From NCBI RefSeq assembly GCF_001552675.1, contig NZ_BCRQ01000016.1, forward strand, positions 1-46,231: 46,231 bases of DNA, written 5' to 3'. This document shows, in pieces, positions 1 through 46,231 of this stretch. Below the pieces are notes generated by a model that was not told the origin of the DNA, made no database searches, and saw only the letters and a list, made by a program, of their open reading frames with translations. Both the position numbers and the translations under genes were made by a program. Source of the stretch: Alicyclobacillus sendaiensis NBRC 100866. GTDB lineage: Bacteria > Bacillota > Bacilli > Alicyclobacillales > Alicyclobacillaceae. Positions within the stretch are counted from its first letter, which is position 1. Each line of letters begins with the position of its first letter.

Positions 1-589
1 CGCCCACATGAGTCGTGAAAAGCACCGCTGCCCCCTGTGCGACCCGCGCCATCAACTCTTGGATCATGGCGGTTCGCGAGTCATGGTCAAGCGGCGAGAA
101 AGGCTCGTCGAGCAAGAAGATACGCGCGGATCGAGCGAGCATGGCCGCCCAGTACAACTTGTGGCGCATGCCGAGGGAATAGTCTCTCACCAAACGATCC
201 AACGCGCCAACGAGCCCAAACTCCGCCTCTGCTCGCTGCAACCAGGTATCCATGTCACCGCGCGGGATCGAAAACAGATAGCGGATGAATTCGGCGTTTT
301 CTCGGCCCGTGAGATAGTCGAACAGGTAAGGCTCAGCAGGAATGTAGGCCATCTCCTCCAGATACCAGCGGCTGCGGGGCAAAAGAAGATGACCGCGAAA
401 ACGGATGTTCCCCGCTTGCGGCTGCAACAGTTGCGCCGCTATGCGGAGGAAGGTCGATTTTCCAGCTCCGTTCGGTCCTCGAATCCAGACGACTTCGCCA
501 GGACGGACTTCCAGGTTCACACCCTCAAGCACGGACTGACCTGGACTGTAATGAAAGGTGACGTCTTCAAATGCCAGCAAGGGTTCCAT
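1..589 (-). CDS. ABC transporter ATP-binding protein (partial, C-terminus outside the window)
   Basis: Translation of the minus strand gives an ABC ATPase beginning MEPLLAFEDVTFHY. It shows a Walker A loop (GPNGAGKST, about residues 38-46), a signature-like YSLGM segment, Walker B (ARIFLLDEP) and the switch histidine (TTHVG) just before the window edge. The signature departs from LSGGQ, as is common in ABC-2-type exporters. The ATG at 589 has a GAGGTGAG ribosome-binding site. The gene begins 17 bases after the stop of the upstream membrane gene, so the two form an operon and probably an ABC exporter or resistance complex at the cytoplasmic membrane. Base composition here is lower in GC than in the genes from 3.4 kb onward. 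The substrate cannot be read from the sequence. Confidence 0.93.
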   Translation of the reverse strand, partial: MEPLLAFEDVTFHYSPGQSVLEGVNLEVRPGEVVWIRGPNGAGKSTFLRIAAQLLQPQAGNIRFRGHLLLPRSRWYLEEMAYIPAEPYLFDYLTGRENAEFIRYLFSIPRGDMDTWLQRAEAEFGLVGALDRLVRDYSLGMRHKLYWAAMLARSARIFLLDEPFSPLDHDSRTAMIQELMARVAQGAAVLFTTHVG

Positions 590-606
590 CACTCACCTCA
601 TTACCC

Positions 607-2841
607 TTAAATCCCAAAGACTGATTCCATCCAAGCAGCGATGAAGAGAAGCGCGATGGCACCGAAAGACAACACCGTTGCCCGTTTGAGCGTTACCCAT
701 GTCTGCAAACTCGACGCGATGCCTCGCCTCCTCATCCCCATCACCGCGAAGAGAAGGTAAGGAACAAGGGCCGCAAGAATTTGAGCCGGAATTTCGAATA
801 CGGCGTGCGGAAGAAACGCCGTGTAAATCCAGCTCGAATGTCCCTCCTGGAACGTGAGGCAAAGGGCCTCGCCCGCCATAAGGCCATTGAAAGCGAGCAA
901 AACGAGGCTACCAAGGCCAAGCGTGATCAATCCCACCCCTACATCCATGCCCCAAGAGGCCACGTTGTGCACAAAGTACGCCTGCCATGGGAGACGCGGA
1001 TTGTGCGCCACCGGCGGAGCGAAGGAGATTTCGAGGTATGCGCCGACTGCAATCGCGAAGGCATAAATTCCACATAACGTGATGACCATGCGCCCAAAGC
1101 CCGAGAGAAGCGCGCGCCCAAACGCCCCCGAACGGCCCCCGGCCACCCGATCCCCCGCATGGCGAGCACCCTCACTCAGAGCGTTGCCCCGACTGGTTGG
1201 AATCCACATCCACGCGATTATACCCGCATCCACGCAAATGAGCCCGAGCGCCAAGAGACTGATCCATTCATTGGCCAAGGTGTTTTGAAAGAAGAGACTG
1301 ACACACAAGAAACTCAAAAATACGATGTAAATCAGTCTTTTAGGGAGTTGTTCAAGAAACCGAATAAACGTAAGTCCCACATTTTCGCGAGCCACCGCGA
1401 AAATGTCGTCGTAGTCATAGCGATTCATCGCAAAAATGCGCAACGAACACACCAAAAATGCCAACCCGCAGGTGGCGACCAAGCCTGCAAAACCCATTGC
1501 CAAATCCCAGGCTCCGACTCTCCGCACCAAACAAACGGCCACGAAGATGAGCGATAGTTCGATGACCAAGGGCAGGCCGAGCAGCCTAAGGAGCTTGGCC
1601 TTCGAACATTTCAGTCGCAACAGACTCTCTGTCGGCGACAACCGCACCAACTCGTGCTGGCGCAACTCGCTTCCAGGATAGAGAATAGGAAAGCTCCAAA
1701 AAAAGAGGCTTGCTGTCTGATAGCAGGCATGGAGCGCGATAAACCAGCAGCCAAGCACCACACCTGCGGGTGACGCGACGCCGAAGAGACCGATGACCAC
1801 GCCAAGCGATGAACTCACCGCCGGCGGCACAATCAATTGCCATCGGGACGATAAGGGTGTCAAGAACTGATTGCGCTGAAGCCAAAGAAGGTCTCTCCAT
1901 ACAAACGGATCGAAAGGGTACATGGCACGCGCAACGGCGTGATAAAACGCATAGATTCCTCGCGAGCCAAAGTCCAAGCCGCTGCCACTGGCCAAAAGGG
2001 TACGGGCCTCGCGCTTCGCGTCCAACAAACGGATGACCACCCATGCGATGAGCACGGCAATTCCCGCGATTTCTTCCTGCGCCGCATGTCTGCCCACCCA
2101 GACAGCACACGTGTGGCCCAAGCTCAGCAGATGCTCCCTCCAAGCGCTTGAAAACGCTCGAAGCGTACCTTCAGGGTCCGCCACCAACGCTGATAAAGGC
2201 CAGGGATGGCGCGCCATGGGCGCGATCACCACGTCAGTCCCCACAGCGGTCAGCGCAGTCAGGCCGACAAGTGAAAGCAAGTACCTCCAAGCAGGAACCG
2301 GAACTGAAATCAAAGAACCTCCTGGCTTCGCTCGCGATGTGAGCGTCGATAGATGAATGAGTGTGACGACGCCCACAAATATCACGGCCAGACCCGCACC
2401 GAGCAACGGACTGGAAGGCCAGCTCACAAGCACCAGACAGGCGACAAGTTCGGGACCACCGTAGTGAATCCAGAAGCTCACCGTCTCCGCAGCGAGACGT
2501 TCCACCCACAAGTTCTCCATGGGAAGCGGCGATAGATGGAGCACCTCGCGAATGGCTTCTCGGTCCAACCCAACGATGCCACGCCGCGCCACGCTCCGCG
2601 GTAAATACAGATTGAAGGCGAGCACCAGTCCCGCGATGACCGGCCAGGCACCCCATTGGCGACTGTTCAGAACGAACAGCGCCATGATGAGATACACCGT
2701 ATTCTGCAGGAGATAGGCTACCGCAACGGTGGCCCACGGCGCAGAGACGCCGAGCATGCTTTGAACGCGCTCTGTCAAACCCGCATACTCTTGTCGCATT
2801 TGATGGCGTACGAGCGACCACAACACTGGGCTCCATTTCAT
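607..2841 (-). CDS. Large polytopic membrane protein, probable ABC exporter permease subunit
   Basis: About 744 residues with many hydrophobic segments spread over the whole length (for example near 40-80, 140-175, 190-215, 340-400, 425-470, 510-555 and 595-680) and arginine-rich cytoplasmic loops. I recognise no specific family motif; the permease role is inferred from size, topology and the ATPase gene 17 bases downstream. It may be a single-chain permease of a drug, peptide or lipid exporter. The ATG at 2841 is preceded in frame by a TTG at 2844, and neither has a good ribosome-binding site (a GGGGG run lies about 20 bases upstream), so the start is uncertain. GC content is visibly below that of the rest of the window, which may mark acquired DNA. 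Confidence 0.82.
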   Translation of the reverse strand: MKWSPVLWSLVRHQMRQEYAGLTERVQSMLGVSAPWATVAVAYLLQNTVYLIMALFVLNSRQWGAWPVIAGLVLAFNLYLPRSVARRGIVGLDREAIREVLHLSPLPMENLWVERLAAETVSFWIHYGGPELVACLVLVSWPSSPLLGAGLAVIFVGVVTLIHLSTLTSRAKPGGSLISVPVPAWRYLLSLVGLTALTAVGTDVVIAPMARHPWPLSALVADPEGTLRAFSSAWREHLLSLGHTCAVWVGRHAAQEEIAGIAVLIAWVVIRLLDAKREARTLLASGSGLDFGSRGIYAFYHAVARAMYPFDPFVWRDLLWLQRNQFLTPLSSRWQLIVPPAVSSSLGVVIGLFGVASPAGVVLGCWFIALHACYQTASLFFWSFPILYPGSELRQHELVRLSPTESLLRLKCSKAKLLRLLGLPLVIELSLIFVAVCLVRRVGAWDLAMGFAGLVATCGLAFLVCSLRIFAMNRYDYDDIFAVARENVGLTFIRFLEQLPKRLIYIVFLSFLCVSLFFQNTLANEWISLLALGLICVDAGIIAWMWIPTSRGNALSEGARHAGDRVAGGRSGAFGRALLSGFGRMVITLCGIYAFAIAVGAYLEISFAPPVAHNPRLPWQAYFVHNVASWGMDVGVGLITLGLGSLVLLAFNGLMAGEALCLTFQEGHSSWIYTAFLPHAVFEIPAQILAALVPYLLFAVMGMRRRGIASSLQTWVTLKRATVLSFGAIALLFIAAWMESVFGI

Positions 2842-3424
2842 CAAGCGTATCGGTATACGTCCCCCTTTCCGTGTGATGGCCTACGAAAGGGCAACAAGAC
2901 CATTGTATCCAGGAATTTGGCTTGCCGTGCTATCATTTTGATGTCACATCCTCGTATCCCACTGGATCAGCGACATACTGCCCATTCGACGCCAATAAAC
3001 TCGCAAATTTTTTCGATTAGAGGGGCAACCTTGATTTCATAACATTTCTTCTAAGATGCACAAGAGGTGGAATCAGGGGCTGGGTCCTGTTGGAGCGTTG
3101 CTCGTTTGGGGTTATTTGATGCACAAAAATTCGTGCATAAAGTCGAAAGATTGGGAAGTGACCCTGGACGACCAACCGCCATGTCCGCATGACGCGATGG
3201 TCCGCAGCGCGCTGTGCGAAGGAGGCTGGCGCGACAGAATCTAGGGCCTGCTGACAAATGGATGGTCGGGCACAGACAAGGGGCTACACCATCGCTAGCC
3301 TACATGATGCAGCCCCGCTGTACGCCGTCGATTCGGACACCCTCGTCCTACCCCGATGGCATCCTCCCAGGTGACACGGGCTGGGACCTGTTGAGACGTT
3401 CCCCATCCCGCGCGCCCCTCTACA
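2842..3424. other. Intergenic region of about 580 bases without a convincing gene
   Basis: Only short frames without ribosome-binding sites or recognisable products are present. Two things stand out: an inverted repeat at 3119-3138 (arms ATGCAC and GTGCAT) and an imperfect direct repeat of about 23 bases at 3076-3099 and 3378-3400 (GGGCTGGG then CCTGTTG then CGTT). The left part is AT-rich like the ABC genes and the right part GC-rich like the following genes, so the boundary between two compositions falls here. It could hold the scar of a lost element, but no transposase remnant was recognised. Confidence 0.5.
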
Positions 3425-5041
<1,617 letters not shown>

Positions 5042-5072
5042 ACTCCGTCCCTCCCGCCCGCTGTGCGCGGCC

Positions 5073-6314
5073 TCACGCCTCACTCACCCAACGCCCGCCG
5101 CGAAAGATGGGCACCGTGCGGCCGTCCTGAAGCAGCGCGTCGATGTCCAAATCCGGCGAGCCAATCATGAAGTCCACGTGCATGAGGCTGTCGTTCAGCC
5201 CGCGCGCCTCCCATTCCTCGTGGGCAAGCTGGTGCCCGCCCTCGACGAGCGGATACGCGCGGCCGATGGCCAGATGGCAACTCGCGTTCTCGTCAAACAG
5301 CGTGTTGTAGAAGATGCGGTTCATCTGCGCGATGGGCGAGTCCACCGGCACGAGCGCCACCTCGCCGAGGTAATGGCTGCCCTCGTCCGCCTCAATGATG
5401 GCCTTGAGCGCCTCCTCGCCCTTCTCCGCGCTGTACTCGACAATGCGCCCGTTTTCAAAGCGAAGCCGGATGCCTTCGATGAGCGATCCGCCGTGGTTGA
5501 GCGGCATGGTGCTCGCCACCGTGCCGTTCACGCCCGTCTTCTTCGGCGCCGTGAACACCTCTTCCGTCGGGATGTTCGCGACAAACCGGATGCCTTTCAC
5601 GTCGGGATGGCCGGCCGCCTCAAAGTAGTGGCCCTCCGCCAGCTCGATGGTGAGATCCGTACCTGGCGCCCGGTAGTGCAGCGCGCGGATCTTGAGCCCG
5701 TTCAGCCACGCCGCGCGGCGCTTCAGGTTGGCAATGTGATGCTCCCAGTCCGCAATCGGATCTTCGCCCGTCGCGCGCGAAGCCTGCAGGATGTCCCGCC
5801 AGAGCGCTTCAAACCGCTCCTCGCGCGCGAGTTCCGGGTGCACCGCGTCGGCCCACGCCTGGGTCGGGGCCGAGGCGAGCGTCCAGCGGTGCTTGTCGTT
5901 CGTGCGCTCATTGTCGAACGGCCGGAACGCCTCGCGCACCGCCCGCTCCGCCTGCTCGACGCGGTCCCGCGGAATGCCGGCAAACAGCGCCGGATCGCTC
6001 GCCGGCATCGCGATGTACGCCGCGCCCATCTCGGCGAGGCGCTCCACCCAAGCGACTTGCCACTTCGCGCGCTCGCGCAAGATGCCGATGTCCGCGCACT
6101 TCACGGTCTCGCGCAGCCACCACTCGTCGCCCCAGTCGATGTGCACGTAGCTCGCGCCCGCGTCGTACGCGGCCTCGGCGAGAAGCCTCGCAAACGGCAC
6201 CTGGTCCGGGTACACCTGGCGCGACCCAAACCCAATGACGAGCGGCTGCCCCGGCTGCAGATTCACCCCCACCCGCACAATCAGTTCAGCGTATTTGCGC
6301 AATTGTTCGATCAC
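5073..6314 (-). CDS. M29-family metallo-aminopeptidase (AmpS/PepS type)
   Basis: 413 residues, the normal size of M29 thermophilic aminopeptidases, which remove N-terminal residues from peptides using two metal ions. The metal-ligand pattern of the family is in order: glutamate in IPTEEVFTAP, glutamate in YLGEVALVP, histidine in ASCHLAIG, tyrosine in GRAYPLVEGG, then histidine and aspartate in SLMHVDFMIGS near the C-terminus. The N-terminal domain begins MIEQLRKYAELIVRVGVN, typical of the family. No signal peptide, so cytoplasmic. The downstream Ggt-like gene starts 31 bases after this stop. Divergent from the ugp cluster, with a 203-base gap that must contain both promoters. Confidence 0.94.
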   Translation of the reverse strand: MIEQLRKYAELIVRVGVNLQPGQPLVIGFGSRQVYPDQVPFARLLAEAAYDAGASYVHIDWGDEWWLRETVKCADIGILRERAKWQVAWVERLAEMGAAYIAMPASDPALFAGIPRDRVEQAERAVREAFRPFDNERTNDKHRWTLASAPTQAWADAVHPELAREERFEALWRDILQASRATGEDPIADWEHHIANLKRRAAWLNGLKIRALHYRAPGTDLTIELAEGHYFEAAGHPDVKGIRFVANIPTEEVFTAPKKTGVNGTVASTMPLNHGGSLIEGIRLRFENGRIVEYSAEKGEEALKAIIEADEGSHYLGEVALVPVDSPIAQMNRIFYNTLFDENASCHLAIGRAYPLVEGGHQLAHEEWEARGLNDSLMHVDFMIGSPDLDIDALLQDGRTVPIFRGGRWVSEA

Positions 6315-6517
6315 GTCATTCTCCCCTTGTCAGCCATGGATGTCCTGTAGGTGATTCGCTCTGCACGGGCGCTCCTCTCCCACTATAACAAATCGCGCGA
6401 GTTCACGAGAGCTTCACACAAGGGACACACTTCCTTTGCAGGCGGTTCACAGTCGACTCGTACACTCGCGTTGGAGTCCATCCCCGTGAACTTCTCGTAT
6501 CGGAAAGGAGGGCGCTC

Positions 6518-7453
6518 GTGGCCAAGACCGCCGAAGCCGTGATCGCAAAGGTGCAACCGGATAGGCGCGTGGAGAGGCGCCGCACGTCCCTGCAACTCAC
6601 GGGCGTCGCCATGATGGCGCCCGCACTTCTCTTTCTGCTCGCGTTTGTGTTTGCGCCGATGGGCTACGCGCTGTACCTGAGCCTCTACCAGTCGACGCTG
6701 TACACCCCTCAACCCGTGTTCGCCGGCTTCGCCAACTACGCGCGCCTGTTTTCGTCGCCCGACTTTTGGCAGGCGGCGTCCAACACGGTGTGGCTGGCCG
6801 CCGGCATGATGGCGCTGTCGCTGCCCGCGGCACTCATCCTCGCCGTGCTCCTGAACCAGCGCATCCGCGGGCGAGCGGTATTCCGGACGGCGATCTTCGG
6901 CCCGTACGTGATCCCGCTCGTGAGCTCGGGCCTCATCTTTTCGCTGCTCTTCGCGACGGACGGAGGCCCGGTGAACCTGGCTCTGCAGCGCCTCGGTCTG
7001 CCGCCCGTCAACTGGCTCGGTCAAGGGCGAACGGCACTTCTGTCCGTGCTCATCCTCACGGCATGGCAGTTCACCGGCTATTACGCCATCATCTTCCTCG
7101 CCGGGCTGCAGAGCGTGCCCACGTCGCTCGTGGAGGCATGCCAGGTGGACGGCGGGGGGCGGTGCCAGGTGTTTCGCCACGTGACGCTGCGCGCGCTGGG
7201 GCCGAGCCTCTTTTTCGCCGTGGTCATCTGCCTCATCCAGACGTTCCAGACGTTCGACCAGGTGTACGTCATGACGGGCGGCGGGCCGGACGGGGCCACG
7301 ACCACGTTCGCCTACTACATCTTCGAAAAAGGCTTTCAGGCGTTCAACATCGGCGAGTCGTCCGCGGCAAGCGTCCTTCTCATCCTCGTGCTCGCGTGCC
7401 TCTCGTACCTGCAGATGCGCGTGAGCCGCCGCTGGGTGGTGGAGGAGTCGTGA
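6518..7453 (+). CDS. ugpA: ABC transporter permease, UgpA/MalF type
   Basis: Inner-membrane permease of a carbohydrate- or glycerol-phosphate-type ABC importer (CUT1 family). Six membrane segments are visible, the first near residues 30-52. The cytoplasmic EAA loop that docks the ATPase reads EACQVDGGGRCQVF. The GTG start at 6518 has a strong AAAGGAGG site seven bases upstream. It overlaps ugpE by four bases and is followed by a binding protein and a glycerophosphodiester phosphodiesterase, which makes glycerol-3-phosphate or glycerophosphodiesters the likely substrate, although family membership alone would also allow a sugar. No ATPase gene is in the cluster, so a shared MsmX/UgpC-like ATPase encoded elsewhere must be used. 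Confidence 0.9.
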   Translation: MAKTAEAVIAKVQPDRRVERRRTSLQLTGVAMMAPALLFLLAFVFAPMGYALYLSLYQSTLYTPQPVFAGFANYARLFSSPDFWQAASNTVWLAAGMMALSLPAALILAVLLNQRIRGRAVFRTAIFGPYVIPLVSSGLIFSLLFATDGGPVNLALQRLGLPPVNWLGQGRTALLSVLILTAWQFTGYYAIIFLAGLQSVPTSLVEACQVDGGGRCQVFRHVTLRALGPSLFFAVVICLIQTFQTFDQVYVMTGGGPDGATTTFAYYIFEKGFQAFNIGESSAASVLLILVLACLSYLQMRVSRRWVVEES

Positions 7454-8277
7454 AGCCTCATGTCGTGTGGAAGGCGACGTCCTACGCGCTTCTGACGCTG
7501 GCAGCTGCGGCGTGCTTTGCACCCGTGTATTGGATGATCCGCACGTCGCTCATGCCGACCAACGATCTGCTCTCGTCGGCGCTCTGGCCCGCGCACCCCG
7601 CGTGGGGCAACTTTGCCGCCGCGTGGCGCGCCCAACCGTTCCTCCTCTACCTGTGGAACAGCGTGTTCACCAACGGCGCCATCGTCGCGCTACAGGTTGT
7701 GACATCTTCACTCGCCGCGTACGCGCTCGTCTTCATCCCACTCCGCGGCAAGCGCTGGCTGTTCTTCGCCGTGCTCGTGGGCATGATGGTGCCCATGCAG
7801 GCGACCTTCGTGCCTGTCTACACCATGCTGTCCGCGGTGCATCTCATCAACACGTACGGCGCGCTCATCCTGCCGTACGCCGGATCGGCCTTCGGCATCT
7901 TCCTCATGCGCCAAGGATTTCTCACGCTGCCGCGGGACATCGTGGACGCCGCGCGGGTGGACGGCGCGAGCGAGTGGTGGATTTTGACGCGCATCGTGCT
8001 GCCCAACAGCAAGCCGACCGTCGTGACGCTCGTGCTGCTCAACTTTGTCTACCACTACAACAGCCTGTTCTGGCCGCTCGTGGCCACGAACACCACCAAC
8101 ATGCGCGTGGTACCCGTCGCCCTGTCGTACTTCCTGACACAGGACGCGGGCCAGACGCTGCAGTGGAACTACGCGATGGCGTTTGACATCTTCGCCATTG
8201 CGCCGGTGGTCATCCTATTCCTCATCGGCCAGCGCTACTTCGTCCAGGGCGTGGCCCAGACGGCCGTGAAGGGATAA
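7450..8277 (+). CDS. ugpE: ABC transporter permease, UgpE/MalG type
   Basis: 275-residue second permease of the importer. It has six predicted membrane helices, and its EAA loop DAARVDGASEWW with a following IVLPNSKP is the classical MalG/UgpE signature. The GTG start at 7450 overlaps the TGA of ugpA (GTGA), with the ribosome-binding site GGTGGAGGAG inside the end of ugpA, so translation is likely coupled. The same frame stays open much further upstream (to about 6766), but that stretch is the opposite reading of ugpA and lacks a ribosome-binding site. It forms the heterodimeric channel with UgpA and receives substrate from the lipoprotein encoded next. Confidence 0.92.
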   Translation: MKPHVVWKATSYALLTLAAAACFAPVYWMIRTSLMPTNDLLSSALWPAHPAWGNFAAAWRAQPFLLYLWNSVFTNGAIVALQVVTSSLAAYALVFIPLRGKRWLFFAVLVGMMVPMQATFVPVYTMLSAVHLINTYGALILPYAGSAFGIFLMRQGFLTLPRDIVDAARVDGASEWWILTRIVLPNSKPTVVTLVLLNFVYHYNSLFWPLVATNTTNMRVVPVALSYFLTQDAGQTLQWNYAMAFDIFAIAPVVILFLIGQRYFVQGVAQTAVKG

Positions 8278-8319
8278 ACACGGCGCCCGCGCGAGGCGCA
8301 TACATTGGGAGGGAAATTC

Positions 8320-9645
8320 ATGAAGCGAGATCGACTGTGGACATCCGGCGCGCTCCTGGCGCTAGGTCTTGTGGCGACCGGGTGCGGCGCGCCCGCGGCG
8401 AATGGCGGCGGACAGGCGGCGACGGCTGCGAGCCGGGCCGCGGCGTCGAGCCAGCCCGTGACCATCACGTTCTGGTATGGGGTCGGCACCACGCTGAGCC
8501 AGGACATTCAGCAGATGGTGCAGGAGTTCAACCGGACCCACCCCGGCATCAAGGTGGTGGCCACGTACCAGGGCAGCTACTCGGGCGGCGGCGAGGAACA
8601 ACAGAAGCTGCTCGCGGCCATCAAGGCGGGCGATCCGCCCACCCTCGCGCAGATTGAAGTGCACGCGATGCCGGTTTTCGCCGCGAGCGGCCAGCTGCTC
8701 GACCTCACCCAGCTGATGCAGTCGTCGAGCGTCGACAAGCCGTCCAACTTCCTGCCGGGCATCCTCGTCTCGACGCAGTATCAGGGCCGGTACTACGGGG
8801 TGCCGTTCAATCGGAGCGTCCCGGTGCTCTACTACAACAAGACGCTCTTCGCGAAGGCGCACATCGCCTCGCCGCCTTCCAACTGGACCGAGCTCGCGGC
8901 GGACGCGAAGAAGCTCACGAGTGGGGCCGGATCGAGCAAAATCTACGGCTTCGAGCCGCTCGTCGACTGGTGGCCGTGGGAGTACGCGGTGGAATCGGGC
9001 GGCGGCTCCATCCTGTCGCCGGATTTGAGCCGCGCCACGTTTGACCAGCCGCCCGCGCTCTCCATTCTCGAGACCGAGCAGTCGCTCGTGAAGCAGGGCT
9101 ACGCGAAGGTGGAGACGGGGCCGAACTATTGGGACCTCATGACGCAGGATTTCATCAACGGCCAGGTGGCCATGGACATCGACTCCATCGGCAGCGCAGG
9201 CAAGGTGACGAAAGGCGTGGGCGACAAGTTCCAGTGGGGCACCGCGCTTTTGCCGCGCGGGAAGACGCTCGCGGTCCCGCCGGGCGGCGGCGATCTCGTC
9301 ATCTTCAAGGACGCCACGCCCGCACAGCAGAAGGCCGCGTGGACGTTCATCCAGTGGTGGACCGCGCCCAAGCAGTCGGTGAAGTGGTCCACCGAAACCG
9401 GCTACCTGCCGGTGCAGAAGGCGGATCTGAGCGATCCCGTCTATCAGGCGTACCTCAACAAGCATCCGCAGTACCGGACCGCCATCGAGGAACTCCGGTA
9501 TGAGCATCCGTCGCCCGCATCGCCCGCGTACCTCGCGGCGCTGCAGCCGGTGCAACAAGCGCTTCAAGGCATCTTCGACGAGGGCAAGCCCGTCGCGGCC
9601 ACCATGCATGAGGCCGCTCAAGCTGCCGATCAAAACCTCGGATGA
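8320..9645 (+). CDS. ugpB: Extracellular solute-binding lipoprotein, UgpB type
   Basis: 441 residues, the usual size of family 1 solute-binding proteins. The N-terminus is a lipoprotein signal with lipobox VATGC (cysteine at about residue 22), so the mature protein is anchored to the outer face of the membrane. It then has an alanine/glycine/serine-rich linker and a binding fold starting PVTITFWYGVG. The segment VPFNRSVPVLYYNKTLFAKA corresponds to the conserved hinge/ligand region of UgpB and maltose-binding relatives. The ATG at 8320 is preceded by GGGAGGGA; a TTG at 8305 in the same frame is less likely because it would put the ribosome-binding site inside the gene. It captures glycerol-3-phosphate or glycerophosphodiesters, if the neighbours are a guide, for delivery to UgpAE. 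Confidence 0.92.
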   Translation: MKRDRLWTSGALLALGLVATGCGAPAANGGGQAATAASRAAASSQPVTITFWYGVGTTLSQDIQQMVQEFNRTHPGIKVVATYQGSYSGGGEEQQKLLAAIKAGDPPTLAQIEVHAMPVFAASGQLLDLTQLMQSSSVDKPSNFLPGILVSTQYQGRYYGVPFNRSVPVLYYNKTLFAKAHIASPPSNWTELAADAKKLTSGAGSSKIYGFEPLVDWWPWEYAVESGGGSILSPDLSRATFDQPPALSILETEQSLVKQGYAKVETGPNYWDLMTQDFINGQVAMDIDSIGSAGKVTKGVGDKFQWGTALLPRGKTLAVPPGGGDLVIFKDATPAQQKAAWTFIQWWTAPKQSVKWSTETGYLPVQKADLSDPVYQAYLNKHPQYRTAIEELRYEHPSPASPAYLAALQPVQQALQGIFDEGKPVAATMHEAAQAADQNLG

Positions 9646-9677
9646 TGACCGCGCTCAAATGACAGGGAGGTCCATTC

Positions 9678-10451
9678 ATGATCCGAGAACTCCTGATGCG
9701 CGACGACACGCTCTGGATCGCCCACCGCGGCGCGTCCGCCGAGTGCCCGGAGAACACGCTGCCCGCCTTCGCGCGGGCGGCGGAGCTTGGCGCGGACATG
9801 ATTGAGCTCGACGTGCGCCTCACGGGCGACGGCGGTGTCGTGATCCTGCACGATCCGACCGTCGACCGGACAACTGACGGCACGGGCCTCGCCGCCGACA
9901 TGCGGCTCGCCGATCTGCGCAAGCTCGACGCCGGATCGTGGTTTGACGCGCGATTTCGCGGCACGCGCATTCCCACGCTCGACGAGGTGTTTGCCACGGT
10001 GCCGCACATGTGCCTGAACATCGAGCTCAAGACGAGCCCCATCGCACACACCCGCCAGCTCATCCGCCGCGTGCTCGGCGCCATCTACCGCCACAACGCC
10101 CGGGACCGCGTCCTCATCTCCTCGTTCGATCACGCCGCGCTGGCCGAGGTTCGCCGCTTCGACCGAGACATCGCCCTCGGCGTGCTCTACACCGGGCGCC
10201 TGCTCGAACCCATTCAGCTGGCCGAGCGTCTCGGCGCGCAGAGCCTTCACCCGGACATCGAGCACCTGGACCCGCTGTTTGTGGCAGAGGCGAAGGCCCA
10301 CCACCTCGCCGTCTACACGTGGACCGCGAAGAGCGAGCTCGCCGTGCAGCGGGCGCTCTCCTGCCAAGTCTCCGGCATCATCCTGGACGATCTCCGGCTG
10401 AAACAAACCACCACCCGCGCGCTTCCGTCGCCCACCCCGCCGTCCGCGTGA
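9678..10451 (+). CDS. Cytoplasmic glycerophosphodiester phosphodiesterase (UgpQ-like)
   Basis: 257-residue GDPD-family enzyme that hydrolyses glycerophosphodiesters to glycerol-3-phosphate and an alcohol. Catalytic and metal residues are present in order: His16-Arg17 in AHRGAS, the PENTLPAF glutamate, ELDVRLT, and the HD pair in ILHDPTVDRTTDGTG. No signal peptide, so it acts on imported diesters, as UgpQ does in other bacteria. The ATG at 9678 has GGGAGG seven bases upstream. It lies 32 bases after ugpB and is almost certainly in the same operon. Its product would feed GlpD, encoded at 32.6 kb. Confidence 0.95.
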   Translation: MIRELLMRDDTLWIAHRGASAECPENTLPAFARAAELGADMIELDVRLTGDGGVVILHDPTVDRTTDGTGLAADMRLADLRKLDAGSWFDARFRGTRIPTLDEVFATVPHMCLNIELKTSPIAHTRQLIRRVLGAIYRHNARDRVLISSFDHAALAEVRRFDRDIALGVLYTGRLLEPIQLAERLGAQSLHPDIEHLDPLFVAEAKAHHLAVYTWTAKSELAVQRALSCQVSGIILDDLRLKQTTTRALPSPTPPSA

Positions 10452-10502
10452 TGGCAGAGGAGAGATTTGTTACAATCGGATCACCATTTCACAGAGGGAG
10501 CG

Positions 10503-11774
10503 ATGCGCGTGAACAAGGGTCGGCTTCGGCTCAGGCTGGCCGCGGCGCTGGCACCCGCGCTGCTTTTCATGACGGCGTGCGGCCAGGCCAACGTCTCCCC
10601 GGAGCGTGCCGCAACAGGGACCGCGCCGGCTTCGGCCAACGGATCCGCCTCCATCGCGGCATCCGCCAGCCAATTCGCGTGGATTGGCGAGCCCAGCGCC
10701 GGATCGGCACCGTGGGTTCGCGCCATCCAGCAGGCGCACCAGAGCGTGGACTACAACGTCTACCTGCTCACCGATGACAACATCGCCAACGCGCTCAAAC
10801 AGGCGGCCGCGCGCGGCGTGGCGGTGCGCGTCATCGTGGACAGCCACCCATACGACTTCCCGGACGCCGTCTCGAAGGAACTCGCGATGTTCCGCGGCTC
10901 GAAGGTGCAGGTCAAGACGTGGTCGCCCTCCGCGAGGAGCTACAATCACGCCAAGTACCTGGTGGTGGACGAGCACCTCGCCATCGTGGGCTCGGCCAAC
11001 GCCACGTATTCGGCCCTCGACGGCGGCGCCAACCTCGAGGACAACGTCGAGGTCGACGGCGGCGCCATTCCGGCCAATCTCTCCGCTTTGTTCCAGGCGG
11101 ACTGGTCCGGTCGTCCACGCCCGAGCCTGCCGCCCGCGCTCATTGTGTCGCCGGGATCGGCCGCGGCGCTCGCTGAGCAGATCCGCCAGCCCGGTCCGGT
11201 CATGATGGCCGAGGAGGAGCTGTACGACGCGCCGGACGTCATGGCGGCCATGGAGGCGAAGGGACGCCAGCTCGAGCTTCTGCTGCCGTCCTCCATCGAC
11301 AGCGAGGAGATGGCGAATGCGCGCGCGCTCGCAGCCCACGGCGTACAGGTGCGGCTCCTCGCGTCGCCTTACGTGCACGCGAAGCTCATCGTCGGGACGG
11401 AAGCCGCCTTCGTCGGCAGCGAGAACATCTCCGCAAATTCGCTCGACGACAACCGCGAGGTCGGTCTGGTCGTCACGCAGCCGCTCGTGCGCGCAGAGGC
11501 GCAGGCGTGGTTCGCGCAGTATTGGCAGAAGGCGAAGCCGCTCGCAAGCGCGTCCGGAACATCCGGCTCCTCGGGCGGGACCTCCTCAAGCGCTGGCGGA
11601 TCATATCCTTACTTGTCACTTGGCATCTCCGAGTCAGAGGCCAGGGCCAAGTGGGGCCCGCCGTCGTCCATCTCGTCCACCACGTACCACGGCAAGCCCG
11701 AGACGGTGTGGGTGTATCCCAACGGCGCGCGGCTCTATTTCCAAGACGGCAGGCTGGTGCACGTTTCGCGCTGA
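10503..11774 (+). CDS. Phospholipase D-like lipoprotein with two HKD motifs
   Basis: 423 residues. It has a lipoprotein signal peptide with lipobox MTAC (cysteine at about residue 24), then two phospholipase D-type half-sites: HAKYLVVDEHLAIVGSAN and HAKLIVGTEAAFVGSEN. These HKD motifs pair to form one phosphotransfer active site in PLD, cardiolipin synthase and Nuc/BfiI-type nucleases. After a serine/glycine-rich linker (about residues 355-370) a small C-terminal domain of about 55 residues ends YPNGARLYFQDGRLVHVSR and resembles short beta-rich SmpA/OmlA-like modules. The start at 10503 uses AGAGGGAG; a GTG two codons later is also possible. A TACAAT at 10471-10476 could be its own -10 element. 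Being surface-anchored next to the Ugp/GDPD genes, it may attack phospholipids or extracellular DNA; the substrate is open. Confidence 0.88.
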   Translation: MRVNKGRLRLRLAAALAPALLFMTACGQANVSPERAATGTAPASANGSASIAASASQFAWIGEPSAGSAPWVRAIQQAHQSVDYNVYLLTDDNIANALKQAAARGVAVRVIVDSHPYDFPDAVSKELAMFRGSKVQVKTWSPSARSYNHAKYLVVDEHLAIVGSANATYSALDGGANLEDNVEVDGGAIPANLSALFQADWSGRPRPSLPPALIVSPGSAAALAEQIRQPGPVMMAEEELYDAPDVMAAMEAKGRQLELLLPSSIDSEEMANARALAAHGVQVRLLASPYVHAKLIVGTEAAFVGSENISANSLDDNREVGLVVTQPLVRAEAQAWFAQYWQKAKPLASASGTSGSSGGTSSSAGGSYPYLSLGISESEARAKWGPPSSISSTTYHGKPETVWVYPNGARLYFQDGRLVHVSR

Positions 11775-11786
11775 CGCCGGCGCATG

Positions 11787-11827
11787 GTGAAAGGCCCAAG
11801 GCCATCCGCGGCCGTGGGCCTTTTCAC
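11787..11827 (+). terminator. Rho-independent terminator after the ugp-GDPD-PLD cluster
   Basis: The arms GTGAAAGGCCC (11787-11797) and GGGCCTTTTCAC (11816-11827) pair, with a second inner GGCC/GGCC stem. A TTTT lies in the 3' arm. It sits between two convergent genes and may work in both directions. Confidence 0.85.
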
Positions 11828-11856
11828 GTGCGCGGGAAGCCACAACTACCGGCCGA

Positions 11857-13284
11857 TCACGCCTCGCGCTTTGCGATCTGCCGCGCCACATGCACGCCGC
11901 ACGAGGCCGCCTGCGAGATGCCGCGCGAGATGCCGGGCCCGTCGCCCGCGCAGTAGAGGCCGTCGATCTTCGTCTGCAGGTCCGGCCCTACCTCGGCGCG
12001 CGCGGCGTAGAACTTCGCCTCCACGCCGTAGAACAGGGTGTGGTCGCTCGCGACGCCGGGCGCCACCTTGTCGAGCGCCTCCATCATCTCCATCAGCGCC
12101 ACCATCGTCTTGTACGGCAGCACAAGGCCGAGATCGCCCGGCACGGCCTCCTTGAGCGTCGGCTCGACAAACCCTTCGCGAATGCGCTGCGGCGTGGAAC
12201 GGCGGCCCTTGCGCAGATCGCCGTACTTCTGCAGGATGATGGACCCGTTCGACAGCTCGTTTGCGTGCCGGCAGATGCTCTTCGCGAACTCGTTCGGCTT
12301 GTCAAACGGCTCGGTGAACCGATGGCTGACGAGCAGCGCAAAGTTCGTGTTCTGCGAGCCGAGCGCCGGATCGTGATAGGCGTGGCCGTTCGCCGCCATG
12401 ACGCCCGTGTGATTTTCAATTACGACGTGACCGGACGGGTTCGCGCAGAACGTCCGCACCAAAAGCCCCGTGGCAGGCGACTGGAACAAGAATTTGGCCT
12501 CGTACAGGTGCTCGTTCAGCTCCTGCATGACCACGTTCGAGGTCTCCACGCGCACGCCGATGTCCACCTGGTTGTTGGTCATCTTGAGCTTGTGCCGCCG
12601 GAACAAATCGGACAGCCACGTCGCCCCGTCTCGCCCCGGCGCCAAAAGCACGTAGCGGCTGCGGATGATCTCGCCGCCGCGCAGGATCACGCCGCCGACG
12701 CGCTCGCCCTCCACCACGATGTCCTCGACGAACGTGCGAAACCGGAGATCGATGTGCCGGCCAAGGTGCTCGAACAGCGACTGGATGAGCTCCAGGTTCT
12801 TGTCGGTGCCGATGTGGCGCACGCGCCCGCGGAGCAGCTTGAGCCCAGCCGCCATGGCCCTGCGCTCGATGGCAGCCACAGCGGGCGTGGACGGGTCCGT
12901 CACGGTATCGGGCGCCCCGTGCCGCAGATTGATGGCGTCCACGTATTCGATGAGGGCGAGCACCTCGCTCGCCGGCAGATACTCCGTCAGGTAGCCCCCA
13001 TATTCGGCTGTGATGTTGAACTTGCCGTCCGAAAAGCTGCCCGCGCCGCCCGCGCCGTTGATGACGCCGCACGCCGGCCAGCAGCTCGCGTACGTCTTGA
13101 TCTTGTTGGGCGGAGGGCACTTGTCAATGCGCCCTTCCATGATGGGACAGTGGCGAAACCGCGCCTCCACGCCCTTGTCGATGAGAAGGACGCTCAAATG
13201 CGGCGCCTTCTCCACCAATTCGTAGGCGGCATAGAGGCCGGCGGGCCCCGCGCCCACGATGATCACGTCGTACTGCAGAGCCAT
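11857..13284 (-). CDS. FAD-dependent dehydrogenase (COG2509-like, NAD/FAD-utilising)
   Basis: 475 residues with an N-terminal dinucleotide-binding fold (DVIIVGAGPAGLYAAYEL) and a C-terminal FAD motif (GLYCAGDGPGISRGISQAA). The CWPACGVINGAGGAGSFSDG block and overall layout match the uncharacterised FAD-dependent dehydrogenases of the COG2509 group, related to the large-subunit oxidoreductases that reduce conjugated or unsaturated substrates. The substrate is not known for the family as far as I recall. The ATG at 13284 was chosen because GAGGGGG lies seven bases upstream; a TTG at 13290 would be too close. It is transcribed divergently from the DUF4406 gene, and the shared intergenic region contains inverted and direct repeats. 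Confidence 0.88.
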   Translation of the reverse strand: MALQYDVIIVGAGPAGLYAAYELVEKAPHLSVLLIDKGVEARFRHCPIMEGRIDKCPPPNKIKTYASCWPACGVINGAGGAGSFSDGKFNITAEYGGYLTEYLPASEVLALIEYVDAINLRHGAPDTVTDPSTPAVAAIERRAMAAGLKLLRGRVRHIGTDKNLELIQSLFEHLGRHIDLRFRTFVEDIVVEGERVGGVILRGGEIIRSRYVLLAPGRDGATWLSDLFRRHKLKMTNNQVDIGVRVETSNVVMQELNEHLYEAKFLFQSPATGLLVRTFCANPSGHVVIENHTGVMAANGHAYHDPALGSQNTNFALLVSHRFTEPFDKPNEFAKSICRHANELSNGSIILQKYGDLRKGRRSTPQRIREGFVEPTLKEAVPGDLGLVLPYKTMVALMEMMEALDKVAPGVASDHTLFYGVEAKFYAARAEVGPDLQTKIDGLYCAGDGPGISRGISQAASCGVHVARQIAKREA

Positions 13285-13339
13285 GCGCAATCCCCCTCGC
13301 AGCCCCGGCCTGACGCACAGGGCAACCCTTGGCCGTGAT

Positions 13340-13397
13340 CCGAACGTTCATTGTATAGAAAGATGAAACGTTCGCCAAGAAGTCGATTCGCCAAGAA
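13340..13397. repeat. Inverted repeat and 16-base-period direct repeat in a divergent promoter region
   Basis: An almost perfect inverted repeat is formed by CGAACGTTCAT (13341-13351) and ATGAAACGTTCG (13363-13374), flanking a TATACA-like -10 on the minus strand (13353-13358). Overlapping its right arm is a direct repeat TTCGCCAAGAA at 13371-13381 and 13387-13397. Both look like operator-type elements for the FAD dehydrogenase gene. The cognate regulator is not identifiable. Confidence 0.5.
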
Positions 13398-13411
13398 CCC
13401 CAAAAGCCCGC

Positions 13412-13440
13412 TTGACACCGAACATATGTTCGATTATGCT
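13412..13440 (+). promoter_or_regulatory. Sigma-A promoter with an embedded perfect LexA box (CGAACATATGTTCG)
   Basis: TTGACA (13412-13417) and TATGCT (13435-13440) are separated by exactly 17 bases, a near-consensus vegetative promoter. The spacer contains CGAACATATGTTCG (13419-13432), which fits the Gram-positive LexA/DinR operator CGAAC-N4-GTTCG without mismatch and is perfectly palindromic. LexA bound here would block RNA polymerase, so the downstream DUF4406 gene should be switched on by DNA damage. This is established for the motif in Bacillus and inferred here. Confidence 0.85.
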
Positions 13441-13471
13441 TGAACTCAGGATGCTGAGGAGGCGAGACGTC

Positions 13472-13825
13472 GTGAAGCGCATCTATCTGTCCGGTCCCAT
13501 GACGGGGCTCCCACACGGAAATCGCCCTGCCTTCCTGGAAGCCGCGCGGTCACTCCGCGCCCGAGGCTTTCAGGTCATCAATCCAGCCGAATACGGTTCC
13601 CCGGAAGACGACTGGTTCGCCGCCATGCGCCGAGACATCCGCATGCTGATGGACGCGGACGCCGTGGTAACGCTCCCTGGCTGGGAGCGCTCGCGCGGCG
13701 CCAGATTGGAAGTGTATGTGGCGTCTCAGTTGAACATGCCCGTGTACACGCTGACCGCCTGTCTTCACAGCGCGGAAGAGGACCTGGCCAAGGCTCCGGC
13801 CATCCAACTGTCGCTCGAATTGTGA
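13472..13825 (+). CDS. DUF4406 protein (nucleoside 2-deoxyribosyltransferase-like), LexA-controlled
   Basis: 117-residue protein with the N-terminal KRIYLSGPMTGLPHGNRPAF typical of DUF4406, a Rossmann-like family related to nucleoside 2-deoxyribosyltransferases and often found in phages. Further hallmarks are NPAEYG, the DIRMLMDADAVVTLPGWERSRGARLE block (the family's acidic active-site-like region) and a conserved ASQLNMPVYTL. The GTG start at 13472 has GAGGAGG nine bases upstream; the ATG at 13451 is less well placed. Its promoter overlaps a perfect LexA box, so it is probably an SOS gene. A role in nucleotide salvage or sanitation after DNA damage would fit the family and the neighbouring thymidine kinase, but this is a guess. 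Confidence 0.88.
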   Translation: MKRIYLSGPMTGLPHGNRPAFLEAARSLRARGFQVINPAEYGSPEDDWFAAMRRDIRMLMDADAVVTLPGWERSRGARLEVYVASQLNMPVYTLTACLHSAEEDLAKAPAIQLSLEL

Positions 13826-13859
13826 CGCAAAGGCGCGGCGCGCCTCGCGCGGACGCGCG

Positions 13860-14456
13860 TCAAGGTCCCGTGGCGCGCATGAGCCCCTCCACGTCCGGAT
13901 GAAAGTAGTGCTTGCGGCAGACGGACTTGTAGAGATCGTTGCCGCCCACCTCAATCTGCTCGCCCTCGTACACCGGGCGCCCGTCTTTGACCTTGAGGAT
14001 CATCGTCGCCTTGCGGTCGCATCCGGGATGGGCGCAGATGGTCTTGATCTCTTCAATGCGGTCCGCCCACAGGATGGCCGCCTCACTGCCCTCGAACAGG
14101 CGGTTGCGGTAGTCCTTCAGGAGGCCGTACATGATGACGGGGATGTCGAGATCGTCCGCCACGCGCGCCAACTGCCTCACGTGGTAGGCGCGGAGAAACT
14201 GGACCTCGTCCACCAGCACGCAGTCAGGCATCTCAGCGCGCACGGACTCAAACAGGTCCGTGTCCTCCTCGACGACGACGGCCCGCTTTGAAATGCCCAC
14301 CCGAGACGCAATAACACCTCGGCCGTACCGGTCGTCGATGGCGGGCGTGAACAGCGCCACCTTTTTACCCTGCTCCTCGTAGCTGTGGGCGACGGTCAGC
14401 AGCTGAATGGACTTGCTCGCGTTCATCTGTCCAAAGCGGAAGTACAACTTCGCCAC
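13860..14456 (-). CDS. tdk: Thymidine kinase (type II, TK1-like)
   Basis: 198 residues, normal for bacterial thymidine kinase, which makes dTMP from thymidine in the salvage pathway. The phosphate-binding loop reads GQMNASKS (residues 9-16). It is the MNxxKS form with serine in place of the usual glycine, a variant I have seen in other Firmicute enzymes. The catalytic glutamate lies in VDEVQFL, and zinc-binding cysteines in CAHPGCD and SVCRKHYF. The thymidine-binding lid VYEGEQIEVGGNDLYKSVC is intact. The GTG start at 14456 has AAGAGGGA about six bases upstream. It is convergent with the DUF4406 gene (34-base gap) and lies 46 bases after the SDR gene on the same strand. Confidence 0.96.
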   Translation of the reverse strand: MAKLYFRFGQMNASKSIQLLTVAHSYEEQGKKVALFTPAIDDRYGRGVIASRVGISKRAVVVEEDTDLFESVRAEMPDCVLVDEVQFLRAYHVRQLARVADDLDIPVIMYGLLKDYRNRLFEGSEAAILWADRIEEIKTICAHPGCDRKATMILKVKDGRPVYEGEQIEVGGNDLYKSVCRKHYFHPDVEGLMRATGP

Positions 14457-14502
14457 TTGTATCCCTCTTTCTGGCTCCCGGGAGCGCGTGATAAACGCGA
14501 GT

Positions 14503-15441
14503 TCAGGCCTCCTCGAGCGCGTACCAGGCGTCGCGCGGAATGCCCGTCATCTCGAGCGAGGCGCTCCAGAGCTCGCGCGCCGCGGCGAGATCGCGAGAAG
14601 CCGGGGACGAAGACACCACGACGGGATACCCTCGCGAGCCTCGGTCCGGGCCCACGTACTCACCGCCTTCGAGGTCCGGATGCGTAGCGGCGTAGAGCGT
14701 GGGGAGCGCGCCCATCTCGCTCGGCTGCGCAAAGCGGTTCACCAACCGAGCCAGCGGCTTGGCCCAGGCGCTCTTCAGCATGCCGTTCTCGACAAGGGAC
14801 GTCGCGGCAAAGCCGGGATGACAGGCGATGCTCTTCAGGGGAAGCCCTCGGCGCTTCAGGCGACGGTCGAGCTCATAGGCGAAGAGGAGATTCGCGAGTT
14901 TGCTCTGCGCGTAGCTCTCGAATCGCCGGTACCGCCCTCCGCCGCGCACGTACGCGAGATCCAGGTGTTTGGCCATCTGGTGCGCCATGCTGCTCACGGT
15001 CACCACGCGCGCGCCGGTAGTCCCGGCGAGAATCGGAAGCAACTGCAGCGTGAGCGCGAAGTGGCCGAGGTGATTGGTGCCGAACTGAAGCTCGTAGCCT
15101 TGGCGCGTCGTGCCATAGGATGTGGCCATGACGCCTGCATTGTTGATCAACAGATCAAGCGGCTGGCCGTCCGCCACGAGCGCATCCGCGAACGCGCGAA
15201 CGCTGTCGAGATCGGCCAAGTCCAGCAGGCGCACGTCCACCTCGGCATGCGGCGCCTCCGCCAAGATCCGAGCCCTGGCGTCTTCGCCGCGCCCGCGATT
15301 GCGCACTGCGAGCGTCACCCTCGCCCCGCGCTTCGCCAAAAACCGCGCCCCCTGCCATCCGATGCCGCTGTTCGCGCCTGTGATGACTGCCCACTTCCCC
15401 TTGAGATTGGGGATCTGGTCCGCCGTCCACGCCACACGCAT
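14503..15441 (-). CDS. Short-chain dehydrogenase/reductase (retinol dehydrogenase-like)
   Basis: 312-residue classical SDR. The nucleotide-binding TGANSGIG lies at about residues 20-27, the structural NNAG in LINNAGVM, and the catalytic serine and YxxxK in VTVSSMAH and SYAQSKLAN. A long C-terminal extension and the AVRNRGRGEDAR segment (arginines next to the cofactor) suggest NADP(H) and place it near the retinol dehydrogenase/WW-oxidoreductase-like branch. The substrate is unknown. The ATG at 15441 is directly abutted by its GGGGG run, so a GTG two codons later (15435) may be the true start. It may be co-transcribed with tdk. Confidence 0.88.
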   Translation of the reverse strand: MRVAWTADQIPNLKGKWAVITGANSGIGWQGARFLAKRGARVTLAVRNRGRGEDARARILAEAPHAEVDVRLLDLADLDSVRAFADALVADGQPLDLLINNAGVMATSYGTTRQGYELQFGTNHLGHFALTLQLLPILAGTTGARVVTVSSMAHQMAKHLDLAYVRGGGRYRRFESYAQSKLANLLFAYELDRRLKRRGLPLKSIACHPGFAATSLVENGMLKSAWAKPLARLVNRFAQPSEMGALPTLYAATHPDLEGGEYVGPDRGSRGYPVVVSSSPASRDLAAARELWSASLEMTGIPRDAWYALEEA

Positions 15442-15523
15442 CCCCCCGCGCCAGCCAATGTCTATTGTTCATACTACTCCATCCGCGGGAATCGGGATAG
15501 ACTGAAGAGCTGGAGGTGTTTCG

Positions 15524-16645
15524 GTGAACGAGTGGCTGGATTGGGTGCTTTGGGCCGTGGTGGCGATTTCGGCATTCGGAGGCTTTCTACGCGGGTTTGC
15601 GCGCGAGTCGCACCGGCTCGTGCGGACTGCGGCGTGGGTCGCCGAGGTGATCGCTTCGTCCGCCGTCGCGTTTGCGGCAAGCCGCTCTATCCGCAACTTC
15701 GTTCTGCAGGACGGCCGGAGCTCGACCATGCCCGATTGGCTCAAACATCTCGCCGCCTTCTGGCAGCAGTCGCCGAGGCTGTGCAACTGGATTGCGTTTC
15801 TCGCGGCCTACCTCATCATTTCGTCCGCCATCGGGGCGGTGTTCGCGCCGCTTTTCGCCCGGTGGATCCGGCCGCGCCGACCCGTGCGCGCCTGGAGCCG
15901 CGTGGGAGGACTCGTGGTTGGCGGGATGATGGGCGCCTTCCGCGCCGCAGCCGTCGGCGCAGGCCTGTTTCTCATCCTCCAATACGTGTCGGCGCCGGCC
16001 CTTGCGCGCGCTTGCCAGGCCTCGCCCGCGTACCGCTGGCTGTCGCGTCACGTCTACACGCCGTGGCTTCGCCCCATCGCCGAGCGCGAAATGCCGGTAT
16101 TGGCCAAAGGCGCGGCCCAGACCGTGGCCGCCGACATCTCCCTGTTCGTCGTCCCCTTAGGCCCTGGCGAGGAGGCGGGCATTCTCGTCATTCCCAAGCC
16201 GGTAGCGGAAAAGGCGCGCGCCATCACGAGCGGTCTCAGCTCGCCGTACGCGAAGGCGCGCGCCCTGTACGAATGGGAGATTCACCACATCCATTACGAC
16301 TGGAAGAAATATGACGACTATGTCTACGCCGGCAAATGGGACGCCCAGTCCCCGCTCACCACGCTTCAAACCGGCAAGGGCGTATGCGCCGACTACGCGC
16401 TCCTCTACGCAGACATGGCGCACGCCGTGGGCCTCACCGTGCGCATCGACGAGGGCGTAGCGCTGAGCGGCGGCGTGGAAGGATCCCACGCCTGGAACGA
16501 GGTGTGGATCCCGAACGAGCACCGGTACATCCTGGTGGACCCCACCTGGGGTTCCGCGCAGGACGCGTGGTTCGACGTGCCGCCCGCCATCTTCGACGAG
16601 ACGCACAGGCTCACGACGCGCATCACCATCTACGCGTCCACCTGA
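15524..16645 (+). CDS. CvpA-like membrane domain fused to a transglutaminase-like protease domain
   Basis: 373 residues in two parts. Residues 1 to about 160 hold four hydrophobic segments and the WAVVAISAFGGFLRG start typical of CvpA/colicin-V-production membrane proteins. From about residue 220 a transglutaminase/papain-like fold follows, with the Cys-His-Asp triad visible in GVCADYALL, GSHAWNEVW and ILVDPTWG. Such domains hydrolyse or cross-link peptides at the cell surface or wall. The fusion would place a thiol enzyme on a CvpA-type membrane anchor. The GTG start at 15524 has TGGAGGTG upstream. Its last 16 bases overlap the end of the convergent histidine kinase gene. A DUF-type membrane-transglutaminase of another family is possible, but the triad is clear. 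Confidence 0.85.
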   Translation: MNEWLDWVLWAVVAISAFGGFLRGFARESHRLVRTAAWVAEVIASSAVAFAASRSIRNFVLQDGRSSTMPDWLKHLAAFWQQSPRLCNWIAFLAAYLIISSAIGAVFAPLFARWIRPRRPVRAWSRVGGLVVGGMMGAFRAAAVGAGLFLILQYVSAPALARACQASPAYRWLSRHVYTPWLRPIAEREMPVLAKGAAQTVAADISLFVVPLGPGEEAGILVIPKPVAEKARAITSGLSSPYAKARALYEWEIHHIHYDWKKYDDYVYAGKWDAQSPLTTLQTGKGVCADYALLYADMAHAVGLTVRIDEGVALSGGVEGSHAWNEVWIPNEHRYILVDPTWGSAQDAWFDVPPAIFDETHRLTTRITIYAST

Positions 16646-18585
16646 ATCGGTTCGTGTTTCAGCGGCAGCCGCATGCGGATGTGCGTGCCCTGAGGGCTGG
16701 ACTGGACCACGCCGACCGTCCCGCCGTGGGCGATGGCGATGAGGCCGCAGAACGTGAGCCCAAGGCCCAATCCCCCCTTTTTCGTGGAGCTGTACGGGAC
16801 AAAGATCCGGTCCCACCGCTCCCTCGGGATCCCCACGCCGCTGTCGATCACGTCGATGTGCAGCTCCTCCGCCTCAATCCTCACCGTCACGGCAACCTCG
16901 CGGCGGGCGCGATCATCCGGGATGGCGTCAATGGCGTTTCGGAGGAGGTTCACGATGGCGCCGAACAGCTTGTCTTCATCGACGTCGAGGTACACGTGCC
17001 GCTGCCCGGTCTCGTTGTGGAACGAGAGCTTCACGTGGCGGGCTTGGGCCATAGAAGAACACAGGCCCACGGCGTCCGATACCAGGCGCACCACGTCGCA
17101 CCGCCTGACGGTCAGCATGCCGTTGCGCAAAAACGCCGTGAAGTCGCGCGCGATGCGGTTGGCGTATTCGGAGGCCGACCGCATCCGCTCGAGGATCTCG
17201 CGCGCCTTCTCGCCGAGGTTCGGCTCGAGCCTCGGCAACAGCTCCGCCATCTGCCGCATCGCGGCGAGCGGCGTGCCGAGCTCGTGCACGAGCGCCTGCG
17301 TGGCCATCACAAGGTAGTCCACGCCTCTCCCTCGCTCGCGCCGGGTCAGCTCGCGCAGGTACTCCACGAGCTTTTCCGACATCTCGTTGACGTGCGCGGC
17401 GAGCACGCCAATCTCGTCCGATCGCGCCACGTCCACGTGCGCCGCGAAGTTCCTGTCGGCGATTTCATCCACCGCCTCGGTGATCCGCTTGAGCGGGCGC
17501 GTGATGAGTTCGGCGCCGACGAACGAGAGCACCGCGGTGAGCACGAGGAGCGCCCCGCCCAGAATGGCCATGTCGTGGAGCAGATCGGCAAGCTGCGCGG
17601 TGATGAGGCGGTAGTTCATGACGATCTCGACCACGTACGGGCTGCCTTCCCCCAATTCAGGGATAAACGCCTTCATGACGGTGGTGTGGTCGACGTGATC
17701 GAGCGCAGTCTGCATATGGCCCGTGGACAGAGCGCGGTCCTTGAGCCGGACGTCGAGATCGTGATGGGCATACCGATACGCGCCGTACATGACGGGCTGA
17801 TTGGCGATATCGATCCAGGAGACGCCCTTGTACGAGTAGCGGATGGGCTTTTCGTCGAACGTCCGGTTCAGCACGGCGATGGACAGGATGTCGGGCTCCG
17901 TCGCCACGATGTGGCGAATCGTGCTGTTGACGCTGACCACCTGTTCATAACCGGGGATGGACGTCTGCACGTAAAACGGATCGATGATGTAGTTCGTCGT
18001 GCCGTCGTAGTAGTAGCCCCACTTGTCGACTTTGGACGGGTCGGAGGTGGCGTTGGCGAACGGCCCGGACCAGTAGTTTTTCTCGGCGGTGCCGTACGTC
18101 GACGCCTGGGGCTTGCCGGCGAGCAGATCGCGAAACGCGATGTACCATTTGCCCATGCCGCGGGTCGACAGGCCTATCTCGTGGGGATCCGACGAGCGCA
18201 CGCCGACGATGTCGTCCGCGGTGGGCGCGAGAAGCGTGATGCCGCTCACGCCAAGCTCTGCCGACAACTGGCGCAGCTGTTCATTCGTCACGTCCTGCCA
18301 ATGCGGCGGCAACTGCTTCTCAATCGCGATGGACGCGATGCGCAGCTCGTTGCCGAGCAGCTTGTCGATGTAGGCTTGCCCGGCTTCGCTCGATTCGACC
18401 TCAAGCTCTATCTGTTGCGCGAGGAGTTGCCCCTGCTTTTCCGCGCTCTTGAGCATCTGCTGCCTGGCGACGGTGTAAAACAGCGTCCCGCCGAGCGCGA
18501 GCACCACGAGCATGGCGCCAAAGAGGATCGCGATGATCTTGTAGCGCAGCGAGAAGCGGACGCGGGGATGAGCGTTCAGCTGCAT
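16630..18585 (-). CDS. Sensor histidine kinase with extracellular Cache-type domain, orphan
   Basis: 651 residues. A short cytoplasmic start is followed by a membrane helix (about 15-38), an extracellular domain of about 300 residues with the layout of dCache/PDC sensors, a second helix (about 336-360), a HAMP linker, the dimerisation/phosphoacceptor box VMATQALVHELGTPL with His434, and an ATPase domain with N box (LLRNAIDAI), G1 (DSGVGIPRERWDRIF) and G2 (KKGGLGLGL). It should sense a small extracellular molecule and phosphorylate a regulator. No response regulator is adjacent; the kinase starts 12 bases after the HTH-guanylate kinase gene and is surely co-transcribed with it. The ATG at 18585 has AAAGGCGG upstream. 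The HELGTPL box resembles orphan kinases that feed phosphorelays. Confidence 0.92.
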   Translation of the reverse strand: MQLNAHPRVRFSLRYKIIAILFGAMLVVLALGGTLFYTVARQQMLKSAEKQGQLLAQQIELEVESSEAGQAYIDKLLGNELRIASIAIEKQLPPHWQDVTNEQLRQLSAELGVSGITLLAPTADDIVGVRSSDPHEIGLSTRGMGKWYIAFRDLLAGKPQASTYGTAEKNYWSGPFANATSDPSKVDKWGYYYDGTTNYIIDPFYVQTSIPGYEQVVSVNSTIRHIVATEPDILSIAVLNRTFDEKPIRYSYKGVSWIDIANQPVMYGAYRYAHHDLDVRLKDRALSTGHMQTALDHVDHTTVMKAFIPELGEGSPYVVEIVMNYRLITAQLADLLHDMAILGGALLVLTAVLSFVGAELITRPLKRITEAVDEIADRNFAAHVDVARSDEIGVLAAHVNEMSEKLVEYLRELTRRERGRGVDYLVMATQALVHELGTPLAAMRQMAELLPRLEPNLGEKAREILERMRSASEYANRIARDFTAFLRNGMLTVRRCDVVRLVSDAVGLCSSMAQARHVKLSFHNETGQRHVYLDVDEDKLFGAIVNLLRNAIDAIPDDRARREVAVTVRIEAEELHIDVIDSGVGIPRERWDRIFVPYSSTKKGGLGLGLTFCGLIAIAHGGTVGVVQSSPQGTHIRMRLPLKHEPIQVDA

Positions 18586-18597
18586 GCTGTCCCGCCT

Positions 18598-19392
18598 TTA
18601 CGCGTGCTTTCTCGTACAGGTGCGAATGATGTGGGCGAGTTCCGCCGTGGCCGTCGCCACGTCGTCGTTGAAGATGAGGAAATCGAACTGATCCGACAGC
18701 GACTCCTCGTATTTGAGGCGCTGCATGCGGATGCGGATGTCCTCCTCTTTGTCGCCGCGATGGTAAAGCCTTCCCTCCAGATCGTCGAGACACGTGGGGC
18801 GGATGTAGATCAGGATGACGCGATCGCCGAACACGCGCTTCATGTTGAGCGCGCCGTTCACGTCGATGTCCTTGATGATGATGCGGCCCTCGTTCAGGGC
18901 TCGCTCGTAGCTCAACAGGTGCGTGCCGTACAAGTTCCCGTGGATGGTCTCGTACTCGAGGAATTCGCCCCGCTCCGCCATGCGCATGAACTCTTCGCGG
19001 GACACGAAGTAGTAGGGATTGCCGTTCGACTCACCCGGCCGCATGGGCCGCGTGGAAAAAGACGGGATGAAGGTCAGGCCGAGATCGTACCGATCCCGGA
19101 GCGCATTGATGAGCGTGTTTTTTCCTGCCCCGGACGGCCCGGACAGGATGAAGAGCAGGCCCTTCGTATGCGTCTCCCCCTCTGGCTCGTAGCTCATGAG
19201 ATCCGACAGCTTGCACGAGAGCGCGTCGCAAATGCGTTCTAACACCCGGAGATCCACGCGGGTGATGACGTTTTTCTTCATCGCGTAGAGCGTGTTCTTG
19301 TTGACACCGGACCGTTTCACCAGATCGGGAATTCTCCAGTTCCGCTCCGCCAGGAGCCGATCTAGGTGAAAGCGAATATGGCTCACGGGCAT
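18598..19392 (-). CDS. Fusion of a Cro/Xre-type helix-turn-helix domain with guanylate kinase
   Basis: 264 residues. Residues 5-67 form an Xre/Cro-like DNA-binding domain (DLVKRSGVNKNTLYAMKK as helix-turn-helix, then LERICDALSCKLSDLMSYEP). Residues 77-264 are guanylate kinase: phosphate loop GPSGAGKNT (85-93), GMP-binding SFSTRPMRPGE and NPYYFVSREEF, LEYETIHGNLYGT, and the IDVNGA strand. Ordinary guanylate kinase is about 200 residues without an N-terminal extension. The GMP and ATP pockets look intact, so the protein may be an enzyme that also binds DNA, or a transcription regulator sensing GMP, GDP or (p)ppGpp. The ATG at 19392 is close to its GGGG site; the GTG two codons later (19386) is an alternative. 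The histidine kinase follows after 12 bases. Confidence 0.88.
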   Translation of the reverse strand: MPVSHIRFHLDRLLAERNWRIPDLVKRSGVNKNTLYAMKKNVITRVDLRVLERICDALSCKLSDLMSYEPEGETHTKGLLFILSGPSGAGKNTLINALRDRYDLGLTFIPSFSTRPMRPGESNGNPYYFVSREEFMRMAERGEFLEYETIHGNLYGTHLLSYERALNEGRIIIKDIDVNGALNMKRVFGDRVILIYIRPTCLDDLEGRLYHRGDKEEDIRIRMQRLKYEESLSDQFDFLIFNDDVATATAELAHIIRTCTRKHA

Positions 19393-19418
19393 CCATCCCC
19401 GCAGACAAGTTTCTAATC

Positions 19419-19447
19419 AGTATACTGAGTTCAGGTGCAATTGTACA
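19419..19447 (-). promoter_or_regulatory. Probable sigma-A promoter of the HTH-guanylate kinase operon
   Basis: On the minus strand TGTACA (19447-19442) and TATACT (19424-19419) are spaced by 17 bases, about 26 bases before the start codon at 19392. The -35 matches four of six consensus bases and the -10 five of six. Confidence 0.5.
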
Positions 19448-19499
19448 GGCATCGTTGGACAACGCGGCGATAGGCGCCGCATGGGAAGGAGCGTTGCCC

Positions 19500-20696
19500 A
19501 TGTTGGCACTGGCTTGGGCCGCCGGGTTCAGCCTCGCGGCCTGGATCTTCCTCGCGATTGGGCGCGGCTTCTATTGGCGCACGGCCATCGCCATGAACAC
19601 CGCCGAGATGGCGGCGCTCGCGAATGGGAGGGACACGTGGCCGTCGGTGTGGGCTGTGGTGCCGGCGCGCAACGAGGCGGAGGTCCTCCCGAGGACGCTA
19701 CCGACGCTTCTCTCGCAGGCGTATCCGGGCGAGTTCCACGTCGTGCTCGTGGACGATCACAGCACGGACGGGACGGCCGAAGTGGCTTTGCGCCTGGCGT
19801 CCGAGCTTCGGCTCGCCCATCGGCTGCGCGTGGTCCGGGCAGATGCGCTGCCGCTTGGGTGGGCGGGCAAGGTGTGGGCGATGCAGAACGGCCTCGGGCG
19901 TGTGCCGAGCGCCGCAGGCTACGTGCTGTTTACGGATGCGGACATCGCCCACCCGCCGACGAGCGTCCAGGCACTCGTGACGCGGGCCGAGCGCGACGGG
20001 TTCGATCTCGTCTCGCTCATGGTGCGCCTGCGCGCCGAGAGCGCCTGGGAGAAGCTCCTCATCCCGGCGTTTGTCTACTTCTTCGCGAAGCTGTACCCGT
20101 TCGCGTGGGTCGCGCACCCAAAGCGAAGGACCGCGGCGGCCGCGGGCGGATGCGTGCTCGTGCGGCGCCACCTGTTGCCCATGCCTCCGGGGCTTGAGCC
20201 GATTCGCGACGCCGTGATCGACGACTGCGCGCTGGCGCGCCTCGTGGCGGAGCGCGGCGGGCGCCTGTGGCTCGGACTGGGGGACGACGTGGAGAGCGTG
20301 CGGGCGTACGGCACGCTCGGCGAGATCTGGCGGATGATTGCGCGAACCGCATTCGTGCAGTTGCGATTCTCGCCCCTCCTGCTCCTCGGCACGGTGCTCG
20401 GGATGCTCCTTTTGTACGCGGTGCCGCCCGTCGCGCTCGTGGTGGGGATCATCGGCGCGGCAGCAGGCGCGCCGGGAAGCCTCGCCGCGCTCGCCTTGGG
20501 TGGGGTGGCGTACGCCCTCATGGCCGCCACCTTCGCGCCCATGCTGCGGTGGTACCGCCTGTCTCCCGCGCGATCCGCCCTGCTTCCCGCAGCCGGCGTC
20601 CTGTACACCCTCATGACGCTGGACTCCGCCAGGCGGTTCTGGCTGCGCACGGGCGATCACTGGAAGGGACGGCCGTACGAAATCCGCCGTTCCTGA
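19500..20696 (+). CDS. hpnB: Hopanoid-associated family 2 glycosyltransferase, HpnB-like
   Basis: 398 residues: an N-terminal membrane helix, a cytoplasmic GT-2 fold (WAVVPARNEAEVLPRTL, VDDHSTDGT, VLFTDADIAHPP, then the catalytic-base region IDDCALARLV) and three to four C-terminal membrane helices from about residue 290. Overall layout and the RMIARTAFVQLRFSP segment match HpnB, a glycosyltransferase encoded with hopanoid biosynthesis genes. Hopanoids are major membrane lipids of Alicyclobacillus, so a role in hopanoid head-group glycosylation is reasonable, although no squalene-hopene cyclase is in the window. The ATG at 19500 has GGAAGGA ten bases upstream; an in-frame TTG at 19455 lacks one. 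Confidence 0.88.
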   Translation: MLALAWAAGFSLAAWIFLAIGRGFYWRTAIAMNTAEMAALANGRDTWPSVWAVVPARNEAEVLPRTLPTLLSQAYPGEFHVVLVDDHSTDGTAEVALRLASELRLAHRLRVVRADALPLGWAGKVWAMQNGLGRVPSAAGYVLFTDADIAHPPTSVQALVTRAERDGFDLVSLMVRLRAESAWEKLLIPAFVYFFAKLYPFAWVAHPKRRTAAAAGGCVLVRRHLLPMPPGLEPIRDAVIDDCALARLVAERGGRLWLGLGDDVESVRAYGTLGEIWRMIARTAFVQLRFSPLLLLGTVLGMLLLYAVPPVALVVGIIGAAAGAPGSLAALALGGVAYALMAATFAPMLRWYRLSPARSALLPAAGVLYTLMTLDSARRFWLRTGDHWKGRPYEIRRS

Positions 20697-20847
20697 CAGG
20701 AATTCAGGGAAATGTCAAGCTCAAACCGCTTTCAGAGCGCTCCGGCCTGCTCGATTTTCCGCCACAATAGAGGTAGCGAATCTTTGCCCGCGTTCACCAG
20801 GCAGCGCCCTGGCTGCCGCCGCGGGGATGTTCACGGGAGGGACGGCT

Positions 20848-21951
20848 TTGGACGCTCGACAGAAAGCCCGCGTGCCCGCGCCCATTCGGCCCGGGCCCGA
20901 CATGCGCGCGGGGCGCGACGCGCGCGTGGCGCAGGCGTTTTTCCTGCGAAAGGCGCCCTGGCCGTGGCGGCGCGCGTTGTCCGCCGGCCTCAGCTTGTTC
21001 GTCGTGATCGCGCTCGGGGCGCTCTTTCACCGCCCAGCGGATGGGCTGGTGGCGGCCATCGGCGCGTTCACCGGGATCTATGCCACGGACCTGCCCCCGT
21101 CCCGGCTGGCCGTGAAGCTGGCCGCCGTGGGCGCGGGCCTCAGCGCCTCGTTTGGCCTCGGAACGTGGGCGAGCGTCAACCCCCTCGCGGCCACCGCCGC
21201 CGTGACGGTGGTTGGCGCCGTCGCGACCTTCCTCGCCGCCGCGCTGTCCATGGCGCCGCCCGGGCCCTTCTTTTTCGTCATGGCGGCCGCGATTGCAAGC
21301 GGACAGGCGCGCGGCGTCCCCGTCCTGGCAGGCACGGCGCTCGTCCTGGCCGGCGCGGCCGTGGCGTGGACGCTCTCGATGCTCCTCGCCGTCGCGTGGC
21401 GCACCGCTCCCTCGGGTCACGCGAGCCGGCTCCACCGCATGACCCCGAGGCGGGTCGCGCGCACGCTCCGGCGGCAACTTCACGTGCGCCATCCTGCCGT
21501 CGTCGCCGCGCTGCGGATGGCGACGGGCCTCGCCCTGTCTTCAGCGGCAGCGCAGGCGCTGCACAGCCCGCGCGGCTACTGGACGGCCGTCGGTTGCGCC
21601 GCGACGCTCGCCGGCATGACGGTCATGGGCACCCTACACCGCGCCATCCAGCGGGCGCTCGGGAGCGTTGTCGGCGTCGCCTTGGCCGGCGCCATTCTGT
21701 ACGCGCACCCGACGAGCATGGAGCTTGCCATCCTGCTCTTCGCCCTCCAGACCGCCGCCGAACTGCTCATTCCGAAAAACTACGGGCTCGCCGTCATCTT
21801 CATCACGCCGCTCGCCATCCTAATTGCGGAAGCGGGCCAAATCGGCCTGAGCGCCCCCGCTATCCTGCAGGCGCGCCTGTGGGACACCCTACTCGGCTGC
21901 GCCATTGCGCTCGCGCTCAGGTTGCTGTGGCGCGCGCCCCGCGGCGCCTGA
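20848..21951 (+). CDS. FUSC-family (aromatic acid exporter-like) membrane protein
   Basis: About 367 residues in two blocks of hydrophobic helices (about residues 40-170 and 235-355) joined by an arginine-rich cytoplasmic segment. The repeated pattern, with RGYWTAVGCAATLAG and RALGSVVGVALAGAILY in the second half, is that of the FUSC/fusaric-acid-resistance-like families related to AaeB and YeeA, which export aromatic or weak acids. That would be useful to an acidophile, but the substrate is inferred only. The TTG at 20848 is preceded by GGGAGGG at ideal spacing; an ATG at 20827 in the same frame has its G-run directly adjacent and seems less likely. Confidence 0.82.
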   Translation: MDARQKARVPAPIRPGPDMRAGRDARVAQAFFLRKAPWPWRRALSAGLSLFVVIALGALFHRPADGLVAAIGAFTGIYATDLPPSRLAVKLAAVGAGLSASFGLGTWASVNPLAATAAVTVVGAVATFLAAALSMAPPGPFFFVMAAAIASGQARGVPVLAGTALVLAGAAVAWTLSMLLAVAWRTAPSGHASRLHRMTPRRVARTLRRQLHVRHPAVVAALRMATGLALSSAAAQALHSPRGYWTAVGCAATLAGMTVMGTLHRAIQRALGSVVGVALAGAILYAHPTSMELAILLFALQTAAELLIPKNYGLAVIFITPLAILIAEAGQIGLSAPAILQARLWDTLLGCAIALALRLLWRAPRGA

Positions 21952-22015
21952 GCGCCGGCAGGACGATTTCCGACCGATCTCGACCTCGCACACCGCGTTT
22001 CGACAAGTTCCGCTT

Positions 22016-22043
22016 TGCAACACCGCCTCGCTGCGCTACACTT
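22016..22043 (+). promoter_or_regulatory. Probable promoter of the PAS histidine kinase gene
   Basis: TTGCAA (22016-22021) and TACACT (22038-22043) are spaced by 16 bases. The transcript would have a leader of about 140 bases before the TTG start at 22194. Confidence 0.45.
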
Positions 22044-22193
22044 CGACATGCAAGGCAGATTCGCTTCACTCGACATCTCGGACCCACGCGGAAGAATCGG
22101 GCTTCGTCCCGGTTCTTTCTGTGCTTTTAGGGGGCCTGTCGACAACCTGCCGATCCGCCCAACCTCGGACTGCACAAAGGAGCGCATGCTGCG

Positions 22194-23891
22194 TTGAACC
22201 ACGGTTTCCGCCGCGCCTATCCCTCTGCCCTGCTCGCCCTCGGGCTCACGGTTCCGTTCTGCGCAGCCTGGGGCTTGTACGTTCAGACCCACAGCCTGCT
22301 CTGGGTCGTCGTCGCCGTGGCGTGCGGCCTGGAATTCTTCCCGCTCGAGCTGCCCGGCGGGCGGCAGTGGTCCACGTCCGTCTTCTGCTACGTGTGGGCC
22401 GCCGATCAGCTGGGTTTTGGGGCCGCGAGCACCACCATCTTGTTCAGCGTGATCGCAGCTTTCCTGCGCTCTGCCGAGGGCAAGCTCACGGCCGCCCACT
22501 TGAAGCACCTGTTCATCGCGCTCGGCACGCACCAGCTCGCGCTCATCCCGGCGTACGCGGCACTCCACCGCGCGCTCTTCCTGCCCTATCTGATTCGATC
22601 CGCCCTGGCCGCCTTGATCTTCGAATTCTTGCGCGCCGCAGCCCTCGCCCTCATGCAGAGCTCCACGCGCCGGCTGCGCGACTTCGCGGCGGCGTTTCGC
22701 GGTCTTCACCCGGCGGCGTTTCTCATCCCCGCGTCTCTCACCGCGCTCATCTCCGCGCGCGAGACCGACTGGACCGTCACGCTGCCCACCGCTGCGCTCT
22801 TCGTCGGCTTCCTCTGGCTGTCCCGCGCCCGCGCCCATCTCGCCGACGAATGCGAGTCCACTCGCCAGGTGTACCGCGTCCTCGCGGAACACTCGGCCGA
22901 TCTCGTCCTCATCGCCGATCCGTCCGGCCAGATCTCCTTCGCGTCGCCCGGCTTCCTCGCCTCGGCCGGCCTCAGCCGCGAAACGCTCGTCGGCCGCTCC
23001 TTGTTCGATCTCGTCGCGCCGGAAGACTTTGCGCGCTTCGACGAACTCTTCACGCCCTCGGGTGCCGACGGCCAGGAGCACGAGCTGGCGCTCGAAATCG
23101 ATGGCCTGCGCGTCGACGTCGCGCTGCGCGTGACCTTCATCTCATCGGGCGGGCCCCATTCCTCGAGCTATCTCCTCCAGGCGCGCGACCTCGCGCCCTG
23201 CCGCCTACGCGCAGCCGACCGCCTGCGAGAAGAGCGGCTGGAAGCCGTCGGCCACCTCGCCGCGAGCATCGCGCACGAGTTTCGCAACCCTTTGACCACC
23301 GTGATGGGTTTTGTGCAATTGTTTCGCTCGCAGTTCGACGAGGCTGCACCCGGCGCGTACGAGGCCATCTGGGCCGAGCTCGAGCGCATGAAGGACGTGA
23401 CCGATTCCCTCATGGTCCTCGCCAAGCCCGAGGCCGTCCAACCCATTCCGTGCGATCTCGCCGACGTGGCCCAAGCCGCCCTCCGGGCGTGCGACGCGCT
23501 CGCGCTCGAACGAGGCATCTCGGTCGATCTCGGCCCGCTGCAACAGGCCCCGGTGCTCGGCCACCCGGGCCAACTGCGGCACATGATGGTTCATCTCCTG
23601 CGCAACGCCATCGAAGCGGCCGCGGAGACGCACGGGCGGGTGGTTCTTTCGACGGTGGCCACGGAGGCCGAGGCCATCGTGCACATTCTAGACACGGGGC
23701 CCGGCATTCCGGACTCCGTGCTCGAGCACCTCGGCGAGCCGATGTACAACACGCAGGAAAAGGGCACAGGGATGGGCCTTATGGTGGTGCATCGCATTGT
23801 GCAACAACACGGCGGCAAGATCCACATCCGGCGCACCGAGGCCCCGAGCGGTAGCGCGGTGGAAGTCCGCCTTCCGATCCACCGTGGGTGA
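22194..23891 (+). CDS. Membrane-bound PAS sensor histidine kinase (sporulation-kinase type), orphan
   Basis: 565 residues. The first 215 contain about six hydrophobic segments without a large outside loop, followed by a PAS domain (VYRVLAEHSADLVLIADPSG to about residue 330), a HisKA box SIAHEFRNPLTTVMGF with His361, and an ATPase domain with N box (HLLRNAIEAA), G1 (DTGPGIPDSV) and G2 (EKGTGMGLMVVHRIVQQHGG). The phosphoacceptor region and the EKGTGMGL ending are those of KinA-KinE-type kinases that start the Spo0F/Spo0A phosphorelay in endospore formers. No response regulator is nearby, as is usual for such kinases. TTG is the only plausible start near the AAAGGAG site at 22175-22181; the ATG at 22185 is out of frame and reads only three codons. 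Confidence 0.92.
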   Translation: MNHGFRRAYPSALLALGLTVPFCAAWGLYVQTHSLLWVVVAVACGLEFFPLELPGGRQWSTSVFCYVWAADQLGFGAASTTILFSVIAAFLRSAEGKLTAAHLKHLFIALGTHQLALIPAYAALHRALFLPYLIRSALAALIFEFLRAAALALMQSSTRRLRDFAAAFRGLHPAAFLIPASLTALISARETDWTVTLPTAALFVGFLWLSRARAHLADECESTRQVYRVLAEHSADLVLIADPSGQISFASPGFLASAGLSRETLVGRSLFDLVAPEDFARFDELFTPSGADGQEHELALEIDGLRVDVALRVTFISSGGPHSSSYLLQARDLAPCRLRAADRLREERLEAVGHLAASIAHEFRNPLTTVMGFVQLFRSQFDEAAPGAYEAIWAELERMKDVTDSLMVLAKPEAVQPIPCDLADVAQAALRACDALALERGISVDLGPLQQAPVLGHPGQLRHMMVHLLRNAIEAAAETHGRVVLSTVATEAEAIVHILDTGPGIPDSVLEHLGEPMYNTQEKGTGMGLMVVHRIVQQHGGKIHIRRTEAPSGSAVEVRLPIHRG

Positions 23892-23991
23892 CGCGCGCCG
23901 CCCCCAGCTCACCCGAGGTGGCGCCGGCGGGATCGATCTTCCGCGCGCGCACCGGGCGCGCTCTGCCTCGCCCACTTTCCAGCGCATATCT

Positions 23992-24021
23992 TTGACAGAC
24001 ATGCCTGCCGTAGCTTATAAA
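23992..24021 (+). promoter_or_regulatory. Strong sigma-A promoter of the DUF3311-symporter operon
   Basis: TTGACA (23992-23997) is followed after 18 bases by TATAAA (24016-24021). The transcript would begin near 24028, directly before a region of dyad symmetry. Confidence 0.75.
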
Positions 24022-24033
24022 TGATGACGAGCT

Positions 24034-24088
24034 GCCCATCTGTAAGCGCTACAGCCGGAGAGACAAACAATCGGTTGTTTACATGGGC
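24034..24088 (+). promoter_or_regulatory. Structured 5' leader with nested inverted repeats
   Basis: GCCCAT-CT-GTAA (24034-24045) can pair with TTACATGGGC (24079-24088), and between them lies a second repeat AAACAA-TCGG-TTGTTT (24065-24080). The outer stem ends about 19 bases before the GGGAGG ribosome-binding site. It could be an RNA switch, a stabilising 5' structure or a DNA operator; there is no U-run, so it is not a simple terminator. Confidence 0.45.
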
Positions 24089-24121
24089 AAGCGCCAGCCA
24101 ATCGGAAGGGAGGTGCACACG

Positions 24122-24334
24122 GTGAACGAGACACAGAAGCCGTCCTCGAAAGCGAAACGGTGGTGGTATTTGCTCATCCTCGCACCCGTCATCGGATCGC
24201 TCTTTCCGGGCCTGTACGGTTCGCTCAAGCCGGAGCTGTGGGGCATCCCGTACTTCTACTGGTACCAGATGCTCTGGATCATCATCGCGGCCGTCATCAC
24301 CGCATTTCTGTACAACATCTTGAAAGACGACTGA
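24122..24334 (+). CDS. DUF3311 small membrane protein, symporter partner
   Basis: 70 residues with two membrane helices (about 14-34 and 46-65) joined by the PGLYGSLKPELWGIPYFYWYQ loop typical of DUF3311. Genes of this family commonly sit directly before a sodium:solute symporter of the MctP type, as here, and probably assist its assembly or activity; the biochemical role is not established. The GTG at 24122 has GGGAGGTG upstream at the correct distance; an in-frame ATG at 24083 lies inside the leader hairpin and has no ribosome-binding site. The symporter gene starts 18 bases downstream. Confidence 0.9.
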   Translation: MNETQKPSSKAKRWWYLLILAPVIGSLFPGLYGSLKPELWGIPYFYWYQMLWIIIAAVITAFLYNILKDD

Positions 24335-24352
24335 GGGTAAGGGGGTGAGTGC

Positions 24353-25864
24353 ATGCAGATCAACTGGACTGCGTTTTCTATTTTTATTATTTTCTTTCTC
24401 TTTGTCGCTGTTCTTGGCTTCGTCGCCGCGAGGTGGCGGCGCGGAGATCTCTCCCACCTGGAGGAATGGGGTCTCGCCGGACGCCGCTTCGGAACGCTCA
24501 TCACGTGGTTCCTCGTCGGTGGAGACCTTTACACCGCCTACACCTTCATCGCCGTGCCGGGACTCATGTATGGAAAGGGCGCGCTCGGCTTTTACGCCGT
24601 GCCGTACACCACCGTCGTCTACCCCATCTTCCTGCTGATTCTGCCGCGGTTTTGGTCTGTCGCTAGGTCGAAAGGCTACGTCACCGCCTCCGACTTCGTG
24701 CAGGGACGCTACGGCGACAAGTTGCTCTCCTTTGTCGTCGCGCTCACGGGCATCTTCGCGACGGTTCCCTACATCGCGCTGCAGCTCACCGGCATGCAGG
24801 CCGTCATCACGGCCATGGGCATCCCGGGAAGCTGGCCGCTCATCATCGCCTTCATCATTCTGGCACTGTTCGCCTACACGAGCGGCCTGCGCGCGCCGGC
24901 GATGATCGCCGTCGTGAAGGACCTGATGATCTATATCACCATCATCGTGGCCGTCATCCTCATCCCCATCAAACTGGGTGGGTTCGGGCCGATCTTCCAC
25001 GCGTCGGCCGCGGCGCTCGCCAAACACCATCCGCCGGGGTCCATCGCGCTGTCGCCGAAGCTGTACGCGACGTACGGAACGCTCGCCCTGGGCTCCGCGC
25101 TCGCGCTGTTCCTCTACCCGCACGCGGTGACGGGCGTGTTCAGCGCGTCCAGCCGCCAGGTGGTGAAGCGGAACATGGCGCTGTTGCCGGCCTACTCGTT
25201 TGCGCTCGGCATCATCGCGCTGCTCGGCTACATGGCGCTCGCGGCCGGCGTGCACACGAAGTCGACGAACGAGGCCGTTCCGCTCCTGTTCCTGAAGGAG
25301 TTCCCGACCTGGTTCGCGGGCTTTGGCTTCGCCGCCATCGGCGTCGGCGCACTGGTGCCCGCGGCCATCATGTCCATCGCGTCGGCCAACTTGTTCACGC
25401 GCAACATCTACAAGGCGTTCTTCTCGCCCAACGCCTCGCATGAAACCGAGGCGCGCGTGGCCAAGATTGTGTCGCTCATCATCATTCTGCTGGCGCTCGT
25501 GTTCATCCTCGGATTCCCGCAGCAGTACGCCATCAGCATGCAGCAGGTGGGCGGCATTCTCATCCTGCAGACGCTGCCGGCGGTCGTGTTCGGTCTCTTC
25601 ACGCGCTGGTTCCACCGCCGCGCGCTGTTCTTGGGCTGGCTGGTTGGCATCGTGCTCGGCGTCCTCATGTGGGCGAGCACGGGCTATCAGTCCACAACCT
25701 ACGCGGTGGGCGGTGTGACGGCCTACGCGGGCATCTGGGCGCTCATCGTGAACATCGTGGTTGCGCTCGTGTTCACCGTGCTCTTCCGGGCCATGGGCCT
25801 GTCGAACGGCGAAGACGAGACCGTCCCGTCCGACTACCACGTCGACGCGGAAACGTCCGCCTGA
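24353..25864 (+). CDS. Sodium:solute symporter, probable monocarboxylate permease (MctP-like)
   Basis: 503 residues with about 13 membrane helices. The SSS-family start is recognisable (FVAARWRRGDLSHLEEWGLAGRRFG, then WFLVGGDLYTAYTF), as are KGYVTASDFVQGRYGDK, the VGALVPAAIMSIASANLFTRNIY block and the C-terminal MQQVGGILILQTLPAVVFGLF. With a DUF3311 gene in front it belongs to the subgroup including MctP, which takes up lactate, pyruvate and other short carboxylates with sodium or protons. The exact substrate is inferred. The ATG at 24353 follows GGGGGTGAG. A terminator closes the operon. Confidence 0.92.
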   Translation: MQINWTAFSIFIIFFLFVAVLGFVAARWRRGDLSHLEEWGLAGRRFGTLITWFLVGGDLYTAYTFIAVPGLMYGKGALGFYAVPYTTVVYPIFLLILPRFWSVARSKGYVTASDFVQGRYGDKLLSFVVALTGIFATVPYIALQLTGMQAVITAMGIPGSWPLIIAFIILALFAYTSGLRAPAMIAVVKDLMIYITIIVAVILIPIKLGGFGPIFHASAAALAKHHPPGSIALSPKLYATYGTLALGSALALFLYPHAVTGVFSASSRQVVKRNMALLPAYSFALGIIALLGYMALAAGVHTKSTNEAVPLLFLKEFPTWFAGFGFAAIGVGALVPAAIMSIASANLFTRNIYKAFFSPNASHETEARVAKIVSLIIILLALVFILGFPQQYAISMQQVGGILILQTLPAVVFGLFTRWFHRRALFLGWLVGIVLGVLMWASTGYQSTTYAVGGVTAYAGIWALIVNIVVALVFTVLFRAMGLSNGEDETVPSDYHVDAETSA

Positions 25865-25917
25865 ACGGGCGCCATCCCGGCCATCCCCCATCTCCCGAGA
25901 CACGTCCCCTATCGACC

Positions 25918-25945
25918 AACGGGGCCCCACGCGCGGGCCCCGTTT
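25918..25945 (+). terminator. Rho-independent terminator after the symporter gene
   Basis: AACGGGGCCC (25918-25927) and GGGCCCCGTTT (25935-25945) form a ten-pair GC-rich stem ending in TTT, 54 bases after the stop codon. Confidence 0.8.
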
Positions 25946-26051
25946 CGCTGTGTCGGTACTATCCCCTTGTGCGACTGGCTCCCCTTGCTGCTCGCGTCCT
26001 ATGCTGCTGGTGCGCCTGCCCTGCGTCGGCGAAATCACCCCACGTGCCGCC

Positions 26052-26714
26052 TTACGCCCGGCGCCTGGATGTGCAGGGATACAGGCTTAGCGCGAGCCAC
26101 TCTCCCAGCGCCACATTGGCGGCGATGCTAAGGCAGACCGCCACCTCGTAGGCTGTGGCAAACGAGAGCCCAATCACGTGCACGCCGAGCCACGTGAATC
26201 CCCGGTTCAGCGCGTTGGTGTCGAGAAACACGTAGCTCCGAACGGCCCAGCGCCCGTGGGCGTCCGGGCGGCGCTTGTGCGCCATCCAGTAGACGAAGAA
26301 CGCGGCGACGAGCCAGTACACGTTCAGCAAATTGAACGCGACGGTAACCACCTCGCCACCCGTCGCCTCTGGCGCCAGATAGCCACTCGTCCCGTCGACG
26401 CCGAGGACACCCGCGAGGTACAGATAGCCCACGGCCCGATGCAGCGCAGGGTGCGCGCGGGCCCTCGTCCAGGCGAAATTCAGCGCACCCGCCAGAATGG
26501 CGACAAGCGCGCTCGCCACGTGAACATGAAGGACAACGAGCCACGCGCCGCGCGACAGATGGCGGTGAAGGCCCGTCTTGTGCGCCAGAAACGACACATC
26601 GCCCGGATCTGCGACGAAGCTCGTGTACGCCATGTACACGACATACAGCGCAGCTGCCAGGAACACCGTTCCCGCAGCCCACCCGAGCCTCTTCGCCGCT
26701 CGAGACCATCCCAC
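26052..26714 (-). CDS. DUF2306 membrane protein
   Basis: About 220 residues with six to seven hydrophobic segments. The block HVASALVAILAGALNFAWTRARAHPALHRAVGYLYLAG is characteristic of DUF2306, predicted integral membrane proteins with conserved histidines that could bind haem or another metal; no function is established. The GTG at 26714 is best supported because GGAGGGG lies just upstream, whereas the frame itself is open to 26744. It stands alone between a terminator and the alpha-glucuronidase gene, whose stop lies 63 bases upstream on the same strand, so it could be the last gene of that transcript. Confidence 0.8.
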   Translation of the reverse strand: MGWSRAAKRLGWAAGTVFLAAALYVVYMAYTSFVADPGDVSFLAHKTGLHRHLSRGAWLVVLHVHVASALVAILAGALNFAWTRARAHPALHRAVGYLYLAGVLGVDGTSGYLAPEATGGEVVTVAFNLLNVYWLVAAFFVYWMAHKRRPDAHGRWAVRSYVFLDTNALNRGFTWLGVHVIGLSFATAYEVAVCLSIAANVALGEWLALSLYPCTSRRRA

Positions 26715-26777
26715 AGGCACCCCTCCATCGGCCAAGCTCCGCACGTAGGTTTCTCGGCCGATGAACCGAATCCCTGC

Positions 26778-28859
26778 TCACGGGTAGACGTGGCGACCCC
26801 GTTCGTCCGGAATGCCACACTTTCGATAAAAGTACGTGTTGATCACGTCCCGCCACTCGATGGCCCGCTGCACCTGGTCCTCGAGCCGCGCCATGACGCG
26901 CTCGAACCGGACGGGATCGATCCGGCCCTCCAGCCGGCGCCACGCCTCCACCATCCAAACGACTGCCTCGACGCCGTCGAAGTGCGCATCGTAGATGTGC
27001 TGGATGACCGTCTTCCCCGAATGAAGCACGTGCGTGTAGGGCACGTGGTGGAAAAACAGCAGGAGCTCGTCCGGGCACGTCTCCAGGTGCTCGTACAGGC
27101 TTCGCACCGGCTCGTGGTACTGGCCCGTGTAGCCCGTGCCCGTGGCCATCGTCCGGTCCACGCCGACGCCCTGCCAGTCCGCGTAATGGTACGTGCCCCA
27201 TTTGGAGTACTCGTACCCCTCCGGATTCGGCCCGTCGTGGTGGCCGGGATTCACCATCCAGCCCACGCCGAGCGGCGCCGTGTACGCCTCGTAGGCCGGC
27301 CAGGACGCCATGAGGATGCCCTCCACCGCGCGGACGACGTACGGGTCATCGCCGAACGTGAGCCGCGCCCACTCGCGCGCGATCTCGGCCGGATCGAGCG
27401 ACGGATCCCAGGCCAGGCGGCCGAAGGCGTACAGGTTGGCCTGCGCGAGCGAGTGCCCCGTCCAGTTGACGTCGTCGCCGACGTTCGCGACGCCCGCCAT
27501 CCCGCCGCGCGGCCTGCCGTACAGCCTTCCGCTCACCACTTCGGCGACCGTCGATCCCGGCCCGCGGGCGTGGGTGTCAAAATCGAGCACCTGTTTCCAC
27601 ATCGGCGCGAGGTAGCAGACGTGGCGCTGCTGGCCCGTGTATTCCTGCGTGATTTGGAACTCAAGCATCACGTTGGTCGCGGAGAGCCCGCCGAACAAAG
27701 GCGAGACCGGCTCGCGCACCTGAAAGTCCATGGGGCCATTTTTGATCTGGAGGAGGACGTTGTCCATGAAGCGGCCGTCGAGCGGCATGAAGTGATCGTA
27801 CGCGGCGCGAGCGCGATCGGCCCGCCTGTCCCGCCAGTCCATGAGACAGTTGTAGACGAAGGCGCGCCAGATGACCACGCCGCCGTGGGGTGCAAGGGCG
27901 CGGGCGAGCATGTTCGCGCCGTCGGCGTGATCGCGCCCGTAGGTGAAGGGGCCGGGCCGGAACTCGGAGTCCGCCTTGACGAGGAAGCCGCCGAAGTCCG
28001 GGATGTGCCGGTAGATGCGATCCGCCGCCGCGCGCCACCAGGCCTCGACGCACGGATCGAGCGGATCCGCGGTGGGCAGGTCGCCGAGATCGACGGGGCT
28101 GGCAAAGTTGACGCTGAGGAACACCCGGATGCCGTACGGGCGAAAGGCGCTGGCCAGCCGCGCGACATGGGGCAGGTACGCCTCGGTGAGGAAACGCGTC
28201 TCAATCTCGTGCACGTTGACGTTGTTGATGGCGATGGCGTTCACGCCGATGGACGCGAGCAAGCGGGCGTAGTCTCGCACGCGCCCCTCGTCAAAATCGA
28301 TTTGGCCTGCGCGGTAAAACAGCGACCGGCCTGCGTACCCGCGCTCAATCGTGCCGTCGGCGTTGTCCCAATGATCCAACATTCGCAGGTCGTTCCTAGG
28401 CGAGGAGACACAGGGTTCGCCGAGCGGTTGACCGAGCCGCAGGCGGCGAATGAGGTGGAATGCGCCGTAGAGGACGCCGGCGGGCGCCCGCGACACGAGA
28501 GCCACGCCTCCCCCGTCCACCGGCAGGACGGCGTAGGCTTCATCCGAATGCGCGCCGGCAAGCGCTTCTTGCGCGGCCTCGCGCAGCCCGCTCGGCAACG
28601 CCGACAAGACGCCCATGGCGACGCAGGGGACGCTCGGCGCAACGCCCGGATCTCCCGCATCGCCCGCCAAGAGCGCCGGGCTTCCCCCTGACGCGGCCCG
28701 CACAGCGCGCGCCCACTCCGCCGCCGCGCACTCCAGGACCGGGTGGCCCGCCGGGCCGAAGACCGCCATGCGTCGCGCCGCCTCCGGCACGCCGTCCGGC
28801 AGCGGGCTCTCCTGCAACCAAGCGCGGTAGTCGAGATCGCCCTGAGAGGTGTTCGTCAA
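26778..28859 (-). CDS. aguA: Alpha-glucuronidase, GH67
   Basis: 693 residues, full length for GH67, which releases (4-O-methyl-)glucuronic acid from the non-reducing end of aldouronic acids derived from glucuronoxylan. The acid catalyst region [21 protein letters not shown] and the base region [27 protein letters not shown] are both intact, as is the C-terminal [26 protein letters not shown]. No signal peptide, as in Geobacillus AguA, so it acts on imported oligosaccharides. The TTG start at 28859 has GAGGTG seven bases upstream; no ATG fits. It follows the SDR gene after 11 bases and is under the GntR regulator of the same cluster. Confidence 0.96.
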
Positions 28860-28870
28860 GGCGTGTCACC

Positions 28871-29638
28871 TCACACGTAGCCGTTGGCGAGGAAACCGCC
28901 GTCGGCGATGAGAATGGTGCCCGTGACGTAGTCGGAATCGTTCGAGGCGAGAAACACCGCCGGGCCGGCGATGTCCTCGGGCTGGCCCATGCGGCCTGCG
29001 GGGATGCGCGCGACGAGCTTCTCCGGCTTGTGAATGCCGCGCTCGATGTAGTCGCGGACGATCTCCGTCATGATGAAGCCCGGGCTGATGGCGTTCACCT
29101 GGATGTTATGCTTTGCCCATTCCACCGCGAGCGCCTGCGTCAGCTGCCGGACGCCGCCCTTGCTCGCCGCGTACGTCGCTCGCTCCGGGATGCCTGCGTG
29201 CGCGACGATGGACGTGATGTTGATGATCTTGCCGCCCTGCCCGCGCGCAATCATCCCGCGCCCCACGGCCTGGCAGAACAGAAACGTGCCGTCGAGGTTG
29301 ACGTTCAAGCACGCCTTCCACCGGTCAAACGAGAGGTCCGCAGACGGTGCCGCGACGGAAATGCCCGCCGCATTGACCAAAATGTCGATCCGGCCCCATC
29401 GCTCCTCGGCGGTCGCCACCGCGCGCCAGGCGTCCGCCGGATTTGAGACATCGCAGACCACCGGAAGCGCGCGGCGTCCCGTGTGCGCCGTGATCCACTC
29501 TGCCTGCGCCTCAAGCTCGGCCTGCGTCCGGCTGACGAGACACACGTCCGCGCCCTCCTGCGCGAACCTGCGCGCAATCGCCGCTCCGATGCCCCGCCCG
29601 CCGCCGGTGACGAGCGCCACCTTGTTGTTCAACCGCAT
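28871..29638 (-). CDS. SDR-family oxidoreductase of the glucuronate cluster (KduD/mannonate reductase-like)
   Basis: 255-residue classical SDR: TGGGRGIG nucleotide loop (12-19), DILVNAAGIS, catalytic serine in NITSIVAHAG, YAASKGG, and the C-terminal GTILIADGGFLANGYV. Similar enzymes act as gluconate-5-dehydrogenase, 2-deoxygluconate dehydrogenase (KduD) or D-mannonate oxidoreductase. Position between a GntR regulator and aguA suggests a step in hexuronate breakdown, for example reduction of fructuronate in place of UxuB. The ATG at 29638 has a strong GGAGGAGG site. The substrate assignment is context-based. Confidence 0.88.
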   Translation of the reverse strand: MRLNNKVALVTGGGRGIGAAIARRFAQEGADVCLVSRTQAELEAQAEWITAHTGRRALPVVCDVSNPADAWRAVATAEERWGRIDILVNAAGISVAAPSADLSFDRWKACLNVNLDGTFLFCQAVGRGMIARGQGGKIINITSIVAHAGIPERATYAASKGGVRQLTQALAVEWAKHNIQVNAISPGFIMTEIVRDYIERGIHKPEKLVARIPAGRMGQPEDIAGPAVFLASNDSDYVTGTILIADGGFLANGYV

Positions 29639-29662
29639 GTTCAGAACCTCCTCCCGCGCCCG

Positions 29663-30367
29663 TCAGGGGCCAAAGAACGCCGGATGCCGCGCTTTGATCC
29701 CAGGCAAATCTTCCATCAGCTTCGCCAGGTGATGGTGCATGGCCTCCGCGGCTTGATCCGGATGGCCCGACAGCACCGCCTCCGCCACTCGCTCGTGTTC
29801 GCCCACCAGCCGCTTCATGCGCTCAGGCTCAAACAGCGACAGCATCCGCACCCGGTTCAGGTGCCCCCGCATCTGCGCCACGATGGCCGTGAGCGTCTCG
29901 TTGTCAAACTGCTGCAAGAAGATCTGATGAAACCCGTCGTCCGCCTGCATGAACCGGAGCGCGTCCGCCGATTCGGCCGCCTCCCGCTGATCCTCGAGCG
30001 ATCTCGCCATCTCCTGCTCGAGCCGAGCGCGCATCGCCGTATCCCGGGCGACGTCCTCCGCGAGGCGGCGGATGACGGCAAGCTCCAGGCTCTCCCGCAC
30101 AAACCGCGTCTCTTCCACCTGCCGCTCCGAAATTAAGGCCACCTTCATGCCCCGCTGGGGCAGCACCTCAATGAGCCGCTCCATGGCCAGCGCGCGCACC
30201 GCTTCCCGCACCGGCGTGCGGCTCATGTTCAACATGCGCGTGAAGTCCGATTCGTACACCGTCTGCCCTGGATGCAGCCGTAGGGACAAGATCTCCTCGC
30301 GGATGGCCTCGTACGCCTGCTCTCCGAGCGTCTTCTTGGCCACACCGTAGGTCACACCCGCGATCAC
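29663..30367 (-). CDS. GntR-family transcription regulator, FadR/FCD subgroup
   Basis: About 234 residues. The N-terminal winged helix (LGEQAYEAIREEILSLRLHPGQ, then MLNMSRTPVREAVRALAMERLI) is typical GntR, and the C-terminal all-helical FCD ligand-binding domain contains the metal-binding pattern of aspartate and histidines (DDGFHQIF, EHERV, MHHHLAKL). FCD regulators of this type (UxuR, ExuR, LldR) bind sugar acids, matching the downstream glucuronate genes. The GTG at 30367 is preceded by AGGGAGGTG; the open frame continues to 30433 across its own operator and promoter, so the longer version is unlikely. It is the first gene of the regulator-SDR-aguA operon. Confidence 0.92.
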   Translation of the reverse strand: MIAGVTYGVAKKTLGEQAYEAIREEILSLRLHPGQTVYESDFTRMLNMSRTPVREAVRALAMERLIEVLPQRGMKVALISERQVEETRFVRESLELAVIRRLAEDVARDTAMRARLEQEMARSLEDQREAAESADALRFMQADDGFHQIFLQQFDNETLTAIVAQMRGHLNRVRMLSLFEPERMKRLVGEHERVAEAVLSGHPDQAAEAMHHHLAKLMEDLPGIKARHPAFFGP

Positions 30368-30398
30368 GTCCGCACCTCCCTCGTCGACGTTCGATGCT

Positions 30399-30428
30399 AT
30401 TCTACCGTATACTTGTATACCCAAGCAA
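30399..30428 (-). promoter_or_regulatory. Promoter with GTATAC-AA-GTATAC operator for the glucuronate operon
   Basis: On the minus strand TTGCTT (30428-30423) and TAGAAT (30404-30399) are spaced by 18 bases. The spacer holds the palindrome GTATAC-AA-GTATAC (30420-30407), the kind of GTATAC-centred site bound by FCD GntR regulators, which suggests autoregulation by the adjacent GntR protein. Confidence 0.7.
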
Positions 30429-30451
30429 ACCAAAATCGCGGAACCTGCGGC

Positions 30452-30479
30452 GCGCCACCGGCCTTGCGGCCAGCGGCGC
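30452..30479 (-). terminator. GNRA-capped hairpin after the sedolisin gene
   Basis: On the minus strand GCGCCGCTGGCC-GCAA-GGCCGGTGGCGC forms a 12-pair stem (two G-U pairs) with a GCAA tetraloop, 15 bases after the stop. There is no immediate U-run (a TTTT comes about 20 bases later), so it may protect the 3' end rather than terminate by itself. Confidence 0.5.
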
Positions 30480-30494
30480 CCCGAATCCTCCGCC

Positions 30495-32372
30495 TCAGCC
30501 CAACCCTTTGATGGCCTGCGCCAGGTTGGCGACGTTCGGGGTCCCGATGCCGGAGGCCGGATCGTACCCCGGCACAGCGTTCCAGTACCAGTTGTTGCCC
30601 GTCGTCAGGTCGTTGAACGGCTGGTTCGCGCCATACCCATCCTGCTTCATCAGCTGGTAGAAGATAGGGTCGAGGAAGCCGACGCGGCCTCCGACGTATT
30701 GATCGATCAGCGCCGTGATGCCATTCAGCTGCGGCGCCACGAAACTCGTGCCACCGTAGCCCGCGAGCCACCCGCCGCCACTCCAGTAGACGAGATAGCC
30801 CGTCTCTGGATCAGCGTCCATCGAGACGTCGGGCAAATTGCGGCCGGCATAGTTGCTCGGCAAGTTGTACGTGAAGGGCGATCCGTACAGCACGCCCTGC
30901 GAATCGGTGAAGGCCTGGTTGGCCGCGCTGTTCTGCACGCCGCTCACGCCGACCTGATACCACGGGCGCGGGAAGGCGACGCTGACGCCGCCGCCCGCGC
31001 CAATCGGGAACAGGCCCTGGTAGCCGAGGTTCTGCAGGTACTGCCACGACCAAGGCTGCTCCTGCGTGATGTTGACTTGGCCGAGCGAGAACGTGGCAGA
31101 GAACGGAACCGTGGTGCCGCCCGCCGCGGTGACGAACGGATCCGACGCCGGGAAGTCGACCGTCAACGGCGTGGAGAAGCCCTGAGAAGGCGGGAAATCG
31201 CGGGCGGTGTCGTACGCACCCGAATCGCCGGCGGCCGCGTAGACCGAGATGCCCTGCGCCGCCGCCTCCATGAACACCTGCGTGAAGGCGAGCAGCTCAT
31301 CCACGTACGACTGGCCCTGGTTCATCTGTGGCAAATAGTCGATCTCCGGCTGGCCCCAGCTCACCGACAACGAGTCCACCAGATTATCCGAGACCGCCTG
31401 GTAGAACGCGTCGATAAAGCCCTGGTCCGTATTCGGCGCGTCGTACACGACGACGTTCGCATCTGGCGCGATGCCTCCGGCCTGCTCGACGTCGAGCGCC
31501 GTCTCCACCGATCCGTCATCCAACTGCCCGCCGCCGTCGACGTTCACCATCTGGATACGATTGTGCGCCACGTGCAGGCCGATGCCCTTCCAGTAGGTGT
31601 AGGCGTCCTGCGGGTTGAAGTTCGACAGCGTGACAATGCCGACCGTCTCGCCCTTGCCCGTGATGCCCTTCTGATAGAGCGGATTGATGTCGTAGCGATT
31701 CGCTGTATCGCCGACGGTGTAGCTCCCCGGCGTGCCCGTCGCCGTGCCGCCCCCCTGCGGCAAAACCACCTTGGGCGACGGGATGCCGGCCGCATTCGGC
31801 GTCTTGACGGTGAGCGACTGCGCCGCATTGGCCGTATCGAGTCCCACCACCGCGAGCACATTGGTGAGGAGCGCCGTCGGGATCTGCGGCGGCTTCTTCG
31901 GCGCACGGAACACGTGCCCGTTTGCCTTGAAGAGGTCGATGGCCGTCTGGAACGCATTATCGAACTGCTGAATGGTCCCCTGCACCTGGAGATCCAGATG
32001 GTTCGCGCTGACGTTCACCACCTGCAGGCCGTATTGCTGGAGCTCCTGCTCAATCTGCTGGATGGTCTGAGACGAGGGCGCGAACTGCGCCGCAAACTGG
32101 CTCGTCGTCAAAAACTTGTGATACTGCGCGCTGCCGGGTGTTTCAGTCTGCTGAATGTACGTCTGCAAGGCGGTTGGATTTTGCACGCGCAGGATGACCG
32201 ACGCCGTGACCGTCTGGCTCGCATTCGCCGGTCCTAAATCTTGCGCATTTTCCGTCGACGGATTGGCGAGCGGCGCGGCCTGCACGGCCTCCGCGTCCAT
32301 GGTCGGCACCCCGACCGCCAACATGCCAAGCGCGGCCGAAAGCCCAAACGCGAGTCTCTTCCACAGTCCCAC
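30495..32372 (-). CDS. Sedolisin (S53) secreted acid protease, kumamolisin-like
   Basis: 625 residues: a signal peptide (about 1-30), a pro-domain of about 170 residues (SVILRVQNPTALQTYI, YHKFLTTSQFAAQFAP), then a catalytic domain with the S53 triad Glu290 and Asp294 in DGSVETALDVE, the oxyanion Asp383 in AAAGDSGAYD and the nucleophile Ser543 in GYGGTSFVAP. C-terminal calcium-binding segments (FNDLTTG and GYDPASGIGTPN) are present. Kumamolisins are acid- and heat-stable endopeptidases that activate themselves by removing the pro-domain. The GTG at 32372 has AGGGGG eight bases upstream. A TTGCGC-N17-TACAAA promoter lies about 90 bases upstream. It probably digests external protein at low pH. 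Confidence 0.96.
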   Translation of the reverse strand: MGLWKRLAFGLSAALGMLAVGVPTMDAEAVQAAPLANPSTENAQDLGPANASQTVTASVILRVQNPTALQTYIQQTETPGSAQYHKFLTTSQFAAQFAPSSQTIQQIEQELQQYGLQVVNVSANHLDLQVQGTIQQFDNAFQTAIDLFKANGHVFRAPKKPPQIPTALLTNVLAVVGLDTANAAQSLTVKTPNAAGIPSPKVVLPQGGGTATGTPGSYTVGDTANRYDINPLYQKGITGKGETVGIVTLSNFNPQDAYTYWKGIGLHVAHNRIQMVNVDGGGQLDDGSVETALDVEQAGGIAPDANVVVYDAPNTDQGFIDAFYQAVSDNLVDSLSVSWGQPEIDYLPQMNQGQSYVDELLAFTQVFMEAAAQGISVYAAAGDSGAYDTARDFPPSQGFSTPLTVDFPASDPFVTAAGGTTVPFSATFSLGQVNITQEQPWSWQYLQNLGYQGLFPIGAGGGVSVAFPRPWYQVGVSGVQNSAANQAFTDSQGVLYGSPFTYNLPSNYAGRNLPDVSMDADPETGYLVYWSGGGWLAGYGGTSFVAPQLNGITALIDQYVGGRVGFLDPIFYQLMKQDGYGANQPFNDLTTGNNWYWNAVPGYDPASGIGTPNVANLAQAIKGLG

Positions 32373-32460
32373 AAGAACGCCCCCTGATGTCCGAATCGAG
32401 GCTTGCGCCAGATGGATTCGGCAGTGGGAGCGTGGATTCCTTCAGCGAAATGCATCGATT

Positions 32461-32489
32461 TTTGTAGAAAATCGAGGAAAACGGCGCAA
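32461..32489 (-). promoter_or_regulatory. Probable promoter of the sedolisin gene
   Basis: On the minus strand TTGCGC (32489-32484) and TACAAA (32466-32461) are spaced by 17 bases. Confidence 0.45.
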
Positions 32490-32603
32490 GTCACCGTGCT
32501 CGCGACGTTGCGCCGTGTCTTTCCAGTATCGCACCGCGACTCCGGGCTCTTGGCGCGATGGCCTCTCCCGCTCGCGCGTCCCTTGCATGAATCGCGCCGC
32601 GCC

Positions 32604-34301
32604 TCACGCCCCGACCAGGCTGCCGGATGCGGAAATTTCCTCTTCCACCGTCGTCGCCTCCTGCACGCGCGCCTCCAGTTCCCGCGCGTGGCGCTCGGCC
32701 TCTTCCTCACTCCATCCGCACGCCGCGGCCATGTATCGAATGACCGCGTCCTGGTTCGCCCGCAGCCAGTCGATGTCGAAGTAGAGCGCGCCCGTGCGGC
32801 GAATGAAGAAGTCAGACGGCGTCACCACCATCTCGTGCCGCAGGCCGTACTCCAGTTCCGCGTAGACGTCCGGCCTCAACCCATGCGCCTCTGCGCGATC
32901 CCGCCCGGACGCAAGCAGGTTATAGACGAGATCGACATTCGTGCCGTACCGGCGCGCAAGCCGCCTCGCGTCCGCCTCCGCCAGGCCGAGCTTCACGCCG
33001 CGCTGCACACGCTCCTCCACAAACGCCGGCATCTTGTCCGATCCGCCAAAATCGCCGCCCGAGTACGGGATCTTGTCCGTCGTGCACGGCCCAAAGCGGC
33101 GCCCCTCTTCGGCGGCCAGCTGGCCCGCGACCATGTCCACGACCTTCTCGGCCATCTTACGATAACCGGTGAGCTTGCCGCCGGCGATGGTCAAGAGGCC
33201 GGACGGCGAGACAAACACCTCGTCCTTGCGCGAGATTTCGGACGGATCCTTGCCCTCCTCGTGGATGAGGGGCCGAACTCCCGCCCAACTGCTCTCGATG
33301 TCCTCCGGCGCGAGCTTGACGCTCGGGAACATGAAGTTGACGCAGTCGATGAGATAGTCGCGGTCCGCCTTCGTCATGCGGGGATGGACGAGATCGCCGT
33401 GGTAATCGGTGTCGGTGGTGCCGATGTAGGTCTTGCCTTCGCGCGGGATGGCGAAAACCATGCGCCCGTCGGGCACGTCGAAGTACACAGAATTGCGAAG
33501 GGGGAACCTTTTCCCGTCCACCACGATGTGGACGCCCTTGGTGTGGTGGAGGGTCTTGCCGGACTTCGATCCGTCCTTCTCGCGGAGCTCATCCACCCAG
33601 GGGCCGGTGGCGTTGACGACCTTCTTCGCCCGGACGGCAAACGTTTCGCCGGTGAAGACATCCTCGACATTGGCCCCTGCCACCCGGCCGCCCTGATAGA
33701 TGAATCCCGTGGCCTTCGCGTAGTTGAGCGCCGCGCCGCCCATCTCAACCGCCTTCTTCAAGATCTCGAGCGTCAGGCGGGCGTCGTCCGTGCGGTACTC
33801 GACGTAATAGCCGGCGCCTTTCAACCCCTCGCGGCGAAGGAGAGGCTCAATGGCGAGCGCCTCGTCGGCGCGAAGCATTTTGCGGCGCTCCGACCGTTTG
33901 ACGCCGGCGAGCTTGTCGTAGATGTAGATGCCCACACTCGTCGCGAGCCAGCCGTACGTCCCACCCTCGATGATGGGCAACAGCATCCACACGGGTGTCG
34001 TGACGTGCGGGCCGTTCTCGTAGACGATGGCGCGCTCCTTCCCGACCTCCGCCACGAGCCCCACCTCAAACTGCTTCAAATACCGCAGGCCGCCGTGCAC
34101 TAGCTTCGTCGACCGGTTGGACGTGCCGGCGGCGAAATCCTGCATCTCGACAAGGGCAGCCTTCATCCCGCGCGCCGTCGCGTCGAGCAGAATCCCCGCC
34201 CCCGTGATGCCGCCGCCGATGATGAGGAGATCAAACGCCTCATTTGCCATCTGCGCTTTGATGGCCGATCTCGCCGACCAGGAAAAACGACCCTCCGCCA
34301 T
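32604..34301 (-). CDS. glpD: Aerobic glycerol-3-phosphate dehydrogenase
   Basis: 565 residues of the FAD-dependent GlpD family, which oxidises glycerol-3-phosphate to dihydroxyacetone phosphate at the membrane and passes electrons to quinone. FAD-binding LLIIGGGITGAGILLDATARG lies near the N-terminus, followed by the conserved FAAGTSNRSTKLVHGGLRYL, NATGPWVDELR, PREGKTYIGTTDTDY and TIAGGKLTGYRKMAE. The ATG at 34301 has AAAGGAGG upstream; the frame stays open further upstream across the leader terminator, which is not coding. Separate promoter and leader from the glpFK-dha unit. It also receives glycerol-3-phosphate from the Ugp/GDPD route. Confidence 0.97.
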   Translation of the reverse strand: MAEGRFSWSARSAIKAQMANEAFDLLIIGGGITGAGILLDATARGMKAALVEMQDFAAGTSNRSTKLVHGGLRYLKQFEVGLVAEVGKERAIVYENGPHVTTPVWMLLPIIEGGTYGWLATSVGIYIYDKLAGVKRSERRKMLRADEALAIEPLLRREGLKGAGYYVEYRTDDARLTLEILKKAVEMGGAALNYAKATGFIYQGGRVAGANVEDVFTGETFAVRAKKVVNATGPWVDELREKDGSKSGKTLHHTKGVHIVVDGKRFPLRNSVYFDVPDGRMVFAIPREGKTYIGTTDTDYHGDLVHPRMTKADRDYLIDCVNFMFPSVKLAPEDIESSWAGVRPLIHEEGKDPSEISRKDEVFVSPSGLLTIAGGKLTGYRKMAEKVVDMVAGQLAAEEGRRFGPCTTDKIPYSGGDFGGSDKMPAFVEERVQRGVKLGLAEADARRLARRYGTNVDLVYNLLASGRDRAEAHGLRPDVYAELEYGLRHEMVVTPSDFFIRRTGALYFDIDWLRANQDAVIRYMAAACGWSEEEAERHARELEARVQEATTVEEEISASGSLVGA

Positions 34302-34329
34302 ATGGTGCGCCTCCTTTACATCCGAACAA

Positions 34330-34383
34330 GAGAAAAAACCACAAACCAAGCGCCTTCTCAGGCACCTGACCTGTGGTTTTCTC
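34330..34383 (-). terminator. Leader terminator/antiterminator of glpD (probable GlpP target)
   Basis: On the minus strand GAGAAAACCACA (34383-34372) pairs with TGTGGTTTTTTCTC (34343-34330), the second arm containing a six-T run, with a small CAGG-TG-CCTG hairpin in the loop. It lies between a TATAAT-like -10 (34425-34420) and the glpD ribosome-binding site. In Bacillus the glpD leader carries such a terminator, which GlpP overrides when glycerol-3-phosphate is present. A GlpP gene is in this window. Confidence 0.8.
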
Positions 34384-34419
34384 ATCATCTCAACCATGTT
34401 TGATGAACTTGTTGCCCCC

Positions 34420-34425
34420 ATTATA
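34420..34425 (-). promoter_or_regulatory. -10 element of the glpD promoter (TATAAT)
   Basis: A perfect TATAAT on the minus strand, about 120 bases before the glpD start. No good -35 is visible at 17-18 bases (GGATCC), so the promoter may need an activator or be weak. Confidence 0.5.
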
Positions 34426-34456
34426 ACGCTGATGGGGGAGGGGGATCCAGAGTCAT

Positions 34457-34541
34457 GAACGCACAGCATCCGCAGTGGGATGAAACTCGTGCGTTCGCAA
34501 TGGACTAAGCCGCGCATATCGGTCTTTCACCAAGTGGTGAA
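34457..34541. repeat. Two palindromes between dhaM and glpD
   Basis: GAACGCAC (34457-34464) and GTGCGTTC (34489-34496) form a large dyad, and TTCACCA-AG-TGGTGAA (34526-34541) is a perfect 16-base palindrome seven bases after the dhaM stop. Neither has a U-run. They may be a transcript end structure and an operator. Confidence 0.4.
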
Positions 34542-34547
34542 CGTAAA

Positions 34548-34946
34548 TCATGTCGCGATCTTCGGTGTCATTCGCGCATTTTGTGCCTGCCGAACCGCTT
34601 CCTCCCATGAAAGACCACTCTGTAGCGCTACGGCTGCTACCACAGCTCCCTCGACTAGAGGAGCATCTACGAGATGTACCCGAGCTTGCGTAGCAGAATC
34701 CAATAGCTCGAGGGCCACCTCCGCGTTTAAAAGCGAGCTACCTAAGTCAAATAGTACAATCACATGGTGCGACTGAGGCACTTCGAAGATCGCTGAGCGA
34801 ATGCTCTCGGCACTCGTGCCCAGTGTCTCGCTCGAGGCCGACGCTACAGCAACCTGCACATTGGGCGCTACCTGATGCAGTAATTCTGCTAATCCCGTAG
34901 AAAGCTTGCCACTATGAGAGACAATCACAATACCTGCGCCGTCCAT
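34548..34946 (-). CDS. dhaM: Dihydroxyacetone kinase phosphotransfer subunit DhaM
   Basis: 132 residues, a single EIIA-mannose-like domain. The phosphoacceptor histidine is His11 (IVIVSHSGKL); GTSAESIRSAI, VIVLFDLGSSLLNAEVALEL and the APLVEGAVVAAV segment are family hallmarks. It accepts phosphate from PTS HPr and rephosphorylates ADP bound to DhaL. It is the short form without fused HPr or enzyme I domains. It overlaps dhaL by 22 bases and ends the glpFK-dhaKLM unit. Confidence 0.95.
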   Translation of the reverse strand: MDGAGIVIVSHSGKLSTGLAELLHQVAPNVQVAVASASSETLGTSAESIRSAIFEVPQSHHVIVLFDLGSSLLNAEVALELLDSATQARVHLVDAPLVEGAVVAAVALQSGLSWEEAVRQAQNARMTPKIAT

Positions 34947-35566
34947 GGGTCCGCCTCCATGCCCTCAACCAGCGTGATGGCAAGACACTCAAACAGTATG
35001 GCACTCGAGACACTTCCCGGGTCACACGTTCCCACACTGCGCTCCCCTAGGTAACTTGCGCGCCCACGGCGAGCCACCAATTGACGAGTGTTTAGCGCTG
35101 CTTGCCTCGCTGCGCGCGATGCCTCCCGCACGCCATGTTCTGTCGGGTCGCTCGATATGCACTCAGTGGCAGGCGCCCAAACGTCCACCATCGTTTTATC
35201 GCCGACATTCGCACCTCCTCGCTGCTGGATGCCGGCGAGGGCTGCGTTCAAGCCATTGGCTAGGTCTTTTATAGATATGTCTTCCATTCCACGCCATGCT
35301 TGCGACATGCGCAGAAAGGCGGTTGCGTATAAGGGCCCGGATGCTCCTCCTACGGTCGATAACAGCCCCATCGAAACCTTGTGAAGGACTTCGCTAGGGG
35401 ACGCTGCCTCCCCCAAGTGTTCACATGCCGCTCGAAATCCGCGCAACATGTTCGTTCCATGATCTCCATCTCCAATCCGGTTGTCGAGTTCGTCCAAAAG
35501 ACCCTGAACTGCAGTAAGCCTGTCTCGATAGCCATATAACCAGGCTCTCACGTGTTCAACATTCAT
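34925..35566 (-). CDS. dhaL: Dihydroxyacetone kinase ADP-binding subunit DhaL
   Basis: 213 residues. The nucleotide/magnesium site DNRIGDGDHGTNM (about residues 28-40) with three aspartates, GGASGPLYATAF and GDKTMVDVW are the conserved DhaL blocks. DhaL keeps ADP/ATP as a tightly bound cofactor and hands phosphate to dihydroxyacetone on DhaK. The ATG at 35566 has GGGGAGCAGG upstream. It starts 13 bases after dhaK. Codon and base usage of dhaKLM are less GC-rich than in surrounding genes. Confidence 0.95.
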   Translation of the reverse strand: MNVEHVRAWLYGYRDRLTAVQGLLDELDNRIGDGDHGTNMLRGFRAACEHLGEAASPSEVLHKVSMGLLSTVGGASGPLYATAFLRMSQAWRGMEDISIKDLANGLNAALAGIQQRGGANVGDKTMVDVWAPATECISSDPTEHGVREASRAARQAALNTRQLVARRGRASYLGERSVGTCDPGSVSSAILFECLAITLVEGMEADPWTAQVL

Positions 35567-35579
35567 AGCCCTGCTCCCC

Positions 35580-36563
35580 CTAGCGCCATGCAGGTGCATG
35601 TGCAGGCGCATCAAGCAACGACTTGAGCTCGGAATCCAATTTCAGCACGGTAACTGAAAAACCCGCCATGTTGAGTGACGTCATGTACTCGCCTACAAGG
35701 GACTTATAAATCTTCACTCCGAGATCATCAAGGCGAGCTGTCGCATATCTAGCGCAGATGGACAGTTCTCCCAGAGGAGTCGCGCCCATGCCGTTAATCA
35801 TTAACGCGACTTCGTCGTTCTCTCCAAGGGATGATTCTTCAACAATTCGACTAATCAGAGTATCCACCAGTTCTGCAAGTGGGGCGATAGGACCTCGTCT
35901 CACACCTGGTTCTCCATGAATACCAATGCCGATCTCGACTTGTCCAGCGGGGAGTTCAAAACTTGATTTCCCAGTCGTCGGTAGCGTGCATGGGGACAGG
36001 GCCAGCCCCATGCTAAACACACGGGCGGCCACCTTATCTGCGATCCGTTTTACTTCCTGCAGCGAATCACCGCGCTGCGCACTGGCGCCTGCTATTTTAT
36101 GGACAAAGACTGTCCCGGCAACGCCCCGTCGACCAATGGTGAATGTGCTGTTCTCAACAGCCACGTCGTCTGCGACAATCACCTTTTCGACAGCAATCCC
36201 TTCGTCCTGCGCCATTTCAGCCGCCATTTCAAAGTTCATGACATCGCCTGTGTAATTCTTGATTACCAAGAGCACTCCGAAACCTTGATTCACCGCTCGA
36301 ATCGCGCTTAGCACCTCGTTAGGTGTAGGCGACGTGAAAATCTGCCCCGCGACAGCCGCGTCCAGCATGCCGTATCCAACGTAACCCGCATGAGCTGGTT
36401 CGTGCCCACTGCCTCCACCCGACACCAAGCCCACCTTGCGGTCGAATTGCGCTCTCACAACAACTTGGGTACCCTGTAGCCGAGCAAGACCTGGATAGCT
36501 TCGAACGAAGCCATCCAGCATATCCGTGACGAACCTGTCCGGATTCGGGTGCAAGACATTCAT
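35580..36563 (-). CDS. dhaK: Dihydroxyacetone kinase substrate-binding subunit DhaK
   Basis: About 327 residues. SGGGSGHEPAHAGYVGYGMLDAAVAG and the IGIGIHGEPG segment, whose histidine (about residue 217) binds dihydroxyacetone covalently, identify DhaK. The two adjacent ATG codons (36566 and 36563) both follow GGGGAGGGG; the second has the better spacing. With DhaL and DhaM it makes dihydroxyacetone phosphate at the expense of phosphoenolpyruvate. No glycerol dehydrogenase gene (which would make dihydroxyacetone from glycerol) is in the window, so external dihydroxyacetone entering through GlpF, or a distant dehydrogenase, may supply it. Confidence 0.95.
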   Translation of the reverse strand: MNVLHPNPDRFVTDMLDGFVRSYPGLARLQGTQVVVRAQFDRKVGLVSGGGSGHEPAHAGYVGYGMLDAAVAGQIFTSPTPNEVLSAIRAVNQGFGVLLVIKNYTGDVMNFEMAAEMAQDEGIAVEKVIVADDVAVENSTFTIGRRGVAGTVFVHKIAGASAQRGDSLQEVKRIADKVAARVFSMGLALSPCTLPTTGKSSFELPAGQVEIGIGIHGEPGVRRGPIAPLAELVDTLISRIVEESSLGENDEVALMINGMGATPLGELSICARYATARLDDLGVKIYKSLVGEYMTSLNMAGFSVTVLKLDSELKSLLDAPAHAPAWR

Positions 36564-36644
36564 CATGAGCCCCTCCCCGCGGAAGACCTACATACGCGAA
36601 TACCGTCCGACAAGTCCACCCCATGTAGGTGAAACGTCACCGAA

Positions 36645-38192
<1,548 letters not shown>

Positions 38193-39029
38193 TCAGGCTT
38201 GTGCTTTCGCAGCAGCGTGAACCGGACCTTCCACTTTAGCCCTGTTGGGGTTGCCCGGCATGAAGGGGCGCAGGACGAAGTTGTATAGGGCGCCTGCCAC
38301 CAAACCGCCGATGATGGGTGCGACAATGGGTACCCACCAGTAGTCATTCGGCCCAGGGAACGCGTTCTGGCCCCAACCAGCAAGCCACCCGAAGAGTCGA
38401 GGGCCAAAGTCGCGTGCAGGATTCAACGCCCACGCCTCAAGTTCACCACCATACCCACCTACCATCGCGACTAGCAGGCCAACCACGAGAGGAGTGAGAT
38501 TCCCGAGCTGCCCGTTAGGATTATAGTTGTCTGAAAACGCAAGGATGAGGAGAACAAGAGCGCCGGTGAGGATAATTTCGTCTATAAATGCGTGACCCGT
38601 GGTGATCCCGACATTCGGGTGCGTGAAGAAAATGCCCGATGTCACGAGTCCGCCCGGACCGCTGCGCGTCGTATGGTGTGCCGCATTAAAAGCGTTGATG
38701 GCCGGAGAGAACAGTGTGTAGGTGAGCGCGGCCCCTAAGAATCCTCCGATGACCTGAGAGACGATAAAACCAGGCACCTTACGCCACGGAAATCCGCCAT
38801 AGATAGCAAAAGCTATGGTCACAGCAGGATTGAGGTGTGCACCAGATATTGAGCCAACAAGGTAACAAGCCATTGTGACTCCGAGACCCCATAAGATACA
38901 TATGCCCCAGTAGTCGCCGGAGAATGCATTATACAAAATGGCCATCGCTGCTACGCTATCACCGACCATCAGCAAAAACATCGTGCCGATGATCTCCGCC
39001 AGGTACTCACCCCAGACTGAGTGTTTCAC
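38193..39029 (-). CDS. glpF: Glycerol facilitator (aquaglyceroporin)
   Basis: 278 residues of the MIP family with six membrane helices and both pore motifs, SGAHLNPAVT and WALNPARDFGPRL. The aspartate after the second NPA-R is typical of glycerol-conducting channels. Lets glycerol, and probably dihydroxyacetone, into the cell for GlpK and DhaK. GTG at 39029 lies next to AAGGAGG. First gene of the glpFK-dhaKLM unit, with a long leader containing a terminator, a perfect dyad, a promoter and a near-cre site. Confidence 0.96.
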   Translation of the reverse strand: MKHSVWGEYLAEIIGTMFLLMVGDSVAAMAILYNAFSGDYWGICILWGLGVTMACYLVGSISGAHLNPAVTIAFAIYGGFPWRKVPGFIVSQVIGGFLGAALTYTLFSPAINAFNAAHHTTRSGPGGLVTSGIFFTHPNVGITTGHAFIDEIILTGALVLLILAFSDNYNPNGQLGNLTPLVVGLLVAMVGGYGGELEAWALNPARDFGPRLFGWLAGWGQNAFPGPNDYWWVPIVAPIIGGLVAGALYNFVLRPFMPGNPNRAKVEGPVHAAAKAQA

Positions 39030-39071
39030 GAGCCTACCTCCTTACAATATTGAAGGTGACAGGGGCTGGCT

Positions 39072-39102
39072 GTTGACATGGCGTCCGGATCACCATGTCA
39101 AC
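39072..39102 (-). promoter_or_regulatory. Perfect 10-base inverted repeat in the glpF leader
   Basis: GTTGACATGG (39072-39081) and CCATGTCAAC (39093-39102) are exact inverted copies separated by 11 bases, between the leader terminator and the glpF ribosome-binding site. There is no U-run. In RNA it forms a stable hairpin ending about 43 bases before the start codon. Function unknown: possibly a GlpP-related or translational element. Confidence 0.6.
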
Positions 39103-39149
39103 TGGCGCTTCGCGCGCAGGCGCCATTTTCCAACCTGAACCGTGCCTCC

Positions 39150-39211
39150 AAAAACAAAGAGACGACTGACAAATGCGTGTGGGCATTCCCACATATCTTT
39201 GCCGCCGTCTC
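39150..39211 (-). terminator. Leader terminator of the glpFK-dhaKLM operon (probable GlpP target)
   Basis: On the minus strand GAGACG (39211-39206) pairs with CGTCTC (39164-39159), followed by TTTGTTTTT. An inner stem TGTGGG-AATG-CCCACA lies in the loop. It is about 30 bases into the transcript and well before glpF, the usual place for the GlpP-controlled attenuator. Confidence 0.7.
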
Positions 39212-39246
39212 CGAATCTCAGAGGCACGATATATGAACTTGCCTTC

Positions 39247-39283
39247 AGTATACCCAGCTCTCAGGACTTTGTAAAGGCTTTCA
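39247..39283 (-). promoter_or_regulatory. glpF promoter overlapped by a near-consensus cre (CcpA) site
   Basis: On the minus strand TTTACA (39275-39270) and TATACT (39252-39247) are spaced by exactly 17 bases. TGAAAGCCTTTACA (39283-39270) overlaps the -35 and differs from the CcpA cre consensus only at the central G, so carbon catabolite repression of glycerol use is likely. Confidence 0.75.
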
Positions 39284-39347
39284 GAAGCCAAGAACAAAAA
39301 TCCCCTCACTGCCCTTACAGCGTCTTTCAGCGTGATTCGCCCCCCAC

Positions 39348-39983
39348 TCACCCGAGCCCCTTGATCAAGATGCTCCCCACCATGTCCGCGGCCCTATCCA
39401 GCCGATCCGCCGCGTTGCTCAGGTGGCGGTACACCTCGCGCATCCGGAAGATGTGGTGCACATCCTGGCTCAAGAATAGCTTCGCGTTCGACTCCCGGTA
39501 CAACTCCTCCATCCGATTCTCCATCTTCTTCGCCCGCACAATCGCCGAATGCACCGCAGGCCCTGGCTTTCCCAGTCCCGCCACCGCCTCCACCAGCGCA
39601 TCCACGCCTTCCTTCAGCGCCTCCGCCATCTCGCCGATCGCCGGCTCAAACGGAATCGCGTACACCAGAAACTCCTGCACCGTCGTGTGCGCATAGTCGA
39701 GGATGTCGTCCAAGCTGCGGGAGAGATCGTAGATGTCCTCCCGATCCATCGGCGTCATGAAACTGCGAATGAGTTCCTCAATCACGTTCCGCCGAATCGC
39801 GTCGCCTTCCCGCTCCAGCGCATGCATCCGCTCCGCGTACCGGCGCAGTTCAGCCTCTCCCGGCTCCTTCTCCACGATCTCGCCAAGCAAATGCACGCCC
39901 CGTTGCGCCTGACGCGCCTGCGCCTCGAGCAGGGCGAAAAACCTCGATTCGTTTGGGCGAAGCCACTGCGCCAGCTTGCTCAT
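39348..39983 (-). CDS. DUF47 family protein, Pit-associated (PhoU-like)
   Basis: 211 residues, almost entirely helical, of the DUF47 (TIGR00153) family, distant relatives of PhoU. Typical features are the ERMHALEREGDAIRRNVIEEL repeat and MTPMDREDIYDLSRSLDDILDYAH, which carries the metal-binding acidic residues. These proteins are encoded with Pit transporters and are thought to control phosphate uptake. The ATG at 39983 has GGGAGGG upstream and overlaps the pit stop by four bases (ATGA), so translation is coupled. Confidence 0.93.
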   Translation of the reverse strand: MSKLAQWLRPNESRFFALLEAQARQAQRGVHLLGEIVEKEPGEAELRRYAERMHALEREGDAIRRNVIEELIRSFMTPMDREDIYDLSRSLDDILDYAHTTVQEFLVYAIPFEPAIGEMAEALKEGVDALVEAVAGLGKPGPAVHSAIVRAKKMENRMEELYRESNAKLFLSQDVHHIFRMREVYRHLSNAADRLDRAADMVGSILIKGLG

Positions 39984-40963
39984 CGGTATCCCTCCCACAC
40001 AAACAGTTGTCCCGTCACACATCCGACTACAAACGCGAGCGGCATGGTCATCAGCCACACGCCTGCCATCTTGCGCACCACGCGCCACCTCACCCGTCGC
40101 GCGTGCGCGCTCGCGCCCACGCCCACGAGCGAGCTGTCCAGCGCCTGCGTCGTGCTCACCGGCCCGCCAAGGCTTGACGCCGCAATGACGACCGCCGCCG
40201 TCGCGAACTCGTTCATCACCGCGTGAATGGGGCGGATGCGAAACACGTGTCCTTGAATCGTCCGGGCCACGCGCCAGCCGCCGGCGAGCAACCCGGCGAG
40301 AAACGCTGCCGTCGAAAAGCCCACCATCCACGGAGCCACGTGGAAGGTCGCGCGATGATGAGTGATGCCCGTCGTGATCGCCAAAAGCCCCAGCGTTTTC
40401 TCCGCATCGTTTGCGCCGTATCCTATGCATACGCACGCAGACGTCGCAATCTCTGACCAAAGGGCGGCACGTCCCGCGCGCGCCGAAACGCGGCCGAGCA
40501 ACGCCCGGGCGACCAGATGGACCAGGTATCCCACCACCCCTGCGATGAGGACGCTCACGACGAGCGACGCGGCCACCGTACCGACACTCGCCCAGCGCAC
40601 GCAGTGGATGCCGAGCATCACGACACCGACTCCGCCCATGGCGCCGACGAGCGCCAATGTGATGCTCGTGGGCAGCCTGGAAGCGTAACATGCGACGAGC
40701 GTGAGCAGTGTCGCGACGAGCGCGGCGGTGACCACGGGCGAACTGAGTGCCGAGATCGGCAAAATGCCGGCTCCGATGGTCTGTGCCACGCGCGTGCCGA
40801 CGAGAAATGGCGCGGCACACATGCCGAAGCTCATCTCCGCGATCACGACCACCACCGGCAACATCCGCGAACTCGCGAGCACCGCGAGCAGATTACCTCC
40901 ATCGTTGAGCCCGGAAAGCGCCGCAAAGAGCGCCACGAGGGCGTAAATCACGAAATGGTTCAT
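39980..40963 (-). CDS. pit: Pit-family inorganic phosphate transporter
   Basis: 327 residues, close to the size of the short Bacillus Pit. Duplicated PiT signatures are present: SGLNDGGNLLAVLASSR near the N-terminus and the GYGANDAEKTLGLLAI and GGPVSTTQALDSSLVGVGAS blocks in the second half. About ten membrane helices. It takes up phosphate with protons or as a metal-phosphate complex, with low affinity. The ATG at 40963 is preceded by GAGGAGGTGGG; the frame is open upstream but without support. A TATAAT on the minus strand near 41017 may be its -10. Confidence 0.93.
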   Translation of the reverse strand: MNHFVIYALVALFAALSGLNDGGNLLAVLASSRMLPVVVVIAEMSFGMCAAPFLVGTRVAQTIGAGILPISALSSPVVTAALVATLLTLVACYASRLPTSITLALVGAMGGVGVVMLGIHCVRWASVGTVAASLVVSVLIAGVVGYLVHLVARALLGRVSARAGRAALWSEIATSACVCIGYGANDAEKTLGLLAITTGITHHRATFHVAPWMVGFSTAAFLAGLLAGGWRVARTIQGHVFRIRPIHAVMNEFATAAVVIAASSLGGPVSTTQALDSSLVGVGASAHARRVRWRVVRKMAGVWLMTMPLAFVVGCVTGQLFVWEGYR

Positions 40964-40974
40964 GGTTAGCCCAC

Positions 40975-41528
40975 CTCCTCGCATCTCATCGCGTGGAGAT
41001 CGGGTAGAAGATATATTATAGATCCGCGAGGCGAGATTGAGAATGGTTCTGCGAATGCGAGGTGGCGGTGGGACGAGGGGCGGATGGGTGGAGAGGGGCG
41101 AAGGAAAGCTGGGAATGCAGCGAGGGAGGCGCGCCGCTCGGCGCGAAGGTAAACCGAGCGGAGGAGCGCGAGCGGGGAGTTCGAGCGAGGGGACTTCTCG
41201 GGCCGTGACGACCGCCGAACAAGGCGCTCGGTGGCGCAGCGAAAGGCCGCAGTACAGGCGATGGCATGTCTGCATGGGAAGGATGCTGGTCGGTATTGGT
41301 CAGGGGCGCGGTGATAGGGGGTTCGAAAGTTCCCGCGAACCGCGAACCTCGATCGATGGCTCAGACCATGGGGGTTCGCGAAATTCGTGGAGGCCGCATC
41401 AGGACTGGATCTTTTGCCACAGGGAGGGTATGATGAAGGAGAGGAGCGCGGCTGTTTCGGACCGGCGTACAAGAGGTTCGCGATTTTGGCCTGGGATCCC
41501 GCGCCAGAAGCGGCATGTAGGGAGTAGG
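40975..41528 (+). other. CRISPR leader region and gene-free stretch
   Basis: About 550 bases without a credible gene. The left half is purine-rich on the plus strand. From about 41320 the sequence repeats TTCGCG-type words (GCGAACCGCGAACC, GGGTTCGCGAAATTCG, AGGTTCGCGATTTTGG), and the final 50 bases run directly into the first repeat. Such TTCGCGA words and a position at the conserved-repeat end are what a CRISPR leader looks like, so transcription of the array probably begins here. No cas gene fragment was recognised. Confidence 0.55.
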
Positions 41529-42152
41529 GTTACTCCGCCGAGATCGTCGGCGGCCCCATTGAAGGCGTCCACGAAGTTAGGTGCATTCGGATCGGGTACA
41601 AAGTTACTCCGCCGAGATCGTCGGCGGCCCCATTGAAGGTTCTACGGCCTGCTTCAGATCGGGATCTTGTGTCTGCAGTTACTCCGCCGAGATCGTCGGC
41701 GGCCCCATTGAAGGCTGCTGTGGCTGTCGGTGTTGCGATAGTTTTGGTGATGTTACTCCGCCGAGATCGTCGGCGGCCCCATTGAAGGCACCACCCATGC
41801 TCCGGACAGTGATATTGGAACCCGTTACTCCGCCGAGATCGTCGGCGGCCCCATTGAAGGAGCGCGAGAATCGCCAGATGGCGAAGTCACTGGTGAATGT
41901 TACTCCGCCGAGATCGTCGGCGGCCCCATTGAAGGCGCATCCTCAAGTAGATAATCATGCTCATCGTGCAAAGTTACTCCGCCGAGATCGTCGGCGGCCC
42001 CATTGAAGGTACTTGGGGATGCTTCGCAGTGGCCGACACTTGTGCGTTACTCCGCCGAGATCGTCGGCGGCCCCATTGAAGGCTTTCCGTGCGCGATCGG
42101 GGAACGTGTTTTTCCCGCGCGTTACTCCGCCGAGATCGTCGGCGGCCCCATC
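41529..42152 (+). CRISPR. CRISPR array, nine repeats and eight spacers, no cas genes in the window
   Basis: A 37-base repeat starts at 41529, 41603, 41678, 41752, 41824, 41899, 41973, 42046 and 42121. It begins GTTACTCCGCCGAG, contains a seven-pair hairpin CCGCCGA-GATCG-TCGGCGG and ends CCCCATTGAAGG. The first eight copies are identical. The ninth matches for 31 bases and then diverges (CATCGATTGATGG), marking the distal end. Spacers are 37, 38, 37, 35, 38, 37, 36 and 38 bases and unrelated to each other. The ATTGAAGG end resembles the ATTGAAAC/G handle of type I and III repeats, and together with the degenerate last copy it gives plus-strand transcription from a leader on the left. The subtype cannot be assigned without cas genes. 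Confidence 0.95.
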
Positions 42153-42267
42153 GATTGATGGAAGGCATCTGGATGTCAAAGTGACCGCGCTCCTCGCTCG
42201 GACCAGCGACAGCTGGTCCTTTTTTCTGCTCACGCTGTCGGAACAGCCCTCTTCAGATGACCATAAC

Positions 42268-42302
42268 CTAACGTTGACGTTAGTTTCCGATTGGCGTAGA
42301 CT
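42268..42302 (+). promoter_or_regulatory. MerR-gene promoter with dyad operator
   Basis: TTGACG (42274-42279) and TAGACT (42297-42302) are spaced by 17 bases. The dyad CTAACG-TTGA-CGTTAG (42268-42283) overlaps the -35. MerR-type operators usually lie inside a 19-base spacer, so this arrangement suggests repression, perhaps autoregulation. Confidence 0.65.
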
Positions 42303-42329
42303 TGGCGGTGGTGTGCGAGGAGGTGGAAG

Positions 42330-42803
42330 ATGGATCGCGACAAAGCGTGGACCGTGGAGGCCGTGGCAGAGCGGCTGGGCGTGACGCCGCGCACACTCCA
42401 CTACTACGAGGAAAAGGGCCTCATTCCGGAAGTTCCGCGAACACCTGGCGGGCATCGCGTGTATGACGAGGACACCATTGAACGCATTGAACACATCCTT
42501 CGCCTCAAAGAAGCGCTCGGCTACTCCTTGCAAGAAATTCGGTCCATCCTCGACACGGAAGATCGGTTGAAGACGTATCGAACGCGGATTGCAGAGGGTC
42601 AAGAGCCTGAGCACAACGTGGAAATGCTCGCCGATGCCGTTCGGCTTCTGGAAAACGTGGTTCGCCACATTGACGAGAAGATGACGAGGCTCGCGGCCAT
42701 GCGCGAGCAGTACTCGGACCGGTTGGCGCGCATTCGGGCCAGATTGCAACGCGAAGAGGCCGCCCATCGCGCGGTGGATGCGAGCAATGGAGAAAGTGAG
42801 TGA
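42330..42803 (+). CDS. MerR-family transcription regulator
   Basis: 157 residues. The N-terminal winged helix TVEAVAERLGVTPRTLHYYEEKGLI, with GGHRVYDEDTIERIEHILRLKEALGYSLQEI, is the MerR DNA-binding domain, followed by a long coiled coil (about 95-145) for dimerisation. No cysteine cluster for metals and no separate drug-binding domain, so the inducer is probably a small molecule bound at the short C-terminus. The ATG at 42330 has GGAGGTGGAAG upstream. It overlaps the MFS exporter gene by four bases and most likely controls it. Confidence 0.93.
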   Translation: MDRDKAWTVEAVAERLGVTPRTLHYYEEKGLIPEVPRTPGGHRVYDEDTIERIEHILRLKEALGYSLQEIRSILDTEDRLKTYRTRIAEGQEPEHNVEMLADAVRLLENVVRHIDEKMTRLAAMREQYSDRLARIRARLQREEAAHRAVDASNGESE

Positions 42804-44521
42804 GGACGTTGAATGCGAGAAGTCCTGCGTACAAGTGGATTGCGCTTTCCAACACCACACTTGGTGTCCTGATGGCGTCCATCAATGGCACCATTCTGGT
42901 CATTGCGCTGCCGGTGATCTTCGCGGGCATTCACGTCAATCCCCTCCAGAGCGGCCAAACCAGCCTGTTGCTCTGGGTGCTCATGGGCTTCAACGTGGCG
43001 ACGACGGTGTTGTTGGTTACCTTCGGCAGGTTGTCCGACATGTTCGGGCGCGTGCGCCTGTACAACCTGGGGTTTCTCGTCTTCACCCTGGGCTCCGTCC
43101 TGTGTTCGCTGACGTGGAGCCAGGGCCGTGCGGGCGAGCTGGAGCTCATCATCTTCCGCATGATCCAGGGGATTGGCGGCGCCTTCCTCTTTTCCAACAG
43201 CGCCGCGATTCTCACCGACGCGTTTCCCAACAACCAACGCGGCTTGGCGCTCGGTCTCAACCAAATCGCAGCGGTCGCGGGAAGCGTGGTAGGGCTTGTC
43301 TTGGGTGGGATTCTCGCCTCGACAGGTCACTGGCGATATGTGTTTCTCGTGAACGTTCCGATAGGAATTTTCGGGACCGTCTGGGCGTACCTCATGTTAA
43401 AGGAGATTGCGAAGCCGCAGCGGGATGCGAAACTCGACATTCCGGGTAACGCGAGCTTGGCCCTCGGCGTCCTGGCCCTGATGCTCGCGCTGACGTACGG
43501 CATCATGCCGTATGAAGGACACAGCATGGGATGGACGTCGCCGATGGTCTTGGCGCTCCTCGTCGGCGGTGTCGTGATGCTCGGCGTGTTTGGCGTGATC
43601 GAGCGGCGCATGCCGGATCCGCTGTTTCGCCTGGAGTTGTTCCGCATTCGGCCGTTTACGCTCGGCAACGTGGCGCTCTTCATGGGATCGCTTGCGCGCG
43701 GTGGCCTGAGCTTCATGCTCATCATATGGCTGCAGGGCATCTATCTGCCGCTCCACGGGGTGTCGTACGCCGACACACCGCTCATCGCGGGGCTTTACAC
43801 CCTGCCGCAGATGGTGGGCTTTCTCGCCGCCGGTCCGCTGAGCGGGTACCTGTCCGACAAGTTCGGGCAGCGCGCCTTTGCAACGGGCGGCCTTTTGGTC
43901 AGCGCGGCGGGATTCTTGCTGCTCGCGGCCCTGCCCATCGATTTCAACCGCTATGCGTTCTGGGCGGACATCTTCGTCATCGGCGTGGGGATGGGCCTGT
44001 TTGCCTCGCCGAACAACGCCTCCATCATGAGCTCCGTACCCGCGGAGTTTCGCGGCGTGGCATCCGGCATGCGCTCTACCTTTAACAACGCGGGGCAAAT
44101 GATGAGCATGGGCATCTTCTTCTCCATCGTGGTGGCTGGCCTCGCGGCGAAATTGCCGCAGGCGCTCGTGTCGGGGCTCACGGCGCACGGCGTGCCGGCG
44201 CAAGCGGCGGAGGCCATCGCGAAACTGCCGCCTACCTCGTCGCTCTTCGCGGCGCTCCTTGGCTACAACCCGCTCGAGTCCCTGCTCGGCCCGAGCGGCC
44301 TGAACGTGCTCGGCAAGCTGCCCGCATCGCAAACCACCGTGATCACGGGCAAGCACTTCTTCCCGACGCTCATGGCAGCGCCGTTTCACACTGGCCTCGC
44401 GCTCGCGTTTATCATCTCCGCGGCGCTCATGGTGATTGGCGCGGTGGCCTCGATATTTCGTGGCACGTACCAAGCGCCTCAGGCCATCTCGACGCGCGAA
44501 GCGGAGCGTATCGCCAAGTGA
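42800..44521 (+). CDS. MFS multidrug exporter, DHA2 (EmrB/QacA-like) family
   Basis: 573 residues with about 14 membrane helices. Features of the 14-helix drug:proton antiporters are visible: WIALSNTTLGVLMASINGTILVIALP as helix 1, motif A FGRLSDMFGRVRL, its second-half counterpart GPLSGYLSDKFGQRA, and a long loop before the last helices (about 470-520). It should export drugs or other toxic organics using the proton gradient. The GTG at 42800 overlaps the merR stop (GTGA), so the genes are translationally coupled; a TTG at 42809 is an alternative. Substrate unknown. Confidence 0.93.
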   Translation: MRTLNARSPAYKWIALSNTTLGVLMASINGTILVIALPVIFAGIHVNPLQSGQTSLLLWVLMGFNVATTVLLVTFGRLSDMFGRVRLYNLGFLVFTLGSVLCSLTWSQGRAGELELIIFRMIQGIGGAFLFSNSAAILTDAFPNNQRGLALGLNQIAAVAGSVVGLVLGGILASTGHWRYVFLVNVPIGIFGTVWAYLMLKEIAKPQRDAKLDIPGNASLALGVLALMLALTYGIMPYEGHSMGWTSPMVLALLVGGVVMLGVFGVIERRMPDPLFRLELFRIRPFTLGNVALFMGSLARGGLSFMLIIWLQGIYLPLHGVSYADTPLIAGLYTLPQMVGFLAAGPLSGYLSDKFGQRAFATGGLLVSAAGFLLLAALPIDFNRYAFWADIFVIGVGMGLFASPNNASIMSSVPAEFRGVASGMRSTFNNAGQMMSMGIFFSIVVAGLAAKLPQALVSGLTAHGVPAQAAEAIAKLPPTSSLFAALLGYNPLESLLGPSGLNVLGKLPASQTTVITGKHFFPTLMAAPFHTGLALAFIISAALMVIGAVASIFRGTYQAPQAISTREAERIAK

Positions 44522-44534
44522 CCCTTGGCGCGCA

Positions 44535-45086
44535 TCAAAGCTGCCACAGCGCCCTCACGGACGTGGTCACCGCCGTCGCGCCAGCCGCGATGGCCCGCTC
44601 CACGTCCTCGGGAGTGCGCACAAATCCGCCCGCGAGCACCGGCAGCCCCGTCTGCTCGCGGATCTCCGCAATGAGCCGGGGCACCACGCCCGGCAGGACC
44701 TCCAGGAAATCCGGCCTCGCCTGTTGCAGCACGCGGTAACTCGTGCGCAGGCTGTGCGAGTCAATGAGGAACACGCGTTGGATGGCGATCACGCCCTGCT
44801 TTTTCGCCGTCGCAATCACGCTCGCGTGCGTGGAGATGATGCCGTACGGCCGGATCATTTGGCACAGAAACTGCGTCCCCGCCTCGTCGTGCTTCAGCCC
44901 CTGAATCAAATCCGCGTGCAGGATGAGGCGCTTGCCCGCTTTGCCCGCCATGCGCATCAAGCTCGGCAGCGCAGTCAGATTCGTCTCCAACAGCACCACC
45001 ACCGGATGCGGCGTCTGCATCAGCTCCTCGAAGTCCTTCAGACTGCGCACGGCGGGCAGCACGCGCCGGCCCTCGAACGGGTTCAT
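44535..45086 (-). CDS. glpP: Glycerol-3-phosphate-responsive antiterminator GlpP
   Basis: 183 residues of the GlpP family (COG1954), TIM-barrel RNA-binding antiterminators. Hallmarks: VVVLLETNLTALPSL, the LILHADLIQGLKHDEAGTQFLCQ block, PYGIISTHASVIATAKK, AIQRVFLIDSHSL, PDFLEVLPGVVPRLI and GLPVLAGGFVRTPEDVERAIAAGATAVTTS. In Bacillus GlpP with glycerol-3-phosphate binds glpD and glpF leader RNA and prevents termination; matching leader terminators occur here at 34330-34383 and 39150-39211. The ATG at 45086 overlaps the stop of the LacI-type regulator (ATGA). It is convergent with the MFS gene at 13 bases. Confidence 0.95.
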   Translation of the reverse strand: MNPFEGRRVLPAVRSLKDFEELMQTPHPVVVLLETNLTALPSLMRMAGKAGKRLILHADLIQGLKHDEAGTQFLCQMIRPYGIISTHASVIATAKKQGVIAIQRVFLIDSHSLRTSYRVLQQARPDFLEVLPGVVPRLIAEIREQTGLPVLAGGFVRTPEDVERAIAAGATAVTTSVRALWQL

Positions 45087-46096
45087 GCGCGCTTGCGCTC
45101 CGCGGACGACCGCTCGATCACGACCGGCCGTATGCGCTCCACCTGCGCCGGAAGCGCCTCCCCCTTGATGAGCCGCATGAGCATGGCGGCCGCCTGCTGG
45201 CCCTGCTGAAACACTGGCTGTTGAATGGTCGTCAGCGCGGGCGTGCTCGCCCCCGCCACGTCGGAGTCGTCGAAGCCGAGGATGGAGATGTCGTCAGGAA
45301 CGCGAAGGCCCGCGCTCGAGGCCGCGCGCAGCGCCCCAATGGCCATGTAGTCATTGAAGCAGAAGACCGCCGTCGGCCGATCCGGCGCCTCCAAGATCCG
45401 CCGCATCCCCACTTCACCGCTCTCCATGTCGAACTGGCCGTGCGCCACCCAATCCTCGCGCCAGGTGAGGCCGAGATCGCGAAACACGGCCTGAACCGCC
45501 TGCAGGCGCAGCACGTTGTCCACGTGTTCGCCCGGCCCCGCAATGATCCCGATGGAACGATGCCCCAGATGGTACAGGTGCCGAATGGCGAGCCCGACGC
45601 CCTCCGCCTGATCGATGACCACGCAGTGCTCGGGGTTCGCGGCCGGATCCTGTTGCATATACACGACGGGAAATTTGTCGGGCAGATCCTTCAGCAACCG
45701 CTCCGTGACGCCGGAGAATTGGGGCAGGATGAGCATCCCGTCGACAGAATGTTCAAGCGCTTTTTTCGCTAAAACATCGAGTTTGTCGGGCATCACAATG
45801 TCGAACTGCATCGCATAGTTGTCCTCGGCGAGGACCTTCGAAATGCCCGCGAGCATGGGGAACAAATAGCCGTTCAAGCGAGGATCCAGACTCGGGTTGA
45901 CGATGTAAAACCCAATGGAAAACACCTTGCCCGCGCGCAGGCTGCGAGCGCTCATCTTCGGATGATAATTGAGCTCTCGCGCCGCCTCGAGCACCTTGCG
46001 CAGGGATTCTTCGCTCACGCGCTTGCCATTTAGCGCCCAGGAGACCGTCGTGGGCGACACCCCCGCCAGGCGCGCGATATCCTTGACCGTGGCCAC
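45083..46096 (-). CDS. LacI-family transcription regulator
   Basis: About 337 residues. The N-terminal HTH and hinge (TVKDIARLAGVSPTTVSWALNGKRVSEESLRKVLEAAREL) is clear LacI, and the rest is a periplasmic-binding-protein-like effector domain (IGFYIVNPS, DGMLILPQFSG, IGIIAGPGEHVDNVLR, FCFNDYMAIGALRAASSAGLRVPDDISILGFDD). The GTG at 46096 has GGAGGG eight bases upstream; an ATG at 46141 in the same frame has no support. Co-translated with glpP through a four-base overlap, so it may add carbohydrate control to glycerol metabolism. A palindromic operator lies between it and a divergent promoter at the window edge. Confidence 0.93.
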   Translation of the reverse strand: MATVKDIARLAGVSPTTVSWALNGKRVSEESLRKVLEAARELNYHPKMSARSLRAGKVFSIGFYIVNPSLDPRLNGYLFPMLAGISKVLAEDNYAMQFDIVMPDKLDVLAKKALEHSVDGMLILPQFSGVTERLLKDLPDKFPVVYMQQDPAANPEHCVVIDQAEGVGLAIRHLYHLGHRSIGIIAGPGEHVDNVLRLQAVQAVFRDLGLTWREDWVAHGQFDMESGEVGMRRILEAPDRPTAVFCFNDYMAIGALRAASSAGLRVPDDISILGFDDSDVAGASTPALTTIQQPVFQQGQQAAAMLMRLIKGEALPAQVERIRPVVIERSSAERKRA

Positions 46097-46180
46097 GCGT
46101 CCATCCCTCCTCGTGCCGGATGTCTGTTGATCTATGTTCACACGGATGGGTCGGTCTGCACAACCCGAAAAACAGGCTCA

Positions 46181-46209
46181 TTGACATTATAGACAACCGA
46201 CGCTATAAC
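46181..46209 (+). promoter_or_regulatory. Strong divergent sigma-A promoter pointing out of the window
   Basis: TTGACA (46181-46186) and TATAAC (46204-46209) are spaced by 17 bases on the plus strand. A TATAAT for the opposite direction (46191-46186, minus) overlaps it and probably serves lacI-glpP. The divergent gene lies beyond the right edge. Confidence 0.75.
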
Positions 46210-46213
46210 GAAA

Positions 46214-46228
46214 GTAAATCGATTTTAC
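46214..46228. promoter_or_regulatory. Probable LacI-family operator
   Basis: GTAAA-TCGAT-TTTAC is a 15-base palindrome containing the central CG typical of LacI-family operators. It covers the expected start point of the divergent plus promoter and lies upstream of the lacI promoter, so the LacI-type protein encoded here could control both directions. Confidence 0.65.
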
Positions 46229-46231
46229 TAG

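Follow-up and report, generated by a model that had tools for sequence, protein, structure and literature searches.

The window, a stretch of 46,231 nucleotides from Alicyclobacillus sendaiensis, encodes a guanylate kinase (GMK) that carries an N-terminal helix-turn-helix (HTH) DNA-binding domain. A distinct GMK with a GKNT loop, fused to a Cro/C1-type HTH, has probably taken the place of the ordinary gmk in most Alicyclobacillus and probably serves as a trigger enzyme that represses its own gene. Comparison among genomes establishes the fusion, its status as the sole gmk, the lack of the canonical gene at the loci that were read, selective constraint on the HTH, and a conserved promoter element; autogenous repression is our best reading of that comparison, and we consider it the likely one.

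The HTH-guanylate kinase frame

The fused coding sequence (18598..19392, minus strand; 264 aa) begins with ATG and has zero internal stops. It joins an HTH_26 (Cro/C1-type) domain (residues 9–71; 19180..19368, minus strand; Pfam E 3.5e-19, 69.2 bits versus a cut-off of 22) to a guanylate kinase domain (residues 80–257; 18622..19155, minus strand; Pfam Guanylate_kin, E 3.1e-36, 125.2 bits versus a cut-off of 25.2) that belongs to the guanylate kinase fold. The protein also scores 169.3 bits with the NCBIfam guanyl_kin equivalog TIGR03263, above its cut-off of 160.45. A sequence-only reading of this DNA had described an Xre/Cro HTH at residues 5–67 joined to a complete guanylate kinase in one 264-residue frame, and Pfam and NCBIfam bear out the joined architecture. 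Its assignment of the HTH was right as to the Cro/C1 type, but the HTH_3 model stays below its cut-off (15.1 versus 23), the family is HTH_26, and the domain extends to residue 71. The P-loop GPSGAGKNT (residues 85–93; 19114..19140, minus strand), which had been called intact, indeed is, and it does not vary among the 14 aligned fused proteins. The same alignment holds S111, R115, R118, E121, Y127, E146, Y155, T157, D175, and D177 invariant, which are GMP-site residues by comparison with yeast Gmk.

The fused frame is open and free of stops in 17 genomes, 14 of the same genus and 3 of a second genus, and a sequencing error or spurious join between the two parts, which the earlier reading had named as a possible refutation, is therefore excluded. 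By sequence and structure model, the protein combines an enzyme and a DNA-binding domain, as a trigger enzyme does. The system was thought to be undescribed, and searches of the open-licence PMC literature, a body that mostly leaves out subscription papers, likewise returned no description of an HTH-guanylate kinase fusion.

The fused gene as sole guanylate kinase

A second, ordinary gmk was sought in the organism's own genome (G000; 2.79 Mb, 99.95% complete), and the single Guanylate_kin match there is the fused gene. The protein thus looks like the essential housekeeping GMK of the cell, with no extra paralogue, rather than a dedicated sensor, and its sole-gmk status implies catalysis of GMP + ATP to GDP + ADP. 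The suggestion that it might be a transcription factor reading the GMP/GDP or (p)ppGpp level, or a moonlighting kinase, is narrowed accordingly; the protein is plausibly enzyme and regulator both and might read these nucleotides, whereas a role as dedicated sensor looks unlikely. The reservation that this might be the only gmk, with the extension a linker, proved correct in its first half only, since a conserved HTH domain makes up the extension.

We searched 41 family genomes. One Guanylate_kin match each, in a frame of 272–297 codons, was found in 14 of the 15 same-genus genomes, G000 included; the exception, G001, has its single match in a frame of 203 codons, and G020 likewise has one match, in a long frame. 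A profile of the fused protein (A1) detects the HTH part, with a single match per genome, in 14/15 genomes of genus g1 and 3/3 of genus g7. The A1 match begins at residue 64 in G022, which has an unfused relative, and at residue 72–75, covering the GMK only, in 22 other family genomes including G001. In G019 (91% complete), neither Guanylate_kin nor A1 found a GMK, perhaps owing to an assembly gap. Named genomes with the fusion are those of Alicyclobacillus fructus, hesperidum, tengchongensis, sacchari, acidiphilus, suci, fastidiosus, mali, and sp. ALC3, along with MAG YS1.bin19.

Beyond the family, among the matches listed for a class sample of 200 genomes, the HTH part lies in an open frame only in nine genus members, and the 12 listed matches that start at residues 27–60 all have stops inside; a phylum sample of 398 genomes gave, at E 1e-47, 11 matches besides G000, all from residue 64–67, and an ordinary GMK fused to an unrelated HTH would escape both searches. 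A contig scan yielded 48 loci, of which 23 frames were read and 10 are fused, all 48 being checked only for the recognition-helix string of this HTH. The viral scan returned a single weak match, spanning residues 51–163 of the fused protein.

GMK-like proteins with a GKNT loop were also seen in Clostridia (L131, L157, and L161). The L131 and L157 frames have long C-terminal extensions, that of L157 looking ParB-like by eye. Another GKNT-loop relative outside the order (L174; G077:C1:295920-296471) occurs in a genome with a second GMK match.

Probable displacement of the canonical gene

The gene order in G023 is yloC-remA-gmk-rpoZ-coaBC-priA, in which family matches identify yloC and remA, while the names rpoZ, coaBC, and priA are presumed from the B. 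subtilis order and the look of the proteins. We read the canonical locus in 10 of the 17 fused genomes (nine of the genus and G020). In all nine genus genomes gmk is missing between yloC and rpoZ; rpoZ directly follows yloC in eight of them, and in the ninth (L112) the ORF caller listed no rpoZ. The arrangement yloC-remA-rpoZ, again with gmk missing, is found in G020 and in two second-family genomes (G028 and G031), and a pattern scan of the G022 remA locus found yloC, remA, and rpoZ and did not find gmk. G001 keeps an ordinary gmk between yloC and rpoZ, without remA. RemA (PF04025) was detected in 0/15 genus genomes (G000–G014) and in 10/10 of the other family genomes searched.

Since the fusion is the sole gmk and the ordinary gene is gone from the loci read, the GKNT-loop GMK-HTH appears to have displaced the housekeeping enzyme. 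We infer that the canonical gmk was lost at least two times; every such case that was read has a GKNT-loop GMK at another locus. Like ordinary Gmk (TIGR03263/PF00625), the fused protein has the full domain, the P-loop, the GMP-site residues, and sole-copy status; it differs in its N-terminal HTH, in its GKNT loop as against GKGT in the eight ordinary family Gmks read, and in having its own promoter outside the yloC-remA-gmk-rpoZ locus.

Of 99 GMK domains extracted, 79 entered a tree and the other 20, which were duplicates or poor rows, were dropped. The fused proteins form one clade (99/89), in which the unfused L127 from MAG HOG9 is nested beside the g7 type (100/98), and a 99/92 split separates this clade from ordinary family GMKs. 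By parsimony, this suggests one fusion followed by HTH loss in HOG9, although two separate fusions could also account for it; long branches in the tree make its deep joins uncertain. A shared pattern, F[ND][PS]x[FY][KR]RxREG, occurs in the linkers of L045, L125, L126, and L127, suggesting that the HTH was placed before an older extension.

Selection on the HTH domain and its modelled fold

Across six close species, pN/pS values are 0.040/0.387 for the HTH, 0.020/0.415 for its helices 2–3, and 0.015/0.402 for the GMK; by this comparison the HTH is under purifying selection. The recognition-helix residues N31, N33, T34, Y36, K39, and N41 are invariant in 14 proteins. Modelled alone, the HTH consists of five helices (pLDDT 83.4), and the structures closest to the model are VanUg (3tyr; E 9.5e-05, TM 0.75), Stl, and CylR2 (1utx; TM 0.76). 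The domain thereby models as a VanU/CylR2/SinR-like fold. It has in common with the HTH_26 Cro/C1-type regulators of this fold a five-helix HTH and a conserved recognition helix, but in the fused protein HTH_26 heads a metabolic enzyme.

Synonymous change in the same six species is low at codons 1–8 and 72–77 (5.0/71.7 and 0/60 sites, pairs summed, versus about 0.39 for the HTH). Very few sites are involved, and the pattern may reflect chance or a translational or regulatory constraint.

A conserved element in the gmk promoter

We assign from the sequence a putative −35 hexamer, TGTACA (19442..19447, minus strand), and, 17 bp away, a putative −10 hexamer, TATACT (19419..19424, minus strand). 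A −10 of the form TATA[AC]T is present in 17/17 fused promoters. All 17 also carry the motif TCCAAYGAWSNNTGTAY at the −35 or −10, 14 of them exactly and 3 with one mismatch; it stands upstream of gmk in 14/14 fused genus genomes (11 exact, 3 with one mismatch) and at 3/3 g7 loci, all exact. Genes neighbouring the motif differ in lineages other than that of the window. The strong copy of the candidate operator in the window, TCCAACGATGCCTGTAC (19443..19459, minus strand), coincides in part with the −35 region and with the TTG start (19455) of a divergent glycosyltransferase frame. A degenerate second copy with five mismatches (19422..19438, minus strand) lies 21 bp downstream and overlaps the −10. 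In the A. acidocaldarius, hesperidum, and acidiphilus types the strong copy is at offset 35 from the −10 hexamer, whereas the suci/fastidiosus and g7 types have it at offset 14; in each case the other of these two positions holds a degenerate copy (3–6 mismatches).

The 17 promoter rows are related and represent about five lineages, and the dinucleotide shuffle tests were run on five lineage representatives out of the 17. Across these five, the 17-mer motif scores 55/68, which 0/1000 shuffles reach; the scores of 10-, 17-, and 20-base words were reached by 0/1000 shuffles and that of the 12-base word by 2/1000. The region upstream of yloC, taken as a control, showed no excess over shuffles (304/1000). 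The rpoZ upstream control also exceeded its shuffles (0/1000), we think because that stretch runs into conserved yloC coding sequence. As one half of each copy, TGTAY, falls on the −35 or −10, part of the conservation belongs to the promoter, and we therefore scored the left ten bases alone. In this test, made after the 21-bp spacing had been noticed, offset 21 ranks first of 98 over the five lineages with 18 mismatches (next 26, mean 33.9). Row by row, the left half of the weak copy is unremarkable in most rows, with a background chance of 0.058 in 11/17 rows and 0.18 in one.

The unfused HOG9 gene (L127; same upstream region as L233 of G022) keeps TGTGTATAAT as its −10 and differs from the motif by four mismatches at offset 14, its best match, and seven at offset 35. 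On this evidence the HTH and the motif are missing together, in one case.

A 12-bp palindrome over the −10, TCAGTATACTGA (19417–19428), was also considered as an operator. Only the six closest genomes have it in perfect form, the others showing GTGTATACTG or GTGTATAAT at the −10, and we therefore treat the palindrome as a by-product of the −10.

Neighbouring genes

A HAMP-HisKA-HATPase sensor kinase (16630..18585, minus strand) starts 12 bp past the gmk stop and is a possible co-transcribed neighbour. It directly adjoins the fused gmk only in the closest species. A conserved operon of the two was rejected, another ORF intervening in L033, L036, and L041 and the kinase being absent beside gmk in L034, L037, L038, and L042. 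A second, different sensor histidine kinase (PAS-HisKA-HATPase) lies near gmk at 22194–23891, and colicin V production-type and transglutaminase-like domains occur in a single 373-aa frame at 15524–16645.

Sites elsewhere in the genomes and alternative explanations

We scanned the 14 fused genus genomes and 11 other genomes for sites with at most one mismatch, using the reversed pattern as a control. The fused genomes contain 53 sites, of which 14 are at gmk, leaving 39 versus 14 for the control; the other genomes contain 35 versus 23. Seven of the 39 are all inside ORFs. The remaining 32 comprise 24 in open frames of at least 200 codons, which in GC-rich DNA are no proof of genes, and eight in a frame of fewer than 150 codons or none (L271, L279, L280, L282, L283, L290, L293, and L295). 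One of the 24, L284, lies just before the first start codon. Among the 39, we saw no second target conserved across lineages; for sites outside long frames, any recurrence is confined to the sister species G003 and G006. Away from gmk, a single exact motif occurs in the fused genomes, inside a 518-aa ORF of G011 (A. sacchari), and at two mismatches G000 has 16 sites versus 14 for the control. From these comparisons we take the candidate operator as private to gmk, with a few further real targets possible.

The excess of non-gmk sites over the control, together with the eight outside frames of 150 codons or more and the placement of L284, favours a wider regulon, in which the HTH is real and the protein senses the guanylate state, regulating purine or other genes from several sites that include its own promoter. 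We give this reading little probability, given the near parity with the control in G000 at two mismatches, the location of most sites within long frames or ORFs, their poor recurrence, and the presence of PurR throughout the genus. A PuR_N match occurs in 15/15 genus genomes, and the fused GMK is for that reason rejected as a substitute for PurR; neither PuR_N nor a phosphoribosyltransferase-like domain is among the 16 Pfam families of the domain scan of the fused protein. PurR of Bacillus resembles HTH-GMK in joining a nucleotide-pathway domain to a DNA-binding part, and it reads (p)ppGpp/PRPP; however, it has a phosphoribosyltransferase fold and no kinase, and it is separately encoded in these genomes.

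Small HTH proteins of this fold dimerise, and PDB titles call E. coli GMK oligomeric, so that the HTH might be an oligomerisation or nucleoid-tethering module of an ordinary kinase, without sequence-specific regulation. The invariance of its six recognition-helix residues in 14 proteins, the stronger constraint on helices 2–3 than on the whole HTH, and the conserved promoter element make this unlikely. Another transcription factor could instead bind the motif, recognition by the HTH itself being only predicted, with the HTH doing something else or being a relic. We think this improbable, as the motif is at gmk in 17/17 fused promoters, has no other conserved location, and is missing from the nested unfused gene, and a pN/pS near 0.1 is not expected of a relic. 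It is very improbable that kinase activity has been lost to leave a pure nucleotide-sensing regulator: the fused protein is the sole GMK of its genome, scores above the equivalog cut-off, and keeps the P-loop and the presumed GMP-site residues (roles by comparison with yeast GMK). The precedent for such a regulator would be PurR, in which, according to PMC8789054, the phosphoribosyltransferase-like part is the effector pocket of a DNA-binding protein.

A putative autogenous trigger enzyme

In the autogenous reading that we prefer, a dimer or higher oligomer of HTH-GMK would occupy two sites spaced by 21 bp (two helical turns), overlapping the −35 and −10 of the gmk promoter, and would thereby repress its own gene. 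Two sites on one helix face, straddling the −35 and −10, are as a repressor would use. GMP occupancy, or closure of the kinase, might weaken binding, such that GMK is made when GMP accumulates, and (p)ppGpp binding could act in the opposite direction; both the ligand and the sign of regulation are guesses. PMC8789054 describes inhibition of GMK by (p)ppGpp in Firmicutes.

Known trigger enzymes of E. coli, among which PMC8249747 includes PutA, BirA, NadR, PepA, and PyrH, resemble the HTH-GMK candidate as enzymes that also act on DNA. PyrH, a UMP kinase, is like GMK a nucleoside monophosphate kinase. According to PMC8249747, PutA binds only the putA-putP spacer, and PutA and PepA are single-target regulators. 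Compared with the members described there, HTH-GMK is a different enzyme with a different DNA-binding part, and its DNA binding, repression, and ligand control are putative only.

More tentatively, and with rather less confidence than we place in autogenous repression, the sole essential GMP kinase may be a ligand-gated repressor of its own gene that brought its own operator after displacing the ordinary gmk. A one-protein loop would then set guanylate flux at the GMK step, with the active site possibly sensing GMP or (p)ppGpp. Comprising a single protein and a single promoter, it would make a simple system for asking whether a kinase active site gates DNA binding, and a natural set of fused genes, an unfused gene with a lost motif, and the ordinary gmk of G001 makes the hypothesis directly testable. 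GMK converts GMP to GDP, and a DNA-binding head of its own would link guanylate metabolism directly to transcription and would extend the short list of trigger enzymes by one from purine metabolism.
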